A stretch of 64,000 nucleotides of DNA from an uncultured Acidobacteriia bacterium (GTDB lineage Bacteria > Acidobacteriota > Terriglobia > Bryobacterales > Bryobacteraceae): assembly GCA_903900705.1 (NCBI GenBank), contig CAIUOG010000074.1, positions 1 through 64,000 of the forward strand, written 5' to 3'. This document shows, one piece after another, positions 1 through 64,000 of this stretch (position 1 is the stretch's first letter; each line of letters opens with the position of its first letter). The position numbers were made by a program, and so were the translations under genes. The notes beneath the pieces were generated by a model. It saw only the letters and a program-made list of their open reading frames with translations. It ran no database searches and was not told the DNA's origin.

Positions 1-440
1 AAACGCCGGTGGGCAAGGTTTCGGCCCAGATGATTGACTCCACCGATTTCGTTCCCACCTTCGCGGAGGTCGCCGGCGCAAAACTGCCGATGGTCAACGT
101 TCTCGATGGCCACAGCTTCGCCCCGGAAATTCAGGGTCGCAAGGGCCAGCCGCGCGAGTGGATCTTCATCGAACTGGCGCGCAACTGGTACGTGCGGGAA
201 GAGGCCTGGAAACTGAATCAGGCGGGCGAGTTGTTCGATATGAGCAAGGCCCCGTTTGAGGAACCCCTCGTTCCCGCCGACACGAAGAATCCCGCCGCCA
301 TCGCAGCCAGGGCGCGCCTGCAGAAGGCCCTCGACTCACTGAATCCCGCCGGCGGCATTCTCGATGAAGGCGACGGCACCGGGCGTCACGCAAATCGCGA
401 AGAAAACCGGGCCAAAAAGAAGGCGAAAAAGAAAACCTGA
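1..440 (+). CDS. Sulfatase family protein, C-terminal part (cut by left edge)
   Basis: The frame is open at the left edge (first full codon at position 3), so only about 146 C-terminal codons are present. The tail has the D-S-T-D-F-V-P-T-F segment, then LDGHSFAP, and then an E-L-F-D-M-S-K-A-P-F-E stretch. That order is typical of the end of type I sulfatases, where a 'LYDLxxDPxE' strand closes the fold. The formylglycine Cys and metal ligands would lie upstream, outside the window, so activity cannot be judged. The last residues are a Lys/Arg-rich tail. The stop lies 1 nt from the stop of the convergent glycosidase-like gene. Family call good; substrate unknown. Confidence 0.75.
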   Translation, partial: TPVGKVSAQMIDSTDFVPTFAEVAGAKLPMVNVLDGHSFAPEIQGRKGQPREWIFIELARNWYVREEAWKLNQAGELFDMSKAPFEEPLVPADTKNPAAIAARARLQKALDSLNPAGGILDEGDGTGRHANREENRAKKKAKKKT

Positions 441-441
441 G

Positions 442-1518
442 CTAAGTCCCGGTAATTTCTTTCAGCTTGCCGAAGAATTCTTTTTTGAGCGGCGTATTGA
501 TCCCCCAGTTCACGGGTGGGCACTGATAGCCGTCGGCATAATTGCTCCGGCCGGGTTCGAAGAAGCCCCACGAGACATGCTCAGACAGTGCCGCCAGCAG
601 GTGGTTGTCACTCTCCGAAAACCGAAAGTGGTCATCTTCGTTGATCAGCACGGGCATGGGACGCCATGTTCCGACGCTCCTCGATTTCCGGACCATCTCA
701 TGAATTCTCGCCGGATTGTCCGCGCCGTTGCCATGCAACAGCAGAAAGTCTGACACGCCCACGACGCTGGCTTCAGCGGGTGTTCCCCCGCCATAACTGG
801 TGCCAACCAGCAGCCGCCGCCCGCCCCGCCGCAGCGCCTTCGCCTGCGCAATCAGTTCATGCACGCGGTCCGCCTTCAGAATGGCGTGGTCATAGGACTT
901 CACGTTGCACTCGTTGTCGATTTCCACCAGGATGTTCCGGCGCCCCTGGTCGAGCAGCCAGTTGGTCGCGTTCGTGACAGCGCGGCGTACCGCGGCCTCG
1001 TCCTGCAACTGTTCATCCTGCCCGAAATAGAAGTAGCCAACAATCACCACCATGCCCAGTTCATCCGCACGGGCGAGAATCCGGGACACGCGATCCAGAT
1101 AGGCGGGCTTCAGGCTACCATCGCGCTCAAAGGCCGAATTGATCCACGGCTGCTGCTTTGAATAACCTTCCGGACTGCCACCCTGCAGATTGATCGTGAA
1201 AGCCAGCAACCCGTGGCTGCGCCACTCGGGCAACGCGGCCAGGAACTCGCGCGTGTTGCGCTCCGGATCCCATTTGCCGGTGTCGGGATAGGCCCAGCGG
1301 GACCGCGTAGCCGGATTGGAATCATCAAAGCACGCCTGCACCGCGCGAACGTTCATCAGCAACCCTTCCATCTTCATGCCGTTCCACATGCGGCCCGCAT
1401 AGGTGGGAGCGCCATTCAGCAGGAACTGTTCCCCTTTGATGGAGACCTCCGTCGCGGCGGGTGATTCGCAGAGTACGGGGAGGGTGGCGGCAAGTGTCAG
1501 GAAGGCGCGTCGTTGCAT
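442..1518 (-). CDS. Exported glycoside-hydrolase-like TIM-barrel protein
   Basis: 358 residues starting MQRRAFLTLAATLPVL, a twin-Arg-like, hydrophobic leader ending near residue 22, so probably exported. The body looks like a (beta/alpha)8 cellulase-superfamily barrel. It has an N-terminal LNGAPTYAGRMWNG strand, a middle strand ending ILVEIDNEC (candidate acid/base Glu in the E-x-x-N-E pattern) and a later PVLINEDDHF strand (candidate nucleophile). Family and substrate are not recognised. The neighbouring sulfatase suggests polysaccharide processing, which is inference. It is divergent from the PhzF gene, with 28 nt between starts. Confidence 0.6.
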   Translation of the reverse strand: MQRRAFLTLAATLPVLCESPAATEVSIKGEQFLLNGAPTYAGRMWNGMKMEGLLMNVRAVQACFDDSNPATRSRWAYPDTGKWDPERNTREFLAALPEWRSHGLLAFTINLQGGSPEGYSKQQPWINSAFERDGSLKPAYLDRVSRILARADELGMVVIVGYFYFGQDEQLQDEAAVRRAVTNATNWLLDQGRRNILVEIDNECNVKSYDHAILKADRVHELIAQAKALRRGGRRLLVGTSYGGGTPAEASVVGVSDFLLLHGNGADNPARIHEMVRKSRSVGTWRPMPVLINEDDHFRFSESDNHLLAALSEHVSWGFFEPGRSNYADGYQCPPVNWGINTPLKKEFFGKLKEITGT

Positions 1519-1546
1519 GGTGATCGTTCAAGTTTATGATGGCAGG

Positions 1547-2521
1547 ATGCCGGCTCAATCACGGGTGGATCGCGCTGTATCTTTCGAGACCTGGGATGTT
1601 TTTTCCGGAGAACGGTTGCTCGGCAACCAGCTGGCGGTCTTCCCGGACGCCTCTGCTATCCCGGAGGACAAACTTCCCGCCATCGCACGGGAAATGGCGT
1701 TCTCCGAAACAACCTTTGTCTACCCGGCCGAAGCCTCGCGGGAACACCAGGGCGTGCGCACCCGCATCTTCGCAAAGGACGGCGCCGAAATGCCGTTTGC
1801 CGGCCACCCCGTGCTCGGGACCGCCTTTGCCCTGTGGAGCGTGAATCCGAAAAGGACCGCGACCGCCGGCACCTCCCTCACCCTGGACCTCCCCGCGGGC
1901 CCGATCATAGTCGACTTCCACCAGCGCGATGGCGCATGGGAAGGCGAGATGCTCCAGCCCGAACCTGTGTTCGCTGGCGCCCACGAGGCCACAACGCTCG
2001 CACCCCTGCTGGGCCTTCAACCCGATGACTTCGACGCCGTCTTCCCACCAGAAACCGCCTCCACCGGCAGACCGAATGCCATCATCCTGTTGAACAACCG
2101 CGACGCCGTGCGCCGCGCAACGCCGGACTGGCGCGCTCTCGAAGCATACTTCGCCCAGGGCCTTCCGGAAACTGGCATCTATCTGTTGACGCGGGACGTC
2201 GAAAACCCGCAAGCCGCCTTCCACGCCCGGAAACCAACCCGCACCGGGGACGATCCCGTAACCGGCTCGGCGGGCGGAGCGGCGATCGCCTGGCTTGTGA
2301 AGTGCGGCCTGGCCCGGCCCGGGGAGCGCCTCGTCATCGAGCAGGGCTCTGAAGTCCACCGGCGCGGATTTCTGTCCGGATCCGCCGAACTGGTAGCCGG
2401 CAAAATAACCAGCGTAAGAGTCGGCGGCCGAGCGGTCCGCACAATTTCCGGGACGCTCACCCTGCCCGACGAATTCGGAAGCAATACCGAATCGACCACG
2501 TCAATCACGCCATTCGATTGA
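1547..2521 (+). CDS. PhzF family isomerase/epimerase
   Basis: About 324 residues in two-domain diaminopimelate-epimerase-like fold. It carries the family signatures: GNQLAVF near residue 27; AFSETTF with Glu54, matching the catalytic Glu45 of phenazine enzyme PhzF; EMPFAGHPVLGT near 81; and GDDPVTGSAGG in the C-terminal half. The start at 1547 was chosen because the in-frame Met at 1517 would overlap the divergent gene's start codon, and the conserved fold begins just after 1547. No phenazine genes are nearby, so this is a general PhzF-like isomerase of unknown substrate rather than a phenazine enzyme. Confidence 0.85.
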   Translation: MPAQSRVDRAVSFETWDVFSGERLLGNQLAVFPDASAIPEDKLPAIAREMAFSETTFVYPAEASREHQGVRTRIFAKDGAEMPFAGHPVLGTAFALWSVNPKRTATAGTSLTLDLPAGPIIVDFHQRDGAWEGEMLQPEPVFAGAHEATTLAPLLGLQPDDFDAVFPPETASTGRPNAIILLNNRDAVRRATPDWRALEAYFAQGLPETGIYLLTRDVENPQAAFHARKPTRTGDDPVTGSAGGAAIAWLVKCGLARPGERLVIEQGSEVHRRGFLSGSAELVAGKITSVRVGGRAVRTISGTLTLPDEFGSNTESTTSITPFD

Positions 2522-2634
2522 AATACGTTCGACGGTGTGATCTTCGACCTAATCACCCTTCTCGTTTTTCGTGGGAAACATTTCTTTTCCGCCCACCATC
2601 GGGTTCCTGCCAAAGGCCTCGCCGCAAACGGATG

Positions 2635-2982
2635 TCAGACCGCCATCGCCTTCCACGCCGCCTCGTCATGCCCCGCGCTCAGCTTGTTGGCGCAGCGCAC
2701 GAAGGGCAGCTTCAGCAGCCCCGGATTTTTCTCGATCTTCAGCAGCATCTCCGCATCGGAAACCTTCATGTATTTCAGGCCCGCGTCTTCCCACGCCCTG
2801 CCCTCTTTGTCCAGAATCCCCGCCAGCGTGAACTTGTCGATGAACCGCTTGATCTCGCCCGGCGACATCGGCTTCAGCTTCAGATCCACCATATGAATCT
2901 GAATCCGGCGTTCCTTAAAGAAGCGCTCCGCCGCGCGGGTTGCCTGGGAGTTTTTCACCCCGAAGATTTGCACACTCTGCAT
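2635..2982 (-). CDS. Spx/ArsC-like thioredoxin-fold protein lacking the usual cysteine
   Basis: 115 residues from Met at 2982; an upstream TTG at 3000 abuts the divergent gene and is less likely. The opening M-Q-S-V-Q-I-F-G-V-K-N-S-Q-A-T-R-A-A aligns with the ArsC/Spx/YffB start (Y-G-x-x-N-C-x-x-x-K-K-A), but the redox Cys position is Ser. The rest fits the family: DLKLKPMSPGEIKRFIDKF, a GxAWED-like segment, and a final 'LLKLPFVRCANK' strand with cis-Pro before the C-terminal helix. Arsenate reductase activity is therefore unlikely; a regulatory or degenerate role is inferred. Confidence 0.7.
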   Translation of the reverse strand: MQSVQIFGVKNSQATRAAERFFKERRIQIHMVDLKLKPMSPGEIKRFIDKFTLAGILDKEGRAWEDAGLKYMKVSDAEMLLKIEKNPGLLKLPFVRCANKLSAGHDEAAWKAMAV

Positions 2983-3000
2983 CTGGGATGATTGTGACAA

Positions 3001-4161
3001 ATGGCCACGCCTGCTCCCCGAAACACCGCCATCGACGCCTACCGTGGTTTCGTCATGTTCCTCATGATGGCGGAGGTTCTGAGCCTCTCAAAAGTTGCCG
3101 AGGCATTTCCGGAGAGCGCCTTCTGGCATCTGCTCGCCTTCCACCAGACGCACGCCGAATGGGTGGGCTGTTCCCTGCACGATCTGATCCAGCCCTCGTT
3201 TTCGTTCCTCGTCGGCATGGCGCTGCCCTGGTCCATCGCGAGCCGGCTCGCCAAAGGCGGAACTTTCCGCTCCCTGCTGGTGCATTCCATCTGGCGCTCC
3301 CTGTTGCTCGCCTGGCTCGGCATCTTCCTGCGGTCCACGCACAGTCCGCAAACCAATTTCACCTTCGAAGACACGCTGACGCAGATCGGCCTCGGCTACA
3401 CTTTCCTTTTCCTGCTGGGCTTCCGCTCTGAACGCGCCCAGTGGATCGCTTTCGGCCTGATCCTGTCCGGCTACTGGCTGGCCTGGGCGCTCTATCCGGC
3501 GGGCGGTCCCGGCGCGGGCGTTCCGGCCGACTGGCCCAACAACTTCACGGGCTTTGCCGCCCACTGGAACAAGAACGCCAACCTGGGCCAGACCTTCGAT
3601 CTCTGGTTCCTGAATCTCTTCCCGCGCCCGAAACCGTTCCTCTTTAACGCCGGCGGCTACCTCACGCTCAGCTTCATTCCGACTCTCGGCACCATGCTCC
3701 TCGGGCTCATCGCAGGCGGCTGGGTGCGAAACTCCGCCCCTGCCGTCCCCTTGAAAAAGCTCCTCGCCGCCGGCGTAGCCGGGCTGGCGCTGGGCCTGCT
3801 GCTCCACTTCACCGGCCTCTGCCCCATCGTCAAACGCATCTGGACGCCCGCCTGGACCCTCTTCAGCGGCGGCGCATGCTTCCTCCTCCTCGCCGTTTTC
3901 ACCTGGCTGACGGAAGTGCGCGGCTACCGCAAATGGGCCTTCCCGCTCGTCGTCATCGGAGGCAATTCCATCGCGGCCTACTTCATGGCCCACCTGTTTG
4001 AGAAGTTCATCATCGATTCGCTCCATACCCATCTGGGGCGTGGTCCCTTCCAGGTGTTTGGTGGCGGCCCGGAGCCCTTCACCACGGGTCTCGCCGTACT
4101 CGCCGTCTATTGGCTCCTGCTCTGGTGGATGTACCGCCGGAAGCTGTTTTTGCGGATCTGA
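3001..4161 (+). CDS. Polytopic membrane protein, heparan-glucosaminide acetyltransferase/DUF5009-like
   Basis: 386 residues with about ten hydrophobic segments. The N-terminus [17 protein letters not shown] is the 'R-x-x-x-x-D-x-x-R-G' opening shared by DUF5009 and eukaryotic heparan-alpha-glucosaminide N-acetyltransferases. It is followed by [20 protein letters not shown], also typical of that group. Such proteins move acyl groups across the cytoplasmic membrane onto sugars; the acceptor here is unknown. The ATG starts about 18 nt from the divergent Spx-like start. The next gene, guaB, follows after 45 nt, but a functional link is not evident. Confidence 0.75.
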
Positions 4162-4206
4162 AGCCCCGGTTTACGAGCGCCGGGGGGTTACACTGAAGTG
4201 ATACGC

Positions 4207-5664
4207 ATGATTCCTCACGCGATCCCCGAAGGCCTTACTTTCGACGACGTTCTTCTCGTCCCCGCCTGGAGCGACCTCCTTCCGACAGAAGCAGACACCC
4301 GCACCCGGCTCACGCGGCAGATTCCCCTGAACATCCCCATCGTCAGCGCGGCGATGGATACCGTGACGGAGTCCCACCTCGCGATCGCCCTCGCGCAGCA
4401 GGGTGGCATCGGCTTCATCCACCGCAATATGTCGATTGACCGGCAGGCGGAAGAGGTGGACCGCGTCAAGCGCAGTGAAAGCGGCATGATTGTCGACCCC
4501 ATCACCATCGGGCCCGACAAGAAGATCTCGGACGCCCTCGCGCTCATGGAACGCTACCGGATTTCCGGCGTCCCGGTCACCAAAGACGGCGGCACCCTCG
4601 TCGGCATTCTCACCAACCGCGACCTCCGCTTTGAATCCCGCTTCGACATGCCGATCGCCGACGTGATGACCAAGGACAACCTCATCACCGTCCCCGTTGG
4701 CACCACGCTCGAACAGGCGGAAGAGATCCTGCACCGGCATCGCGTCGAAAAACTTCTGGTGGTTGACGAACACTACAAGCTCAAGGGCCTCATCACCGTC
4801 AAAGACATCCAGAAGAAGCTCAAATATCCGAACTCCGCCAAAGACTCGCAGGGTCGCCTTCGCGTCGGCGCGGCCGTCGGCGCAACGGGCGACTACATGG
4901 AACGCGCCCGCGAACTGGTGCGCCGCAAAGTGGACGTCATCGCAATCGACACCGCCCACGCCCACAGCAGCCGCGTCTTTGAAGCCGCCAGGGCGATTAA
5001 AAAGGACATGCCCGATGTCCAGCTCATCGTCGGCAACATCGGCACCTACGAAGCGGCCAAAGGCCTGATCGATATCGGCGTGGATGGCATCAAGGTCGGC
5101 ATCGGCCCCGGCTCCATCTGCACTACCCGTATCGTCTCCGGCGCCGGCGTTCCGCAACTGACCGCCATCGCCGCCTGCAGCCGCGCCGCCCGGGAAGCCG
5201 GTATTCCGCTCATCGCCGATGGCGGCATCAAATTCTCCGGCGACGTCACGAAGGCCATTGCGGCCGGCGCGGATGTCGTCATGATCGGCAGCCTGCTCGC
5301 CGGTACAGACGAGAGCCCCGGCGAAACCATTCTGTTCCAGGGCCGCACCTTCAAGAGCTACCGGGGCATGGGTTCCCTCGGCGCAATGTCCACCGGCAGC
5401 GTCGACCGCTACGGTCTTGACCCGAATCAGAAACTCGTGCCGGAAGGCATCGAAGGCCGCGTGGCGTCGAAGGGTCCCCTCGCCGATCTCGTCTATCAAC
5501 TGGTAGGCGGACTCAAGTCCGGCATGGGCTACTGCGGCTGCCGCACCATTCCGGAAATGCAGGAACGCGCCACCTTTGTCCGCGTGTCACCCGCCGGCCT
5601 GCGAGAGAGCCACGTGCACGACGTCATTATCACCAAGGAAGCGCCCAACTACCGCGTGGAATAA
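4207..5664 (+). CDS. guaB: Inosine-5'-monophosphate dehydrogenase
   Basis: Catalyses NAD-dependent IMP to XMP conversion, the committed step of GMP synthesis. Full-length at about 485 residues. The N-terminal part of the barrel opens with [12 protein letters not shown]. Two CBS repeats follow at about residues 95-210, including [19 protein letters not shown]. The catalytic loop [18 protein letters not shown] holds the active-site Cys, and the flap region is [15 protein letters not shown] at 4207 is preferred; an in-frame GTG at 4198 is possible. It lies 86 nt upstream of recA on the same strand. Product essentially certain. Confidence 0.97.
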
Positions 5665-5674
5665 ACAGGGTGGA

Positions 5675-5705
5675 ATAACGGAGCCTCCGCTTTTCGCACC
5701 GTTAT
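5675..5705 (+). promoter_or_regulatory. Inverted repeat upstream of recA (candidate regulatory site)
   Basis: Perfect 7-bp arms ATAACGG (5675-5681) and CCGTTAT (5699-5705) flank 17 nt in the guaB-recA gap. A -10-like TACAAT follows at 5710-5715 without a convincing -35. No E. coli-type (CTGT-N8-ACAG) or Gram-positive (GAAC-N4-GTTC) LexA box is visible. It could be an SOS operator of another type or a guaB 3' hairpin, but no T-run follows. Confidence 0.3.
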
Positions 5706-5750
5706 CTGCTACAATCAGCTTTCGCCTTTTGTTCGCTGGAGGATCTTGTC

Positions 5751-6848
5751 ATGGATGAAAAAGAACGCGCGCGTGCGCTCGAGAATACGCTCAGTCAGAT
5801 AGAGAAACAGTTCGGCAAAGGATCCATCCTGCGCCTCGGCGCCAAGGACGCCATTATCCCGATTTCGGTCATCTCGACCGGCTCCATCTCTCTCGACTCC
5901 GCGCTCGGCACCGGCGGCTTTCCGCGCGGTCGCGTTTGTGAGATCTACGGTCCGGAATCGTCCGGCAAAACGACCATCGCCCTGCAGGTCATCGCGGAGG
6001 CCCAGAAAATGGGCGGCATGGCGGCTTTTATCGACGTGGAACATGCGCTCGATCCCGCCTATGCCCGCAAACTTGGCGTCGACGTTGATAACCTCCTCGT
6101 CTCCCAACCGGACTACGGCGAACAGGCTCTCGAAATCACCGGCGCCCTGATCGCCTCGGGCTCCATCGACGTCCTCGTCGTCGACTCGGTCGCTGCTCTC
6201 GTTCCCAAAGCCGAACTCGACGGCGAGATGGGCGATTCACACGTCGGCCTGCAGGCCCGCCTGATGAGCCAGGCACTCCGCAAACTCACCGGCGTCGTCT
6301 CGAAATCGAAAACCTGCCTCATCTTTATTAACCAGATCCGCGAAAAGATCGGCGTCATGTTCGGCAGTCCGGAAACCACCACCGGTGGCCGTGCGCTGAA
6401 GTTCTATTCCTCCGTCCGCGTGGACATCCGGCGTATCGCCGCCATCAAAGACGGAGACGCCGTGGTCGGCAACAGGACCAAGGTCAAGGTCGTGAAGAAC
6501 AAGCTCGCTGCCCCGTTCCGCGAAGCCGAATTCGATATCGTTTACGGCGAAGGAATATCCAAAGAAGGCGACCTGATCGACCTCGGCGTGGCCAACAATA
6601 TCGTCGAGAAGAGCGGTTCGTGGCTCAGCTATAAGGGTGACCGGATTGGCCAGGGACGCGAGAACGCCAAACAGTTCCTCAAGGAAAATACGGATATGCG
6701 CCGTGCCATTGAGATCGAATTGCGGCGGGCGCTCGGCCTGATTCGGCCGGAACCGGCGGCAAATCCGGCCGCGGGTGGGCCGCAGGCGGTTCCGGCTGCC
6801 GCCGGACCGAAAGCCTCCGCTCCCGTCATGGCTCCCCGGGGCCGCTAA
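5751..6848 (+). CDS. recA: Recombinase RecA
   Basis: 365 residues. RecA forms ATP-dependent filaments on single-stranded DNA, drives strand exchange and triggers LexA-type self-cleavage. It shows Walker A GPESSGKT, the [10 protein letters not shown] strand, [12 protein letters not shown] (Walker B and L1), the [14 protein letters not shown]2 region and [14 protein letters not shown]. The C-terminal 30 residues are Ala/Pro-rich and poorly conserved, as usual. A GGAGG ribosome site at 5738-5742 lies 8 nt before the ATG and fixes the start. A strong terminator follows directly. Confidence 0.98.
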
Positions 6849-6863
6849 GCCACAACCAATGCA

Positions 6864-6901
6864 ACAAAGGGCCCGGTCACCAGACCGGGCCCTTTGTTTT
6901 T
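6864..6901 (+). terminator. Intrinsic terminator after recA
   Basis: Perfect 13-bp stem (6864-6876 with 6885-6897), an 8-nt loop, and a TTTT run at 6898-6901. It begins 15 nt after the recA stop. In the leftward direction the left arm would be followed by only a short T stretch, so it mainly serves recA. Confidence 0.92.
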
Positions 6902-6913
6902 AATGGGAAGTTC

Positions 6914-7090
6914 TTACCGCGTCCATGTACTGAAGCGTCGCTTCAGGCGGGATAACAGACTCGAATTGCCCAGCGACCCCAGATAGATTGCGGCAACGAC
7001 GGAACCTAAAAGCAGGAGCGCCGTTTCCGAAGAGGACACCTGCTCCACAGAGCGCGGCGTCACGGCTACCTGCAGCATCAGTAATACCAT
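6914..7090 (-). CDS. Small putative membrane protein (58 aa)
   Basis: Hypothetical. From Met at 7090 the product has a short hydrophobic start (MVLLMLQVAV), a linker with SVEQVSSSE, one strong transmembrane segment (TALLLLGSVVAAIYLGSLG) and a basic end (RLKRRF). A helix followed by Arg/Lys recalls C-terminal sorting anchors such as PEP-CTERM, but the PEP motif is missing. A good promoter sits immediately upstream (-35 at 7122-7127, -10 at 7098-7103), placing a start site about at the ATG. A longer in-frame start at 7192 exists but crosses that promoter. No homologue recognised; may be non-coding. Confidence 0.35.
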   Translation of the reverse strand: MVLLMLQVAVTPRSVEQVSSSETALLLLGSVVAAIYLGSLGNSSLLSRLKRRFSTWTR

Positions 7091-7097
7091 CAGTACT

Positions 7098-7127
7098 ATT
7101 GTATCCGTACAATTCCTGGGGAAACAA
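7098..7127 (-). promoter_or_regulatory. Candidate sigma-70-type promoter for the 58-aa ORF
   Basis: Leftward: -35 TTGTTT (7122-7127), 18-bp spacer, -10 TACAAT (7098-7103). The spacing to ATG 7090 is 7 nt, which would make the transcript leaderless. It lies in the 388-nt recA/exported-protein gap, which otherwise holds only the recA terminator and an AT-rich stretch at 7140-7200. Confidence 0.45.
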
Positions 7128-7236
7128 CAGAAACGGAAGGTAAAGAACGAAATTTTACAATATAAACGCTTAACAAAGTGGGGATATTCCACATTTTTAA
7201 GAAGTGGAATACCCCCACGAGAGCCTCGGATTTTTC

Positions 7237-8250
7237 TTATAGCTTGCGGGATTTTGCCGAAGCGGCCGGCTTGGAGGACGCGGCAAGTTTCACCAGCGAC
7301 TCCACCTGCGTCTCGGGAATGCTGAGTGAAAGGTTGACCGCTGTGCCATCGGCGGAAACCTTCAGGCTCTGCAGAATCTGAACCGCGCCGGCGGCCGGCG
7401 GATTCTGGGCGGCGCTCATCGAAACCAGACTGGAGATCATGCGGATCAGGTCAGCAAGCGCCGTGGCATTCTGTGCCGTATCCGTCACCGCCTGCCCGGA
7501 GATGTCAATGCTCGCGCCAAATTTCACGCCGCCGCTCGAAGCTTGAATATTCTTCGCAAACTGCAATGCCTGACCTGCGCCGGAATTGCCCGCCGGGCCA
7601 TTCAGCCCGCCAGGAATCAGAGAGGCAAGCGAGGCCAGACTCACCGTCCAGGCATCTTCCGTCGTGCTGAGCGCCTGCACACGGGTAGCCAGCGCGGGAC
7701 TGATGGAATTCACGCTCCCGGCCCGATCCAGCGCAGCCTTGACAGAAGCCACATCTCCCAGCACCGCGATGTCATTACCCAGAAACGCCAGTGCATGCGG
7801 TTCTTTCGGGTCGGAGGACGTGATCAGAGTCGCCCCGGCATACGAGGAGACCTGCTGTTTCGAATCCGCCCCGACGAGAGCCGAAAGCTTGTCCACCTGA
7901 AAATTGCCTTTGGCGAGAATCAGCCCACCCGGCGCGGTCGCGTTGCCCGCCGAAGCCGAGAGGATTTCCGTTACATCCTGGCGCGGGTCAAAACCCGTCT
8001 TCGCGATGAAATCCTGCAGCCCGTGTCCATTGCTCCCCGCCTCGTTGGCGGCCAGTTGCGACAGAAGATAGGTGCCGAACGGACTGATCTTTGCCGTCGT
8101 CACATTGATGCCCGCCATCACCTGCGCATCCGGCATCACGAGATTGAGAAGTTGCGTGTCCGCCGCGAAAGCGGTGGCGCTCAGGGCAAGCACGCCCATG
8201 AAAAGTGCGCCTGATTGAATAGCGTTTGCGATGACTGCGATTTGCCGCAT
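7237..8250 (-). CDS. Exported protein of unknown function (337 aa)
   Basis: Starts MRQIAVIANAIQSGALFMGVLALSATAFA, a clear Sec signal peptide cut near residue 30. A GGGAG ribosome site lies 6-7 nt before ATG 8250 and favours it over the in-frame ATG at 8265. The mature part alternates predicted strands and helices (NLVMPDAQVMAGINV, then ALAFLGNDIAVLGD near residue 155). A C-terminal region rich in Ser/Ala ends in KSRKL. The repeated 'lumenal beta-strand plus helix' look resembles exported DUF3352-like proteins, but I do not recognise a specific family. Function unknown. Confidence 0.7.
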   Translation of the reverse strand: MRQIAVIANAIQSGALFMGVLALSATAFAADTQLLNLVMPDAQVMAGINVTTAKISPFGTYLLSQLAANEAGSNGHGLQDFIAKTGFDPRQDVTEILSASAGNATAPGGLILAKGNFQVDKLSALVGADSKQQVSSYAGATLITSSDPKEPHALAFLGNDIAVLGDVASVKAALDRAGSVNSISPALATRVQALSTTEDAWTVSLASLASLIPGGLNGPAGNSGAGQALQFAKNIQASSGGVKFGASIDISGQAVTDTAQNATALADLIRMISSLVSMSAAQNPPAAGAVQILQSLKVSADGTAVNLSLSIPETQVESLVKLAASSKPAASAKSRKL

Positions 8251-8324
8251 AAAGTCTCCCTTCATCCTAACGTAAATAAGGACTGGCGTCGGGAGCGGTT
8301 ATTAACAGCGGCGCGGCGGAAAGG

Positions 8325-9002
8325 TCAGCCTTTTTTTTCGATGCGGAAATCGTCAAACGATGCCGTCGTGTGGCCGCGGGTCCAGACACCCGCCTTACCC
8401 GGTCCGTTGGACGATGGATCTTCCGCCTCAAAAAGCTTGCGGTTGCCAAACAAAACCTGGATGCGGGAACCGCGGAAGACCACCTTGGCGAGATACCACT
8501 GGCCGGCCTGAATGTCGTGGGGCAGCACAGACATGCCGGGAGCAAAAGAGATCCCGTGCGAAGGAACCACACGCAACGCTTCCGCGTGACCGTTCTTCAC
8601 ATGAAACAGACCAATCCGCTTGTCGTCGGCGCTGAAGTCGAGCAGGTAGTAGTTCGAAGGGTCCTGATAGCGCCAGACAATTCCCGCCATCCGGCCTCTT
8701 CCCCGGCCTTCGATCTTGAACTTCACGCTCAGGTCGCCATCCCTGCAGACAACCTTGTCGAAGACGGCGACGGGGGATTCGGAATCCGGGGCGTTGCCAC
8801 CCACCTGTTCCAGCACATTGCCACGGCTCGGCGCGCTCGGGTCATACCGAACTTCCCAGCGGGCGCGGGGAGCGCCAACCGCCGACACAAACGTCCAGTT
8901 GGGCGGTGCCACACCCGGCCGGACGGCGTCAAAGTTGACACTGGTATCGGATCCAAACCCCAAAAGGCTCAGAAGGGCGATCGCTCCGGCGGTGCTCTTC
9001 AT
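8325..9002 (-). CDS. Exported concanavalin-A-like (DUF1080-type) domain protein
   Basis: About 225 residues with a short signal peptide (MKSTAGAIALLSLLGFGS). Start at ATG 9002; the frame extends one TTG further. The body has the jelly-roll features of DUF1080/3-keto-disaccharide hydrolase-like proteins: FDKVVCRDGDLSVKFKI, MAGIVWRYQDPSNYYLLDFSAD, a GQWYLAKVVFRGSRIQVLFGNRK strand pair and GKAGVWTRGHTTASFDDFRI at the end. Such domains bind or modify carbohydrates outside the cell; the ligand is unknown. It lies upstream of and in line with the exported unknown at 7237-8250, 74 nt apart. Confidence 0.65.
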   Translation of the reverse strand: MKSTAGAIALLSLLGFGSDTSVNFDAVRPGVAPPNWTFVSAVGAPRARWEVRYDPSAPSRGNVLEQVGGNAPDSESPVAVFDKVVCRDGDLSVKFKIEGRGRGRMAGIVWRYQDPSNYYLLDFSADDKRIGLFHVKNGHAEALRVVPSHGISFAPGMSVLPHDIQAGQWYLAKVVFRGSRIQVLFGNRKLFEAEDPSSNGPGKAGVWTRGHTTASFDDFRIEKKG

Positions 9003-9093
9003 CAACTCCAGTTTACGTCAGTTCCCGTACAAGAAAGGGATAGTACTGGGTAATATTCGCCAAATTCTTAGTACCAGAGCCATCCGATTCGGA

Positions 9094-10104
9094 CTAGCTC
9101 AGCGCGGAACGCAGGTACTCCATACACTTGGTGACTTCCTCGACAGACGTCCCCATGCCCGGATACTCGTACTCCACGAAGGCCCGGATCGGCGATTTCA
9201 TGTCGCGCAGCAGCCGCAGAACCGGCTTAATCGGAGTATCGCCATCGCCAAAGGGCTCATTGACGCCATCCTTGTTGCGCCGATCTTTCACGTGAAGATG
9301 CGTGATCATCTCGTGGTTTTCTTTGATGTAATCCACCGCGTCGTAATTGGCCGCCGTGAAGTGGCCGATATCCAGATTGACCCGCATGTACTTCGACATC
9401 GCCAGTGCTTTCGCAAAACTCTCCGGCGACCCGAACTGATTCGGATCCAACACATTGGCATAGCCGTGAACCGCCACCCGGACCTTGTGCTTATCGGCAA
9501 ACGGCGCAACCTTCTGCGCCATGCTCAGCGTGGTGGAGGAAGCAATCAGGTCCACGCCCAGGGCCTTGGCCTGCAGGAAGCCGGCTTCGATTTCGTCATC
9601 CGTGAAGTCGGCGTTGAACCCCAGCGTATAGGCGAAGAGACTGATCCCGGCATCATCCAGCTTCTTTCGGATGGCCTGGTAATAAGACGCGGGCGTTTCG
9701 AGGCGGAATTTGCGAAGAGCCTCGCGGTCGGCCTTCCGCTGCGCCAGTTGCTCCGGAGTCGGAGGAGTCCTCGCGCCGCGCGCCACGCCGTAAGCGGGAC
9801 CGGATGCCGCGGGTTTCGCCGCACTTGCCGGCGCCGGCTCCAGATTCGGGGAGTAGAGTTCGATTTCGCCAATGCCGCACGCCGTCAGCGCCCGGATCAG
9901 ATCATCCATATTGTCTTTGCCCGGCGTGCGCGGCAGATCGCGGAAGCTGTACGTGATGGTGCCCAGATGCACGCCCGCCACCGTGGAATTGATCCGCGCG
10001 CACAGCGCTTCCGGAACGGAGGCGAATGGCAGGGTGGCGACGGGCAGGGCTGCGAGGGCGAGTTTTCCGAACTCTCTTCTGGATTGCTGCGACGCGAATG
10101 GCAT
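9094..10104 (-). CDS. Tat-exported sugar phosphate isomerase/epimerase-like TIM barrel
   Basis: 336 residues. Met at 10104 gives a Tat-type leader (S-R-R-E-F-G-K-L-A-L then ALPVATLPFASV), which supports this start over the longer frame. The barrel follows the AP-endonuclease-2/xylose-isomerase pattern: GVHLGTITYSFRDLP, GIGEIELYSPN, DLIASSTTLSMAQKVAPFADKHKVRVAVHGYAN, MRVNLDIGHFTAANYD, THLHVKDRRNKDG and RAFVEYEYPG. His, Asp and Glu metal ligands are therefore in place. An AKPAASGPAYGVARG linker is inserted after strand 2. Similar exported epimerase-like proteins are common in acidobacteria and planctomycetes; substrate unknown. Confidence 0.8.
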   Translation of the reverse strand: MPFASQQSRREFGKLALAALPVATLPFASVPEALCARINSTVAGVHLGTITYSFRDLPRTPGKDNMDDLIRALTACGIGEIELYSPNLEPAPASAAKPAASGPAYGVARGARTPPTPEQLAQRKADREALRKFRLETPASYYQAIRKKLDDAGISLFAYTLGFNADFTDDEIEAGFLQAKALGVDLIASSTTLSMAQKVAPFADKHKVRVAVHGYANVLDPNQFGSPESFAKALAMSKYMRVNLDIGHFTAANYDAVDYIKENHEMITHLHVKDRRNKDGVNEPFGDGDTPIKPVLRLLRDMKSPIRAFVEYEYPGMGTSVEEVTKCMEYLRSALS

Positions 10105-10190
10105 GGGCGGTGGCTCCGAGTCACAGTATATATGGATCACGCCCGGCGGACGTTCACAGGCCCTCGCCACAAACTGTCGAAGATAATGGT

Positions 10191-11450
10191 GTGTTGCTGA
10201 AACTGACCGGCAGTCTACTCCTGTTCCTCGCCGCAGCCAACTCCGCCTTCGCCGGCGTGTGCCCGAATCCACCCATCCCTACCCTCGATATCAACGGCAT
10301 CCCTGCCGATGTCTGCATTCCCGCCGGCTTCAAAGACCTGACCATCGACTTCTTCGACGACTATTCCTGGCGCGCCTTCCTCGCCGACGTGAAGCCCCGC
10401 ACGCCCCATGGGCCCCTCGAATTCGAGACCTACCATCCGCTCTGGGAAGTTTTCCATGAGGATGGCAGCGCGCCATCCCTTGCCGCCAGTGCCAACGCCT
10501 GTTCGGCCAAAACCGCGCCCGGCGACGTCGTGCTGGCCTCGTTTTCCGGCTTCCACGACATCGGCCAGGCGGCGGACGGCTCTCTGCTCGGCCCCCTCGT
10601 CGCACAGAACGGTCGCTACGTCCGCTATCTGACCGGCTACAACGAGATCGCCTACCAGCACATTCTCAAAAACAAGTGGTATCTGCGCAGCAACCTGCCG
10701 GAAGTCCCTGTCCCCCGCCCCCCGGTGCCGCCAGTGCAGCTTCCCGATGGCGCCGTGATCGTGAAATCCGCGTGGGTCGAGATGACAGGATTTTCCGAAG
10801 CCCGGCGCAAACGCTTTTACACGCGCACCGCGATCGTGAAAGACCCCGATACCGGCAAGTGCTCCGCCCAGGTAGTCGGATTAGTCGGCCTCCACATTGT
10901 CCAAAAGACGCCGAGCCGCCCCCAATGGATCTGGAGTTCCTTCGAACAGGTGGACAGCGTGCCCCCCGCCGAACCCGGGACTTCCGGCCCATTCACCTTC
11001 CACGACGGCGCCGCCACACCCATGCCCGCCACAAATCCACTGAACCTGGTGCCCCTGGCGAAACAGCCCGCGACACCCTACAACGTGGTTCGCTCCCCAA
11101 AGTCGCCCATTCACCCCCAGACCGCCGGAACAAACCACAAATACCGCGAACTTCTCGCCGGCAGTGTCTGGCAAAACTACCAGCTCGTCATGACTCAGTG
11201 GCCTCTGGCGCCCGGCGACCAGTCCCTGCCGGTCGCAGCCTCCCAGGCCGGCGACATTTTTGAGACATTCCCCGGCGAGGGCGCAACCTCCGCCTTCGCC
11301 AACATGACCATGGAGACTTTCAACCAAAGCCGCCCCGCCCAGGGTTGCATGAACTGCCACAATCGCGCACGCCTGACTGCGGATTTCATGTGGTCCGTCG
11401 TCATGCACGCCTATCCGGCGAAGATCGTTCTGCCGGCTCCAGCCAAATAG
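10191..11450 (+). CDS. Exported protein with single C-terminal CXXCH haem motif
   Basis: About 419 residues. GTG 10191 (or TTG 10194) gives a clean signal peptide, LKLTGSLLLFLAAANSAFA; earlier in-frame ATGs would overlap the divergent epimerase. The mature protein has a DDYSWRAFLADVKP segment near the start and long Pro-rich loops. It ends with GCMNCHNRARLTADFMWSVVMHAYP, a c-type haem attachment motif within 40 residues of the end. Periplasmic proteins with this 'CHN...DF.W' tail occur in other soil bacteria without a known role. One haem is possible; no cytochrome c maturation genes are near. Confidence 0.65.
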   Translation: MLLKLTGSLLLFLAAANSAFAGVCPNPPIPTLDINGIPADVCIPAGFKDLTIDFFDDYSWRAFLADVKPRTPHGPLEFETYHPLWEVFHEDGSAPSLAASANACSAKTAPGDVVLASFSGFHDIGQAADGSLLGPLVAQNGRYVRYLTGYNEIAYQHILKNKWYLRSNLPEVPVPRPPVPPVQLPDGAVIVKSAWVEMTGFSEARRKRFYTRTAIVKDPDTGKCSAQVVGLVGLHIVQKTPSRPQWIWSSFEQVDSVPPAEPGTSGPFTFHDGAATPMPATNPLNLVPLAKQPATPYNVVRSPKSPIHPQTAGTNHKYRELLAGSVWQNYQLVMTQWPLAPGDQSLPVAASQAGDIFETFPGEGATSAFANMTMETFNQSRPAQGCMNCHNRARLTADFMWSVVMHAYPAKIVLPAPAK

Positions 11451-11518
11451 GCAGAGCGACCTGGATCCCGGCGTCCTGGAATCGCACCACGAAAAGTTGT
11501 TTGCCGGCACACCACGCG

Positions 11519-11527
11519 TGCTATAAT
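11519..11527 (+). promoter_or_regulatory. Extended -10 promoter for the Oar-like receptor gene
   Basis: TG-n-TATAAT, a perfect extended -10 element. The best -35 is TTGTTT at 11497-11502 with a long 19-bp spacer. Transcription would start near 11534 and leave an untranslated leader of about 170 nt before the ATG at 11708. I see no recognisable riboswitch in that leader; an AGGGG ribosome site precedes the start. Confidence 0.7.
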
Positions 11528-11707
11528 TTCAAAATCATCGAGTTAGTGTAGTCGTTAGCTCGTTACTTAAGGACCCAGGAACCCGCCACCTGTCTGTGCG
11601 GCCCCTCCCCTCGTAAGTCTCCTGGACCGTCCTCGACCCTGTTTGTCCCTTTGTAATTTCGCTTCACCTCGTTACCGGGGAAAAAATTCGAAAGGGGTAA
11701 ATTTTTC

Positions 11708-14700
11708 ATGCTCAGCACTTTGTTGCTTCCATCTCTCAGTCGGGGTTTAAACCGCAGTCTGCGCCATCTGCCGCTCGCGCTGCTTGCCCTGACCGCCGGA
11801 GCCTTCTCGGCTTACGGTCAATCCTTCTACGGAACACTTCGGGGAACCGTCGTGGACCCCAATGGTGGCGCCATCGCGACCGCCAAAGTCACGCTCGTCA
11901 ATGAAGGCACCTCCGAACCGCGCTCCACCGTGACCGCATCGGCCGGCGAATTCGTCTTCAGCGAAGTGAATCCCTCCACCTACTCCGTTCTGGTGGAGTC
12001 TCCCGGCTTCAAGAAACTGGAGCGCAAGGGCATTATTCTCGGCACCCAGCAGCAGATTTCTCTCGATCTCAAGATGGAAGTCGGCCAGGTTTCCGAAAGC
12101 GTTCAGGTCACCGAATCCGCGCCGCTGATCGAGGCAGCCACTGCCTCTCAGGGCCAGGTTCTGGATAACCAGAAACTCTCTGATCTGCCGAACCTCGGTC
12201 GCAACCCGTTCATGATGTCGAAACTGGCTGCGAACGTCATCCCGGTCGGCAACCCCGCCTACAACCGCATGGAAGACCAGTCCGGTTCCTCCTCCATCTC
12301 CATCGCCGGCGGCCCCGTCCGCGGCAATAACTATCTGATCGACGGTGTACCGATCACGGACTCCGCCAACCGCGCCATCATCATCCCGACGCTGGAAGCC
12401 GTCCAGGAAGTGAAAGTCCAGGCCAACACCTACGATGCCGAAATGGCCCGTACCGGTGGCGGCATGTTCAACACCCTCATGAAGTCCGGCGGCAACGATT
12501 ACCACGGCAGTCTCTACGGCCACATTCGCCGCACCGCCATGGACGCCAACAGCTTCTTCAGCAACGCCGCGGGCGTACCCATTACCGACCAGCCGAACTC
12601 CACCTGGGGCGCAAGCTTCGGCGGCAAGGTCTGGATTCCGAAACTGTACGACGGCAAGAACCGCACCTTCTTCTACCTCGGCTACGAACACTACGACGAC
12701 AAACAGTCGGCCTCGTCCGTGTTCAATGCACCGACCGCCGCCCAGAAAGCGGGCGACTTCTCCGGCGCGGGTAACCCGATCATCTACAACCCGCTCTCCG
12801 GCGCGACCCGCACCCCCTTCCCGAACAACATCATCCCCACCAGCATGCAGAACCCGGTCGGCATGGCCCTCGCCAGCAACTTCCAGGCTCCGCAGACCAC
12901 GCCTGCTTCTTACGGCGCCTATGACATCACCGGTTCGGCCACCCTGCCCGCTCGCGCCGCCCAGTACACCGGCAAGCTGGATGAGGACTTCACCTCGTGG
13001 TGGCGCGCCAGCATCAGCTACCTTCGCTACTTCTCGCTCGAACCGGGCAACACCTGGTTTCCGACCGCTTCCACTCCGGAAGGCTGGCGTCTTCTGCGCC
13101 GGGTGGACGCGACCCAGATCAACAACACCATCACCATCAACCCGACCACCGTTATGGCGGTTCGCTACGGCTTTAATCGCTTCCCGAACTACAGCTACAA
13201 CGTGAGTCAGGGCTATAACCTCGCCAGCCTCGGCTATTCCCCGTCGTTTGTCTCCCAGATCCCGGTTGCGAAAGCCCAGTTCCCGTACGTTTCGATGACC
13301 AACCTCTACTCCCTCGGAGTCAACGACAACAACTCCTTCGTCGATCTGGCATCGAATAACTTCTCCACCAGCGTCGCGAAGTACATGGGTCGCCACAGCC
13401 TGAAAGCCGGCTTTGACTATCGCAAGATTAAGGCCGCCGGTAACGACTTCAATGACGCCGAAGGCAACCTCAGCTTCAACGGCATCTTCACCAAATCCGC
13501 CGTCACCGGCGGCGGCACCGGCGGAGCCGATCTGGCCGATATGCTGCTGGGCTATCCCTCCAGCGGTAATATCTATACCTCCACCAAGCTGTTCGAATAT
13601 TCGAACTACTACGGCGCGTACATTCAGGATGACTTCCGCTTCAACTCCAAGCTGACCATCAACGCCGGTCTTCGCTGGGAACATGAATCGGGCCTGAAGG
13701 AAAACAACAACGGCATCGTGGTGAACTTCGACGGCACCATGGCGAATCCGCTCGCCGCCGGCGTCACCGGCATCTCGCCCAAGGGCGCGATCATCTATGC
13801 GAACGGCAGCAACACCGCCGCCGGTCATCCGTACAGCAGCAAGTGGGGTCCCCGCGTCGGCCTCGCCTACACGCTGAATTCGAAGACGGTTCTGCGCGCC
13901 GGCTACGGCATCTTCTTCGCGCCGCAGTATGCGCTCGGCTCGCCCATCGCCACCGTCGGCTACAACCAGACCACCACCTATATCGCGTCTACCAACAACA
14001 ACGTGACGCCGGATCACTCGCTCACCAACCCCTATCCGACGGGCATCATTCAGCCGGTAGGCAACTCGCTCGGCACCTCCACCGGCATCGGCCAGAGCTT
14101 CACCCTCGTCGACCCGCATGCCCGTTCGCCCTACGTGGAACAGTTCTCGTTCGACGTGCAGCGCGAACTGCCCTTCGGCATCGCGGCCGAAGTCGGCTTC
14201 GTTGGTTCCAAGTCCGCTCACCTGAGCCTCGGCTCCACGTCGCTCAACGGCAACGCACTGAACCCCAGCCTGCTCTCCATGGGCTCGGCTCTCACGCAAG
14301 CCGTCCCCAATCCGTTCTTCGGTCATGGCGGCGCGGGTGTCGTCGGAACCGCCAATGTGCAGGCTTCCCAGCTGCTGCTGCCTTATCCGACCTACGGAAC
14401 CATCAGCTACCAGTTCAACGACAACAACAAGGCCGTCTATGACTCGATGATCCTGAAGGCCCAGAAGCGCATGGGCAACGGCATCACCCTGCTGAGCTCC
14501 GTGACCTGGTCCCGTACCCGTGACGAATCGGGCGGCGGCGTCGGCAACACCCTGAACTCGGGCGCGAAGGGCCCGCAGAACCCCTACAACCTGGCTGCGG
14601 AATACTCCTTCTCCAACATCGATTCCCCGTGGCGCTGGTCGACCTCCCTCTCTTACCAGCTGCCCTTCGGCACCGGTAAGGCCATGCTCAACAACGGCAA

Positions 14701-15175
14701 GGCGCTGAACTATGTCGTCGGCGGCTGGAGCATCAACACCGTCTCTATCTTCCAGACCGGCTTCCCGCTGCAGATCTCCCAGTCGACGAATTACAACTCG
14801 TCGTTTGGTTACGCCAATCAGCGCCCGAACGCGACCGGTATCTCGCCGTTCACTTCGGGCAGCCTGGAACAGCGCCTGAACAACTACATCAACCCGGCCG
14901 CTTTCTCGACCGCTCCGCAGTTCACGTTCGGCAACCTCAGCCGCACCATCGACATGCGTGGCCCGGGACAGGTCAACTGGGACATGTCGCTCTTCAAGGA
15001 CTTCCTCCTGAAGGAAAAAGTGAAGGCGCAGTTCCGTGCCGAAGCACTCAACGCCATGAACACTCCGCTCTTCTACGGACCGAACACCACGTTCGGCAGC
15101 AGCTCGTTCGGGAAGATCACCTCACAGGCGAACTTCTCGCGGCAGCTGCAGCTGGCGCTTCGGTTCTCGTTCTAG
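11708..15175 (+). CDS. Oar-like TonB-dependent receptor family protein
   Basis: 1155 residues. A leader (about residues 1-38, ending AYGQ) is followed by a carboxypeptidase-regulatory-like Ig domain (GTLRGTVVDPNGGAIATAKVTL, with YSVLVESPGFKKLE). A plug-like region has GGPVRGNNYLIDGVPITDSANRA and a long beta-barrel ends in a terminal Phe (LQLALRFSF), the usual Bam recognition end. This architecture is greatly expanded in Acidobacteria, which use such proteins in the outer membrane for uptake or adhesion. No ExbB/ExbD/TonB genes are here and the ligand is unknown. Strong extended -10 promoter and terminator make it a single-gene unit. Confidence 0.88.
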   Translation: MLSTLLLPSLSRGLNRSLRHLPLALLALTAGAFSAYGQSFYGTLRGTVVDPNGGAIATAKVTLVNEGTSEPRSTVTASAGEFVFSEVNPSTYSVLVESPGFKKLERKGIILGTQQQISLDLKMEVGQVSESVQVTESAPLIEAATASQGQVLDNQKLSDLPNLGRNPFMMSKLAANVIPVGNPAYNRMEDQSGSSSISIAGGPVRGNNYLIDGVPITDSANRAIIIPTLEAVQEVKVQANTYDAEMARTGGGMFNTLMKSGGNDYHGSLYGHIRRTAMDANSFFSNAAGVPITDQPNSTWGASFGGKVWIPKLYDGKNRTFFYLGYEHYDDKQSASSVFNAPTAAQKAGDFSGAGNPIIYNPLSGATRTPFPNNIIPTSMQNPVGMALASNFQAPQTTPASYGAYDITGSATLPARAAQYTGKLDEDFTSWWRASISYLRYFSLEPGNTWFPTASTPEGWRLLRRVDATQINNTITINPTTVMAVRYGFNRFPNYSYNVSQGYNLASLGYSPSFVSQIPVAKAQFPYVSMTNLYSLGVNDNNSFVDLASNNFSTSVAKYMGRHSLKAGFDYRKIKAAGNDFNDAEGNLSFNGIFTKSAVTGGGTGGADLADMLLGYPSSGNIYTSTKLFEYSNYYGAYIQDDFRFNSKLTINAGLRWEHESGLKENNNGIVVNFDGTMANPLAAGVTGISPKGAIIYANGSNTAAGHPYSSKWGPRVGLAYTLNSKTVLRAGYGIFFAPQYALGSPIATVGYNQTTTYIASTNNNVTPDHSLTNPYPTGIIQPVGNSLGTSTGIGQSFTLVDPHARSPYVEQFSFDVQRELPFGIAAEVGFVGSKSAHLSLGSTSLNGNALNPSLLSMGSALTQAVPNPFFGHGGAGVVGTANVQASQLLLPYPTYGTISYQFNDNNKAVYDSMILKAQKRMGNGITLLSSVTWSRTRDESGGGVGNTLNSGAKGPQNPYNLAAEYSFSNIDSPWRWSTSLSYQLPFGTGKAMLNNGKALNYVVGGWSINTVSIFQTGFPLQISQSTNYNSSFGYANQRPNATGISPFTSGSLEQRLNNYINPAAFSTAPQFTFGNLSRTIDMRGPGQVNWDMSLFKDFLLKEKVKAQFRAEALNAMNTPLFYGPNTTFGSSSFGKITSQANFSRQLQLALRFSF

Positions 15176-15195
15176 GAACGGGTCCACCCTCAACC

Positions 15196-15238
15196 AAAGG
15201 GCGTCCTCTCCGGGAAACCGGGGAGGACGCCTTTTTTT
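15196..15238 (+). terminator. Intrinsic terminator after the Oar-like receptor
   Basis: 14-bp stem (15200-15213 with 15218-15231, one G-U pair), GAAA loop, then seven T residues. It stands between the receptor and the convergent DinB gene. In the opposite direction only CTTT follows, so its leftward strength is doubtful. Confidence 0.92.
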
Positions 15239-15241
15239 CGG

Positions 15242-15766
15242 TCAACTCAAATACCGCTCGCGCAGGATCGCCTGATGATGCAGTTCATGTCCCGCAATAA
15301 TGTAAGCCAGAGCCCGCGCTGACACCGGGTTTCCGCTGGCGATCCCGCGATTCGGCCACACCTCCGACGGCAGATTCCGCAACAACGACAGCGTCGCTTC
15401 CCGCACCGTCCGAAACTCTTCGACGTGCGCCTCCCACGGGACTTCGTCGGCGCGCGCGGCGCCAGCTGCATCGTCCTGATCCATGCCCGGCAACGCGCTG
15501 TCAAAGCCGCGCGCAAACCAGTAGGCGCGGAAAAGCATCACCCGTTCCGTGTCCGTGATGTGATTCAGCACCTGCCGGATCGACCACTTCCCTTCGGCAT
15601 ACCGGTACAGGGACTTCTCCGGAGAAATGCCGCGATACAGTTCAATCGAAGGCGCCAGCTGAGCCGCGAGAACCTCCACAATATCCCCGTCCGGTACAAG
15701 CCTGATATAGGTGTCGTAATACTGCGCCGCTTCGTCCGAAGCGGGTCTCGGGAAAGCCTGTTTCAT
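15242..15766 (-). CDS. DinB family protein
   Basis: 174 residues from Met at 15766. DinB/YfiT four-helix bundles bind a metal with three His. Here they are the His in KWSIRQVLNHITDTERVMLFRAYW (helix 2) and the C-terminal AGHELHHQAILRERYL pair, all present. Some relatives are bacillithiol- or mycothiol-dependent transferases, others are unknown. The frame extends upstream to 15955 but would overlap the divergent rhodanese gene, so the downstream Met was chosen. Its stop abuts the receptor terminator. Confidence 0.85.
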   Translation of the reverse strand: MKQAFPRPASDEAAQYYDTYIRLVPDGDIVEVLAAQLAPSIELYRGISPEKSLYRYAEGKWSIRQVLNHITDTERVMLFRAYWFARGFDSALPGMDQDDAAGAARADEVPWEAHVEEFRTVREATLSLLRNLPSEVWPNRGIASGNPVSARALAYIIAGHELHHQAILRERYLS

Positions 15767-15793
15767 CTCCTGATTATGCGCTAGACTTCCCGT

Positions 15794-16222
15794 ATGCGCC
15801 GTCTTGCCGGAACTCTCCTGTTGCTCTGTAGTCTTCTGCTCGCTGGCGATCCCTGGACTCAAAAAGACCTCATCCAGCCGAAGGCGGTCGCGGCAGACAT
15901 CCGGACACCCCTCCTCCTGCACGTTGGTTTCCCCGTCCTCTACCGGGCCTCGCACATTCCCGGTTCCGTCTACGCCGGTCCCGGCTCCAGGGCGGAGGGT
16001 ATCGAACTCCTGAAGAAGGCGGTTTCCGGACAGCCGAAGGACCGGCTGATCGTGCTCTACTGCGGCTGCTGTCCCTGGGAAAAATGTCCCAATATGCGGC
16101 CCGCATTCGCGGCCCTGCGCGACATGGGCTATACGAACGTTAAGGCAATGGTCGTTCCGGAAAACCTGAAGGCGGACTGGACCGATAAGGGCTATCCCAT
16201 CGAGAAAAGGGCTTCGGAATAG
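15794..16222 (+). CDS. Exported rhodanese-like domain protein
   Basis: 142 residues with a signal peptide (MRRLAGTLLLLCSLLLAG). The single domain has rhodanese features: a strand PLLLHVGFPVLYRASHIPGSVYAGPGS resembling the 'DvR.p.ey..gHIPGA' motif, and an active-site-like loop LYCGCCPWEKCPNMRPAFAALRDMGYTNVKAM. The loop has four Cys, more than usual, with the Y-C-G-C-C start. Sulfurtransferase or redox role in the periplasm is inferred. It starts 28 nt from the divergent DinB start, and the next gene begins 7 nt after its stop. Confidence 0.75.
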   Translation: MRRLAGTLLLLCSLLLAGDPWTQKDLIQPKAVAADIRTPLLLHVGFPVLYRASHIPGSVYAGPGSRAEGIELLKKAVSGQPKDRLIVLYCGCCPWEKCPNMRPAFAALRDMGYTNVKAMVVPENLKADWTDKGYPIEKRASE

Positions 16223-16228
16223 GCTGCG

Positions 16229-16609
16229 ATGCCCGCCACGGACTTTGCGGCGACTGCGTCGGTTCTGATTGCTTTACTCCGCCGCCATCAGGACAGGTTC
16301 ACCGTAAAGGAAGACTCGCCGGTAAGCTATTCCGTCAACACACGGATTCCCTCTCCGTTTCCACAACACAAGGGGCAGCCCCTCTGGTTCGGAGCGGTTC
16401 AAACCGGGAAGGCCTACGTGAGCTTCCATTTGATGCCGATCTACATGTGTCCCGAACTCTCCTCCGGCATCGCTCCCGGACTAAAGAAACACATGCAGGG
16501 CAAAAGCTGTTTCTCTTTCAGAACGGTCCCCGCCCCCGAGATACTGCGGCAACTGGAAGCCCTGACAGACGCAGCCGTCAACCTTTGGACGGAACGCCGA
16601 TGGATGTAA
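16229..16609 (+). CDS. Conserved hypothetical protein (126 aa, DUF1801-like)
   Basis: No signal peptide or membrane segment. The central region (AYVSFHLMPIYMCPELSSG then a KKHMQGKSCFSFRTV strand) looks like the small alpha/beta fold of DUF1801/YdhG-type proteins, in which K-x-x-x-x-G-K-x-x-x-x-F is conserved. Function unknown. It follows the rhodanese gene by 6 nt, suggesting co-transcription, and its last 32 nt overlap the end of the convergent ROK-family gene. Confidence 0.55.
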   Translation: MPATDFAATASVLIALLRRHQDRFTVKEDSPVSYSVNTRIPSPFPQHKGQPLWFGAVQTGKAYVSFHLMPIYMCPELSSGIAPGLKKHMQGKSCFSFRTVPAPEILRQLEALTDAAVNLWTERRWM

Positions 16610-17333
16610 GCGAAGCGACGACGCTTCCTTTTTCCCAGAGACGGAAACCACCTCGGAATGCATTGGAATTCGAACCGATGCGTATTCCCTGCGGCAGACC
16701 CTCGTACTTCTCTTCCTGAGGAATCGCCTCGTTCAGCGATTTCAGATCCAGCAGCCGTGCATTGCCGCCACCCAGCATCACATACTCCGCTTCCAGCGCA
16801 ACGCGGAGATGAGAAATCGTCAGCGCGACATGCCTGCGCCACTTCTTTTTCCCGAGCCGCAGCAACCCCCGCTGCCCGACGTAATCTTCGAAAGTCCGGC
16901 CTTTGCGATAAGGGAGATGGCCCAGTTCCATCGGTGCCAGAACGCCGTCCACAATCATGGAAGTTCCAAGGCCGGTACCAAAGCCGAGAAACAGCATCCG
17001 CCCGCCCTCGTAACTGCCGAGCGCCTGCATGGCCGCATCGTTGACAATCCGGACGGGGCACCCGAAAGCGGTCTCGAAATCAAACCCCACCCAGCCGGGC
17101 GCAAGATTGTGCGGCTCCGTCACCGGTTTCCCTCGAAACACAATGCCGGGATAGCCAATGGAAATGGCGGTAGGATTCCAGCCTGCGGTGGCCTTCCTGA
17201 CCTCGGCCACCATAAGAGATGCCGACATGGAAGGACCGGACGGGATCTTCAGCGGCTCGGCATGATGGGAGTCAATTGCCTTGACGTTGTTCCCCCCGAT
17301 ATCGAGAACGAGGATGTTCTGAGTCTTCTTCAC
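16578..17333 (-). CDS. ROK-family sugar kinase, polyphosphate-glucokinase-like
   Basis: 251 residues. Phosphate-binding loop LDIGGNNVKAI at residue 10, SIGYPGIV near 60, VNDAAMQALGSYEGG with the catalytic Asp near 98, a FLGFGTGLGTSMIVDG loop, then APMELGHLPYRKG. The last motif and the short length match actinobacterial polyphosphate/ATP glucokinases. They use polyphosphate or ATP to make glucose 6-phosphate. The zinc-binding Cys cluster of other ROK kinases is absent, as in that subgroup. GTG start. A polyphosphate kinase lies at the far end of the window; a metabolic link is inference. Confidence 0.75.
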   Translation of the reverse strand: MKKTQNILVLDIGGNNVKAIDSHHAEPLKIPSGPSMSASLMVAEVRKATAGWNPTAISIGYPGIVFRGKPVTEPHNLAPGWVGFDFETAFGCPVRIVNDAAMQALGSYEGGRMLFLGFGTGLGTSMIVDGVLAPMELGHLPYRKGRTFEDYVGQRGLLRLGKKKWRRHVALTISHLRVALEAEYVMLGGGNARLLDLKSLNEAIPQEEKYEGLPQGIRIGSNSNAFRGGFRLWEKGSVVASLTSIGVPSKG

Positions 17334-17361
17334 AGAATGACTTCATCTTAACCAGAAAACC

Positions 17362-17399
17362 AGTGAAGAAAACGGGGACGCGGAAATCCACGTCCCCCC
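17362..17399 (-). terminator. Intrinsic terminator of the porin/phosphate-binding operon
   Basis: On the minus strand a 10-bp stem (17388-17397 with 17374-17383, one G-U pair) with a 4-nt loop is followed by GTTTTCTTC. It starts just after the stop of the 146-aa binding protein, so it should end that operon before the ROK gene. Confidence 0.75.
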
Positions 17400-17403
17400 A
17401 TTC

Positions 17404-17844
17404 CTACTCGACAGCCTCGGCAAGCGAGACAACTTTCACCTGACTGGTGACATCCGCCGAACTCACCACACCAATGCCGCCCGGTACCAACTGGACAATC
17501 TGAACGATCGACTGGCTGGTCGGCATGCTCTTCGGCGCAGCGAGATTCTCTCCTTTAAACATGGCGTGAAGGAACCAGGCCGTGAACGCCGATTCATCCA
17601 TCCCGCAAAAACGGTGGAGAGCAATCTTCCGTTCCGGCTGTCCGGCGGGACCCAGCAGAACGGAAACGTCCGCGCCACCCTTCCATTTCGTTTGCTGCCC
17701 CAGCAACAGCTTTTTCATCTGCGCCGCCGTCATGCCGGAAACCGGATTCGACTTATTCACAATGATGACGGGCTCGGCGCTGCGGGCCGCTTCCGGCGCC
17801 AGTAACAGAAGCAGCCCAACAATGACTTTGATCAGGTCTTTCAC
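17404..17844 (-). CDS. Short phosphate-ABC-binding-like (PBP-like domain) exported protein
   Basis: 146 residues with a signal peptide (LIKVIVGLLLLLAPEAARSA). The rest is half of a PstS-like fold: PVIIVNKSNPVSGMTAAQMKKLLLGQQTKWKGG, HRFCGMDESAFTAWFLHAMFKG, then VQLVPGGIGVVSSADV. PstS itself is about twice as long, so this is the stand-alone single-domain version seen beside porins or sensor kinases in other bacteria. GTG start with GAGGAG ribosome site 7 nt upstream. It follows the porin gene by 18 nt and shares its terminator. Anion binding is likely; the ligand is not shown. Confidence 0.75.
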   Translation of the reverse strand: MKDLIKVIVGLLLLLAPEAARSAEPVIIVNKSNPVSGMTAAQMKKLLLGQQTKWKGGADVSVLLGPAGQPERKIALHRFCGMDESAFTAWFLHAMFKGENLAAPKSMPTSQSIVQIVQLVPGGIGVVSSADVTSQVKVVSLAEAVE

Positions 17845-17862
17845 AATGTTCTCCTCGGTCGA

Positions 17863-19194
17863 TCAGAACGCAAATGCAATCTGGCCCGTCAGACTGTTGG
17901 CCGTACCAAAGCCGCTGCGGAACGTTCGCCCATACTGCACTTTGAAGGCGCTGAACTCCCCGACTTCGAAACGTACCCCTGCCAGCGGACCGCTCCGGCG
18001 ACCAACAGAGCCAAAGATCGGGTCGTGATCATTCACATTCAGATATTCGTAACGGACAAACGGCCGGACCATCTTGTACTTGTGCGACACCTGGGAGTAG
18101 AAGCCGGAGTTATGAAAGTTCCGATGCGCGTCAAGCATATCGTTGCCCACAATCACCACCTCATTCAGGATTTCCATGCCGGAGCGATCATAGGCAACGT
18201 AAGCCGAGGACACCGTCTGATTCATCCGGGAGAATCCCGTCGGATAAAGACGGTCCTTCAGCACCGAGCCGCCAACCTCCAGGCCTTCCACCCATTCCGG
18301 GCGGGCAAACAAAGCGATATTGACCGACTTGCGGTTGTTCTCGTCAAAAACGTTCTGCACAAATTCCGCGTTCGGACTGTTCGAAGTACGGCCATTGCCG
18401 ACCTCGGCCACCCAGTGAAGACCCAGTTTCCCGGAAGGAACCTTGCCATACAGGGACACGCCAACATTGTGAATCGGCAGAATACCGCCCCCATCCTCGA
18501 ACTCGAAAATGAACGGACGCCCCACGCTGGTCTGAAAATAGGTGCCGTGGTGATAAGCCGTGTTGTAGTAGCCGATCTTCTGGTGATAACGGCCAAACGC
18601 CGCATTCAGGTAATCGTTCAGATGATAAGTAATCATCAGCCGCTCAATCTCAAAACCGAACGTGTTGGTGGTCTTATCGCCCTGGATCACGCTCTCCGCA
18701 ACAAAATTCCAGTGCTCGGAAAGCTTTGAACTCATAAACAGATCCAACTGGCCCAGTGTAAAGGAGTTCGTTGTGCCCCTCAGATTGCTGGCGGCGTAAG
18801 TGAAATCCCCAAAGCCGCGAATCTGCAGACTCGGACCCATGGGCATGGCCGCATCATGTGCGGAATGGTCCATCATCGCCGCCAACATGCCCGTCGTGGG
18901 CGGCATCGCGTTGGTCGGGTCAGCCGGTTCGGCCGCGTGGGCTTCCGGCGGAACGTTTGGCGAAGGAACCGCGGCGGGCGCCGTTGCCGAAGCCTGTGGC
19001 GTAAGCTTCGATTCCAGAGATTGAATCCGCGCCTCTGCCTGAGCAAGGCGTTGCAACAGGTCCTGCACCTGTTGTGCGGTGAATGGTTGGGCTGGCGCCG
19101 CTGAAAGTGCATTGGGCTGAGCCGCCAAATGCATGGTCCCGGCGAACGTGGCCGTTACGAGAAAGATCGCGATGGAGCGAAACCGTCGAATCAT
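17863..19194 (-). CDS. Outer-membrane porin-like protein with N-terminal coiled coil
   Basis: 443 residues. Signal peptide to about residue 25 (AGTMHLAAQ). A QVQDLLQRLAQAEARIQSLESKL coiled coil follows, then an Ala/Pro linker. The last 310 residues are an aromatic-rich beta-barrel, starting LQIRGFGDFTYAAS and ending LTGQIAFAF with a terminal Phe. The coiled coil plus barrel layout resembles phosphate-selective porins O/P and related trimeric porins. First gene of a two-gene operon with the PBP-like protein, suggesting anion uptake. An inverted repeat lies just upstream. Confidence 0.8.
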   Translation of the reverse strand: MIRRFRSIAIFLVTATFAGTMHLAAQPNALSAAPAQPFTAQQVQDLLQRLAQAEARIQSLESKLTPQASATAPAAVPSPNVPPEAHAAEPADPTNAMPPTTGMLAAMMDHSAHDAAMPMGPSLQIRGFGDFTYAASNLRGTTNSFTLGQLDLFMSSKLSEHWNFVAESVIQGDKTTNTFGFEIERLMITYHLNDYLNAAFGRYHQKIGYYNTAYHHGTYFQTSVGRPFIFEFEDGGGILPIHNVGVSLYGKVPSGKLGLHWVAEVGNGRTSNSPNAEFVQNVFDENNRKSVNIALFARPEWVEGLEVGGSVLKDRLYPTGFSRMNQTVSSAYVAYDRSGMEILNEVVIVGNDMLDAHRNFHNSGFYSQVSHKYKMVRPFVRYEYLNVNDHDPIFGSVGRRSGPLAGVRFEVGEFSAFKVQYGRTFRSGFGTANSLTGQIAFAF

Positions 19195-19214
19195 GGGTTT
19201 ACTATCGGCGGAAT

Positions 19215-19251
19215 CGTAAAAAACCTTACACCAACCCGTAAGAATTTTACG
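19215..19251 (-). terminator. Inverted repeat at the pobA stop (candidate weak terminator)
   Basis: CGTAAAA (19215-19221) and CTTAC (19225-19229) pair with GTAAG (19238-19242) and TTTTACG (19245-19251) around an 8-nt loop. On the minus strand the inner hairpin ends GTAAG-G-TTTTTT, as in a weak intrinsic terminator. It overlaps the pobA stop codon (19247-19249) and sits about 20 nt before the porin start, so an operator for the porin operon is the alternative. Confidence 0.45.
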
Positions 19252-20434
19252 GTGGAGGTATATCTATTGGCAGTCCTACATAGTTTTCAGCCAGAGTGGC
19301 CATCGCGGCCCGGGAACTCGTCACGTAGTCCATTTCCGCCACCTGACGCCGGTAGTCAAACCCATCGTAAGGCGCGCCGAAATGCAGCATCGACGTCATC
19401 CACCAGGAGAAACGCTGCGCCTTCCACACGCGGCTCAGACACGTGTCCGAATAAGCGTCCAGCCCCGCCTCCGTCCCCGTGCGATAAAACCGCGCCACCG
19501 CCTCCGCCAACACCCGCACATCCGCCGCCGCCAGATTCAACCCCTTCGCGCCCGTCGGCGGCACAATGTGAGCTGCATCTCCCGCCAGAAAAAGCCGCCC
19601 ATACCGCATCGGCTCCGCGACGAAACTCCGCATCGGCGTAATGCCCTTCTGGAAAATCGGTCCCTCATTCGGCTTCCAGCCATCCCGGGTCCCCAGACGC
19701 GCCTGCAACTCCTCCCAGATCCGCTCGTCCGGCCAGTCTTCGATGGCCTCGTCCGGCCTGCACTGGAGATAAAGCCGGGTCACCGCGGGCGAACGCATGC
19801 TGAAAAGCGCGAACCCGCGGTCCGTCAGCGAATAGACCAACTCTTCTGAGGACGGCGCGGCCTGCGCGAGTATCCCCAGCCACGCAAAGGGATACACTTT
19901 GTCGTAGCCCGTCAGAACCGCTTCGGGAATCGAGGGGCGGCAGATGCCGTGAAAACCGTCGCAGCCCGCGACAAAGTCACAAACCCACTCGTGCTCCTCA
20001 CCATCCAGAACATATCGAACCCGCGGCGCTTCCGAATCCACCGCCGCAACCACCACGTCGGAAACCCCAAAAAGCAGCGGCCTCCCCGTCGCCCGTCGCG
20101 CGTCAATCAGATCCCGAACCACCTCGTTCTGCCCATAAACCGTAATCGCCTTCCCGGTCAGTTCTTCGAAATCGATCCGCCGCCGCGTGCCCCCGAATGC
20201 CAGCCACACTCCGCCATGCCGCAACCCCTCCCGCCGCAGGCGCTCGCCCACGCCGGTCTGCGTCATCAGGTCCACAACATGCTGCTCCAGCACTCCGGCG
20301 CGCACCCGCTCCACCACATATTGTTCGGTCCGGTTCTCAATGATCACCGAATCGATTCCATAACGGTGCAGCAGGTGCCCCAGCAGCAACCCTGCCGGCC
20401 CCGCGCCGATGATCACGACCTGCGTCCGCTTCAC
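19247..20434 (-). CDS. pobA: 4-hydroxybenzoate 3-monooxygenase
   Basis: 395 residues. An FAD- and NADPH-dependent hydroxylase that turns 4-hydroxybenzoate into protocatechuate. Dinucleotide loop VVIIGAGPAGLLLGHLL at the N-terminus, ERVRAGVLEQHVVDLM near residue 43 (substrate/FAD region of PobA), the CDGFHG motif near 170 and GDAAHIVPPTGAKGLNLAAADV near 288. The C-terminal SWWMTSMLH and 'YVTSSRAAMATLAENYVG' are typical of true PobA rather than general group A hydroxylases. GTG start overlapping the upstream stop as GTGA. No protocatechuate dioxygenase genes are in the window. Confidence 0.93.
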   Translation of the reverse strand: MKRTQVVIIGAGPAGLLLGHLLHRYGIDSVIIENRTEQYVVERVRAGVLEQHVVDLMTQTGVGERLRREGLRHGGVWLAFGGTRRRIDFEELTGKAITVYGQNEVVRDLIDARRATGRPLLFGVSDVVVAAVDSEAPRVRYVLDGEEHEWVCDFVAGCDGFHGICRPSIPEAVLTGYDKVYPFAWLGILAQAAPSSEELVYSLTDRGFALFSMRSPAVTRLYLQCRPDEAIEDWPDERIWEELQARLGTRDGWKPNEGPIFQKGITPMRSFVAEPMRYGRLFLAGDAAHIVPPTGAKGLNLAAADVRVLAEAVARFYRTGTEAGLDAYSDTCLSRVWKAQRFSWWMTSMLHFGAPYDGFDYRRQVAEMDYVTSSRAAMATLAENYVGLPIDIPPP

Positions 20435-21411
20435 CGAAGCCTGCCCGCCATCTCCGCACAGGCGGCGCGATACTCCGCCTCCAGCCGGGCCACCAGTTCC
20501 GCCACTGGCGCCACATCATGCACCGCGCCGATTCCCTGCCCGCAGCCCCAGATGTCACGCCACGCCTTGTACTCGTCTTTCTCCGCACCCCCCGCCGCCG
20601 CTCCGAAGTTCATGTTCGTCGCTTCCCCCTGCGGCAGATGCTCCGGATCCAGTCCCGATTTCGCCACCGACGGTTTCAGGTAATTCCCGTGCACTCCGGT
20701 GAAATAGTTCGTATAGACAATATCTTCCGCGCCGGATTCCACAATCATCTGCTTATAAGCCTCCGCCGCGTTTGCCTCCACCGTGGCGATAAATGCCGAC
20801 CCGATATAGGCAAGGTCCGCGCCCATCGCCATCGCCGCCAGAATCGAACGGCCCGTCGCGATGGAACCAGACAGCGCCAGCGGCCCCTGGAACCAATCCC
20901 GAATCTCCTGTACCAGCGCAAACGGCGACTGCGTACCGGCATGTCCGCCCGCGCCCGCCGCCACCGCAATCAGACCATCCGCGCCCTTTTCAATCGCCTT
21001 GTGCGCGAACCGGTTGTTGATAATGTCATGCAGCGCCACGCCGCCATAGCTGTGCACCGCCTGGTTCACCTCTTCGCGCGCGCCCAGGGAAGTAATGCTG
21101 ATGGGTACCTTCCACTTCACGCACGTCGCCAGGTCATGCTCCAGGCGACTGTTACTCCGGTGCACAATCTGGTTCACCGCAAACGGCGCGGCGGGCTGTT
21201 CCGGATGCGCGGCGTCCCACGCGGCCAGTTCCTCTGTAATGCGATGCAGCCACTCATCCAGCATGCTCTCCGGTCGCGCGTTCAGAGCCGGAAAGGAACC
21301 CACAATTCCGGCCTTGCACTGCGCAATCACCAGATCCGGATTCGAGATGACAAACAAAGGCGCGCCGATGACGGGCAGGCGCAGGCGGTCGAGGAGACGG
21401 GGAAGGGCCAC
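20431..21411 (-). CDS. Nitronate monooxygenase (2-nitropropane dioxygenase-like)
   Basis: 326 residues, FMN-dependent TIM barrel. Starts LPVIGAPLFVISNPDLVIAQCKAGIVGSFPALN, with the usual 'P.i.aPm' opening, then KGADGLIAVAAGAGGHAG (catalytic-His and FMN region) and LSGSIATGRSILAAMAMGADLAYIGSAFIAT for the phosphate site. Such enzymes oxidise alkyl nitronates; many are annotated without proof. GTG start. It is translationally coupled to pobA by a GTGA overlap and is the first gene of the pair. Why a nitronate oxidase travels with pobA is unclear. Confidence 0.88.
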   Translation of the reverse strand: MALPRLLDRLRLPVIGAPLFVISNPDLVIAQCKAGIVGSFPALNARPESMLDEWLHRITEELAAWDAAHPEQPAAPFAVNQIVHRSNSRLEHDLATCVKWKVPISITSLGAREEVNQAVHSYGGVALHDIINNRFAHKAIEKGADGLIAVAAGAGGHAGTQSPFALVQEIRDWFQGPLALSGSIATGRSILAAMAMGADLAYIGSAFIATVEANAAEAYKQMIVESGAEDIVYTNYFTGVHGNYLKPSVAKSGLDPEHLPQGEATNMNFGAAAGGAEKDEYKAWRDIWGCGQGIGAVHDVAPVAELVARLEAEYRAACAEMAGRLR

Positions 21412-21448
21412 GGCTTATTTTTACACCAATTACACTAATGGGAAGCCT

Positions 21449-23995
21449 ATGAATCGCCTGAAGCTGGTTCCTCTCGCATTTGTTCTCGGTGTGCAGCTAT
21501 TTGCCCAGCCCGCGCCGGTAGCGGATGTCGAACTCTCCCTGCGCAAACTCAATGAGACCGGAACGCTGCTCATGATCGCCGCGCATCCAGACGACGAACG
21601 CACCAACGTTCTCGCCTACTTCGCGCGCGGTCGGAATATGCGTACCGCGTATCTCTCCGTCACCCGCGGCGAGGGCGGCCAGAATCTGATTGGCTCAGAC
21701 CAGGGCGCATCGCTCGGCGTGATCCGCACCCAGGAACTGCTCGCCGCACGGCGCATTGACGGCGCCGAACAGTTCTTCTCGCGCGCCATCGATTTCGGAT
21801 TTTCGAAAGTCGTTCCCGAAACACTCGAAAAATGGGGCCACGAAGGCGTGCTGTCCGATGTGGTGTGGGTCATCCGCCGCTACCGGCCGGACGTGATCAT
21901 GCTGGGCTTCAGCGGCACTCCCGCCGATGGCCACGGGCACCACCAGACCTCGGCCATTCTGGGCAAGGAAGCCTTCGAAGCCGCCGCCGATCCGAAGCGC
22001 TTTCCCGAACAACTGCAATACGTGCAGCCCTGGAAGGCCGCCAGGCTGGTGTACGCGGGTGGGTTTGGACGAGGAGGCGGCAGAGAAGGCGCGTCCGCTC
22101 CGCCGCCCGCCCCTCCGGTTGCACCACCGGCGCCGGTCATCACGTCCGGCTACAACCCCTTCCTCGGTTACACCTATGACCAGATCGCGGCCATCAGCCG
22201 CAGCCAGCACCGCAGCCAGGGCTTCGGAAATATCGGCACGGGCCCCGGCGACGGAGGTTCCGGCGGAAGTGGTGCCGGCGGACGTGGCGGCGGTGGCCGC
22301 GGAGGGAACAACGCTCCCGCCGCGCAACCGGCATCTCAGCCCGCGCCCCCGCTCCCGCCCGATCTCTTCGCGGGAATCGATCACTCCTGGAACCGCATTC
22401 CCGGCGGCGCCGCTGTCGCCCCGATTCTGGATCAGGCCATCCGCGAGTTCGATCCGGAGCATCCTGAAAAGACTCTGCCCTTCCTGGCCAAAGCCCGGCC
22501 CGTCATCGCCGCCGTTACAGACCCCCTCGGCAAAATCAAACTCGCCGAGCTCGATGAACTCGTCGCAAAGTGCTCCGGCCTTTGGGCCGAAGCCACTGCG
22601 CCGAAGGCCGAAGTGACACCGGGTTCGAAAGTCCCCGTTACCACCACCGTCTATCCGCGCCTTCCCATCGCCGTCCAGGTGGATTCCATCACCCCCGAAG
22701 GTCTTTGGGTGAGCGCCGATGCCGTGAAGATCCAGCCACGCCAGGGCGGCGGCATCACCGCCGTCACCGAACTCACCATCCCGGCCGACCAGCCTTACTC
22801 CCAACCCTATTGGCTGCGCAAGGCCCCGGCCGATGGCCGCTACACTGTCGACGATCAGCGCCTCGCCGGTCTCCCCGAAAATGACGTCGAGAAGGTGCGC
22901 ATTCGCCTGACTGTGGCCGGCATTCCCATCGAAATCACCCGCCCCATCGGGAACCACTTTGCCGAACGTGCCGAGCCCGAGCGCATTCGCCCGCTCACCA
23001 TCGTCCCCGCCGTCGCCGTGAACCTGCAGAGCGGCGTGGCGGTCTTCCCCTCCGCAGCCGCGAAGAACATTCAGTTCACCGTCAAGGCCAACGTCGCCAA
23101 AACCGCCGGAACCCTGCGGCTTGACCTGCCCGCCGGCTGGAAAGCGGCGCCCGCTTCCCTGACCTTTTCCATGACCGCCGCGGGCGAGGAACGCGAACTC
23201 AGCTTCACGGTCACCCCTCCCGCGCAGGATTCCACCGGACGCCTGCGCGCCATCGCCTCCGTGGATGGCCGGGATATCGCCGTCGGCATGCAGACCATCT
23301 CCTATCCGCATATCCCCGTCGAAGTCCTGTTTCCGCCTTCGGAAGTGAAACTCGTGCGGGCCGACGTCCAGGTGAGCGCCCGCAAGGTCGGCTACATCAT
23401 GGGTGCGGGCGATGAAGTCCCCGAAGCGCTGCGCCAGATGGGCGTGGAAGTCACCCTGCTCACCGAAGCCGACCTCGTGAAGAGCGACCTTTCCCGCTTT
23501 GACGCCATCGTGGCCGGCGTCCGCGCCTACAACGTGCGGGCGGACCTGCGCGCCAATAACCCGCGCCTGCTCGACTATGTGAAGAATGGGGGCACCTATG
23601 TGGTGCAGTACATGAGCGCCGGCGCGCAGAACATCGGCCCCTATCCCATTACCATCCCGGCGGGTAATGCCTACCGCGTCACCGTAGAGGAGGCGCCCAT
23701 GGAATACACCCATCAGGACAGCCGTCTGCTCCAGGCGCCCAACCACATCGGGCCGAAGGATTTCGAGGGCTGGGTGCAGGAGCGCGGCCTGCTCTTCCCC
23801 ACTGAATGGGATCCGAAGTACGAGACCGTTTTCTCCGCGCATGACCCCGGCGAGAAGCCTCTCGAAGGCGGCGAACTCTGGACGCACTACGGCAAGGGCG
23901 TCTACATCTTCAGTTCGTACACCTGGTTCCGGCAGTTGCCCGCGGGCGTGCCCGGCGCGTACCGGCTGTTTGCCAACATGCTGAGCGCGAAGTAG
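21449..23995 (+). CDS. Exported PIG-L deacetylase with NEW3 and GATase-like C-terminal domains
   Basis: 848 residues. Signal peptide MNRLKLVPLAFVLGVQLFAQ. A PIG-L/LmbE domain (about 25-290) has the zinc motif AAHPDDE and a GHGHHQTSA motif that should supply a further His. A Gly/Pro-rich disordered insertion (about 205-300) follows. Then come a NEW3-type Ig-like domain (VAVNLQSGVAVFP to SFTVTPPAQDS) and a C-terminal ThuA/GATase-like Rossmann domain (KVGYIMGAGDEVPEALRQMGVEVTLL, FDAIVAGVRAYN). PIG-L enzymes remove N-acetyl groups from sugars. ATG 21449 chosen because it starts the signal peptide; the upstream frame overlaps the divergent gene. Confidence 0.82.
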   Translation: MNRLKLVPLAFVLGVQLFAQPAPVADVELSLRKLNETGTLLMIAAHPDDERTNVLAYFARGRNMRTAYLSVTRGEGGQNLIGSDQGASLGVIRTQELLAARRIDGAEQFFSRAIDFGFSKVVPETLEKWGHEGVLSDVVWVIRRYRPDVIMLGFSGTPADGHGHHQTSAILGKEAFEAAADPKRFPEQLQYVQPWKAARLVYAGGFGRGGGREGASAPPPAPPVAPPAPVITSGYNPFLGYTYDQIAAISRSQHRSQGFGNIGTGPGDGGSGGSGAGGRGGGGRGGNNAPAAQPASQPAPPLPPDLFAGIDHSWNRIPGGAAVAPILDQAIREFDPEHPEKTLPFLAKARPVIAAVTDPLGKIKLAELDELVAKCSGLWAEATAPKAEVTPGSKVPVTTTVYPRLPIAVQVDSITPEGLWVSADAVKIQPRQGGGITAVTELTIPADQPYSQPYWLRKAPADGRYTVDDQRLAGLPENDVEKVRIRLTVAGIPIEITRPIGNHFAERAEPERIRPLTIVPAVAVNLQSGVAVFPSAAAKNIQFTVKANVAKTAGTLRLDLPAGWKAAPASLTFSMTAAGEERELSFTVTPPAQDSTGRLRAIASVDGRDIAVGMQTISYPHIPVEVLFPPSEVKLVRADVQVSARKVGYIMGAGDEVPEALRQMGVEVTLLTEADLVKSDLSRFDAIVAGVRAYNVRADLRANNPRLLDYVKNGGTYVVQYMSAGAQNIGPYPITIPAGNAYRVTVEEAPMEYTHQDSRLLQAPNHIGPKDFEGWVQERGLLFPTEWDPKYETVFSAHDPGEKPLEGGELWTHYGKGVYIFSSYTWFRQLPAGVPGAYRLFANMLSAK

Positions 23996-23996
23996 G

Positions 23997-24893
23997 CTAC
24001 TGCGGCCGGCGGGGCTGCGGGGTCCGGACGGAAATCGTCAGGTCGCGGAGTTTGACCACGGCGGGAGTCGTCATGCCCTGCAGCACGCGGTCCAGTTCAA
24101 AGATGTGGGATGCGCCCAGCGCCAGTTCGTGCTCCTCCGGCTGGTACTTCGTGCCGGTAGGGTAGTCCACAAACGGCGTGCGCGTCTGTTCGATATGGTT
24201 GCCCAGCACCTGCGCCACGGGCTTGCCATCGATAAAAGCCGCCAGGCGGTGGATACTCTTCCGGAAGGTCTCGAACTCCGGGGCGTTCACGTAGAGGCGT
24301 CCGGGATACACGGTGTCACCCGTCAGCAGCACGGCGGTGCGGCGGTCGTAAAGCGCAAAGGAATCGTCCGTATGGCCGGGAATCGGAACCAGGTCGAGGG
24401 CGCGGCCGCCAAGGTCGAGAGTCGCGTTCTGCTCCGGCCAGTTCTGAAAACCGAAGAAGGCCGTCACGCTCGCCAGATCGGGCTTCACGAGGGTCGTGTC
24501 CGGGCGATCGGCAAACTGCGCGTCCCCGGCGATGTGGTCACCGTGTTTGTGGGAATGGACAACCACCAGCGGAATACCGGTGCGCTTGTTGGCCTTCAGC
24601 CAGCGGTCCATCAGCCGGTCGACCGCCTCCCGAACCCGGGAATTGCGGGATCCCGTATCCCAGAGCAGTGCCCTGTCCGACCCGAAAATCAGATAAAGAA
24701 ACGGCTTCTCATAATCCGTGCAGCCGGACTGGCGCAGAATGTAGAAGTTCGGATTGTACTCATGAATGTAATACTCCTGCATCTCCATGCAGTTGGGGCC
24801 CCCGGTGGGCCAGCGATCCGGCAGGGTACCGGCTTCGGGCGTTTGGGCAAAAATGGAAAGCGAGCAGAGCAGCATTGGGAAGAGCCGGCGCAT
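23997..24893 (-). CDS. Exported metallo-beta-lactamase-fold hydrolase
   Basis: 298 residues with a short signal peptide (MRRLFPMLLCSLSIFAQ). The MBL signature VVVHSHKHGDHIAGD (H-x-H-x-D-H) provides zinc ligands. PIPGHTDDSFALYD gives the next His, LLTGDTVYPG the bridging Asp and LGNHIEQT the last His. The family includes beta-lactamases, glyoxalase II and lactonases; this one is not resolved further. AAGGA-type ribosome site upstream of ATG 24893. Convergent with the PIG-L gene, stops 1 nt apart. Confidence 0.85.
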   Translation of the reverse strand: MRRLFPMLLCSLSIFAQTPEAGTLPDRWPTGGPNCMEMQEYYIHEYNPNFYILRQSGCTDYEKPFLYLIFGSDRALLWDTGSRNSRVREAVDRLMDRWLKANKRTGIPLVVVHSHKHGDHIAGDAQFADRPDTTLVKPDLASVTAFFGFQNWPEQNATLDLGGRALDLVPIPGHTDDSFALYDRRTAVLLTGDTVYPGRLYVNAPEFETFRKSIHRLAAFIDGKPVAQVLGNHIEQTRTPFVDYPTGTKYQPEEHELALGASHIFELDRVLQGMTTPAVVKLRDLTISVRTPQPRRPQ

Positions 24894-24997
24894 AAGAGTC
24901 CTTTCTGCGCTGACGGAGGGCAGGTCTTTTTTAGCTTAGCTCTTCTTTTTCATCTCTGCTGGTGGAACATCCGGAGCGAACCTGCGTAATTCCAAAC

Positions 24998-25861
24998 ATG
25001 CAGATGGTTCGGCTCGCCGCAATTGGGTTCGCTTTTTCGACTTGTATTTTCGCGCAGCAGCGCCTCGAATTCGAGGTCGCCTCCGTGAAGCCCGCCGGCC
25101 CGATACCCGTGGGAACGATGGCCTTCGGCATCCATATCGACGGCGCGCAGGTCACCTGCAATTTCTTCTCCCTGCGGGATTACATCCGGCTCGCCTACCG
25201 CGTGAAGGATTACCAGATTGTCGCGCCGGAGTGGATGGCCTCGCAGCGGTTCGACGTGGTGGCGAAGATCCCCGCCGGCGTGCCTTCCGCCAAAGTGCCG
25301 GAGATGATGAAGGCCCTGCTCGAGGACCGCTTTCAGCTGAAATCCCACACGGATAAAAAGGAGTTTGCGGTCTACGGGCTCACCGCGCCAAAAGGCGCCG
25401 GGAAGCTGAAGGAATCCGTCGTGGAGGCGGGTGAAACCCCGAACGGCACCGTGAACGTGAGCGCGGGCGGCAGCGAGAAGGGGACAAACGTGAACCTGGG
25501 AAATGGCTCGTCGTTCTCGTTTGGCTCCGGGAAACTCGACGCGAAGAAGGTCACCATGACCACGCTCGCCGATCTCCTCGCCCGGTTCGTGGATAAACCC
25601 GTCGTCGATATGACTGGCCTCACCGGGAACTATGACGTCCTGATCAACATTTCGCCCGAAGACTTCCAGGCGATGCAGATTCGCGCGGCCATTGTGGCGG
25701 GAGTCCAGTTGCCCCCGCAGGTGCAGCAGATGGCCGCAACGTCCATCGGTGATTCGCTGCACATCGGGATGGAAGCGCTGGGCCTGAAACTGGAGCAAAA
25801 GAAGGCGCCGCTCGACACCCTGATTGTGGATGCCGCGGAGAAGACGCCCTCCGCAAACTAA
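24998..25861 (+). CDS. TIGR03435 family exported protein
   Basis: 287 residues. Met 24998 starts a signal peptide (MVRLAAIGFAFSTCIFAQ) followed by the family's hallmark LEFEVASVKPAGP. Further family segments are FSLRDYIRLAYRVKDYQIVAPEWMASQRFDVVAKIP and MMKALLEDRFQLKSHTDKKEFAVYGL. The end is VVDMTGLTGNYDVLINISPED and LEQKKAPLDTLIVDAAEKTPSAN. The family is highly expanded in Solibacter-type acidobacteria and its role is not established. An upstream in-frame GTG at 24962 is less likely. The stop overlaps the convergent LOG-gene stop. Confidence 0.9.
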   Translation: MQMVRLAAIGFAFSTCIFAQQRLEFEVASVKPAGPIPVGTMAFGIHIDGAQVTCNFFSLRDYIRLAYRVKDYQIVAPEWMASQRFDVVAKIPAGVPSAKVPEMMKALLEDRFQLKSHTDKKEFAVYGLTAPKGAGKLKESVVEAGETPNGTVNVSAGGSEKGTNVNLGNGSSFSFGSGKLDAKKVTMTTLADLLARFVDKPVVDMTGLTGNYDVLINISPEDFQAMQIRAAIVAGVQLPPQVQQMAATSIGDSLHIGMEALGLKLEQKKAPLDTLIVDAAEKTPSAN

Positions 25862-26397
25862 GCGTTCAGCAAGCGGTTCAGCAGCGCCGTCGAGTCCGTT
25901 GCCGACAGCAGATTCGGACGGTCCGTGGCGCGCAGAAAACCCTCTTCCACCGCGTGATCCGCCAGCGAGAGTAACGGATCGAAGTACCCTTCCACATTCA
26001 GCAGCCCCACTGGCTTCTGGTGGATCCGGATCTGCCGCCACGTCAGGATCTCGAACAGTTCGTCAAAGGTCCCGAAGCCGCCCGGCAAAGCCAGAAAAGC
26101 GTCAGCGCGGTCCGCCATCAGCGCCTTGCGTTCATGCATGCTGCCGACAATGTGCAGTTCCGTCAACCCCCGGTGAGCGAGTTCCCGCTCCACCATCGAC
26201 TGCGGAATCACGCCCACCACCTTCCCGCCCGCGGCCAGACAGGCATCGGCCACCACGCCCATCAGGCCGACGTTCCCGCCGCCATAGACCAGCGTGACGC
26301 CGCGTTCCGCCAGCAGTTGCCCGACTTCGACAGCGGCATCCCGATAAGCCTGCCGCCTGCCGAAGGCCGAACCACAAAATATGCAGACCGCCGGCAT
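25858..26397 (-). CDS. LOG family protein (TIGR00730, nucleotide 5'-monophosphate phosphoribohydrolase-like)
   Basis: 179 residues with the LOG signatures: VCIFCGSAFGRR at the start, LVYGGGNVGLMGVVADACL, GSMHERKALMADRADAFLALPGGFGTFDELFEILTWRQ. The PGGxGTxxE motif and the M-H-x-R-K-x-x-M motif bind the phosphoribose. Family members release cytokinin-type bases or hydrolyse nucleotide monophosphates. It is the last gene of the perR-like/ahp run and begins with a TAATG overlap of the ahpD stop, so translation is coupled. Confidence 0.88.
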   Translation of the reverse strand: MPAVCIFCGSAFGRRQAYRDAAVEVGQLLAERGVTLVYGGGNVGLMGVVADACLAAGGKVVGVIPQSMVERELAHRGLTELHIVGSMHERKALMADRADAFLALPGGFGTFDELFEILTWRQIRIHQKPVGLLNVEGYFDPLLSLADHAVEEGFLRATDRPNLLSATDSTALLNRLLNA

Positions 26398-26921
26398 TAT
26401 GCCTGGATGGAGACCGCGTCCAGCACGGAAGCCGAACCGTGAATGACGCTGGCAATGCGGATCGCCGCGAGGATGGTCTCTTCGGTGACGCCCTTCTGCC
26501 GCAGCACGCCTTCATGCGAAGCAACGCAGACGCTGCAGGCGTTGATGGCGGAAACGGCCGTGCACCACAATTCGAAGTCCACCGGATCAGACCCGTGCGA
26601 CCGGATCACCTGCATGCGCAGACGTGCCGGAATCTCGCTGTAACGCTCATTGCCGCTCAGGTGCTGAAAGCGGTAGTAAACATTGTTCATGCCCATGATC
26701 GCCGCAGCCGCTTTGGCGGCATTGAGCGCTTCAGGCGACATCTGTTGTGCGGCTTCCGCCAGCACGGCCTTGGTCAATTCCGGATTGCGGGTGGCGATGG
26801 CCGAAGCCACCGCCGTTCCCCACGTCTGTTGAGCCGTCAGTTCCGCCTGTTTCAGGACGTTCTGCAGGTTCAGCTTCAGATCGCGCGCATAATCCGGAAA
26901 CAGATTATACAGAGCTTCCAT
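26397..26921 (-). CDS. ahpD: Alkyl hydroperoxide reductase AhpD
   Basis: 174 residues, mostly helical. Carries the catalytic CxxCxxxH motif in NACSVCVASHEGVLRQKG near residue 130, as in the mycobacterial AhpD that reduces AhpC via lipoamide. The N-terminal half (EALYNLFPDYARDLKLNLQNVL) also fits AhpD. It follows ahpC by 14 nt and is coupled to the LOG gene. Peroxide reduction in the cytoplasm is well supported. Confidence 0.93.
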   Translation of the reverse strand: MEALYNLFPDYARDLKLNLQNVLKQAELTAQQTWGTAVASAIATRNPELTKAVLAEAAQQMSPEALNAAKAAAAIMGMNNVYYRFQHLSGNERYSEIPARLRMQVIRSHGSDPVDFELWCTAVSAINACSVCVASHEGVLRQKGVTEETILAAIRIASVIHGSASVLDAVSIQA

Positions 26922-26935
26922 AAGGATTCAGGGCC

Positions 26936-27466
26936 TTAGAGGACCGCGTCACCCTTCTTCCAGTTGCAGGGGCAGAGTTCATCGGTCTGCAGGGCGTCCA
27001 CTACGCGGAGCACTTCTTCCGGGTTGCGGCCCACGGCCAGATCGGTCACGTACACGAAACGGATGATGCCTTCCGGGTCCACAACGAAGGTGGCGCGCTG
27101 CGCGACGCCGGCGTTCGGGTCCAGGATTCCGAGGGCATTGCACAGGTCATGCTTCACGTCGGCCAGCATCGGGAACGGCAGGTCCTTCAGGTCGGCGTGG
27201 TGCGTGCGCCAGGCATGGTGCACGAATTCGGAATCGGTGCTGCCGCCGAGGACCTGGCAGTCGCGGTCGGCGAATGCGCCATTCATCTTGCCGAATGCGG
27301 CGATTTCGGTCGGGCAGACGAAGGTGAAGTCCTTCGGCCAGAAGAAGTAAACCTTCCACTTGCCCTCAAAGCTGTTGTTCGTAATGGTTGTGAACGCGTT
27401 CTTCAGGTCGAGAGAGACCGTGGCGGTCACGGAAAAGTCAGGGAATTTCTGTCCAACACCAATCAT
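26936..27466 (-). CDS. ahpC: Peroxiredoxin AhpC
   Basis: 176 residues. Peroxidatic Cys in KDFTFVCPTE near residue 50, FVVDPEGIIRFVYV core strand, and a C-terminal LCPCNWKKGD segment with the resolving Cys pair. This tail is like mycobacterial AhpC, which is recycled by AhpD, and ahpD is next door. Detoxifies H2O2, alkyl peroxides and peroxynitrite. AGGAG ribosome site about 10 nt upstream of ATG. Confidence 0.96.
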   Translation of the reverse strand: MIGVGQKFPDFSVTATVSLDLKNAFTTITNNSFEGKWKVYFFWPKDFTFVCPTEIAAFGKMNGAFADRDCQVLGGSTDSEFVHHAWRTHHADLKDLPFPMLADVKHDLCNALGILDPNAGVAQRATFVVDPEGIIRFVYVTDLAVGRNPEEVLRVVDALQTDELCPCNWKKGDAVL

Positions 27467-27501
27467 GTGAGTTTTTCTCCTAAATGTTTACTGCGAGATT
27501 G

Positions 27502-27762
27502 TTACTGCTGTTGCGTTACTGCGTACAACGAATCGATCATGGCCGCCAGCGCGTGGTCCTTGCCGGAGATGCCGTTGATCGTATGGGTAAAAATCGAAAC
27601 TTCCACCTTGCCCCAGGTGAGCAGCAGGTCAGGGTGGTGGTTCTGCTCCTCCGCGGCCGCGCCGATGCGGTTCACAAAGGCCAGTGCCGTCATGAAATCG
27701 GGAAACCGGAATACCCGGTGCAGATGATGGCCGTCCACCACTTCCCAGTCACTTACCGGCAT
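27502..27762 (-). CDS. Pterin-4a-carbinolamine dehydratase
   Basis: About 86 residues from ATG 27762 (a GTG at 27771 is also in frame). The PCD signature is complete: EEQNHHPDLLLTWGKVEV with the catalytic HHP, followed by FTHTINGISGKDHALA with the second His and D-H. The family dehydrates 4a-hydroxytetrahydropterin, recycling pterin cofactor after aromatic amino acid hydroxylases. Its start overlaps the end of the perR-like gene and ahpC follows after 35 nt, so it sits inside the peroxide run. No pterin hydroxylase is in the window. Confidence 0.9.
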   Translation of the reverse strand: MPVSDWEVVDGHHLHRVFRFPDFMTALAFVNRIGAAAEEQNHHPDLLLTWGKVEVSIFTHTINGISGKDHALAAMIDSLYAVTQQQ

Positions 27763-28160
27763 CGTGAGCACTCTCCGCGAAGAATCACTTCATAGGTCCG
27801 CACATTGCCCGCGCCCTGCGCGGCCGGCACATCGAACCACTCCACGTCTTCCACCGCGCCACACCGGTCGCAGACAAAGTGATGATGCTGCTCCAGATTC
27901 GCGTCATACCGGGCGGCTTTGCCATCCAGAGTAAATTCCCGGATCAGCCCGGCCTGCACCAGCGCGTGCAGGGTGTTGTACACCGTGGCCCGCGAGGCCC
28001 GGGCGTGGCGCTTGTTCAGCGCCGTCCAGAGTTCTTCCACCGTCGCATGGTCAGGCCGGGTGAGAAGGTGCTCCAGGACGAAAAAGCGCTGCGGCGTCCT
28101 CCGAACACCCGCGTGTTCGAAGGCTTCCTCAATCTTCCGGGCTGCGGCGGCTTTTAACAC
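27753..28160 (-). CDS. Fur-family regulator, PerR-like
   Basis: 135 residues with GTG start. Winged helix at about 15-80 (RRTPQRFFVLEHLL, TVEELWTALNKRHARASRATVYNTLHALVQAGLIREF). The metal region HHHFVCDRCGAVEDVEW has the structural-zinc CxxC; a second CxxC is at the extreme C-terminus (GECSRC). The order and short length resemble PerR more than Fur. Adjacent ahpC/ahpD support peroxide sensing. A palindrome 10 nt upstream of its start could be its own operator. Fur or Zur identity cannot be fully excluded. Confidence 0.87.
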   Translation of the reverse strand: MLKAAAARKIEEAFEHAGVRRTPQRFFVLEHLLTRPDHATVEELWTALNKRHARASRATVYNTLHALVQAGLIREFTLDGKAARYDANLEQHHHFVCDRCGAVEDVEWFDVPAAQGAGNVRTYEVILRGECSRCR

Positions 28161-28161
28161 G

Positions 28162-28188
28162 ATCTTAAATTAGAAACAGTTCTAAGAT
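28162..28188. promoter_or_regulatory. Palindromic box upstream of the perR-like gene (candidate PerR/Fur site)
   Basis: Core TTAGAA-N4-TTCTAA at 28170-28185, perfect on both arms. A second, differently centred pair ATCTTA/TAAGAT (28162-28167 and 28183-28188) is nested around it. AT-rich, Fur-box-like, and placed between the divergent perR-like gene and rsmB, 9-10 nt from the regulator's start codon. Autoregulation is inferred. Confidence 0.65.
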
Positions 28189-28239
28189 GGCGGCAACCCA
28201 CCGAAGGATTCATGTCGATCCCGTAAACTTGCAGGTGAA

Positions 28240-29388
28240 ATGAAACTCGCCCCGGCCCGGCAGGCCGCATTCGGAGCACTGCTCGCCGTCGACCGCGGCA
28301 CATGGTCGGCCGAAGCGCTGGCGGCGAAGTGCGCACATCTCGATTCCCGCGATGCCGGACTGGCTTCCGACATCGTCTTCGGCACCCTGCGGCGGCACGG
28401 CGAACTCGACGCCCTGATCCGCCTGTGCTCCAGCCGTTCCGTCGACCACCTCGACATGGCCGTGCGGATTGCCCTCGAAATGGCCTTCTACCAGCTCACC
28501 TTTCTGGACCGTGTGCCGGATCACGCGGTGGTGAACGATTCCGTGGAACTGGTGCGCCGCGCCGGCAAGGAATCCGCCGTGCCGTTCGTCAATGCCGTCC
28601 TGCGGCGGGCGCTGCGGGAGCCGGTCACCGCGCCGGAGACGGCTTCCACGCCCGACTGGCTGCTGGAACGCTGGACGAAACAGTTCGGCGAAGAAGTGGC
28701 GCTGCGGATTGCCCGTGAAAGCCTCTCGCCGCCCAAACGCTATATAAGAGTAGGTACTGCGGAACCCCCTCCCGGCGCGGAACCGACCGAGGTTCCCGGC
28801 TGTTTTCTTCTGGCCGAAGGCGACCCCGGGCGCTTCCGCTTCCAGGACATCGGTTCACAGTCCGTGGTCCCGCTGCTCGACCTGCGGCCCGGCCAGAGTT
28901 TTCTCGACCTCTGCGCCTCGCCCGGCAACAAGACGGCCCAGGCTCTCGAAACCCCGCTGCGGGCCATCGCCTGCGACGTCCACCTGAGCCGCGCCCGGAT
29001 TCTGCAAACCCTGGGCATTCCGGTTGTGGCGCTCGACGCTGTGAAACCCCTCCCGTTCGACACACGGTTCGACCGGATTCTGGTGGACGCCCCGTGTTCC
29101 GGCACCGGCACCCTCGCGCGCAACCCCGAAATCAAGTGGCGACTGCACAACGACGACATCTTCGACCTCCGCCGCAAGCAGAAGGCAATTCTGAAGAACG
29201 CTCTCGAACTCCTGGCGCCCGGCGGTCGGCTCGTCTATTCCACCTGTTCGCTCGAACGCGAAGAGAATCAGGACGTCATCGAAGCGGTCAGCCAGTCCAC
29301 CGGCGCAGTCGTCGAAACGACCATGCAGCGACTGCCCGGGCGCGACCCCGGCGACGGCTTCTTCGCGGCTGTTCTGACCCGGGCCTGA
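28240..29388 (+). CDS. rsmB: 16S rRNA m5C967 methyltransferase
   Basis: 382 residues, somewhat shorter than the E. coli enzyme (about 430). N-terminal NusB-like RNA-binding domain (ARQAAFGALLAVDRG to VNDSVELVRRAG, FVNAVLRRALRE). C-terminal SAM domain with FLDLCASPGNKTAQAL, the proline-cysteine loop LVDAPCSGTGTLARNPEIKWR and the catalytic TCS in GRLVYSTCSLEREENQ. Both Cys of the RsmB/RsmF mechanism are present. AGGTGAA ribosome site just before ATG. rpe follows 33 nt later. Confidence 0.93.
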   Translation: MKLAPARQAAFGALLAVDRGTWSAEALAAKCAHLDSRDAGLASDIVFGTLRRHGELDALIRLCSSRSVDHLDMAVRIALEMAFYQLTFLDRVPDHAVVNDSVELVRRAGKESAVPFVNAVLRRALREPVTAPETASTPDWLLERWTKQFGEEVALRIARESLSPPKRYIRVGTAEPPPGAEPTEVPGCFLLAEGDPGRFRFQDIGSQSVVPLLDLRPGQSFLDLCASPGNKTAQALETPLRAIACDVHLSRARILQTLGIPVVALDAVKPLPFDTRFDRILVDAPCSGTGTLARNPEIKWRLHNDDIFDLRRKQKAILKNALELLAPGGRLVYSTCSLEREENQDVIEAVSQSTGAVVETTMQRLPGRDPGDGFFAAVLTRA

Positions 29389-29421
29389 CCCTCATTTTCC
29401 GTGCTACCATCGGTTCTGAAA

Positions 29422-30096
29422 ATGGTCCAGATCCTGCCCTCCATCCTCTCCGCGGACTTTGCCCGGCTCGGCGAAGACATCGCCACCGTCGAACGGGGCG
29501 GCGCACAGATGCTCCATGTCGACATCATGGATGGCCATTTTGTCCCGAATCTGACCATGGGACCGCCCGTCGTGCAGTCGATCCGGAAGGTGACGAAACT
29601 GGTGCTGGACGTCCACCTGATGCTGACCGACCCGGACACTTACGCGCCCATCTTCATCGAAGCGGGCGCCGATCAGGTTTCCGTGCACTATGAGGCCGCA
29701 AGGCATCTGGACCGCACCATCCACCTGATTCAGGGCCTGGGCGCGAAGGCGGGCGTGGTGCTGAACCCGGCGACGCCGGTCAGCGTGCTGGAAGACATCC
29801 TCCCGGTGGTCGACTTCGTGCTGATCATGAGCGTGAACCCCGGCTTCGGCGGTCAGAAATTTATCCCCAATTCCCTCAACAAGATCCGGCGTCTGGCGGA
29901 ACTGCGGCGGGAGCGGGGGCTCAACTTCGCCATCGAGATTGACGGCGGCGTCAACCACGGCAACCTGCGGGAGATTGTCCAGGCGGGCTGCAACTGGATG
30001 GTGGCCGGATCGCACGTCTTCGGGAGTGCCGATCCCGCCGCAACCGTGAAGGAAATGCAACAGATCGCCGAACTGGCGACGACCGCGGTTGTCTAG
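29422..30096 (+). CDS. rpe: Ribulose-phosphate 3-epimerase
   Basis: About 224 residues. TIM barrel interconverting ribulose 5-phosphate and xylulose 5-phosphate. Motifs: QILPSILSADFARLGEDI, LHVDIMDGHFVPNLTMGP (metal His and catalytic Asp), DVHLMLTDPDTY, VLIMSVNPGFGGQKFIP, FAIEIDGGVNHGN and GSHVFGS. ATG 29422 gives the usual N-terminus; a GTG lies in frame at 29401. Same direction as rsmB; the bamD-like gene follows after 99 nt. Confidence 0.97.
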   Translation: MVQILPSILSADFARLGEDIATVERGGAQMLHVDIMDGHFVPNLTMGPPVVQSIRKVTKLVLDVHLMLTDPDTYAPIFIEAGADQVSVHYEAARHLDRTIHLIQGLGAKAGVVLNPATPVSVLEDILPVVDFVLIMSVNPGFGGQKFIPNSLNKIRRLAELRRERGLNFAIEIDGGVNHGNLREIVQAGCNWMVAGSHVFGSADPAATVKEMQQIAELATTAVV

Positions 30097-30195
30097 CAAC
30101 GCTTAGAAAACGCTCAGAGCGGAGCGGGCGCGGCCAGCCTGGCCGTCGCCGTGCGTCTGCCAACCGCGAAACCACGGTAATATAGAAGACATCAG

Positions 30196-31602
30196 ATGCA
30201 GCGTCGTAATCCTTTCTTTGTTATCACCGCGAGCCTGCTCGCCATCCTGTTAGCCGCCCCGGCTTTCGGGTTCCCCTTTCCGTTCAAGCGGAAAAAGTAT
30301 GAGACCCCGATTTCGAAGGACACGCTGCAGCCGGACAAGGTGCTGTTCGACCGGTCGATCAAGAACATTGAAAAAGGGAATTACGAAATCGCGCGTCTGA
30401 CGCTGAACACCCTGATCAATACTTACGACACCAGCGAATTCATCGCCAAGGCCAAACTCGCCATCGCCGATAGCTGGTACCGCGAAGGCGGCGCGCACGG
30501 TCTCGCCCAGGCGGAAGCGGAATATAAGGACTTTATCCTGTTCTACCCGAACATGGAAGAGGCCGCGCAGTCGCAGTACAAGGTTTGCGAAATCCACTAC
30601 AAGCAGATGGAAAAGGCGGACCGCGATTCCGCCCAGGGCACCCGCGCGGAAGATGAATGCCGCCAGGTACTGAACCAGTTCCCCAATTCGAAGTATGCGG
30701 AACCGGCCAAAACCAAGCTGCTGCAGGTGCAGGAAGTGCTGGCCCAGAAGGAATACAACGCGGGCGATTTCTACGATCACAAAGGCAGCTTTCCGGCCGC
30801 CGCCAGCCGCTTTACCTATGTGAGCACCCAGTATCCGCTGTTCAGCGGCGCAGACCAGGCTCTCTGGCAACTCGCGGGCGATTACAAAAAGATGGGTGAC
30901 CGCTTCGAGAACCAGGAAGCCGATGCGCTGAGCCGGATCGTGAAGGATTATCCGCTGAGCGCCCACGTGGACGGAGCGAAGGAACGTCTCACCGCCCTGA
31001 AGCGCCCGATTCCACAGGCCGACGCCGCGGCTTACGCGCATCAGAAGTATGAACTGGAAAACCGGAAGAAGCCCGGGATGGTGAGCAAGGCCATGGGCCT
31101 CGTTTCCGGACGTCCAGACGTGAGCTTCGCGGCCAAAAGCGGCACGCCCGCCATGGCGACGATTCGTCCCAATGTCCCGGTCAGCGTTCCCGCTGTCGCG
31201 GCGGGTACGACCTCCGGCGTCAGCGACGTGGTGGGTGGCGTCGTGACCAGCACCGAAAACCTGGATAAAGCCGCGGATGCCCGTATGAGCGCGCAAAACG
31301 GCGTCGTCACCAAGGAAGGCGCAGGTACCGGCGAACAGAAGGCCAGCGTCGGCTCCAACGGACAGGAAGCCGCGGCTGCCCCGGCCGAAGCCGCTCCGCC
31401 GCCGACCAACCACCCGGCCACCGCCCAGCAGATCAAGGCTTATCAGAAGGCGCAGGCACAGGCACAGGCCAAGGCCGCCAAACTGGCGAAGAAGAACAAG
31501 AACAACCCGGCCGCAACAAAACCTGCCGACAAGCCGGCAACCCCGGCGACGGCGCCCGCCGCAACGACGCCCGCGACCACACCAGCCACCGCAAAACAAT
31601 GA
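30196..31602 (+). CDS. BamD-like outer-membrane assembly protein with long low-complexity tail
   Basis: 468 residues. Signal peptide ending near residue 25 (LLAAPAFG), with no lipobox Cys, unlike typical BamD lipoproteins. TPR-like repeats at about 45-270 match BamD/YfiO: KVLFDRSIKNIEKGNYEIARLTLNTLINTYDTSEF, QAEAEYKDFILFYPNMEEAAQSQYKVCEIHY, CRQVLNQFPNSKYAEPAKTKL. The final 180 residues are Ala/Pro/Thr/Lys-rich and probably disordered. The stop overlaps the next start as ATGA, coupling it to a response regulator. Probably a BamD-type scaffold for outer-membrane protein insertion. Confidence 0.82.
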   Translation: MQRRNPFFVITASLLAILLAAPAFGFPFPFKRKKYETPISKDTLQPDKVLFDRSIKNIEKGNYEIARLTLNTLINTYDTSEFIAKAKLAIADSWYREGGAHGLAQAEAEYKDFILFYPNMEEAAQSQYKVCEIHYKQMEKADRDSAQGTRAEDECRQVLNQFPNSKYAEPAKTKLLQVQEVLAQKEYNAGDFYDHKGSFPAAASRFTYVSTQYPLFSGADQALWQLAGDYKKMGDRFENQEADALSRIVKDYPLSAHVDGAKERLTALKRPIPQADAAAYAHQKYELENRKKPGMVSKAMGLVSGRPDVSFAAKSGTPAMATIRPNVPVSVPAVAAGTTSGVSDVVGGVVTSTENLDKAADARMSAQNGVVTKEGAGTGEQKASVGSNGQEAAAAPAEAAPPPTNHPATAQQIKAYQKAQAQAQAKAAKLAKKNKNNPAATKPADKPATPATAPAATTPATTPATAKQ

Positions 31603-32165
31603 GCCGGATACTTCTGGCGGACGACAGCCCCCATGCCCAGAGGATGGGGGAACGAATCCTTCGCGACGAAGGTCACGAAGTTATAACGGTTAGCGACGGA
31701 CGGGTCGCCATGCTGCGTTTACAGGATGCCGAACCCGACCTTATCATCGCGGATATCTCCATGCCGGAGGTTTCCGGCTACGAGCTCTGCGAGTACATTA
31801 AGAGCCATGGCGGCGCGCCCGTCATCCTCACCGCCGGCGCGGTGGAACCCATCGATGAAAAGGAAGTCGACCGCGTCCGCGCGGACGGCATTCTCAAAAA
31901 GCCCTTCGAATCCACGCTCCTGCTGAATTCCATCGGTCGGTTTGTGCAGGGATCGCGAAAGCGGTCCGCCCCGGCTGTTCCGGCGGAACCGGAGGCTGCC
32001 CGCGCGGCTACCCCGCCGCGTTCCGTCGCGATTCTGGATCCGGAGATGATCCGCGCCGCAGTCACCGTGGCGCTCGACGCCGCAATGCCGGCGCTGATCG
32101 ATCAGATGACCGAACGGGTGGTCGCCGCTCTCGCCGGCCGGAAGCCCGAAGCCCCGAAGAAATAG
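31599..32165 (+). CDS. Single-domain response regulator with C-terminal helix
   Basis: 188 residues. Receiver domain at about 3-118: acidic pair ADD at 7-9, phospho-acceptor Asp52 in LIIADISMPEVSGYELCEY, Thr near 78 (VILTAGAV) and Lys in ILKKPFES. After an Ala/Pro linker, a final helix (IRAAVTVALDAAMPALIDQMTERVVAAL) replaces a DNA-binding output domain. The C-terminal helix type occurs in motility and polarity regulators. Overlaps the bamD-like stop by 4 nt. The partner kinase is not evident. Confidence 0.85.
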   Translation: MSRILLADDSPHAQRMGERILRDEGHEVITVSDGRVAMLRLQDAEPDLIIADISMPEVSGYELCEYIKSHGGAPVILTAGAVEPIDEKEVDRVRADGILKKPFESTLLLNSIGRFVQGSRKRSAPAVPAEPEAARAATPPRSVAILDPEMIRAAVTVALDAAMPALIDQMTERVVAALAGRKPEAPKK

Positions 32166-32186
32166 AACCGCCGTACAATTCACTCC

Positions 32187-32978
32187 ATGAATCTGGGTCT
32201 CGAAGGAAAATCCGCGCTTGTACTGGCCGCCAGTAAGGGCCTGGGGCGCGCCAGCGCACTCGCGCTCGCGCAGGAAGGCGCGCGAGTGATGATCGGCGCG
32301 CGCGACGTCGTGTGCCTGGAACAGACCGCCGCGGAACTGCGGGAACTGACCGGCGCGGATGTGCGGGCATTTCCTGTGGACGTCACCCATCCCGCCCAAT
32401 GCGAGGCCATCCATCAGGCGGCAGTCCACGCGTTTGGACCGGTGGAGATCCTGGTGAACAATGCGGGTGGCCCTCCCTTCGGCCCGTTCGAATCCTTTGA
32501 CGACGAAGTCTGGCACAAGGCGCTCGAACTCAACCTGATGAGCACGGTCCGTTTCGCGCGGCTCGTCCTGCCAGGCATGAAAGCGGCGCGCCGGGGCCGC
32601 ATCGTGAACATCGTCAGCCTGTCGACGAAGAGCGTGCTGCCCGGTTCCGTGCTCTCGACGGCGGGGCGTCTGGGCATCATCGGCATGGCCAAACTGCTCT
32701 CCGATGAAGTGGCCGCGTTCAACATCACCGTGAATAACGTGGCTTCCGGCATGATCCTGACGGATCGCGTGCGGCAGACCTCGCTCAGGACCCGGCTCGA
32801 CCAGGGGATGAGCGAACCCGAAGCGCTCGACGACATCGCGCGGTCGATTCCCGCCCGCCGCGTCGGCCGACCGGACGAACTCGGCGCCCTGGTGGCCTTC
32901 CTCGCCTCGGAACGCGCGGCCTACATCACGGGCGTCACAATTCCCGTGGATGGCGGCATGGTTCGGTCAATCCTGTAA
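32187..32978 (+). CDS. Short-chain dehydrogenase/reductase with altered catalytic motif
   Basis: 263 residues, Rossmann fold. Cofactor loop ALVLAASKGLGRASALALAQEG, VNNAGG near residue 92, C-terminal GAYITGVTIPVDGG-like end (ERAAYITGVTIPVDGGMV). The normal Y-x-x-x-K is missing: after the SLSTKSVLPGSVL strand the sequence reads L-S-T-A-G-R-L-G-I-I-G-M-A-K, placing S and R where Y and K belong. This matches the beta-ketoacyl-ACP-reductase-like SDR subgroup with an 'LSN..R' pattern. Substrate unknown. The upstream gap is 21 nt. Confidence 0.82.
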   Translation: MNLGLEGKSALVLAASKGLGRASALALAQEGARVMIGARDVVCLEQTAAELRELTGADVRAFPVDVTHPAQCEAIHQAAVHAFGPVEILVNNAGGPPFGPFESFDDEVWHKALELNLMSTVRFARLVLPGMKAARRGRIVNIVSLSTKSVLPGSVLSTAGRLGIIGMAKLLSDEVAAFNITVNNVASGMILTDRVRQTSLRTRLDQGMSEPEALDDIARSIPARRVGRPDELGALVAFLASERAAYITGVTIPVDGGMVRSIL

Positions 32979-33035
32979 ACGGTCTTACCGACCGAAGGCT
33001 GCGGCAATGCGGCGAATTCTGTATCCTAAGTGTGA

Positions 33036-33536
33036 ATGCCAGATAACAGTTTCGACGTCGTCTCCCAGATTGAGCTGCCGGAAGTGAATAACGCGATCCA
33101 GCAGGCGATGAAAGAGATTACAACCCGCTACGACCTGAAAGACTCGAAGTCCAAAATCGAGCTGAATGAGAAGGACAAGAAGCTCACCCTCACCAGCGCA
33201 GACGATTTCAAGCTCAAGGCAATCACGGAAATCCTCAACCAGAAGCTGGTGAAACGCGGCGTGCCCATCCGGAACCTCGAATACGGCGTGATCAATTCGG
33301 CCAGCGGCTCCACCGTCAAGCAGGAGATTACCCTGATTTCCGGCATTGCCACCGAAAAGGCCAAAGAAATCACCAAACTGATCAAGGACAGCAAGCTGAA
33401 AGTGCAGGCGGCGATTCAGGGCGACCTCGTCCGCATCAGCGGCAAAGACCGCGACACCCTGCAGCAGGCCATCGCGCTCCTGCGCGGCGGCGACTTCGGC
33501 ATCGAACTCCAGTTCATCAACTTCCGCACCAATTAA
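33036..33536 (+). CDS. yajQ: YajQ family nucleotide-binding protein
   Basis: 166 residues, starting M-P-D-N-S-F-D-V-V-S-Q-I-E-L-P-E-V-N-N-A, the invariant YajQ opening. Then TRYDLKDSKSKIEL, LKAITEILNQKLVKRGVPIRNLEYG and the C-terminal LLRGGDFGIELQFINFR. Some YajQ proteins bind cyclic di-GMP and act on transcription; others are only known to bind nucleic acid or GTP. The stop overlaps the next start as TAATG, so the pair is coupled. Confidence 0.95.
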   Translation: MPDNSFDVVSQIELPEVNNAIQQAMKEITTRYDLKDSKSKIELNEKDKKLTLTSADDFKLKAITEILNQKLVKRGVPIRNLEYGVINSASGSTVKQEITLISGIATEKAKEITKLIKDSKLKVQAAIQGDLVRISGKDRDTLQQAIALLRGGDFGIELQFINFRTN

Positions 33537-34180
33537 TGCCCCGGCGTATTGAGTCGCATTTTATCGCCGGTCCCGCGGGTCGCCTGGAAGCCTTGCTGGA
33601 AGAGCCTGAACACGGAGAGCCGGTGGAGGCCGCCCTGGTCTGTCACCCGCATCCCCTTTTCGGCGGGACCATGCATAACAAGGTGGTTTACCGCCTGGCC
33701 CGCGGGCTGAGGAACTCCGGCAGCGTGGTGCTGCGCTTCAACTTCCGTGGCGTGAATCTCAGCGAAGGCGTGCACGATGGCGGCCACGGCGAGGTGGAAG
33801 ACGCGCGCGCCGCCCTCGCTTTCCTGCGCGAGCGCTACACCAACCTGCCTTACTCCATGTCGGGCTTTTCCTTCGGCTCCCGCGTGGCGCTGCGTCTCGG
33901 TTGCCGCATCGCCGGCGACCCGGAAGAAACGAAGCCAGCCAGGCTGATCGGCGTGGGTTTCCCAACAAAACTGGGCAAATTCGAATACCTGAGCCAGTGC
34001 GGTCTTCGGAAATACTTCGTCCATAGCACTATAGACGAGTTCGGGCCCAGGGACGAACTCGAACAGGCCTTTGCCGGGTTCGCCGAGCCGAAGAGCCTCC
34101 AGTTCATCGAAGCGGGCGATCACTTCTTCGCGGGCTCGCTCGATCAACTGGAACGCACCATCACAGAACTGCCGCGCTGA
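33536..34180 (+). CDS. Alpha/beta hydrolase (YdhK/dienelactone-hydrolase-like)
   Basis: 214 residues. Oxyanion region HPHPLFGGTMHNKVVYRLARGL, nucleophile elbow SGFSFGSRVAL with Ser in G-x-S-x-G, and a His region EAGDHFFAG near the end. This set belongs to the short cytosolic alpha/beta hydrolases often annotated as membrane-associated esterases. Substrate unknown. Starts 1 nt inside the yajQ stop, so translated with it. Confidence 0.85.
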   Translation: MPRRIESHFIAGPAGRLEALLEEPEHGEPVEAALVCHPHPLFGGTMHNKVVYRLARGLRNSGSVVLRFNFRGVNLSEGVHDGGHGEVEDARAALAFLRERYTNLPYSMSGFSFGSRVALRLGCRIAGDPEETKPARLIGVGFPTKLGKFEYLSQCGLRKYFVHSTIDEFGPRDELEQAFAGFAEPKSLQFIEAGDHFFAGSLDQLERTITELPR

Positions 34181-34205
34181 GCTATCTGATTGATATGATA
34201 CCGGC

Positions 34206-35414
34206 GTGCTGACTCGCCGGTCTCTGCTTGGTACCCTGGCTGCCGCCCCCTTTGCGCGCGCGGCGACTCCCCTCGGAAAAGTCAAAATCACCGGGTTTGA
34301 AATCCACAAAGTCTCCGTGCGCTGGCGGGACCTGCTGTTTGTCGAGGTCCACACAGACGCCGGGCTGACCGGCCTCGGCGAGGCCACGCTCGAAAGCCGC
34401 ACCGACATCGCGGAAGCCGTCCTGCGCTGGCTGGAACCCGAGTACGTCGGACTCGACCCCGCCGGACCTGAGGAACACTGGAACCGCGTCTACTACGTGG
34501 CCACCCGCTGGCGGAACGGACCGGCCCTGATGACCGGACTCTCCGCCATTGACCAGGCCCTCTGGGACATCGAAGCGAAACGTCTCAACGTCCCGCTCCA
34601 CCGGTTACTCGGTGGCCCCATCCGGCGCGAGCAGCGCGTGTACTTCACCCACTGGGACGCGTCTATTCCGAAAGACAAGCGCGACATCGCCGCACTCACC
34701 GATCTGGCGCACAAGACCCGTGCGGCCGGCTGGACCGCCGTGAAATACACGCTGCCCCAGGCGGGCACTGAACTCGAACGCATCGATAAGAACGTCGCCG
34801 AAGTGGCCTCGCTCCGGCAGGTTTTTGGCTCACAGGGCGACATCGCGCTCGAATGCGCCGAGACGTTTTCCGTCCGTTCCGCTATTCAGTTCGCCAACGC
34901 CATCGCGCCCTACCGTCCGCTTTTTCTCGAAGAACCCACTTTGCGGGAAAATCCGGCGGGGCTGGGCGAGGTCGCCGCGAAGAGCCCTGTGCCTATCGCC
35001 ACCGGTGAAGGGCTGTTCTCGCGCTACGAATTCCGGCAACTGCTGGATGCCAAAGGCGCGGCGATCATTCAGCCGGACGTGATGCACGCGGGCGGCATTA
35101 CGGAACTGCGCAAGATCGGAAACCTGGCCGAGACTTATGGTGTGGAAATCGCGCCGCACCAGTGCAGCGGACCGGTGGCGCACATGGCCTCGCTGGCGAC
35201 CATGTCCGTCTGCCGGAACTGCCTGATCCACGAGTGGGAAGGCGCGGACGACGAGGTCTTCCGAGAGATGACCGAGGGCACATACCCCACCCAGAAGAAT
35301 GGTCTGGTCCGGCTGCCGGACGCGCCTGGCCTCGGAATTCAGGTGAATTTCACGGAATTTCAGAAGAAGTATCCGTATAAAGCAGTGCGAGGGCGGGCTC
35401 AGGTAAAGTTCTGA
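34206..35414 (+). CDS. Mandelate racemase/muconate lactonizing enzyme family protein
   Basis: 402 residues, GTG start with a Tat-like leader (LTRRSLLGTLAAAPFARA), so probably exported. Enolase-superfamily capping domain (ITGFEIHKVSVRWRDLLFVEVHTDAGLTGLGEA) and barrel. Metal sites: E in ALECAETF where most relatives have Asp, E in LEEPTLRENP, E in IATGEGLFSRYEF. Base His in EIAPHQCSGP, the galactonate-dehydratase type. Such enzymes dehydrate sugar acids. Its terminator overlaps its own 3' end. Substrate unknown. Confidence 0.85.
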   Translation: MLTRRSLLGTLAAAPFARAATPLGKVKITGFEIHKVSVRWRDLLFVEVHTDAGLTGLGEATLESRTDIAEAVLRWLEPEYVGLDPAGPEEHWNRVYYVATRWRNGPALMTGLSAIDQALWDIEAKRLNVPLHRLLGGPIRREQRVYFTHWDASIPKDKRDIAALTDLAHKTRAAGWTAVKYTLPQAGTELERIDKNVAEVASLRQVFGSQGDIALECAETFSVRSAIQFANAIAPYRPLFLEEPTLRENPAGLGEVAAKSPVPIATGEGLFSRYEFRQLLDAKGAAIIQPDVMHAGGITELRKIGNLAETYGVEIAPHQCSGPVAHMASLATMSVCRNCLIHEWEGADDEVFREMTEGTYPTQKNGLVRLPDAPGLGIQVNFTEFQKKYPYKAVRGRAQVKF

Positions 35415-35430
35415 GCCCGTCCTCGTTTTA
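35389..35430 (+). terminator. Terminator overlapping the enolase-superfamily gene stop
   Basis: 14-bp stem (35389-35402 with 35411-35424, one G-U), 8-nt loop, then GTTTTA. The TGA stop (35412-35414) lies in the right arm, and the T-run reaches the stop codon (35428-35430) of the convergent tolC-like gene. It may also act leftward, but no T-run follows there. Confidence 0.88.
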
Positions 35431-37131
35431 TTGCAGCTGGATGCCGCGCGTCTGAATGGTACGGGCCAGGGCGCGATCCAGATTGGCCCTGGCTTCGCTG
35501 AGGTCCGCCTCGGCCCGCGCCTGGCGAGTGAGGGCGGCAATCAGGTCAGTTTGGCGCTGCAGCACCAGGAACACCGTGGTGGTGCCCGCCTGGAACTGCC
35601 GGGTTTCGCTCCGGTACTGGTCATCCGCGGAGTGCTCCGCGTTGTTCGCGGCTTCGAGGCGAGCCTGCGCCGAATAAACCATCTGCAGGGAGTTCCGCAC
35701 GTCCTGCTCAATCGCCATTTCCACCTGCTGGCGCTGCGCGTTGAGACGCCGTCCTTCCGCCACCGACACGGCCGCGGCGGCGTTCGCCGCGCGATTGCGC
35801 AGGGGCAGTGACACATTCACGCCCACCGAGGCGCTGGTGTAGTGGCCGTTCGCCAGATTGCTCAGCGACTGCCCATAGCCACCCACCAGCGCGGGCGGCA
35901 CGGAGTTGCTGCCGAAGGATATCGGCGAAAGCGGGGCGATTCCGGCGACGGCCGAAAGCTGGTTGATCTGATTCACCAGCGGCCCGAACGCTGCAGCGAA
36001 CGGGTTCGCGCCGGACTGCTGAATCACCTGGCCGGCCAGACCCACCGTGCTCACGTTCGCTACCAGATCCACCTGCGGCTTCGTTTGTTCGTGCGTCAGC
36101 TTCGCGTCCATGCGGTTGATATCCAGTGCGATGCCCGTCTGTTTCAGCTCCGGACGTTCAGCCAGAGCCAGCTTCACCGCCTCGTCGAGCGTCGGCGGCG
36201 TTTCCATCGCTTCCCCTTTCGTCCCGGGTTCGAGCGCCATACCCCACATCAGGTCGGTACGATCCGCCAGCATCAGCACCTTCAGCGCATTCTCCGCGTT
36301 GGTGAGCGCGCTTTGAGCCGAGAAAAGGTTCTGCTGGAAGGTGGCGAGTTGCGTCTGCGTCTGCACAACATCCACCGGAGCAAGCAGGCCCTGTTCCACC
36401 TGGCGGCGGTTACTGGCATCCTGCTGCTGCGCGAGGCGGACGGCTTCGCTCTGCACTTCCAGATTGCGGTACGCGAAAGAGAGCTCCCAGTAAGCCTGAA
36501 TCGCCTGCGTCACGATCTCGATCACACGCTGACGGAACTGCTCGTCGGAAAGCTGGATATTCTTCTTCGCCACCTGAATCCGGTGGCGGTTATCGTCATA
36601 ACTGAGCCCGCGCCACAGCGGCTGGGTGAGGTTGAGATTGAGCGACGTCGGATACTGCGGATTCACCGTATTGAACGTGCTGTCGCTCTGCTGCCGGGCG
36701 GAAGAAAAGTCGAGTTTATAGCTGCCGCCCAGCCACGGCGATGCGCCGCTCAGCTGCGGGTCCACAAGAAATTCCTTTGTGGTCAGCTTGCCGTTTGTGG
36801 CGCCGCCCAGCGACGAACTGACAGGCGTGATGATGCGGTTGGTGTGTTCCGTCAGTCCCAGACGCGGATCAAAGACGCCCCGCGCGCCCTTGTAGTTGAG
36901 CGTGGCTTCTTCGCGATTGATGCGGGAAACAGCCAGATCCCGGTCATTGCTCAGCACCTTCTGAATCACTTCCGCCAGCGACAGCTTTGCGGTACCCAGA
37001 ATACCGACGCGCGCCGGCATGTCGATGGGCTTCACCATCGGCAGGGAAGGCGATTGCGGTTCCTGCGCAAACCCGGGCGCCGGCAAAACCAGCGCGAGAG
37101 GCACCAGAGACAAACAAATCAGCTTCTTCAA
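35428..37131 (-). CDS. TolC family outer-membrane efflux protein
   Basis: About 567 residues from TTG 37131. It starts MKKLICLSLVPLALVLPAPGFAQ, a clean signal peptide, with GGGAG 9 nt upstream; the TTG overlaps the RND stop as TTGA. Two TolC repeats: LSLAEVIQKVLSNDRDLAVSRINREEA... and LDEAVKLALAERPELKQTGIALDINR, with coiled-coil helices near residues 255-320 and 470-560. It is the outer-membrane duct of the tripartite pump encoded by the three upstream genes. Confidence 0.9.
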   Translation of the reverse strand: MKKLICLSLVPLALVLPAPGFAQEPQSPSLPMVKPIDMPARVGILGTAKLSLAEVIQKVLSNDRDLAVSRINREEATLNYKGARGVFDPRLGLTEHTNRIITPVSSSLGGATNGKLTTKEFLVDPQLSGASPWLGGSYKLDFSSARQQSDSTFNTVNPQYPTSLNLNLTQPLWRGLSYDDNRHRIQVAKKNIQLSDEQFRQRVIEIVTQAIQAYWELSFAYRNLEVQSEAVRLAQQQDASNRRQVEQGLLAPVDVVQTQTQLATFQQNLFSAQSALTNAENALKVLMLADRTDLMWGMALEPGTKGEAMETPPTLDEAVKLALAERPELKQTGIALDINRMDAKLTHEQTKPQVDLVANVSTVGLAGQVIQQSGANPFAAAFGPLVNQINQLSAVAGIAPLSPISFGSNSVPPALVGGYGQSLSNLANGHYTSASVGVNVSLPLRNRAANAAAAVSVAEGRRLNAQRQQVEMAIEQDVRNSLQMVYSAQARLEAANNAEHSADDQYRSETRQFQAGTTTVFLVLQRQTDLIAALTRQARAEADLSEARANLDRALARTIQTRGIQLQ

Positions 37132-40100
37132 AGGACTGCGCTCCCTTCCACTTCCCTGGTCGCCCGGCGGCCGGGCAGACGATCGCGCAGGCCGGACAGG
37201 CCGTTGCCGATTTTTCGGAACACTGTAGTCTCCTGAAGATCTTCGAAGTACGAATAGAACACCGGTACCGCCAGCAGCGTCAGCAGCAGGCAAAGGCTCT
37301 GCCCGCCCACCACCAGCACGCCGATGGAACGGTTCGTCGCCGACCCCGTCCCGTTCGAAACAACCAGTGGCAACATGCCGGCCACCAGTGCGATGGTGGT
37401 CATCAGAATGGGGCGCAACCGGTCGCGGTTGGCCTGAATAATCGCGTCATACCGGCTCAAGCCCTCCTTGCGGAGGCTGTTGGTATGGTCGATCTGCAGA
37501 ATCGCGTTCTTCTTTACGATGCCGAACAGCAGCAGCAGCCCCAGGCCCGAGAAGATATTCACGGTCTGGTGCATCACCAGCAGCGACAGGATGCCGAACG
37601 GAATGGCGAGCGGCAGCGTGAGCAGAATCGTGATCGGGTGGATGAACGATTCAAACTGCGCCGCCAGCACGATGTACATGAAAATGAACGTCAGCGAGAA
37701 CGCCAGGCCAAAGTAATAGCCGGTTCGCTGCAGTTCCTTGGACGCGCCCGCAGTGCCGTAGTGATAGTCGGGCGGCAGGTGCAGTTCATTGGTCGCCTGG
37801 GTCATCGCCGCCAGGATAGCGGCTTGCGAGCCGCCGGGCAGCGTGTTGCAGGTCAGAGTGACCTGGCGCTGCCGGTCGATGCGGTTCACTGCGGAGGGGC
37901 CGGAGCCCGGCTTGATTTCCACCACTTCATCCAGCCCCACCGAACCGCGCTTCGTGGAAGGCACGGTCATGCGGGCCAGATCGGCATCGGTGGTGCGGGA
38001 CTCTTCCTGCGCACGAACGCGCACGTCATACTGATCGTCACCGGCGTTGAAGGTGGAGGCCACCTGACCCGCCACCAGCGTGTTCAGCGCCTGTTCGATA
38101 TCAAGGACAGAAACGCCCAGATCCGCCGCCCTGCCACGATTAATCACCAGCCGCACTTCGGGCTTGCCCGAACGCAGCGTCGAATCGGCGTCCGTCACGA
38201 AGGGGATTTCCTTCATTTTCGCCAGCAGCGCATCGGAGTACTTCGCCAGCTGATCCAGATCCGGCCCCTGAATGTAGAACTGAATTTCCGCGTTGCTCTG
38301 GTTGCCGCCAACCGCGGAGACCAGTTCCACACCCGAATGAATTTCCTTCGGGTACTTCTTCAGCAGATCACGCGTCTTCTGCATGATTTCGATCTGCGTG
38401 ACCGAGCGCTCTTCAATATCACTCAGCTTCACGTAGATGGCGGCGTTGTTGACGGAGCGGTCCGCTCCGCCGCCGGTGGTGGTCAGCGTGTGGATGACGC
38501 CCGGAATCTTCCGGATATCGCGGGCAATCTGTTCCGCAGTCCCGGTGGTGGCGGCGAGCGACGTGCCTTCCGGAGTGCGTACCAGCACGTTGAACTGCGA
38601 TTGGTCATCGGACGGCAGGAAGTTCTTACCCACGAACATGAACAGCGGCACAATACTGAGCACCGTAAGAACGCAGAAGAAAACGACCGATTTGCGGTGC
38701 GCCATCGACCACTTCAGCATGTCCGTATAGTGGACGTCGATCCAGTGAAAGACGCGGGAATCCTTGGTCGAATGCGCGTCTTTTCCGTGCCGGGCCGGCG
38801 GCTTCACGAAGCGCGAGGTCAGCATCGGCGTCAGCGTGAAAGAGACCAGCAGCGACACCGCGATGGCAAAGGCGGACGTGAACCCGAACGAACTCATAAA
38901 ACGGCCGACAATGCCGCCCATGAAACCCACGGGCAGGAAGACCGCAAGGAGTGAAAGCGTGGTCGCCATCACGGCGAGACCGATTTCCTTTGTCCCTTCC
39001 ACCGCCGCCTGCATCGGCGGCATGCCCTTCTCTTCCATAAAGCGGAAGATGTTTTCGAGCACGATAATGGCGTCGTCAATCACGATGCCGACCATCAGTG
39101 TCAGCGCCAGCATAGTGATCTGATTCAGCGTGAGCCCCATCGCCGCCATCAGCGCGAACGACGAAATGATCGACGTGGGAATCGCGATCGAAGCAATCAG
39201 CGTGGTGCGCCAGTTCGCCAGGAACAGGAAGATGATGATGGAAGCGAAGAAGCTTCCCAGCACCAGGTGGTGCTTAATGTTATCGACCGCGGCCACGATG
39301 AACACTGACTGATCCGCGATGATCTGCGGCTTCACGTCTTTGGGCAGCGTTTTGGTGATCAACTCCAGACGCTCTTTAATATCGGCGGCTGTTGCGACAG
39401 TGTTTTCGCCGGATTGCTTGGAAACCACCAGCGTCAGCGCCGCGGTGCCGTCCAGCCGGGCGGAGGTGGTCGGTTCTTCATAGCTGTCTTCGGCATAGCC
39501 GATATCCCGCACCTTGACCACATAACCGTTGCGGTTCACAATCGCAATGTCATTGAACTTCGCCGCTTCCGTCACGCGGCCCGTGGTCCGGACCGTGAAG
39601 TCCCGCGCACCCTCTTTCAGGGTGCCGCCCGGCAGTTCCAGATTCTGGGCGCGCAGTGCATTGAAGACATCGGTGATGGTCAGGTTGTACGCCCGCAGCT
39701 TATCCGGGTCCACCAGCACATGAATCTCGCGCTTCGCCCCGCCCACGATCCTGACCTGCCCCACGCCTTTCGCGTTTTCCAGCTTCTGCTTGATGAGCTT
39801 ATCGGCGATCATCGTGAGGTCTTTGAGCGAACGCGGCGCGGATACGGCGATCTGAATCACCGGCGCGGCGTCGGGGTCGAACTTGAGTACCAGCGGCAGC
39901 TTGGCGGTGTTCGGCAGATCGTTGACGATGGTGTTGACCTTGTTCTGCACTTCCTGCGCCGCCACGTCACCGTTCTTCGAAAGCTCGAACGTGATGGTCG
40001 CCAGCGACTGGCCTTCGGAAGAAACGGAAATCACCTGATCAATCTGGCTGATCGTGTTGACCGCGTCTTCTACTTTCTTCGTAATCTCGGTTTCGATTTC

Positions 40101-40274
40101 TTCGGGCGACGCGCCCGGGTCGGAGATCATGACCTGCACGGTGGGGATATCAACCTTCGGGAAAAGGTCGACGCCGAGGCTGAAGTACGAGAACAGACCC
40201 ACCACGACGAGCGAGAGAATCAGCATCGTCGCGAAGACAGGCCGTTTGATACAGAGTTGCGCGAGTGCGTGCAT
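37128..40274 (-). CDS. RND family multidrug/solvent efflux transporter (HAE1, AcrB-like)
   Basis: 1048 residues, twelve transmembrane helices in the usual 1+5 / 1+5 layout. N-terminal CIKRPVFATMLILSLVVVGLFSYFSLGVDLFPKVDIPTVQV, proton-relay Asp pair in TLMVGIVIDDAIIVLENIF (TM4), large periplasmic loops and C-terminal SGLGLLLLFGIVKKNAILQIDHTN. Substrate not predictable. Follows the adaptor gene by 10 nt and shares four bases with tolC. Expression is probably controlled by the TetR at 41562-42263. Confidence 0.96.
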   Translation of the reverse strand: MHALAQLCIKRPVFATMLILSLVVVGLFSYFSLGVDLFPKVDIPTVQVMISDPGASPEEIETEITKKVEDAVNTISQIDQVISVSSEGQSLATITFELSKNGDVAAQEVQNKVNTIVNDLPNTAKLPLVLKFDPDAAPVIQIAVSAPRSLKDLTMIADKLIKQKLENAKGVGQVRIVGGAKREIHVLVDPDKLRAYNLTITDVFNALRAQNLELPGGTLKEGARDFTVRTTGRVTEAAKFNDIAIVNRNGYVVKVRDIGYAEDSYEEPTTSARLDGTAALTLVVSKQSGENTVATAADIKERLELITKTLPKDVKPQIIADQSVFIVAAVDNIKHHLVLGSFFASIIIFLFLANWRTTLIASIAIPTSIISSFALMAAMGLTLNQITMLALTLMVGIVIDDAIIVLENIFRFMEEKGMPPMQAAVEGTKEIGLAVMATTLSLLAVFLPVGFMGGIVGRFMSSFGFTSAFAIAVSLLVSFTLTPMLTSRFVKPPARHGKDAHSTKDSRVFHWIDVHYTDMLKWSMAHRKSVVFFCVLTVLSIVPLFMFVGKNFLPSDDQSQFNVLVRTPEGTSLAATTGTAEQIARDIRKIPGVIHTLTTTGGGADRSVNNAAIYVKLSDIEERSVTQIEIMQKTRDLLKKYPKEIHSGVELVSAVGGNQSNAEIQFYIQGPDLDQLAKYSDALLAKMKEIPFVTDADSTLRSGKPEVRLVINRGRAADLGVSVLDIEQALNTLVAGQVASTFNAGDDQYDVRVRAQEESRTTDADLARMTVPSTKRGSVGLDEVVEIKPGSGPSAVNRIDRQRQVTLTCNTLPGGSQAAILAAMTQATNELHLPPDYHYGTAGASKELQRTGYYFGLAFSLTFIFMYIVLAAQFESFIHPITILLTLPLAIPFGILSLLVMHQTVNIFSGLGLLLLFGIVKKNAILQIDHTNSLRKEGLSRYDAIIQANRDRLRPILMTTIALVAGMLPLVVSNGTGSATNRSIGVLVVGGQSLCLLLTLLAVPVFYSYFEDLQETTVFRKIGNGLSGLRDRLPGRRATREVEGSAVL

Positions 40275-40284
40275 GCGAGGCTCC

Positions 40285-41565
40285 TTATTTCGTAGTCACG
40301 GGAGCGCCTTCGAAAAGATCGCTCTGGTTGCTGGTTGCGACAACGTCACCCGGCGCTATGCCGGTCACGATGCGGATCATGTCACCCGAAACGTCGCCAA
40401 TCTGCACAACCCGCAGGTGCGCCTTGCCGCTCTCGATCACGAACACCTGGTTGGAATCCGTGGTCTTATCGCGAACCACCGCGGAGCGGGGAATGAAGAC
40501 CGCCTGCACGCCACCCGGCTGTTGCACACGCGCGGTGGCGAACATGCCTGGCTTGAGCGCGGCATCGGGATTGTTGAACTGCGCTTCCAGAATGAAAGCG
40601 CGCGAGTTGGGATCCACTGACTGATTGATGGCGGAAACCTTACCGGCGAAATCGCGCCCCGGATACGCAACCACGTGGGCAATCACTTTGTCGCCGATGT
40701 GAGCCTGCGCGGCCCGCTGTTCCGGCGTCTGCAGGTCCAGCTTCACGGTGCCGATGCGCACGATGGTGGCGATCTTGTTGCTGAGCGCGACATACTCGCC
40801 GGCCGCGACCGGACGCGCGGTGATAAACCCGTCAAACGGTGCGCGAATGGTGGTGTCGGCCAGGTTCTTTTCCGCCTGCGCCAGCTGCGCCTTCACGCTG
40901 TCAAGCGAGGCCTGCGAGGTCGAGATCATTTCGTAGCTCTGGCGGGCGCCGTTTTGCGCGGCTTCGAACTGCTGTCGCGCCGCGTTGGACTGCGCCTCAG
41001 CGGTCTCCTGCTGCGTCCTTGCCTTCTCGTAAGCGCTCTTCGATACGTCCCCGCTGGCCACCAGATTGGCGTAGCGCTGAGCGTCGGCCGCGGCCATTTT
41101 GGCCTGCGCCTGGGCGGACTGGTAGTTCGCGCGGGCGGCCGCCACTTCCGGCACCGAACCGGGATCAAACGCGCCGGACGTCTTCCAGCCAATGCGGGAC
41201 TGCGCCTGGCGAAGGGATGCGGTGGATTCCTCCAGCATCGCTTTCGCCTGGTCGAGGCGAAGCTGCGCATCCCGATGATCGAGTTCGCAAATCACCTGGC
41301 CCTTCACCACATGTGCGCCCACGTCGACCGGCGTGGAAAGCACGCGGCCGGCAACCGAGGGTGCGATGTCGGAACTTTCATCGGCGATGAACGTGCCGGT
41401 TTCTTCAAAATCGGCGGGAACTTCGCGGGATGTCGCGGCGGCGGTGGCCACGGCCACGGGCTTCGCCGCGTCCTGCGCGGTTTCCTTCACGGCCGGGGTC
41501 TTCGAGCCACAACCAGCCAGACCAAGTCCGATCACAAGCGTGGAGAGGAGAATTGCCTTCTTCAT
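40285..41565 (-). CDS. Efflux RND transporter periplasmic adaptor (HlyD/MFP family), lipoprotein
   Basis: 426 residues from ATG 41565; GLGLAGCGSK is a lipobox with lipidated Cys19. Lipoyl/barrel halves flank a long helical hairpin (about 105-245, LRLDQAKAMLEESTASLRQAQ to SLDSVKAQLAQAEKNLADTTIRAPFDG). VSAINQSVDPNSRAFILEAQFNNPDAALKPGMFATARV is the membrane-proximal part. It joins the RND pump to TolC. The start overlaps the tetR stop as ATGA. Confidence 0.95.
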   Translation of the reverse strand: MKKAILLSTLVIGLGLAGCGSKTPAVKETAQDAAKPVAVATAAATSREVPADFEETGTFIADESSDIAPSVAGRVLSTPVDVGAHVVKGQVICELDHRDAQLRLDQAKAMLEESTASLRQAQSRIGWKTSGAFDPGSVPEVAAARANYQSAQAQAKMAAADAQRYANLVASGDVSKSAYEKARTQQETAEAQSNAARQQFEAAQNGARQSYEMISTSQASLDSVKAQLAQAEKNLADTTIRAPFDGFITARPVAAGEYVALSNKIATIVRIGTVKLDLQTPEQRAAQAHIGDKVIAHVVAYPGRDFAGKVSAINQSVDPNSRAFILEAQFNNPDAALKPGMFATARVQQPGGVQAVFIPRSAVVRDKTTDSNQVFVIESGKAHLRVVQIGDVSGDMIRIVTGIAPGDVVATSNQSDLFEGAPVTTK

Positions 41566-42263
41566 AGGTTCTTTCCGTTCTGTTCTTTTGTGCTGAGCCC
41601 GTTCATCAGAATGAGCATGAAGGCGTCGATCACCTGTTCGTCGCTGCCCGGATCCCCACACTGGTGTACATACTTCTGCATCGCGTAAAACTGAGGAATT
41701 CCCGCCAGTGCGCAAAGCACCAGACCGGGGTCACAATGCCGCAGCGCCCCTTCGCGCTGCCGCCGCTCGATGTAGTCGATAAACATCTGGCCGAACGGAA
41801 GCCGCAGCTGCGCGTGGTGCATCCGGGCGAGTTCATGCCCTTCGAGCGCCGCGAAAAGCAGCAGCCGTTCAAACCGCGTGTCTTCCCGGTAAATGCGAAT
41901 GATCTTCGTAATCAGCAGGCGAAACAGCCCCTCGTCGTCATTCGCGTCCATCAGCCGCTGCCATTGGGCCACCATTTCGCCCACCTGTTCGCTGTTGCAT
42001 TTGAAATCGAGAATGGCTTTGTAGAAATCCTGCTTCGTGGCGAAATGGCGGAAGATAATCGCTTCCGTCACACCGGCCGCCGCGGCGATCTCGCGCGTGG
42101 TGGTGCCGGCAAAGCCGCGCTGGGAAAAAAGGTCGATGGCGACCTCGATGAGTTGCCGCCGACGATCTTCCGCACTCATCCTGGAGTGTGGCGCCGGAGC
42201 GTGTTGCGCCGGAGCATGTTGCGTCGGCCTGGAAGGTTCGCTCGGGGTGGGGAGCGGGGGCAT
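41562..42263 (-). CDS. TetR family transcriptional regulator of the efflux operon
   Basis: 233 residues from ATG 42263. DNA-binding part: RRRQLIEVAIDLFSQRGFAGTTTREIAAAAGVTEAIIFRHFATKQDFYKAIL. The first 28 residues are Pro/Gln/His/Ala-rich (QHAPAQHAPA), encoded by three 15-bp repeats at 42186-42230. The usual TetR start would be the Met at 42179, an alternative start. The C-terminal ligand domain is helical, ending FMLILMNGLSTKEQ. It overlaps the adaptor start by 4 nt, and a perfect operator lies in its promoter, so it probably represses the whole operon. Confidence 0.92.
   Translation of the reverse strand: MPPLPTPSEPSRPTQHAPAQHAPAPHSRMSAEDRRRQLIEVAIDLFSQRGFAGTTTREIAAAAGVTEAIIFRHFATKQDFYKAILDFKCNSEQVGEMVAQWQRLMDANDDEGLFRLLITKIIRIYREDTRFERLLLFAALEGHELARMHHAQLRLPFGQMFIDYIERRQREGALRHCDPGLVLCALAGIPQFYAMQKYVHQCGDPGSDEQVIDAFMLILMNGLSTKEQNGKNL
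42186..42230 (-). repeat. Three 15-bp tandem repeats in the tetR 5' end
   Basis: Units at 42186-42200, 42201-42215 and 42216-42230. The first two differ at one base; the third is diverged. If translated they encode the QHAPA-type N-terminal extension of the regulator. If the real start is 42179 they lie in the leader. Confidence 0.75.
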
Positions 42264-42269
42264 AGCCCA

Positions 42270-42299
42270 ATTGTAAGTAAATGCTTACTTACTTGGCAA
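42270..42299 (-). promoter_or_regulatory. tetR promoter with embedded 20-bp operator
   Basis: Leftward: -35 TTGCCA (42294-42299), 18-bp spacer, -10 TACAAT (42270-42275). The ATG begins 6 nt after the -10, so this transcript would be leaderless or nearly so. A perfect 8-4-8 inverted repeat, GTAAGTAA-N4-TTACTTAC (42273-42292), fills the spacer and overlaps the -10. It also covers the stop codon of the upstream methyltransferase gene. A bound TetR would block RNA polymerase. Confidence 0.8.
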
Positions 42300-42924
42300 G
42301 GCTTTTGTGCAGCACCCACGTCGTCATCGACCGCTGGTTTTGCACGACCGTGGTTTTCAGAGGGTCCGCCAATGAGCCACCGAGGTCCGCCGTGAGGGCC
42401 ATAAGTGATTCCTCATCAACCAGATAACGTTCAGAGCCATCGGGCAGCAGAAACCGCCGCTCACCCGTCTGCCTGATGTGATGTTCGATCCCGATGGAAG
42501 ATGCAAGGCGGCAGAAGAACAGCCCACCGGGACGCAGAGCGCTCCACGAGCCGATCAGCATCGCCCGGAAATGAGCGGTATCCCGTGCAAAATGGAGCAC
42601 AGCGCTGCTGATCACCACATCGGCGAAGTCGGCGGGGAATGACAGATCTTCCAGCCTTTCGTGGCGGAAGTTCCCCGGCGGAAGTCCCGGCGCGAGCGCG
42701 CCCGCCAGTTCCCGGACACCGGCAATCGCGCCCGCGTCGGCATCGGCGCCAAAAACCTCATAGCCCTCCCGCAACAGGTACACCAGGTTCCGCCCGTAAC
42801 CGCAACCGGCATCCAGAATCCGCATGCCGGGGGCGATACGACCCTTCAGAAGCTGGTCGAAAAGGTAGATATCGATAGGGCCGAACTGTTCGGTCAGATT
42901 TTTTACGGGCGAGGGCATAGTCAT
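42289..42924 (-). CDS. Class I SAM-dependent methyltransferase
   Basis: 211 residues. SAM site ILDAGCGYGRNLVYLLREGYEVFGADAD, then LEDLSFPADFADVVISSAVLHFARD and a core SALRPGGLFFCRLAS. The size and the GRN loop resemble TehB/UbiE-like small methyltransferases, substrate unknown. Met at 42918 could also start it. The tetR promoter and operator occupy its last codons and downstream sequence, so it is a separate unit from the efflux operon. Divergent from the amidohydrolase. Confidence 0.85.
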   Translation of the reverse strand: MTMPSPVKNLTEQFGPIDIYLFDQLLKGRIAPGMRILDAGCGYGRNLVYLLREGYEVFGADADAGAIAGVRELAGALAPGLPPGNFRHERLEDLSFPADFADVVISSAVLHFARDTAHFRAMLIGSWSALRPGGLFFCRLASSIGIEHHIRQTGERRFLLPDGSERYLVDEESLMALTADLGGSLADPLKTTVVQNQRSMTTWVLHKSLAK

Positions 42925-42957
42925 TTGAAATGGTACGGGACTTGTTACGATGCGGTC

Positions 42958-44403
42958 ATGCTTCGTCCCGGCCTTCTCACTCTTTTACTCGCTTTTCCGG
43001 CGCTCTCCCAAACCACCGCCATCACCAATGTCAACGTGGTGGACGTGGTGCGCGGCGACGTCCGCGCAGGCCAGACCGTGCTGGTGTCAAACGGGAAAAT
43101 CGAGGCCATCGGCGCGGCGGCGAGCGTCGCCATTCCCTCCGGTGCGAAACGTATCGCGGGCGATGGGCGGTTTCTGATTCCCGGCCTCTGGGACATGCAC
43201 GTCCACCTGCGCAGTGATCAGGCAAGGCCCAACATCCGCATGCCGGAAGACAACGCGCCGATGCTGGATCTCTTCCTGCCCAACGGAATCGTGGGAATCC
43301 GGGAAATGGGCGGCGATCTTTCTGACGAGGTTCTGTCGTGGCGTGAGGAAATCCGGAAGGGCATTCTGACGGGCCCGAAGATCCTGACCGCCGGACGCAA
43401 ACTGGATAACGAACCGCCCGCCTGGGCCGGGTCACTGGGTGTGAAAAACGCGCAGGAAGCCCGCGAGGGCGTGCGGCAGATGAAGCAGGTGGGCGCGGAC
43501 TTCATCAAGGTCTATTTCCGCCGCACCCCGCCCGAAGTGCTGCGAGCCGTAGTCGACGAGGCCCACAAAAACAATCTGAAAGTGACCGGCCACAAACCTT
43601 CCAATATGTCGATTCAGGAATTCTTCGAAACCGGTATCGACGGCATGGAGCACTCCCAGTACCTGGCCACCACGGACCGCGACGAGTACGACAAAATGAC
43701 CCGCGAAGCGGCGAAGCGCGAGGGCACCGCGTGGGCGATGGACGGGACGGAATCCGCCGCGCGCCTGCTCGCCATGCAGGATGACGCCGAGGGTGCGAAA
43801 GTCTGGAAACTGATGGCCGACCGCAAGTTCTGGGTGACTCCAACCCTGGCGGTAGCCGCCAACGTGATGCAGACCAGCGGCAAAGACTTCGACCAGGATG
43901 AACGCAAACGCTACTTCACCCCCGGCATGTGGGCCACCTGGGACTCGAAATCCAGCTTCCGCCGGCCCATCCAGGGCCGCGCCCTGACGCTGCGCGAGGT
44001 TTCCAACAAGCGCTGGGATGCCCTGATGGTCGCCGCCTACAAAATGGGCGTGCCCATGATACTCGGCACCGATTGCGGAGCCAACAACAACTACACGATG
44101 CCAGGCTTCTCCATCCACGAAGAGATGCAGGCCATTGTGAAGGCCGGGCTGACGCCCGCGGATGCGCTGCGCATGGCCACCATCAACCCGGCAAAATGGC
44201 GCGGAGATGCGGAAACAACAGGCACGATTGAAAAGGGGAAGGTAGCCGATCTGGTTCTGCTGCGGTCGAATCCGCTCGAAAACATCCGCCACACCCAGGA
44301 GATCGACGCGGTGCTGCAGAACGGCAAGGTCTACGCGAGGCAGGATCTGGACAACATGCTGAAGCGCGCCGAAGAATCCTCGGCGCGCCACAGAGCAAAA
44401 TAA
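42958..44403 (+). CDS. Exported amidohydrolase family protein (imidazolonepropionase/prolidase-like)
   Basis: About 481 residues with a signal peptide (MLRPGLLTLLLAFPALSQ). Composite beta-sandwich INVVDVVRGDVRAGQTVLVSNGKIEAIG, metal motif LIPGLWDMHVHLRS (H-x-H), KVTGHKPSNMSIQEF with the next His, MEHSQYL, and the late LGTDCGANNNYTMPGFSIHEEMQA with the catalytic Asp. ATG 42958 is chosen as it starts the signal peptide; an earlier Met in this frame would overlap the divergent methyltransferase. Substrate unknown. The 3' end and stop are in a 13-bp tandem repeat. Confidence 0.88.
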   Translation: MLRPGLLTLLLAFPALSQTTAITNVNVVDVVRGDVRAGQTVLVSNGKIEAIGAAASVAIPSGAKRIAGDGRFLIPGLWDMHVHLRSDQARPNIRMPEDNAPMLDLFLPNGIVGIREMGGDLSDEVLSWREEIRKGILTGPKILTAGRKLDNEPPAWAGSLGVKNAQEAREGVRQMKQVGADFIKVYFRRTPPEVLRAVVDEAHKNNLKVTGHKPSNMSIQEFFETGIDGMEHSQYLATTDRDEYDKMTREAAKREGTAWAMDGTESAARLLAMQDDAEGAKVWKLMADRKFWVTPTLAVAANVMQTSGKDFDQDERKRYFTPGMWATWDSKSSFRRPIQGRALTLREVSNKRWDALMVAAYKMGVPMILGTDCGANNNYTMPGFSIHEEMQAIVKAGLTPADALRMATINPAKWRGDAETTGTIEKGKVADLVLLRSNPLENIRHTQEIDAVLQNGKVYARQDLDNMLKRAEESSARHRAK

Positions 44404-44448
44404 CGACGCAAAATAACGACGCGAAATAGCTACGCAGAATAACTACGA
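44397..44448. repeat. Four 13-bp tandem repeats across two convergent stop codons
   Basis: AAAATAACGACGC at 44397-44409, identical at 44410-44422, then GAAATAGCTACGC (44423-44435) and AGAATAACTACGA (44436-44448). The amidohydrolase TAA (44401-44403) is in unit one and the convergent epimerase stop (44443-44445) in unit four. Duplication by slippage is the likely origin. Confidence 0.85.
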
Positions 44449-45441
44449 CAGCAGCTTCTTCAGGTTCTCGAAACTGGTCTTCGCGGCCGCGATGGAATCG
44501 CCCTCCACCGCGCTGTCCTGCTCAATGCAGAAGTGCTTCATGCCCGCCAGTTTCGCCTGGGTGAAGATCGGTTTGTAGTCGATTTCCCCCGTGCCCACCG
44601 GCACCAGCTTCGCCGCCCGCATCCGTTCCGACTGCGTCATCGCCGCCGTCATGGCCTTGATGCCGTTCGCGTCTTTCACGTGCCAGAGTTCGAAGCGCCC
44701 CGGGTTCTTCTTGAACATTTCGGGAATGTTCTGCCCCGCCACCGTCGCCCAGCCGATATCCAACTGCATGGCGACGAGCGCCGGGTCCGTTTCTGCCAGC
44801 AGAATGTCGTAAGGCCGCCTGGTGGTGCTGCCTTCCACGAACGCGAATTCGTTGGTGTGGTTGTGGATCAGCATCTTCATACCGAACTTTTTCACGATCG
44901 CGCCGTTACGGTTGAGGGCTTCGGCCTGGCGTTTGATCGACTCTTCGGTCGGCGCCTGAGGCTGCGGACGCGGGGGCGGAGGCGCATTGACGGCGGGCGG
45001 CGCGGCGCGGTCCGGCACACCCGGCCCCCGTCCCCTGCCCCCGCCAATGCCGCGGGCGGCCCGCACTTCCGTGTACTGGATGCCCATCAGCTGGAAGCCT
45101 TCCAGCTGCTTTTCAAGTTCCGGGCCTTCGGTGGCGCCCACATGCGTGCTCGGCATGGAAAGGCCCAGGCGGTCCAGCATGGCGCGGAACTGCTTCGGCT
45201 CCATCCCGGCATAGTCCGACGCGGGCTCAATTTCCTTGTAGCCGATAGCGGCCAGCTTCGCGAGCGTGCCTTCGTAGTCTTTCGCGGTGAGATCGCGGAC
45301 CGTGAAAAGTTCCAGCCCGATCTGCGTTTTCCAGTCGGCCGCCTGCGCGAGCGACGGACCGGCCAGGTACAACGCGCTGCCGAGGGCCGCCGCTTCCTTC
45401 AGAAATGTGCGGCGGTCCCGCGCGCCGTCTTGATGATTCAT
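44443..45441 (-). CDS. Exported sugar phosphate isomerase/epimerase-like protein
   Basis: 332 residues. Leader with R-R-T-F-L-K then a hydrophobic stretch (ALGSALYLAGPSLAQA) fits Tat or Sec export. Barrel strands: QIGLELFTVRDLT, GYKEIEPASDYAGM, GLSMPSTHVG, GMKMLIHNHTNEF, VAMQLDIGWATVAG, FELWHVKDA and KHFCIEQDS. The pattern matches AP-endonuclease-2 family proteins, with His, Glu and Asp metal ligands. A Pro/Gly-rich 45-residue insertion (ARGIGGGRG to PQAPTEES) interrupts the barrel. Substrate unknown; similar in plan to 9094-10104. Confidence 0.85.
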   Translation of the reverse strand: MNHQDGARDRRTFLKEAAALGSALYLAGPSLAQAADWKTQIGLELFTVRDLTAKDYEGTLAKLAAIGYKEIEPASDYAGMEPKQFRAMLDRLGLSMPSTHVGATEGPELEKQLEGFQLMGIQYTEVRAARGIGGGRGRGPGVPDRAAPPAVNAPPPPRPQPQAPTEESIKRQAEALNRNGAIVKKFGMKMLIHNHTNEFAFVEGSTTRRPYDILLAETDPALVAMQLDIGWATVAGQNIPEMFKKNPGRFELWHVKDANGIKAMTAAMTQSERMRAAKLVPVGTGEIDYKPIFTQAKLAGMKHFCIEQDSAVEGDSIAAAKTSFENLKKLLS

Positions 45442-45506
45442 GTGAAATGACTCCCGCCGGGTAGTCTATCTCATACGCGCTATACTCAATCGCCGGAGGA
45501 GCCGAT

Positions 45507-47618
45507 TTGCGACAGTTCATCCGTTCTTTGTTCGCGCGCTTCTCCGAAACGAACCGTTCGATCCCGGAGATCAACCGCCTGCGAGCCGCCTGGGCCGGCA
45601 GGAGCGACGCCGAACTGGCTGAAATCAGCCGCGCCGCCACCACCGCACTCGAAGAGACGCTGGCTCTGACTTCCATCCTCGCGAAGCGCTCTCTGGGCCT
45701 CGATCCTTTCGACGTACAACTGCGGGGCGCGCTCGCGCTCGCACACGGTCGAATCGCCGAGATGCAGACCGGCGAGGGCAAGACCCTCGCGGCGGTCCCG
45801 GCAATTGTCTGGCTGGCGCGGCAAAAGGCCGGGGTCCACGTGATGACCGTGAATGACTACCTGGCCCGGCGCGATGCGAGGTGGATGGGCGACATCTACG
45901 CCCGCCTCGGCCTCACCGTCGGCTGCGTGCAGCAGGGCATGTCCCCGGATGAACGCCGCCGGGCCTACGCCTGCGACATCACCTACGCCACGGCCAACGA
46001 AATCGGGTTCGATTTTTTGCGGGATCAACTGGTGCCGCATGCCTCCGAGATGGTCCACCGGTCCACTTCGGAATTCGCCGTGGCCGTGATCGACGAGGCG
46101 GATTCCATTCTGATCGACGAAGCCCGCATCCCGCTCGTCATCGCCGGCGGCGAGTTTGGCGACGACATGCTCGCCAACCGCGCGGACCGCGTTGTGCGCC
46201 GGCTGCGGCCAGGCTTTCATTTCACTCTCGGCGAACATCTCCGGAATACGGGACTGACGGACGAAGGGATTCGCGTCGTCGAGTCGGAATTCTCCTGTGG
46301 CAATCTCTTCGCGGAACACAACCTCGTTCTGCACAGCGCCGTGCAGGATGCGCTCCATGCCCATGCCCTGCTGCGGCGCGACGTGGACTACATCGTGAAA
46401 GAGGGTGTCATCGAATCCGTCGATGAATTTAAAGGGCGTGTGGCGCAGGATCGCCGCTGGCCCGCCGGACTCCACAGCGCCATCGAAGCGAAGGAGGGCG
46501 TGGCGATCCGCACGCAGGGTCGCGTGCTGGGCTCCATCACGCTGCAAAACCTGGTGGCCCGCTACCGGCACGTCTGCGGCATGACCGGCACCGCGGCCAC
46601 GCAGGCGGATGAATTTCTGAAGATCTACAACCTGGAGGTGGAGGTGATCCCCACCAATCGCCCCATGATCCGCATCGACCACCCGGATGTGGTCTGCCGC
46701 ACCGTTGCGGAGAAAGAACGGCTGCTGCTCGAAGAGATCCGCTCCACGTGGCAAACGGGCAGACCGGTTCTGATCGGAACCGCCAGCGTGCACGAATCGG
46801 AACGGCTGAGTGTTCTGCTGCAGGACATTCCGCATCAGGTACTCAATGCCCGGCATGAGGAACAGGAAGCCGCTCTCATCGCGCGCGCCGGGGAGCGCGG
46901 CGCGGTCACCATTTCGACCAACATGGCCGGTCGCGGAACCGATATCCAACTCGGCCCCGGCGTAGCAGAACTGGGTGGCCTGCATATCGTGGGGACCAAC
47001 CGGCATGAAGCGCGGCGTATCGATTTCCAGCTGCGGGGCCGCGCCGGGCGGCAGGGCGACCCAGGCAGTTCCCGCTTCATCGTATCCCTCCAGGACGACA
47101 TTATGGTCCGCTACGGCGAGGACGTGTCTCGCCTGCAACACACCCCGGAATCCGTGCAGCGCATTGTGGAAGGGAAAAATCTGGAGATCCGGCTGTTCCT
47201 GCAGAAGTACGAAGGGGCGCTCGAAGGACAACGGCAGATGATCCATGCGGAACGACAGCGGATTCTCACCGGTGAGTCTCAGGAGTTCCAGAGGCTGATG
47301 GCGTTGCGGACGCTGGACGATCTGTGGTCTGAGCACCTGGCCGAGGTGACGGAGTTGCGCGCCGGCATCCAGTGGGTGGCCTGGGGAGGCCGGGATCCGC
47401 TGTTTGAGTTTCTCACCCGGGTAGACCAGATGTTCCGGGACTTAGTGGAATCCTTGCCCGGAGAGATCCAAAGGCGCACCGCGGAAGCGAAGGAGGAGGG
47501 GGTCGATCCTTCCCAACGCGGTGCCACCTGGACTTACCTGACCACGGACAATCCATTCGGGAGCCTGAGCGACCGAATCCGGAAGGCGATTGTCAGCAGG
47601 GTCTTTGGTAAGAACTAA
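45507..47618 (+). CDS. Shortened SecA-type ATPase (SecA2-like)
   Basis: 703 residues against about 840-950 for housekeeping SecA. TTG start with GGAGGA 6 nt upstream. DEAD motor 1 has AEMQTGEGKTLAAVPA (Walker A 88-93), HVMTVNDYLARRDARWM and AVIDEADSILIDEARIPL. The preprotein-binding hinge follows, ending DRRWPAGLHSAIEAKEG. Motor 2 has GMTGTAATQADEF, IGTASVHESERL and ISTNMAGRGTDIQLG. After QKYEGALEGQRQMIHAERQRIL it runs almost directly into a shortened helical finger (ALRTLDDLWSEHLAEVTELRAGI). The helical wing domain and the C-terminal Cys-rich zinc tail are missing. Export of specific proteins is inferred. Confidence 0.9.
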   Translation: MRQFIRSLFARFSETNRSIPEINRLRAAWAGRSDAELAEISRAATTALEETLALTSILAKRSLGLDPFDVQLRGALALAHGRIAEMQTGEGKTLAAVPAIVWLARQKAGVHVMTVNDYLARRDARWMGDIYARLGLTVGCVQQGMSPDERRRAYACDITYATANEIGFDFLRDQLVPHASEMVHRSTSEFAVAVIDEADSILIDEARIPLVIAGGEFGDDMLANRADRVVRRLRPGFHFTLGEHLRNTGLTDEGIRVVESEFSCGNLFAEHNLVLHSAVQDALHAHALLRRDVDYIVKEGVIESVDEFKGRVAQDRRWPAGLHSAIEAKEGVAIRTQGRVLGSITLQNLVARYRHVCGMTGTAATQADEFLKIYNLEVEVIPTNRPMIRIDHPDVVCRTVAEKERLLLEEIRSTWQTGRPVLIGTASVHESERLSVLLQDIPHQVLNARHEEQEAALIARAGERGAVTISTNMAGRGTDIQLGPGVAELGGLHIVGTNRHEARRIDFQLRGRAGRQGDPGSSRFIVSLQDDIMVRYGEDVSRLQHTPESVQRIVEGKNLEIRLFLQKYEGALEGQRQMIHAERQRILTGESQEFQRLMALRTLDDLWSEHLAEVTELRAGIQWVAWGGRDPLFEFLTRVDQMFRDLVESLPGEIQRRTAEAKEEGVDPSQRGATWTYLTTDNPFGSLSDRIRKAIVSRVFGKN

Positions 47619-47624
47619 GACTGC

Positions 47625-48806
47625 TTAACGGCTGCGCTGGCTTTTGGCGTTCGCAGCACGGACATATTCAAACTCCGCCGGGGCAGCCGCAGCCGCGGAC
47701 CGGGGACCGACGGTTGGATCGGCCATCTCCAGAAGTTGCCCGATCGGCATATCCTCGGCGAGTTTGACGAACGAAAGAATGCTGTCGTCGGAGTCAAAAT
47801 CGACCTGCAGCAGATCGCCGCCGCGAATCTGATCCGAGGCGATCAGGTTGGAGAGCGGATGCACCAGATTGCGTTCGATAGCCCGTTTCAGATGGCGCGC
47901 ACCGTATTTCAAATCCGTCCCTTCCCGCAGCAGGAAATCCTTGGCGGGATTCGTCAGATTGAAAACAAACGGACTCGTCTGAGCACCGTTGAAGATTCTC
48001 TGCTGGAGCATACCGAGTTCCAGGTTCAGGATCTTCTGCAATTCTTCGCTGCCGAGCGACCGGAAAACCACCAGCTTGTCGATGCGGTTCATGAATTCCG
48101 GCGTAAATTTGCGGCGTGCCGCTTCAACGCCCGCCCGGGAAATCTTGTCGTCGAGCCCTGCTTCCACCACGCCCTCGGCATAGCGGTGTTCCATTTCGGA
48201 AGCCGCGAAGCCAACGCTGGGACGCATAATGGAACCCATTTCGGTTGCGCCCAGGTTACTGGTCATGAAAATCATGGCCCGGGAGAAATCCACCCGCCGG
48301 TTGTCGCCCAGCGTCAGCGTGCCTTTATCGAGGATTCCCAGCAGCAGGTTCCAGAGTGCGTCGCTGGCCTTTTCAATCTCATCGAAGAGGACAAAACTGA
48401 TCTTGACCTTCTCCGTCTGAAACTGATTCAGCACTTCCTGGCTCAGCAGCGGGTGCGTCTCGCGATGACCGAGATAACCGGGAGGCGAGCCAATCAGTTT
48501 GGCAATCTCATGGCTGTGCTGAAACTCCGCGCAATCGATCTTAATGACCGCGCGCATGTCGCCCACCAGCGATTCCGCCGTGGCTTCCACCATACGGGTC
48601 TTACCCGTGCCGGTGGGCCCCAGAAACAGGAAATTCCCGATGGGACGCCCGGGACTGGTCATGCCCGCGAGATACATCTGGTAGATGTTCACGATCTGAG
48701 AGACCGCTTCTTCCTGCCCGATGATTCGCTTCTTCAGATCTCCGTGTAACCTATCCGCATCCTGCCCTGTCAGAGACGGATTTAATTTTTTATTCAGCCG
48801 GACCAT
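47625..48806 (-). CDS. Stand-alone AAA+ ATPase resembling the ClpB/ClpA second domain
   Basis: 393 residues from ATG 48806, where GAGGAGG lies 6 nt upstream. Walker A FLGPTGTGKTRMVEATAESL (63-70), Walker B SFVLFDEIEKASDALWNLLL (139-146), sensor 1 MIFMTSNLGATEMG, Arg finger in FTPEFMNRIDKLVVF and a ClpB-type D2 small domain (AKDFLLREGTDLKYGARHLKRAIERNLVHPL). The Clp N-domain and the D1 ring are absent. Remodelling of protein complexes is inferred; no ClpP tripeptide loop is seen. Convergent with the SecA-like gene (7 nt between stops). Confidence 0.88.
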   Translation of the reverse strand: MVRLNKKLNPSLTGQDADRLHGDLKKRIIGQEEAVSQIVNIYQMYLAGMTSPGRPIGNFLFLGPTGTGKTRMVEATAESLVGDMRAVIKIDCAEFQHSHEIAKLIGSPPGYLGHRETHPLLSQEVLNQFQTEKVKISFVLFDEIEKASDALWNLLLGILDKGTLTLGDNRRVDFSRAMIFMTSNLGATEMGSIMRPSVGFAASEMEHRYAEGVVEAGLDDKISRAGVEAARRKFTPEFMNRIDKLVVFRSLGSEELQKILNLELGMLQQRIFNGAQTSPFVFNLTNPAKDFLLREGTDLKYGARHLKRAIERNLVHPLSNLIASDQIRGGDLLQVDFDSDDSILSFVKLAEDMPIGQLLEMADPTVGPRSAAAAAPAEFEYVRAANAKSQRSR

Positions 48807-48951
48807 TTCGCTCCTCCTCTCAGCGCATTTCGATAATTCTTTATCTGCGCTTCCCTTCCTCGACTCTCTTGCAAGCACGCGCAATGCCAATCTCAAACCG
48901 CCCTCCGATTCACCCAAAACAAGCTCCCGCGTGCAAAACTTAAAACTGTAA

Positions 48952-49680
48952 TTAGGATCTGGAAGCCGGCCGCGATGGCCGAATTTCCACCCGGCTGACC
49001 GTAGTCCGCGCCGGCATTTTCAGCAGCATTGCCACTACTTCCGCAACGTCTTCCGGAGCAATCTTCCACTCAGCGCCCGCAGACGCGCTGTGGCCTCCGA
49101 ACTCCGTCGCAACGCTGCCCGGCATAACACTCGAAACCCGCACGCCATCATTGCGGTGGTCAAGCATCATCGCTTCCGAAAAACCATTCAGGCCGAACTT
49201 TGAAGCGTTGTAGCCGCTGCCGCCGGCGAACGGATTCTTTGCCGCCAGCGAACTGATATTGATAATGTCTCCACTTTGCTGCCGCTTGAATATCGGCAGA
49301 AATTCGTGAGAGCAATAGTAGACGCCGGAAAGATTCAGTCCGATCATCTTCTCCCACTCTTCCGGTTCCAGTTCGGCCACCGGGCGGAAAAAGCCCGCGC
49401 CCGCGTTGTTGATCAGCGCGTCCGCTCCTCCGAACCGCTCCACAACCGCGGCCACCAGCGCCCGGACCTCCGCCAGCTTCGAGACATCCGCGATCATGCC
49501 GAACACCCGTTCCGGCTCCGCCGAAGCGGTGAGCCGCATGACCGCGTTGTCCACTGTGGCCTGCTTCGTACCGCAGATTGCCACGTTCATACCTTCCGCG
49601 AGCAGCCGTTCCGCCACCGCAAAACCAATTCCGCGGGTACCTCCGGTGATGACGGCTGTCTTGTTTTTCATACTGCTCAT
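48952..49680 (-). CDS. Short-chain dehydrogenase/reductase
   Basis: About 242 residues from ATG 49680, chosen because GGGAG lies 7 nt upstream; the frame is longer. Cofactor loop AVITGGTRGIGFAVAERLL, INNAGAGFF near residue 95, SSLAAKNPFAGGSGYNASKFGLNGF with the canonical Ser, Tyr and Lys, and MPGSVATEFGG. A standard NAD(P)-dependent oxidoreductase, unlike the altered SDR at 32187. Substrate unknown. 145 nt separate it from the start of the AAA+ gene; that gap holds a possible sigma-54-like site. Confidence 0.9.
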   Translation of the reverse strand: MSSMKNKTAVITGGTRGIGFAVAERLLAEGMNVAICGTKQATVDNAVMRLTASAEPERVFGMIADVSKLAEVRALVAAVVERFGGADALINNAGAGFFRPVAELEPEEWEKMIGLNLSGVYYCSHEFLPIFKRQQSGDIINISSLAAKNPFAGGSGYNASKFGLNGFSEAMMLDHRNDGVRVSSVMPGSVATEFGGHSASAGAEWKIAPEDVAEVVAMLLKMPARTTVSRVEIRPSRPASRS

Positions 49681-49846
49681 CCACATTCTCCCTTTCACTC
49701 CGACGATGAACAAGACACCCATTGTGATTCAGTAAAAGTCCTGGTGGCGGCGGAATTGCGCTGGATCGCACAGCGCCTATTCCCCTGCGGGAAAAGCGCT
49801 GATGGCGAAGGTTATTATTAAAAACTCAGCCCTTTTTGCCGCCAGA

Positions 49847-51904
49847 ATGAACACTTCCCCCTATCCAGCCACAGCAAAATCCAGCCAGTCTGACGACTAT
49901 CACGGAGAGCGGATCGCAGACCCTTACCGCTGGCTCGAAGACGACCGATCCGCCGAGACCGCCCGATGGGTCGCGGCGCAAAATGCGGTGACGTTCGCCT
50001 GTCTCGACCAGATCCCCTGGCGGCGGGCCCTGCGTGAGCGACTGCGGAAGCTGATCGACTATCCGCGGTACGGCATCCCCCGCCGACGCGGCGACCTCTG
50101 GTTCTTCGCAAAGAATGACGGGCTGCAAAACCAGGCCGTCTGGTACGTCAGGCAGGGGCTCCACGGCACTCCGGAACTGCTGCTGGATCCCAACCTGCTC
50201 TCCGACGACGGGACCGTTGTCCTCAGTCACTTCAGCATCTCGATGGACGCCCGCCACGTCGCCTGCGGCATTTCCAAAGGCGGCTCCGATTGGGTGGAGG
50301 CCCTCATCCTCGACGTGCAAACCCGCCATTTCCTCGACGACCGCGTGCAATGGATCAAGGCCTCCGGACTCGCCTGGGCTTCCGGCGGCTTCTACTACAG
50401 CCGCTACCCCGCGCCCATGGCGGGCCGGGAGATGTCCGGGATGAATGAATTCCATTCCGTCTGGTTTCACCGCGCCGGCACCCCGCAGAGCGAGGACCAG
50501 TTAGTCTGCGAGGACCGCGTCAACCCGCGGCGCTTCCATACCCTCGATACCACGGAAGACCTGCGGTTCGCGGTGCTGAACATCTCCGACCGCGGCCTCG
50601 GAAAGAAGGGGAACGCCGTCTTTTTCCGCGACATTTCCCTGCCGGGCGCCGAGTTCCGGCCCATCATTAGTGAGATTGGCGATGACAGCTGGGATGTCCT
50701 GACCAACGTGGATGACTGCTTCCTGCTGCAAACCAATCACGGCGCGCCCAACGGCAAAGTAGTGCGGTACCGCCCCTCCACCGGCGTGTTCACCGATGTA
50801 TTGCCCGAATGCGATCTGCCGCTCGAATCCACCGCTACCGGCGGGGGCAGACTCTTCGCGCTCTACATGAAGGATGTGGCGACTGAAGTCCGCGTCTTCA
50901 CGCTCGATGGCACGCCCGCGGGCACTGTGCCACTGCCGGCCGTGGGCACGGCAACCGGCTTCCACGGCCTGCACGATGACGATGCGGTGTTCTACAGCTT
51001 CACGTCACTCAACTATCCCCCGACGATCTGCCGCTACGAGATCTCCACAGGCCGGAGCACAGTGGTGCAGTCTCCCGCGATCCCCGGCTTTGAGCCCTCC
51101 GACTACGAAAGTAAGCAGGTCTTTTTCAGCAGCAAAGACGGCACCCGGGTGCCCATGTTTCTGGTGCACCGAAAAGGCCTGCGCCTCGACGGAACCAATC
51201 CCACGCTGCTGAACGGCTACGGCGGATTCAACATCACCATGGCGCCGTCATTCTCCGCGCTGCGACTGGCTTTGCTGGAACAGGGTTTCGTCTTTGCCTG
51301 CGCCAACCTTCGCGGCGGCGGCGAGTACGGCGAAAAATGGCATGAAGCCGGTACGAAGTTGCAAAAGCAGAATGTTTTTGACGACTTTATTGCCGCGGCG
51401 GAATGGCTGATCGCCAATGGCTACACCTCGTCAGAACACCTGGCCGCGAATGGAGGATCAAATGGCGGCCTGCTTTTGGCCGCTGTCATGAATCAGCGCC
51501 CGGACCTCTTCCGCGCCGCCGTGCCACAGGCGGGCGTGATGGACATGCTCCGCTTCCAGAAGTTCACCATCGGCTGGAACTGGATTGCCGACTACGGCTC
51601 CAGCGATAACCCGGCTGAATTCGCGGCACTTCGCGCGTATTCGCCCCTCCACAATGTGAGGCCCGGCGCGAAATACCCGGCCGTGCTCATCACCACCGCC
51701 GATCATGACGACCGCGTGGTACCGGCGCATTCCTTCAAGTACGCCGCCGCGCTGCAGGAGGCCGCCGACCCCGCAAGGCCGGTGCTGATCCGGATCGAAA
51801 CCAATTCCGGCCACGGAGCCAGCAGCACCAGCAAGCAGGTGGAAATTACGGCGGACGTCTACGCCTTTCTGTTGTGCAACCTCGGCGTGACGCCAAAGTT
51901 CTGA
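49847..51904 (+). CDS. Prolyl oligopeptidase family serine peptidase (S9A)
   Basis: About 685 residues. Opens YPATAKSSQSDDYHGERIADPYRWLEDDRSAET, the typical S9A start, then a seven-bladed beta-propeller and the C-terminal alpha/beta hydrolase domain. Catalytic Ser in AANGGSNGGLLLAAVM, Asp in TTADHDDRVVPAHSFKYA, His in ETNSGHGASS. Cleaves after Pro in short peptides. No signal peptide, so cytosolic. Start at ATG 49847 fits homologues; ATG 49802, 15 codons upstream, has a better ribosome site and is possible. Confidence 0.94.
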   Translation: MNTSPYPATAKSSQSDDYHGERIADPYRWLEDDRSAETARWVAAQNAVTFACLDQIPWRRALRERLRKLIDYPRYGIPRRRGDLWFFAKNDGLQNQAVWYVRQGLHGTPELLLDPNLLSDDGTVVLSHFSISMDARHVACGISKGGSDWVEALILDVQTRHFLDDRVQWIKASGLAWASGGFYYSRYPAPMAGREMSGMNEFHSVWFHRAGTPQSEDQLVCEDRVNPRRFHTLDTTEDLRFAVLNISDRGLGKKGNAVFFRDISLPGAEFRPIISEIGDDSWDVLTNVDDCFLLQTNHGAPNGKVVRYRPSTGVFTDVLPECDLPLESTATGGGRLFALYMKDVATEVRVFTLDGTPAGTVPLPAVGTATGFHGLHDDDAVFYSFTSLNYPPTICRYEISTGRSTVVQSPAIPGFEPSDYESKQVFFSSKDGTRVPMFLVHRKGLRLDGTNPTLLNGYGGFNITMAPSFSALRLALLEQGFVFACANLRGGGEYGEKWHEAGTKLQKQNVFDDFIAAAEWLIANGYTSSEHLAANGGSNGGLLLAAVMNQRPDLFRAAVPQAGVMDMLRFQKFTIGWNWIADYGSSDNPAEFAALRAYSPLHNVRPGAKYPAVLITTADHDDRVVPAHSFKYAAALQEAADPARPVLIRIETNSGHGASSTSKQVEITADVYAFLLCNLGVTPKF

Positions 51905-51907
51905 GAA

Positions 51908-52834
51908 CTACTGTTCCTTCGGCTCGAAGAAATGTCCGATGTCCTGGTAGCCGTTCATCGCCAGGCGGCAGGCCTGGCCGTCACCCGCGAAACGCGGGCG
52001 GTGCCAGTGGCCGCGCGGAGCATAAACGATATCGCCCTGGTCGGCAAGAATATCCTTGCCCGCGCCTTCGATCCGGTACTCCATCTTGCCTTCGAGGATG
52101 AACCAGAACTCGGCGCATTCCGCGTGGAAATGGCCCTTGTCCTTATCGGTAACCGGAGGCAGATTCTTCGCCTCGCCAACGATGATGTTCGAAACCGCGC
52201 GATCATCGGCGATAAAGCGGCGCTGCTTTTCCCGGCCCGCCGCGACCTCGTTGAAATCGATGTACGGGCGATTGCCCTGATCGTATGTGCCCTTGCTCGC
52301 AATGGTGGTTTTGAGGAAAGTGTAGCCATCCAGCACCGGGGGCTTCTCGTCCGCCGGGTACATGGTACGCGCGCCGGCGATGTTCACTTCAAAGCGCAGA
52401 GACGGCTTATCGCCCACCGTCTCCATCTGGTAGAAGGTGCGGTAGGGAACCTGCACCAGGTAGCCCTTCTTCGCGATGAACGGCGGCACGCCGTCAATGG
52501 TGAAGCGAATCTCGCCGTCCTGAATCACCCACCATTCGCGGGTATCCGGATGTGCGCGGCGCGGAGTCTTCTCTCCGGCGGCCATCTGGATGTAATCGGC
52601 ATGGAGGTGTTCATCGTTGACGATGGCGATCTTCCAGCTCTTCTGACCCTTGTGGTCATTGACAATATCGGAAAGCTTCCAGTGTGGCTTGTTCGGCGCC
52701 GTCCATGGCGTCAGCTGGACGGGCTTCGGAGCCCAGACGGTCTGCGATCCGGGGCGGCCATTATTCTGGGCCCAGACAGCAGTCAGGAAAAGAAGGGAAA
52801 CGCCTGCGACGGCGGCAACACGATGATTTATCAT
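51908..52834 (-). CDS. Exported two-cupin-domain protein
   Basis: 308 residues with signal peptide (MINHRVAAVAGVSLLFLTAVWAQ). Two cupin barrels: the first around EHLHADYIQMAAGEKTPRRAHPDTREWWVIQDGEIRFTIDG, the second around KGHFHAECAEFWFILEGKMEYRIEG with GDIVYAPRGHWHRPR. Metal-binding His and Glu are visible in both. Catalytic or sugar-binding role unknown. Convergent with the prolyl oligopeptidase, stops 4 nt apart. Confidence 0.8.
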   Translation of the reverse strand: MINHRVAAVAGVSLLFLTAVWAQNNGRPGSQTVWAPKPVQLTPWTAPNKPHWKLSDIVNDHKGQKSWKIAIVNDEHLHADYIQMAAGEKTPRRAHPDTREWWVIQDGEIRFTIDGVPPFIAKKGYLVQVPYRTFYQMETVGDKPSLRFEVNIAGARTMYPADEKPPVLDGYTFLKTTIASKGTYDQGNRPYIDFNEVAAGREKQRRFIADDRAVSNIIVGEAKNLPPVTDKDKGHFHAECAEFWFILEGKMEYRIEGAGKDILADQGDIVYAPRGHWHRPRFAGDGQACRLAMNGYQDIGHFFEPKEQ

Positions 52835-52896
52835 CTCTCAGCTCGTCCGAGAGCTTATCACTGCGGCTGGTGAAAGTAAATCGATTTTGCCTGCGC

Positions 52897-53484
52897 TCAG
52901 GCGGCGGCCGCCGCTCTTTTTCGCGGGACCGGCTGCAGCCGGACCGTTTCAGCGCCGCACTCGCAATGGTCGTGCAACTGGCAGAACGGAAAGGCTTCCG
53001 GCAGCACGACGCCTGCCTCCAGATGCAGTCCGGCATGAACCTCGCATTCCCGCGCGATTACCCTTCCCTGCTCGTTGCGCAACTGTTCAAAGACCGGAAT
53101 ACCAAACGCGCGCCAAAGCAGGTCCCGGTGGTGGTCTGCCAGGGGAGTATCTTCCACGCCGGTCAGAACAATCGCGAATTCCAGGCTGGGAAGCTCCAGC
53201 AGCCCGCGAAGCTTCTGATCCGCCAGTTCCAGTGCCTCGTCGAGGGGTGCGACCAGGCATTGTGGCGCAAAGGCCCGTAACCCGGCGGCGTCTGTGGGAG
53301 CAAAGACGCGGACATTCTTTTCCGGGCGGAAACCGCTCGTCAGAATCGCGGTGGGGCCCGCGAAGGCCAGCGGAAAACGCAGTGTTTCTTCAGGGTTGGC
53401 AGGACCCCTGCGCGGCCGGCCCGGGGTTCCATCGGGGGGAGCGTCCGAACGGCGCGCCCCCCGCAGGAGAGAGAGGAGAAGCAA
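52897..53484 (-). CDS. Hypothetical protein (195 aa)
   Basis: TTG start at 53484; no better start is visible. Arg/Pro-rich first 35 residues (GARRSDAPPDGTPGRPRRG), then an alpha/beta region (VRVFAPTDAAGLRAFAPQCLVAPLDEALELADQKLRGLLELPSLEFAIVLTG) and a segment LLWRAFGIPVFEQLRNEQGRVIARECEVHAGLHLEAG. The last part recalls the C-terminal part of CoA-ligase-like proteins but I do not recognise a family with confidence. Near the end lies a C-x-x-x-x-x-C-x-C cluster (CQLHDHCECG). Codon use looks native. Could be a remnant of a larger gene. Confidence 0.5.
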   Translation of the reverse strand: MLLLSLLRGARRSDAPPDGTPGRPRRGPANPEETLRFPLAFAGPTAILTSGFRPEKNVRVFAPTDAAGLRAFAPQCLVAPLDEALELADQKLRGLLELPSLEFAIVLTGVEDTPLADHHRDLLWRAFGIPVFEQLRNEQGRVIARECEVHAGLHLEAGVVLPEAFPFCQLHDHCECGAETVRLQPVPRKRAAAAA

Positions 53485-53537
53485 AACGATTTACGCAACA
53501 GTAGTGCCGTGCGCGCGGGAAATTCTCAGTTATTTTT

Positions 53538-54479
53538 TTACGAAAGTCCCAGAAGCCGCCGGAAGTTGCCTCCCAGAATGGCTCGCGCCCCTTCTTCATC
53601 CACGCCCAGTTCATGGAGCAGAGCCACCTGGTGATCCAGCACATCCCGCACATAGCCCCTCGGGAACCAGGACGAGTCCGATCCAAACAGCAACCGCTTC
53701 GGACCCGCCACTTCGAGGGCCTTGCGGAAGACGCCTTTCAGGTCGATATTGTCGGGTTGCGTGCGGATCCAGGCGTTGGAACTCGAGGTATCGAAGTACA
53801 CGTTCGGGCACTGATCCGCCAGCATCAGGGCTTCCCGGAAGAAGCCGGAGCCGAAGTGCGGAATCACGAAGCGGATGCGCGAGAAGCGAGCCGCCAGCGC
53901 AAAGAGATCAATCGGATTGGAATACCGCATATCGAAATGGCACGGCAGCCCCAGTTTCTTCCGGAAGCCGACGCTCAGGATGCCGCAATGCACGTACGCC
54001 ACCGGGTGCTGGTGGCTGGCCAGCACCTGCATCAGCGCACAAACCTTGTCGTCATGCAGGGAGTAATGGTGCATCGCGGGGAACAGGAAAACTCCGCTGA
54101 CGTGGTCTTCCTTCGCGGCGGACTGGAAGCGGATATCGGCCGCGGGCAGCGTGGGGTTCGCCATGTAAATCCCGCTGAAGCGGTCTGGCCGGTGTTCAAT
54201 GGCCGCTCCGACAGAGACTGTATCGTTCGGGATGCTCCCGATGACCATGGCCCGCGCCACGCTGTTACGGTCCAGTTCCTCAGCCCACCGCATCGCGAGC
54301 GCATCCGACGATGTCGGCTCATCCCACCCCAGAGCTTTGGCCACGAATTCGTCATGCTTCTGTTCCGCGAGGGATTTGAAAAACGCGGGAGAGAAGAAGT
54401 GGACGTGAGCATCGGCAATTTCGACTTTGCCCCACGGAGTCTGCAGCAGAGGAGTTTCGAGTGGAGAATTTTCCGGCAT
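53538..54479 (-). CDS. Amidohydrolase-2 family TIM-barrel protein
   Basis: 313 residues. KVEIADAHVHFFSP gives the first H-x-H metal pair, VAYVHCG the next His, RFVIPHFGSGFFREAL another, and LLFGSDSSWFPRGYVRDVLDHQV the Asp region. The family includes decarboxylases such as ACMSD and unknown lactonases. No signal peptide. It follows the M28 peptidase by 2 nt, so it is the last gene of the leftward run that starts with the exported unknown at 60609. Substrate unknown. Confidence 0.87.
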   Translation of the reverse strand: MPENSPLETPLLQTPWGKVEIADAHVHFFSPAFFKSLAEQKHDEFVAKALGWDEPTSSDALAMRWAEELDRNSVARAMVIGSIPNDTVSVGAAIEHRPDRFSGIYMANPTLPAADIRFQSAAKEDHVSGVFLFPAMHHYSLHDDKVCALMQVLASHQHPVAYVHCGILSVGFRKKLGLPCHFDMRYSNPIDLFALAARFSRIRFVIPHFGSGFFREALMLADQCPNVYFDTSSSNAWIRTQPDNIDLKGVFRKALEVAGPKRLLFGSDSSWFPRGYVRDVLDHQVALLHELGVDEEGARAILGGNFRRLLGLS

Positions 54480-54481
54480 GG

Positions 54482-56578
54482 TTATAGGGTCCCGAGTGTT
54501 TTTGTCGCCTGTTCCAGTTGTACCCCAAGCGCATGGAGCGCATGCGCCACCTGTCTTGTCTGTTCGGTCGCCTCGGCGGGATTGTTCAATTCCACCGCCT
54601 CACGGATGCCCGGCAACGTCTTCACGGCATAGCCCGTGTACTTCCCGGGCGCGTAAATCCGGTGGCGGAACCAGGCTCGTCCGGGCAGCCCGGGTTCAGG
54701 CGCAAGAGTGCGTTCGGTCTGGTACAGAAGCTGGTTCAGCCCGGCCAGAATTTGGGTTCGTTTTTGCTTCGGCAGCGCGCGGCCAAAGGCACTTTCGAAG
54801 TCGGCATTGATCCGCCCCAGCCGGCTCAGCTCGGTTCTCACCGCCGTGAGATCCACCCTGGCATGCGTGGCCGAGAGCTTCTGAATCTCATCGAGGTACC
54901 CGGATACGGTGGCCTGCAGACGGCCGAATTCAAAGGGCAGAAGGGGAGCGTCGGCCAGGCGGATCACGGCGGTAGCGGTCAGCTGCGCCAACGCGCGGCC
55001 ATGCGCGAAGGTGCTGTCTGAGAAGTGCATGTACCAGTTGTAGTCGTCATAAACGGAGTGGTAGACGCCGCCATCCTCACTGTCGAATTTCAGGTTCAGC
55101 GAAGCGATCCCCAGGTGCTGCAGGAAGGGCGTGTAATCCGAACCCGAGCCGAGCGGGCCGATGTGGAAATCCCGTGGCGCACCCTTCGCTTCCAGCAGCG
55201 ATTTCGCGCCATCGGGACCCGGCACATCCCGGGCAACCTCCCGCATAAAGGCTTCCAGCGTATGCGACCCCTCGATCGCAAGGCGCCCCGCACCGTTCGA
55301 ATCCGAATTGATGTAGGCGACCAGCTTGCGGCTCAGTTCGTCCGCGTGCTTTTCCATGAATTCGGTGGAGCCCACCAGACCGTACTCTTCACCATCCCAG
55401 AAGCCAATCATGACGGTGCGCTTCGGACGCCAGCCCTGGCGGGTGAGTTGAGCCAGGGCACGGGCCGTTTCCAGTTGCGCGGTCACGCCGGACAGCGGAT
55501 CACTCGCGCCGCGGACCCAGGCGTCATGATGATTGCCGAACATCACCCACTGATCCGGATACTCGCTGCCCGGGATGGCGGCGATCACGTCGTAAAGCGG
55601 GCGCGTGGCGTTATCCATCTCCACTTTCAGATGAACCTGCACCGGCGCTGCAGGGGACCCGCCGAGGTGGTAGGTGAAAGGCAGTGCGCCGCGCCAGCTT
55701 TCCGGCGCGACCGGGCCACCCAGATGGCGGAGCAAAGGCTCCGCGTCCGCCCAGGAGATCGGTAGCACCGGAATCTTCATCATGGTCACGGCTTCGCCCG
55801 GCGCCAGCCGCTTTGCGCCGGTTTCCGAGGCCCATCCGGGCGAGAGCGGGTCCCCGGTGTACAACACCATGTCCATGACACTGCCGCGTTGTACGCCGTC
55901 CGGTGGCCGGAACGGGCCCTTTGGATACGCGTCGCCCTGGTAGTAGCCGTCGTCTTTGGGGTCGGAATAGATCAGGCAGCCGACCGCGCCATGCTCGAAC
56001 GCCACCTTCGGCTTGATGCCGCGCCAGCTGCCGCCGTAACGGGAGATGACGATTTTGCCTTTCACCTCAACGCCACGGGATTTCAGATAGTCGTAATCGG
56101 CCGGCACTCCATAGTTGACGTACACCAGAGGCGCGGTCACATCGCCATCGCCGGAGTAGGCGTTGAACGTGGGGATAACACCGGCGTCCACCGAATCCGG
56201 GTCATCGGCGACCGCCGGTTCTTCGAGCTTCGCGCGGAAGGCCGCCGGCGACGTCATTTCCAGAGTCCGCGCACGGGGCTGTGGCAGAAGCGCTTCGTAC
56301 CGTTCGATGTGCGCCTCAAGCCCGAACTCGCGCAGTTGCGCGAGCAGATATTCGGCGGTTTCCTTCGATTGCTGCGTGCCAGCCAGATGGGGTTTGGAAG
56401 CCAGCCGCTCCATCACCCGGCGCATCCGGTCCGGCTCCGGGGTGGCGCGCGCCAGCTGCTCCCATTTCTGCTCCGCCGCCTGTGAGACCGAATCGAAGCC
56501 ACGAATGGTGTCGCGGCCCGCCGGGTACAGCAGGCCACTCAACAGCACCCAGGACGCGGCAGCAGCGGCTCGCCTCAT
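54482..56578 (-). CDS. M28 family peptidase, glutamate-carboxypeptidase-II-like
   Basis: 698 residues with a signal peptide (MRRAAAAASWVLLSGLLYPAG). PA insert domain at about 150-260 (GKIVISRYGGSWRGIKPKVAFEHGAVGCLIYSDP), then the zinc peptidase core: VMFGNHHDAWVRGASDPLSG, TVMIGFWDGEEYGLVGSTEF, AYINSDSNG and SDYTPFLQHLGIASLNLKF. A C-terminal helical dimerisation domain follows. This is the PSMA/transferrin-receptor-like plan, which trims C-terminal residues of peptides. Same transcript as the receptor 39 nt upstream and amidohydrolase 2 nt downstream (inferred). Confidence 0.94.
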   Translation of the reverse strand: MRRAAAAASWVLLSGLLYPAGRDTIRGFDSVSQAAEQKWEQLARATPEPDRMRRVMERLASKPHLAGTQQSKETAEYLLAQLREFGLEAHIERYEALLPQPRARTLEMTSPAAFRAKLEEPAVADDPDSVDAGVIPTFNAYSGDGDVTAPLVYVNYGVPADYDYLKSRGVEVKGKIVISRYGGSWRGIKPKVAFEHGAVGCLIYSDPKDDGYYQGDAYPKGPFRPPDGVQRGSVMDMVLYTGDPLSPGWASETGAKRLAPGEAVTMMKIPVLPISWADAEPLLRHLGGPVAPESWRGALPFTYHLGGSPAAPVQVHLKVEMDNATRPLYDVIAAIPGSEYPDQWVMFGNHHDAWVRGASDPLSGVTAQLETARALAQLTRQGWRPKRTVMIGFWDGEEYGLVGSTEFMEKHADELSRKLVAYINSDSNGAGRLAIEGSHTLEAFMREVARDVPGPDGAKSLLEAKGAPRDFHIGPLGSGSDYTPFLQHLGIASLNLKFDSEDGGVYHSVYDDYNWYMHFSDSTFAHGRALAQLTATAVIRLADAPLLPFEFGRLQATVSGYLDEIQKLSATHARVDLTAVRTELSRLGRINADFESAFGRALPKQKRTQILAGLNQLLYQTERTLAPEPGLPGRAWFRHRIYAPGKYTGYAVKTLPGIREAVELNNPAEATEQTRQVAHALHALGVQLEQATKTLGTL

Positions 56579-56617
56579 TTGGAGTCAGAGGACGGGCCGA
56601 AGCCTGTCCCGCCTGGT

Positions 56618-59098
56618 TTACCAGACCATTCCGATCTCCGCCGTCACCGCGCGGGGACTCACGAAATGGGTGCCGCTGAAGGTGGAGAGGAAGTTGTAAA
56701 GAGCCACCGTGTCTGTAATGTTGACCGCCGTAATCTGCGCGCGGTAACGATACTTTTCCGTGTGGAAAATATTGTCGTCCCCCACCGCCATGTCGAACAT
56801 GTTGCGGGGAGCAACGCGCGGCGGATGATGATCGTCATTCTCCGTTCCCTGCGCGGGGATGCGGAGCAGGGACGCACCCGCCGGCTGGCCCGGCGGACAG
56901 AAATGAATCGGGTGATTGATGGTGGCCACCTGCGAACCGCAGAAGAAGCCAATGGACGCCTGCTGATCACCGGAAAGATCCAGCACGGCGGGGATATCCG
57001 GAACCGCGCCCGCAACGCCGCCCGAGTTATAGCGCCACGTGAACGAAACCCACGGACCATTCTTCTTCGGCTGGTACCGGACATTGGCCGTCGATTCAAA
57101 GTTCTCGTCGTGATCGATGCGGAACACCGATGTGTTCAGCGGAGAGTTGAACAACAGCCCGCCGATTTCCGGCCCGAAGAAGCGCGCCCTCGTGTGGCTG
57201 AGAATCGTGTAGGCCGAAATGCCGTGCGTATCGGTCAGGTTGACGCGGGCCGAGTAGCCGTCGATCTTGCTCTTGCGCCATTCGATCGGGAAGGCAATGG
57301 GCGAGTTGAAGAGCGTATCGAAATCGAAGGCATTGTGAGTGAATTTCCAGAAATATCCGGCATCCACCAGGATCTTCCTGCCCAGCCCCTGCTGCACGCC
57401 GGTGTTGTATTGATTTCGCGTGCCAGGCCGGAGCGGCGTTGCGCCGAAAGCACCAAAAACGTTGCTCGCCAGGCCACCCTGGCCGGTGACGCTCGACAGC
57501 AGCAGATTCTCGTTGTACGGCGTCTCGAAGAACTTCGAGTAGGAAAGCCGCAGGACGGTGTTGGTCCGCTTGATCAGGTACGATGAGCCCACGCGCGGAT
57601 CGAGCGAGTTGGCGCTCACAATGCCGCGATAGAAATCGGCCCGCAGGCCGAGTTGCAGCGTGAGATCCCCCAGGGTGATGGCATCCTGGATGTACATGGC
57701 ATAGCCCTTCACGTCGGAGTGGCCGGCGAACTGGAAGAGGTGACCTCCGTGGGTCAGATCATAAGGCGCCAGCCCGAACGCATCATTTTCTTCGATGTAA
57801 TGGGGGTCCGTGATGCCCAGCGAGAACCGTTCGGTCAGGAAGGTATGCTGGGCCTGAAATCCGGCCTTCACGTTGTGATGGTGGTTGACCCAGGCGTAGT
57901 CGGTCTTCAGACCCAGGTTGGTGAGGCGGCGATTCTGCGCCACACTGGCCGGCTGATCGGCGAAAGGATTGCGGCTCGGCGTGTAATTGACCTGATCGAC
58001 GCGGATATAGGGGTTCACGGTGAGGGTCGAATTCGCATTGATCAGATGGACCCAGCCCGGCGCCAGGTTGTAGCTCAGAATGCGTTCGCGCTGGTCCTGC
58101 CCGGCGGCACTCTGGTCGTAGGTATTCGGCGTCTGGAACCAGGCGCGGGAGAAGAAGAGGTTCAGGTGGAAAGTATCGCTGTCTTCCGGCTGATAATCCA
58201 TCCGATCGAAGATCGTCTGGTTGTTACCGGAATCGTGGATGGCGGCAAACTCCGGCGGATCCAGATACCGGCCGGACTTCACGGTATTGGCGGCAATGAA
58301 ATTGCCCCACTTCTTGCCGCCGAGCCCCTCGGAAAAGCTCTCGCCATAGGTTCCGAACTGGCCGTAGTTGAGCGAAAGACTGCCGAACTGCTTCTGCACG
58401 CCCAGACCGCTCTTGGTAATCGCGTTGATCACCAGACTGGTCTTATCGCCATACTCGGCGGGCGGAGCACCGGCGATCACTTCCACCGAAGCGATGGCGT
58501 TTTCCGGCATCGAAGTTGAAAACTGCTTGCTTTGCTGGTCGGTGACAGGCTGGTTGTCGAAAACAAACTGCGTCTGGGCGTGGTCGCCCTGCGGATGGAT
58601 GAAACCATTGGAATCTTCCACAATGCCAGGAGCGGAGTGAGCCACCACGTCGTTCAAGCCACCGGCAATCGAGTAGACCGGCAGTTTTTCAAACTGCGAG
58701 GTATCCACCACGGTGTGCGGCGTCGGAACGCTCTCCACCTGGTCCACATCTTCCTTCACGTCAACCGACGTTTCCGAAGACGCCAGCTTCATCGCGATGG
58801 AAACCGTGAGCGGGACACCGGCGCGAACCACCACGTCTTCGTTATGAACTTCAAAACCGGGCGCGGTCACTGATAAATGGTAATTATTTGGCGCGATGTT
58901 GAGAAAGCGAAAGCCGCCGTCCGCCTCGGTTTTCAAGCTCTTATCCAATCCGGAAATACGATTCCGGACTTCCACCGTGGCGCCCGCAATGGTGGCGCCA
59001 GACGGGTCTGTGACGGACCCGGCAATGCTGCCGGACGACCCCATCCCCTGCCCAAACAGGGCAGTAGCCCCAAACAGGGCAATAACAAAATACTTCAT
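56618..59098 (-). CDS. TonB-dependent receptor with carboxypeptidase-regulatory-like domain
   Basis: 826 residues. Short signal peptide (MKYFVIALFGATALFGQ), Ig-like domain GSIAGSVTDPSGATIAGATVEVRN to YHLSVTAPGFEVHNED, plug-like region with FVFDNQPVTDQQSKQF and SVEVIAGAPPAEYGDKTSLVINAITKSG, then a 22-strand-type barrel ending VTAEIGMVW with a terminal aromatic. Extracellular loops hold His clusters (YAWVNHHHNVKAG, ENDDHHPPRV). AGGGGA ribosome site. Transcribed with the small Cys/His-rich protein, M28 peptidase and amidohydrolase. Ligand unknown. Confidence 0.9.
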   Translation of the reverse strand: MKYFVIALFGATALFGQGMGSSGSIAGSVTDPSGATIAGATVEVRNRISGLDKSLKTEADGGFRFLNIAPNNYHLSVTAPGFEVHNEDVVVRAGVPLTVSIAMKLASSETSVDVKEDVDQVESVPTPHTVVDTSQFEKLPVYSIAGGLNDVVAHSAPGIVEDSNGFIHPQGDHAQTQFVFDNQPVTDQQSKQFSTSMPENAIASVEVIAGAPPAEYGDKTSLVINAITKSGLGVQKQFGSLSLNYGQFGTYGESFSEGLGGKKWGNFIAANTVKSGRYLDPPEFAAIHDSGNNQTIFDRMDYQPEDSDTFHLNLFFSRAWFQTPNTYDQSAAGQDQRERILSYNLAPGWVHLINANSTLTVNPYIRVDQVNYTPSRNPFADQPASVAQNRRLTNLGLKTDYAWVNHHHNVKAGFQAQHTFLTERFSLGITDPHYIEENDAFGLAPYDLTHGGHLFQFAGHSDVKGYAMYIQDAITLGDLTLQLGLRADFYRGIVSANSLDPRVGSSYLIKRTNTVLRLSYSKFFETPYNENLLLSSVTGQGGLASNVFGAFGATPLRPGTRNQYNTGVQQGLGRKILVDAGYFWKFTHNAFDFDTLFNSPIAFPIEWRKSKIDGYSARVNLTDTHGISAYTILSHTRARFFGPEIGGLLFNSPLNTSVFRIDHDENFESTANVRYQPKKNGPWVSFTWRYNSGGVAGAVPDIPAVLDLSGDQQASIGFFCGSQVATINHPIHFCPPGQPAGASLLRIPAQGTENDDHHPPRVAPRNMFDMAVGDDNIFHTEKYRYRAQITAVNITDTVALYNFLSTFSGTHFVSPRAVTAEIGMVW

Positions 59099-59148
59099 TT
59101 ATGAGTCCCCTTAGAACCTGCAATCACTACTGTTGACGGGAGATAACG

Positions 59149-59484
59149 CTACAGTGCGAGGGCAGGGGGACCGCGGGTGAGAGAAGACTTGCTGAGGTAA
59201 AGCTGATAGCCCGAAATGGCCGAGCAGGTGGCAATGCGCCCCACAATATGGGGCGCCTGCAGGAAGACGGCGACGCTCTTCGCCTCAAAGGCGGCGACGT
59301 GAGCGGCGAAGCAGATATCGCAACTGCCCGCCGGAGTCTTCAGGTGGAAGTGCGCGGGCGAGGCGGAGCCGGTGGCAACCCCCACGATGGCGGCAATTGC
59401 CACCACCATGACGACAATACGCAGCCAGGCGGGAAGTCTTCCCGCCATGCCCGTTCTGCCGAAGGTTTGCACGTTCCGTATCAT
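59149..59484 (-). CDS. Small membrane protein with His and CxxC motif (DUF2946-like)
   Basis: 111 residues: one transmembrane helix at about 20-40 (LRIVVMVVAIAAIVGVATG), then a short soluble part SPAHFHLKTPAGSCDICFAAHVAAFEAKS with two His, a C-x-x-C pair and another His. The rest is weakly hydrophobic. Small single-helix proteins with such a Cys/His cluster sit next to metal-related TonB receptors in other bacteria. A copper or other metal role is inferred from that and from the neighbour. GGAAC site upstream; gap of 12 nt from the upstream gene and 50 nt to the receptor. Confidence 0.6.
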   Translation of the reverse strand: MIRNVQTFGRTGMAGRLPAWLRIVVMVVAIAAIVGVATGSASPAHFHLKTPAGSCDICFAAHVAAFEAKSVAVFLQAPHIVGRIATCSAISGYQLYLSKSSLTRGPPALAL

Positions 59485-59496
59485 AACAATGTTCCG

Positions 59497-60609
59497 TTAT
59501 GGCTTGGTAACCGGCTTATTCGACTCGGGTTTGGCGGCTTCGGCCGCCGGCGGATCTTCCGAATCGTCAAACTTGATGCTGGTGTCCGCCGAGTACTTCT
59601 GGTAACGCCGGAATTCAATCTCGTTGCGCGTGCCGTAGCTGCCCATGCGGCTCTGAACGGACGAAGTCAGCGGCAGCAGATAGTCATTGCCGTTGATCCC
59701 GATATACCCGTAGCGCACTTCCTGATGGATTTCCTGCACCGGGAAACCCTCCGGCATATCCGGCTCAATGGTCAGGCGCAGAATCACGTTCGGGCCTTTT
59801 TCGACATACACCAGACCGTGATAACCCGGCACCACGCGCTGCGACTTCTGGTAATCCACGCTGTAGTGGGAATGCGGCTGCAGCACCGTGTAACGGAAAA
59901 CGTAGGCGAGCTTCTTATCCCAGGTGCCCCAGTGATCCCACACAATAATGGCGTCCGTGGCGGGTTCAAACACGTCGCGCAGAAGGCTGCCGAACTCACC
60001 GCGTGAGATCGATCCCCCAAGGCTCTCCCAGGTCTTGCCGAACATGGCGTTGCCGTTCACCGAAATCGGCTCGTACTTTTCCTGCTGTTCGAAGTAGCTG
60101 AGTTTTTCCTGGATCGTATCGGCAGGGGTCCAGGCGCCTTTGGAACCGGGCGAATAGTGGGCATCCACCGAACGGCGAGTCAACTGTAAGCAAATGAAGT
60201 TTGGCAAAGACTTCGCGTAGTTGAGCGCATACTCCTGAACTTCCTTCAGGATCTTTTCCTGCTCGTCCGCGGGAGGAGGCGGCGGCTCAACATACCGGGG
60301 AGCGGCCTGCTTTGGCGCAACCGGAGCGGCAACCGCGAGTTTCGCCGAAGCGTCAGCCAGTTTCGTGAGCGCGGCCACGGTGCGCGGCCCGGCCCCGGCC
60401 GTCTGGAGCTCTTCAATGACACTGTCTTCCAGCTTGCTGGTGAGCCGCATCGAAGCCAGATACGCAGCAACTTCTTTATCCGGAAGCTTTTGGGCGACCG
60501 ATGACCGGATGAACTCCTCCAGCCTGGCGACGGAAATCGCCTGCTGAGCCAGGCTCGCCATTGCGAGCAGCAGGAGCAGGAACATACCTCGGCCAAACCG
60601 GAACACCAT
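59497..60609 (-). CDS. Exported protein of unknown function (370 aa)
   Basis: Signal peptide MVFRFGRGMFLLLLLAMASLAQ. A helical region at about 25-100 (VARLEEFIRSSVAQKLPDKEVAAYLASMRLTSKLEDSVIEELQTAG) is followed by a Pro-rich linker (RYVEPPPPPADEQE). The last 240 residues form a beta-rich region with LPNFICLQLTRRSVDAHY, FRYTVLQPHSHYSV, LVYVEKGPNVILRLTIEPDMP and YLLPLTSSVQSRMGSY. This looks like an acidobacterial exported family, without known role. It is the first gene of the receptor/M28 run and starts 147 nt from the divergent kinase start. Confidence 0.6.
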   Translation of the reverse strand: MVFRFGRGMFLLLLLAMASLAQQAISVARLEEFIRSSVAQKLPDKEVAAYLASMRLTSKLEDSVIEELQTAGAGPRTVAALTKLADASAKLAVAAPVAPKQAAPRYVEPPPPPADEQEKILKEVQEYALNYAKSLPNFICLQLTRRSVDAHYSPGSKGAWTPADTIQEKLSYFEQQEKYEPISVNGNAMFGKTWESLGGSISRGEFGSLLRDVFEPATDAIIVWDHWGTWDKKLAYVFRYTVLQPHSHYSVDYQKSQRVVPGYHGLVYVEKGPNVILRLTIEPDMPEGFPVQEIHQEVRYGYIGINGNDYLLPLTSSVQSRMGSYGTRNEIEFRRYQKYSADTSIKFDDSEDPPAAEAAKPESNKPVTKP

Positions 60610-60756
60610 ATTGTTATTGTCGCATCGGGAAGCAAAAAGGTTTCGGGCGATGTGAAATCACCGTTTCATCGGCGACTTGAAACCGAATCTTCACAAACGG
60701 AGTGTAAACTAATCCCAAGGTCTGCGCCCGGGCCCCGTCTCTCTCTATCTATAGCT

Positions 60757-62133
60757 ATGGTCACGCCGATTCGCTTCCGGTTATTCCTGAGCTGTTTCCT
60801 GCTGATTGCCACGTTGGTTCTGGCATCGGACAGGATCAGCACCGCCGACCCGCGAACCCGGCTTGTCTTCGAGTTCGGCCTCTGCGTGGCCGGCGCGGCG
60901 CTTCTGACCACCATCTTCGTCCGTGCGCTCGCCTGGCGCGTACACCGGCTGAAGACCTTTACCGAACACGTGCTTGACGCCAATGACCTCGACGCGCCGC
61001 TTCCGGATGAGGGCGAGGAAACCGCGGTCCTGAACCAGTCCTTCCGGCGCATGGCGACCCGCATCCGGGAACTGGTGGACCGGCTGAGCCTCGAATCCGA
61101 CCGGCGCGACGTCATCCTGAAGAGCATGGCGGAGGGCGTTCTGGCGGTCGACCACCAGATGCGGGTCATGTTCTCCAACGGATCACTGGCGAAAACTATG
61201 GGTCTGAAGACGCCCGTGGAAGAGAATGTGTCGCTGGTCGGCCTGGTGCGTGACCCGAAGTTTCTGGCTCTGATCGCGGGCGTACTGGCGACCGGCGAAG
61301 CAAAAAGCGAGAAATTGCAGTTCACCGGCGACGATTCGGCCGTGTTTGAGGCCTATGCCACCCCCCTCGCCGTGCCGCCGCACCGGGGCGCGCTGGTGAT
61401 TCTGCATGACATCACGGGCCTGGAACGGCTGGAACGGATCCGCAAAGACTTCGTGGCCAACGTCTCCCACGAGATGCGGACGCCACTGACCGCGATCCGC
61501 GGCTATGCCGAGACGTTGCTGAGCGGAGCGCTCACCGACGACCAGAACAACCGGCGTTTTATCGAAATCATCCAGGCGCATGCCATCCGCCTCAACAACA
61601 TCGCGTCAGACCTGCTGATTCTCTCTGACCTCGAATCCGGTCGCAGAGACGTGGAGCCAGGCCCCATCAGCGTCGAAGAGGCCATCAATACGGCCATGCT
61701 GACGGTGGAAGCCGAGGCCCGGGTGCGCGGCGTCAACCTGGTGCGGGGCCCGGTACGGGATGCCATCATCACCGGCCACGCGCTGCGCCTGGAACAGGCC
61801 CTGGTCAACCTTTTGGATAATGCCGTGAAGTTCAACCGGCTGGGCGGCGAGGCGAAAATCGAGGCGGGTCAGGGCAGCGACGGCAAGGTGTTCATCACCG
61901 TCTCCGATACGGGGCGCGGCATCCCGTCCGACGACCTGCCGCGTATCTTTGAGCGGTTTTATCGAGTGGACAAGGCGCGCTCGCGCGAGGTGGGGGGCAC
62001 CGGACTGGGCCTCTCGATTGTGCGGCACGTCGTGGAACGTATGGAAGGTACCATTAAGGTGGAAAGCAGACTGGGCAAGGGAACGACATTCACGATCTCG
62101 TTTCCCGGCGGTCAGGACTGGCTGACCGCTTAA
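60757..62133 (+). CDS. PhoR-like sensor histidine kinase
   Basis: 458 residues from ATG 60757, which starts the first transmembrane segment (about 8-24); the second is about 38-58. HAMP-like region at 58-110, PAS-type domain at 115-220, HisKA with His238 in FVANVSHEMRTPLTAIRGYAETLL, then HATPase motifs: N box in ALVNLLDNAVKFN, VSDTGRGIPSDDLPRIFERFYRVDKARSREVGGTGLGLSIVRHVV. Order and size match PhoR/ResE kinases. No response regulator lies beside it. ppk1 starts 10 nt after its stop, hinting at phosphate sensing. Confidence 0.9.
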   Translation: MVTPIRFRLFLSCFLLIATLVLASDRISTADPRTRLVFEFGLCVAGAALLTTIFVRALAWRVHRLKTFTEHVLDANDLDAPLPDEGEETAVLNQSFRRMATRIRELVDRLSLESDRRDVILKSMAEGVLAVDHQMRVMFSNGSLAKTMGLKTPVEENVSLVGLVRDPKFLALIAGVLATGEAKSEKLQFTGDDSAVFEAYATPLAVPPHRGALVILHDITGLERLERIRKDFVANVSHEMRTPLTAIRGYAETLLSGALTDDQNNRRFIEIIQAHAIRLNNIASDLLILSDLESGRRDVEPGPISVEEAINTAMLTVEAEARVRGVNLVRGPVRDAIITGHALRLEQALVNLLDNAVKFNRLGGEAKIEAGQGSDGKVFITVSDTGRGIPSDDLPRIFERFYRVDKARSREVGGTGLGLSIVRHVVERMEGTIKVESRLGKGTTFTISFPGGQDWLTA

Positions 62134-62143
62134 ACCAATCTGA

Positions 62144-64000
62144 ATGCAAAAGCCGAAAGTTGTCCGTAAGCGAGCCAAACCCGCGACCGCGGCCCCTGCG
62201 GCGGTACCACCTGCCCCGGAAGTAACCCACGAAGCCGGTTCCCCCGAAGACGGCGCCCCTGAGTTCACCTGCGCACCTCCCGTCATCCCCCCGGTGGAGA
62301 TTTCGCTCGACGATTGCGCGCTTTACATGAACCGCGAACTGAGCCTGCTCGAGTTCCAGCAACGCGTGCTCGAAGAGGCTCGCGATGGCAGGAATAAGAT
62401 GCTGGAGCGGGTGAAGTTTCTTTCCATCGTCAACTCCAACCTGGACGAGTTCTTCATGGTCCGCGTGGCCGCGCTCAAGCAGAAAGCCAGCGCCGGCAGC
62501 CAGGACCTGAGCATCGATGGCAAGACGGTCACGCAGCAACTCGCCGCCGTGCGCGAACGGCTGGACGAGTTGATGGGGGACATCTACAACTGCTTTCAGA
62601 AGCAGCTGGTGCCGGGCCTCGGGCGGCACGGCATCGAGATCGTCGACTATTCCGAACTCGACAACCGCGAAAAAGCCGCCGTCAACCAGTACTATCTCGA
62701 TACCGTCTTCCCCGTCCTGACGCCGCTGGCCTTCGACCCCGGCCGCCCCTTCCCGCACATCTCCAACCTGAGCCTCAACCTGGCCATCGTTCTGCGCGAC
62801 ACCGACGACCGCGAGCATTTCGCGCGACTCAAAGTGCCGCAGCAATTGCCGCAACTGGTCGTGATCCCCATGAAGCCGGCCGGAAAAAGCGGCAGGAAGG
62901 CGCCCGCGGCGCCGCAGCGATTTGTGTGGATCGAACAGGTGATTGCGGCCAATTTGGGTTCGCTTTTTCCGGGACTCAAGATTGTGGAATCCCACCCGTT
63001 CCATGTGACGCGCGATGCCGAGGTCGCCATCAAGGAACTGGAGAGCGACGATCTGCTGGAATCCGTGGAAGAGGCCGTCTGGCGGCGGCGTTTCCGCAAA
63101 CCGGTGCGGCTGCAGACCGATACCTCCATCTCAGACGACATCCTCGAAATCCTCATCGAGAATCTGGAAGTGAACCCGGTGGACGTGTTCCGCGTCAATG
63201 GACCGCTCGACCTCACGCGTCTGCGTCAATTGCCCTCGCTCGACCGCCCGGAACTGCGTGACGAACCCCTGGAACCCTTCACGCCGCCCGAGTTTTCAAA
63301 AAACGCGGACGAAGACATCTTCACGGTCATCCGGCGCGAAGACCGGATGCTGCACCATCCCTTCCAGACCTTCCTGCCGATTGTCGACCTGCTGAAAAAA
63401 GCGGCGCACGACCCTGACGTTCTGGCGATCAAGATGACGCTGTACCGCGTGGGGCGCAACTCCCCCATCGTGAGCGCGCTGCTCGAAGCCATCGAGAACG
63501 GCAAGCAGGTTGCCGTGCTGCTGGAACTGAAGGCCCGGTTCGACGAGGAAAGCAACATCGAGTGGGCTCGCGCACTGGAACGCGAAGGCGTCCATGTGGT
63601 CTACGGACTGGTCGGCCTGAAAGTACACTGCAAGATCGCCCTCATCGTCAGAAAAGAGCATGAGCACATCCGCCGCTACGTGCACCTGGGAACAGGCAAC
63701 TACAACCCGACGACGGCGCGGCTTTACACTGACCTGAGCCTGTTCACGGCGGACCCCGAAATCGGGGCCGACGCGACCGATCTGTTCAACTACCTGACCG
63801 GCTACTCGCATAAGTCCGATTTCCGCCGCCTTCTTGTCGCGCCCGTGACCATGCGGAAGCGCTTTGCCGATTTGATCCGCCGGGAAATCGCCCTCGGCGA
63901 ACGCGGCCACCTCATTCTGAAGATGAACGCACTCGAAGACCGCGGCATGATCCGCCTGCTCTACGAGGCCTCGCGCGCCGGCGTGAAGGTGGATCTGGTG
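62144..64000 (+). CDS. ppk1: Polyphosphate kinase 1, 3' end cut by window edge
   Basis: 619 codons are present and open at the right edge. A Pro/Ala/Lys-rich N-terminal extension of about 55 residues comes before YMNRELSLLEFQQRVLEEA and KFLSIVNSNLDEFFMVRVAALKQK. Further motifs are FPHISNLSLNLAI, MTLYRVGRNSPIVSALLEA, LLELKARFDEESNIEWARALEREGVHVVYG. The autophosphorylated His is in KVHCKIALI (His495, matching E. coli His435), followed by RRYVHLGTGNYNPTTARLYTDL. Makes polyphosphate from ATP. Runs with the PhoR-like kinase, suggesting phosphate control. ATG 62144 is the first start after the kinase stop. Confidence 0.95.
   Translation, partial: MQKPKVVRKRAKPATAAPAAVPPAPEVTHEAGSPEDGAPEFTCAPPVIPPVEISLDDCALYMNRELSLLEFQQRVLEEARDGRNKMLERVKFLSIVNSNLDEFFMVRVAALKQKASAGSQDLSIDGKTVTQQLAAVRERLDELMGDIYNCFQKQLVPGLGRHGIEIVDYSELDNREKAAVNQYYLDTVFPVLTPLAFDPGRPFPHISNLSLNLAIVLRDTDDREHFARLKVPQQLPQLVVIPMKPAGKSGRKAPAAPQRFVWIEQVIAANLGSLFPGLKIVESHPFHVTRDAEVAIKELESDDLLESVEEAVWRRRFRKPVRLQTDTSISDDILEILIENLEVNPVDVFRVNGPLDLTRLRQLPSLDRPELRDEPLEPFTPPEFSKNADEDIFTVIRREDRMLHHPFQTFLPIVDLLKKAAHDPDVLAIKMTLYRVGRNSPIVSALLEAIENGKQVAVLLELKARFDEESNIEWARALEREGVHVVYGLVGLKVHCKIALIVRKEHEHIRRYVHLGTGNYNPTTARLYTDLSLFTADPEIGADATDLFNYLTGYSHKSDFRRLLVAPVTMRKRFADLIRREIALGERGHLILKMNALEDRGMIRLLYEASRAGVKVDLV

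Follow-up and report, generated by a model that had tools for sequence, protein, structure and literature searches.

In this study, we analysed a window of 64,000 nucleotides, by which we mean the whole stretch of DNA examined, from the genome of a soil acidobacterium, and found in it a second, shortened copy of secA. We put the probability at roughly 0.7 that this gene encodes an accessory SecA motor of the actinobacterial and mycobacterial SecA2 clade, which would handle a subset of preproteins via the housekeeping SecYEG. In a tree of 79 hand-picked rows, calculated from 540 columns of the motor and the preprotein cross-linking domain (PPXD) with the wing and tail left out, the window protein falls into one clade of 35 rows (support 100/100), together with 15 acidobacterial rows, 15 rows from other phyla and four actinobacterial SecA2 proteins, two of which are annotated as such and all of which score above the cut-off of the model TIGR04221 (SecA2_Mycobac).

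A shortened second SecA in a soil acidobacterium

The secA2-type open reading frame (45507..47618, + strand, stop codon included) encodes 703 amino acids and begins with a TTG codon, just as an earlier note on this DNA had described it. The same note took the TTG to mean modest expression; the start codon itself stands, but the inference drawn from it is weak, as a Shine-Dalgarno-like GGAGGAG, read directly from the sequence (45495..45501, +), is located 5 bases 5' of the TTG. In five of six relatives an ATG or GTG is found at about the same place, and in the sixth the frame opens with a GTG further upstream. The dN/dS ratios of the window gene against six relatives range from 0.11 to 0.18, values that are rough because dS lies between 1.2 and 2.5, which indicates purifying selection, and the architecture recurs in relatives; the gene is neither a chance frame nor a pseudogene. 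A promoter and terminator scan of positions 45380-47720 returned neither, and an Rfam search of positions 44000-50000 returned no RNA element.

Pfam matches to SecA_DEAD, SecA_PP_bind and P-loop_SecA, together with the motifs, agree with the previous statement that both motor halves and the preprotein-binding part are intact. The Walker A motif TGEGKT (residues 88-93; 45768..45785, +), in which G89 to T93 are invariant in alignment A1, is followed by a Walker B motif that reads DEAD (residues 196-199; 46092..46103, +) compared with DEVD in 29 of the 33 full-length SecA rows, by the PPXD as delimited with PF01043 (residues 223-327; 46173..46487, +), by GMTGTA at residue 358 and TNMAGRGTDI at residue 471, and by the helicase motif VI QLRGRAGRQGDP (residues 508-519; 47028..47063, +). 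Walker A, the DEAD box and motifs III, V and VI are all intact. A two-helix finger with W626 as its finger-tip residue is placed by the model and the alignment at about residues 599-664 (47301..47498, +).

What is missing is the wing and the Cys tail. Alignment with the full-length SecA of the same genome leaves a wing remnant of 11 residues, TGESQEFQRLM (588-598; 47268..47300, +), between the flanking sequences ending in HAERQRIL and beginning with ALRTLDDL, an interval that holds 95 residues in the full-length protein. The loss reported in the earlier note is real, while its figures of about 13 and well over 100 residues become 11 and 95 when measured against this protein. The best match to the wing and scaffold model PF07516 is partial, with positions 130-193 of 200 covering protein residues 592-655. 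As had also been reported, the Cys tail is absent from the window protein, and it is present in the full-length SecA of the same genome; it was found in none of the 35 clade rows and in 30 of the 33 full-length rows.

The genome (6.1 Mb in 179 contigs, listed as 99.87% complete; the window is on contig C74) has two SecA_DEAD matches, the window gene and one on contig C104. The latter is the second, full-length secA that it had been proposed to look for: it encodes 945 amino acids with wing and Cys tail CPCGSGKKYKKCHG and scores above the housekeeping model cut-offs (1246 bits versus 814 and 1138 versus 800). The genome has one SecY match and no second one, as would belong to a SecA2-SecY2 arrangement, and hence represents a SecA2-only arrangement; SecB gave no match in this genome.

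Among 61 genomes, the own one and 60 relatives, a short SecA is present in 23 (G000, G001, G003, G005-G008, G011, G012, G014-G018, G022, G023, G026, G031, G032, G040, G042, G043 and G049; split across two contigs in G016). Another SecA was matched in all 23, with an open frame of more than 900 amino acids in 19; this second SecA is fragmented or at contig ends in G003, G007, G011 and G023. Two incomplete genomes (G039 and G054) have no SecA match at all. An extra SecA-like frame of 798 amino acids, 49-55% identical in pieces, was seen on G017:C815, in a genome with 7% contamination. SecY was matched in 57 of the 61 genomes and in none with a second full-length match; two partial SecY rows each were obtained in G005, G009 and G055, and since these overlap in G005 and G055 an extra partial copy is possible there. 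The short-SecA carriers G003 and G016 are missing a SecY match, presumably through genome incompleteness.

The genes adjoining the window SecA encode a sugar isomerase-like protein, an AAA+ protein and a short-chain dehydrogenase (SDR). In a set of 46 loci, 30 acidobacterial and 16 from elsewhere (among the latter L109, which later fell outside the clade), no conserved operon partner, substrate or chaperone gene was found, and contig ends may hide some; two non-SecA clusters cover five loci each, and one of them holds the short-chain dehydrogenase of the window. The convergent gene (47625..48917, -) encodes a single-domain, ClpB D2-like AAA+ protein lacking the ClpB N-terminal half, and a check of whether relatives share it had been proposed. 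We judge it not to be part of the system: the two genes are near each other in only two of the 30 acidobacterial loci (the window and G006, where an ORF intervenes), strong AAA+ matches occur without a short SecA in G002, G004 and G010, and the short-SecA genomes G040, G042 and G043 have no AAA+ match at 1e-60. At that threshold the AAA+ gene is matched in 48 of the 61 genomes, with frames of about 900 amino acids, probably full-length ClpB, in G048, G050 and G054.

C-terminal motif, predicted structure and possible mode of action

The window protein ends in a motif, TWTYLTTD (residues 674-681; 47526..47549, +), of which W675 and D681 do not vary among the 30 rows of alignment A1, and in place of the Cys tail a basic stretch follows (residues 682-703; 47550..47615, +; modelled helix 687-700 at pLDDT 39-50). 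The pattern xW[TV][YFW]xxx[DE] occurs near the C terminus of 34 of the 35 clade rows, 31 of them in the strict form W-T-Y-x-x-x-D, versus none of the 44 other rows; the one clade row in which it was missed, L096, possibly has a frame shift near its end. The C-terminal end of the mycobacterial SecA2 structure 4uaq carries the same motif. The motif was noticed in this analysis and does not derive from a published definition, and a literature search of mostly open-access texts did not find it in SecA2. Beyond the motif, the tails of the 18 acidobacterial rows of A1 are short and basic (net +2 to +7), and nine of the 12 non-acidobacterial rows end in a hydrophobic tail (17-residue Kyte-Doolittle mean 1.2-2.2). 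In Dawidia soli, a 206-amino-acid piece of the SecA2 C terminus that also bears this motif (L190:4250-4870) was seen about 13 kb from an intact short SecA.

An AlphaFold model based on a 30-row alignment has a mean pLDDT of 82, and in it a long scaffold helix (547-588) leads into finger helices at 593-626 and 631-664. The model superimposes on SecY-engaged SecA with 2.6 Å over 649 residues (6itc) and 2.4 Å over 637 residues (5eul). The rmsd to mycobacterial SecA2 (4uaq) is 11.5 over 634 residues, and B. subtilis SecA scored higher; we read this value as a difference in domain poses and take no proof of membership from it. In the comparison with 1m6n, model residues 1-682 align with chain residues 4-802, and going by these alignment ranges only, the strand with the motif may occupy the place that the C-terminal linker has in 1m6n.

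If the window protein is an export motor, its clamp would bind a subset of unfolded preproteins, and their ATP-driven passage would lead through the single housekeeping SecYEG, either by itself or in concert with the full-length SecA; a model of this kind has been proposed for mycobacteria, whose SecA1 and SecA2 heterodimerize in vitro and are suggested to act at SecYEG as a heterodimer (PMC4457860). The wing touches SecYEG, and it has been suggested that the short wing of SecA2 exposes the substrate site and hampers SecYEG binding (PMC7503281); wing loss here would open the substrate site and weaken or change docking to SecYEG, and loss of the zinc tail would remove the ribosome- or SecB-type step of that tail. 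The linker of the C-terminal tail in E. coli may occupy the substrate groove and thereby autoinhibit the protein (PMC6620043), and the W-T-Y-x-x-x-D strand may assume this clamp-plugging role, a weak idea given that the motif is modelled with low confidence (pLDDT 41-42). Membrane binding may be aided by the basic stretch at the C terminus.

It could also be argued that the protein does not dock with SecYEG and has been reused, for example to regulate the full-length SecA as a heterodimer or as a membrane-bound unfoldase. The contribution of the wing to docking would fit such a role, as would the mostly cytosolic location of the heterodimerizing mycobacterial SecA2 (PMC4457860), the hydrophobic end of the tail in most non-acidobacterial rows and the lack of an operon partner in the loci described above. 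However, finger and clamp are retained, and 15 of the 16 acidobacterial clade rows have an aromatic finger tip, an argument limited by the fact that such a tip occurs in only three of 15 other-phylum and none of four actinobacterial rows. Mycobacterial SecA2, moreover, has been presented as a pathway of protein export (PMC6333443, PMC5945054). We therefore regard such reuse as unlikely and favour an accessory export motor acting via SecYEG.

Descent and spread of the clade

Outside the 35-row clade, the nine acidobacterial full-length SecAs form a separate clade (100/99), and Bacillus-type SecA2 joins the Bacillota SecA (84/94). A third branch (100/98) holds two candidates for the secondary SecA_DEAD proteins of Kamneva et al. 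2015 (PMC4452313), L186 (661 amino acids) and L187 (655 amino acids), both on long branches flagged by the program. This family of second SecA proteins has been described in PVC bacteria, Proteobacteria, Nitrospirae and Chlorobi, as a clade that is related to actinobacterial SecA2 and has HlyD-type neighbours, some members being located apart from such genes; in the main text of that paper, names beginning with Acidobacter- are not mentioned. The window protein is likewise a wing-less second SecA in a Gram-negative host, and it might be assigned to this family, whose loci combine it with HlyD, GAF/HlyD, membrane-peptidase-like and OEP proteins. Such an assignment is very improbable, as the two candidates branch outside the clade, lack the motif and have no aligned finger region, and as no HlyD, membrane peptidase or OEP genes are located beside the window gene. 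L186 adjoins HlyD, GAF-HlyD and OEP genes, and L187 is without such neighbours. The L186 locus of Chitinispirillaceae (L186:986-9944) encodes, besides the 661-amino-acid wing-less SecA, HlyD, GAF-HlyD, a 718-amino-acid protein without a Pfam match and OEP; this metagenome-assembled genome (MAG) contains both a Kamneva-type SecA and a motif-type SecA2.

An independent, lineage-specific duplication of acidobacterial SecA, after which wing and zinc tail were lost convergently, is hardly credible, for even though the strongest wing trimming is commonest among acidobacterial rows, and similarly trimmed clade rows from Cohnella (21) and Dawidia (18) suggest that the region is easily lost, a constraint uniting the acidobacterial short and full-length forms was rejected under the model used (p-AU 2.1e-82, a cost of 165 log-likelihood units), and motif and wing loss are common to actinobacterial SecA2. 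The earlier reading as a SecA2-type paralogue without wing or Cys tail is thus supported by the domains and the second full-length SecA, and its word 'independent' has to be given up in view of the 100/100 clade and the motif common to actinobacterial SecA2. On the same two grounds, the window protein is best read as sharing its ancestry with actinobacterial and mycobacterial SecA2, with a wing remnant that would then have been trimmed further.

The length of the wing region across the tree rows is in line with this picture in most cases. By the measure used for these rows, the wing interval of the window protein is 19 residues; it is 13-54 in 33 of the 35 clade rows, the two others having inserts, and at least 102 in 39 rows outside the clade (33 full-length, six Bacillus-type SecA2). 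The five remaining non-clade rows have intervals of 110, 54 (L109), 64 (L188) and 0-2 (the Kamneva-type pair), so a short interval also occurs in L109 and L188, which counts against it as a mark of the clade. With their long inserts at the wing remnant, Gordonia SecA2 (L151:3788-6304) and an Oscillospiraceae relative (L077:1361-4342) reach intervals of 117 and 161 residues. The wing interval of a planctomycete full-length SecA (L193:502-4047) extends to 353 residues, in line with SecA_SW rearrangements reported for Planctomycetes (PMC4452313).

Inside the clade, the order of the acidobacterial, actinobacterial and other branches has low support (63/44). The genus of the window contains two lineages, one with a wing interval of 19 residues (the window, G006, G018 and others) and one with 43-54 (G001, G007 and G012, the last assigned by length). 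Of the latter lineage, G001 and G007 cluster with G026, a member of another genus, at 100/100, and this grouping suggests transfer, or an old duplication with loss.

The position of the window protein does not follow from the NCBIfam models on their own; it is indicated by the tree, together with the motif and the loss of the wing. It scores 663.5 bits on TIGR04221, below the cut-off of 725, as does its nearest relative L115 from G006 (641), and since the controls, the own full-length SecA (642) and a Bacillus-type SecA2 (621), are at about the same level, this model alone is not decisive. Of the nine proteins of the clade that were scanned, seven exceed its cut-off: Gordonia (1133 bits), Tsukamurella (1113), Nonomuraea (1008), Embleya (960), Sporomusa (846), Clostridium oryzae (751) and the acidobacterial L128 (729.8). 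The best NCBIfam models of the window protein are those for housekeeping SecA, NF009538 (683.5 bits, cut-off 814) and TIGR00963 (671.2, cut-off 800), again below cut-off. We file the protein in the wider SecA2 clade, outside TIGR04221, and its shorter wing remnant probably lowers the TIGR04221 score.

The short SecA gene is rare and patchy. A 36-column profile of the motif (A2), with matches counted at E <=0.01, was found in 20 of 297 genomes of the acidobacterial phylum (the own genome included, two matches being weak), in three of 149 genomes in the phylum of Sporomusa (G061, itself included) and in four of 149 in the phylum of Streptomyces (G071). A species-genome scan with six peptide patterns gave 578 confirmed loci, of which the best 80 were examined; these comprise 12 acidobacterial relatives, one ending at a contig end, and short relatives from Sporomusa, two Cohnella, Clostridium oryzae, C. 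zeae and further Bacillota, two Planctomycetota, the Chitinispirillaceae MAG, Dawidia, another Bacteroidota and a Myxococcota MAG, the rest of the 80 being, as judged by length, mostly full-length SecA or Bacillus-type SecA2. Beyond Actinobacteria, the clade extends to Acidobacteriota, Bacteroidota, Planctomycetota, Myxococcota, Fibrobacterota and Bacillota; MAG contigs make up several of the rows.

Comparison with known systems

SecA2 has been described mainly from Gram-positive and mycobacterial pathogens, and our literature search of mostly open-access texts did not find this SecA2 clade in Acidobacteria. Its range over several phyla and the lack of conserved neighbours in the 46 loci suggest a function outside virulence. 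A wider proposal, that actinobacterial-type SecA2 is no speciality of actinobacteria and represents a widespread stand-alone export motor in which the W-T-Y-x-x-x-D strand takes the place of the zinc-tail linker in plugging the clamp, while a basic or hydrophobic tail anchors the motor at the membrane, is conceivable and is put forward here with considerable doubt. If it were true, soil acidobacteria and others would gain a SecA2-only export route with its own regulatory C terminus. The wider weight of the present findings is limited in that an available NCBI model already covers most of the clade proteins that were scanned, the gene is rare, and the proposed mechanism is carried over from known SecA2.

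With housekeeping SecA (TIGR00963, NF009538), the window protein shares the motor, the PPXD and the two-helix finger, but it is without wing or Cys tail and belongs to a separate clade; the Cys pattern is absent from three of the 33 full-length rows as well. The secondary SecA_DEAD proteins (PMC4452313) resemble it as second, wing-less SecAs of Gram-negative hosts and differ in their HlyD/OEP loci and in the position of the two candidates outside the clade. Bacillus-type SecA2 (TIGR04397) is likewise an accessory SecA without a zinc tail; however, it has kept the wing (interval 102-106), does not have the motif and sits with Bacillota SecA. The SecA2 of Clostridioides difficile (6sxh, 6t4h) is also an accessory SecA without the C-terminal tail but has a full wing (PMC7503281). 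From actinobacterial SecA2 the window protein differs in its acidobacterial host, its score below the TIGR04221 cut-off, its wing interval of 19 residues compared with 40-45 (Gordonia, with its insert, excepted) and the lack of conserved neighbours, whereas the Tsukamurella and Gordonia SecA2 loci have CDP-alcohol phosphatidyltransferase, gcvH, FHA, MerR and nuclease genes in common downstream. It is nonetheless like actinobacterial and mycobacterial SecA2 (TIGR04221; 4uaq) in having a shortened wing, no zinc tail and the W-T-Y-x-x-x-D motif, and in occurring beside a full-length SecA. The kind of protein is therefore already known, and what is added here is its range over several phyla, a near-total loss of the wing and the C-terminal motif.
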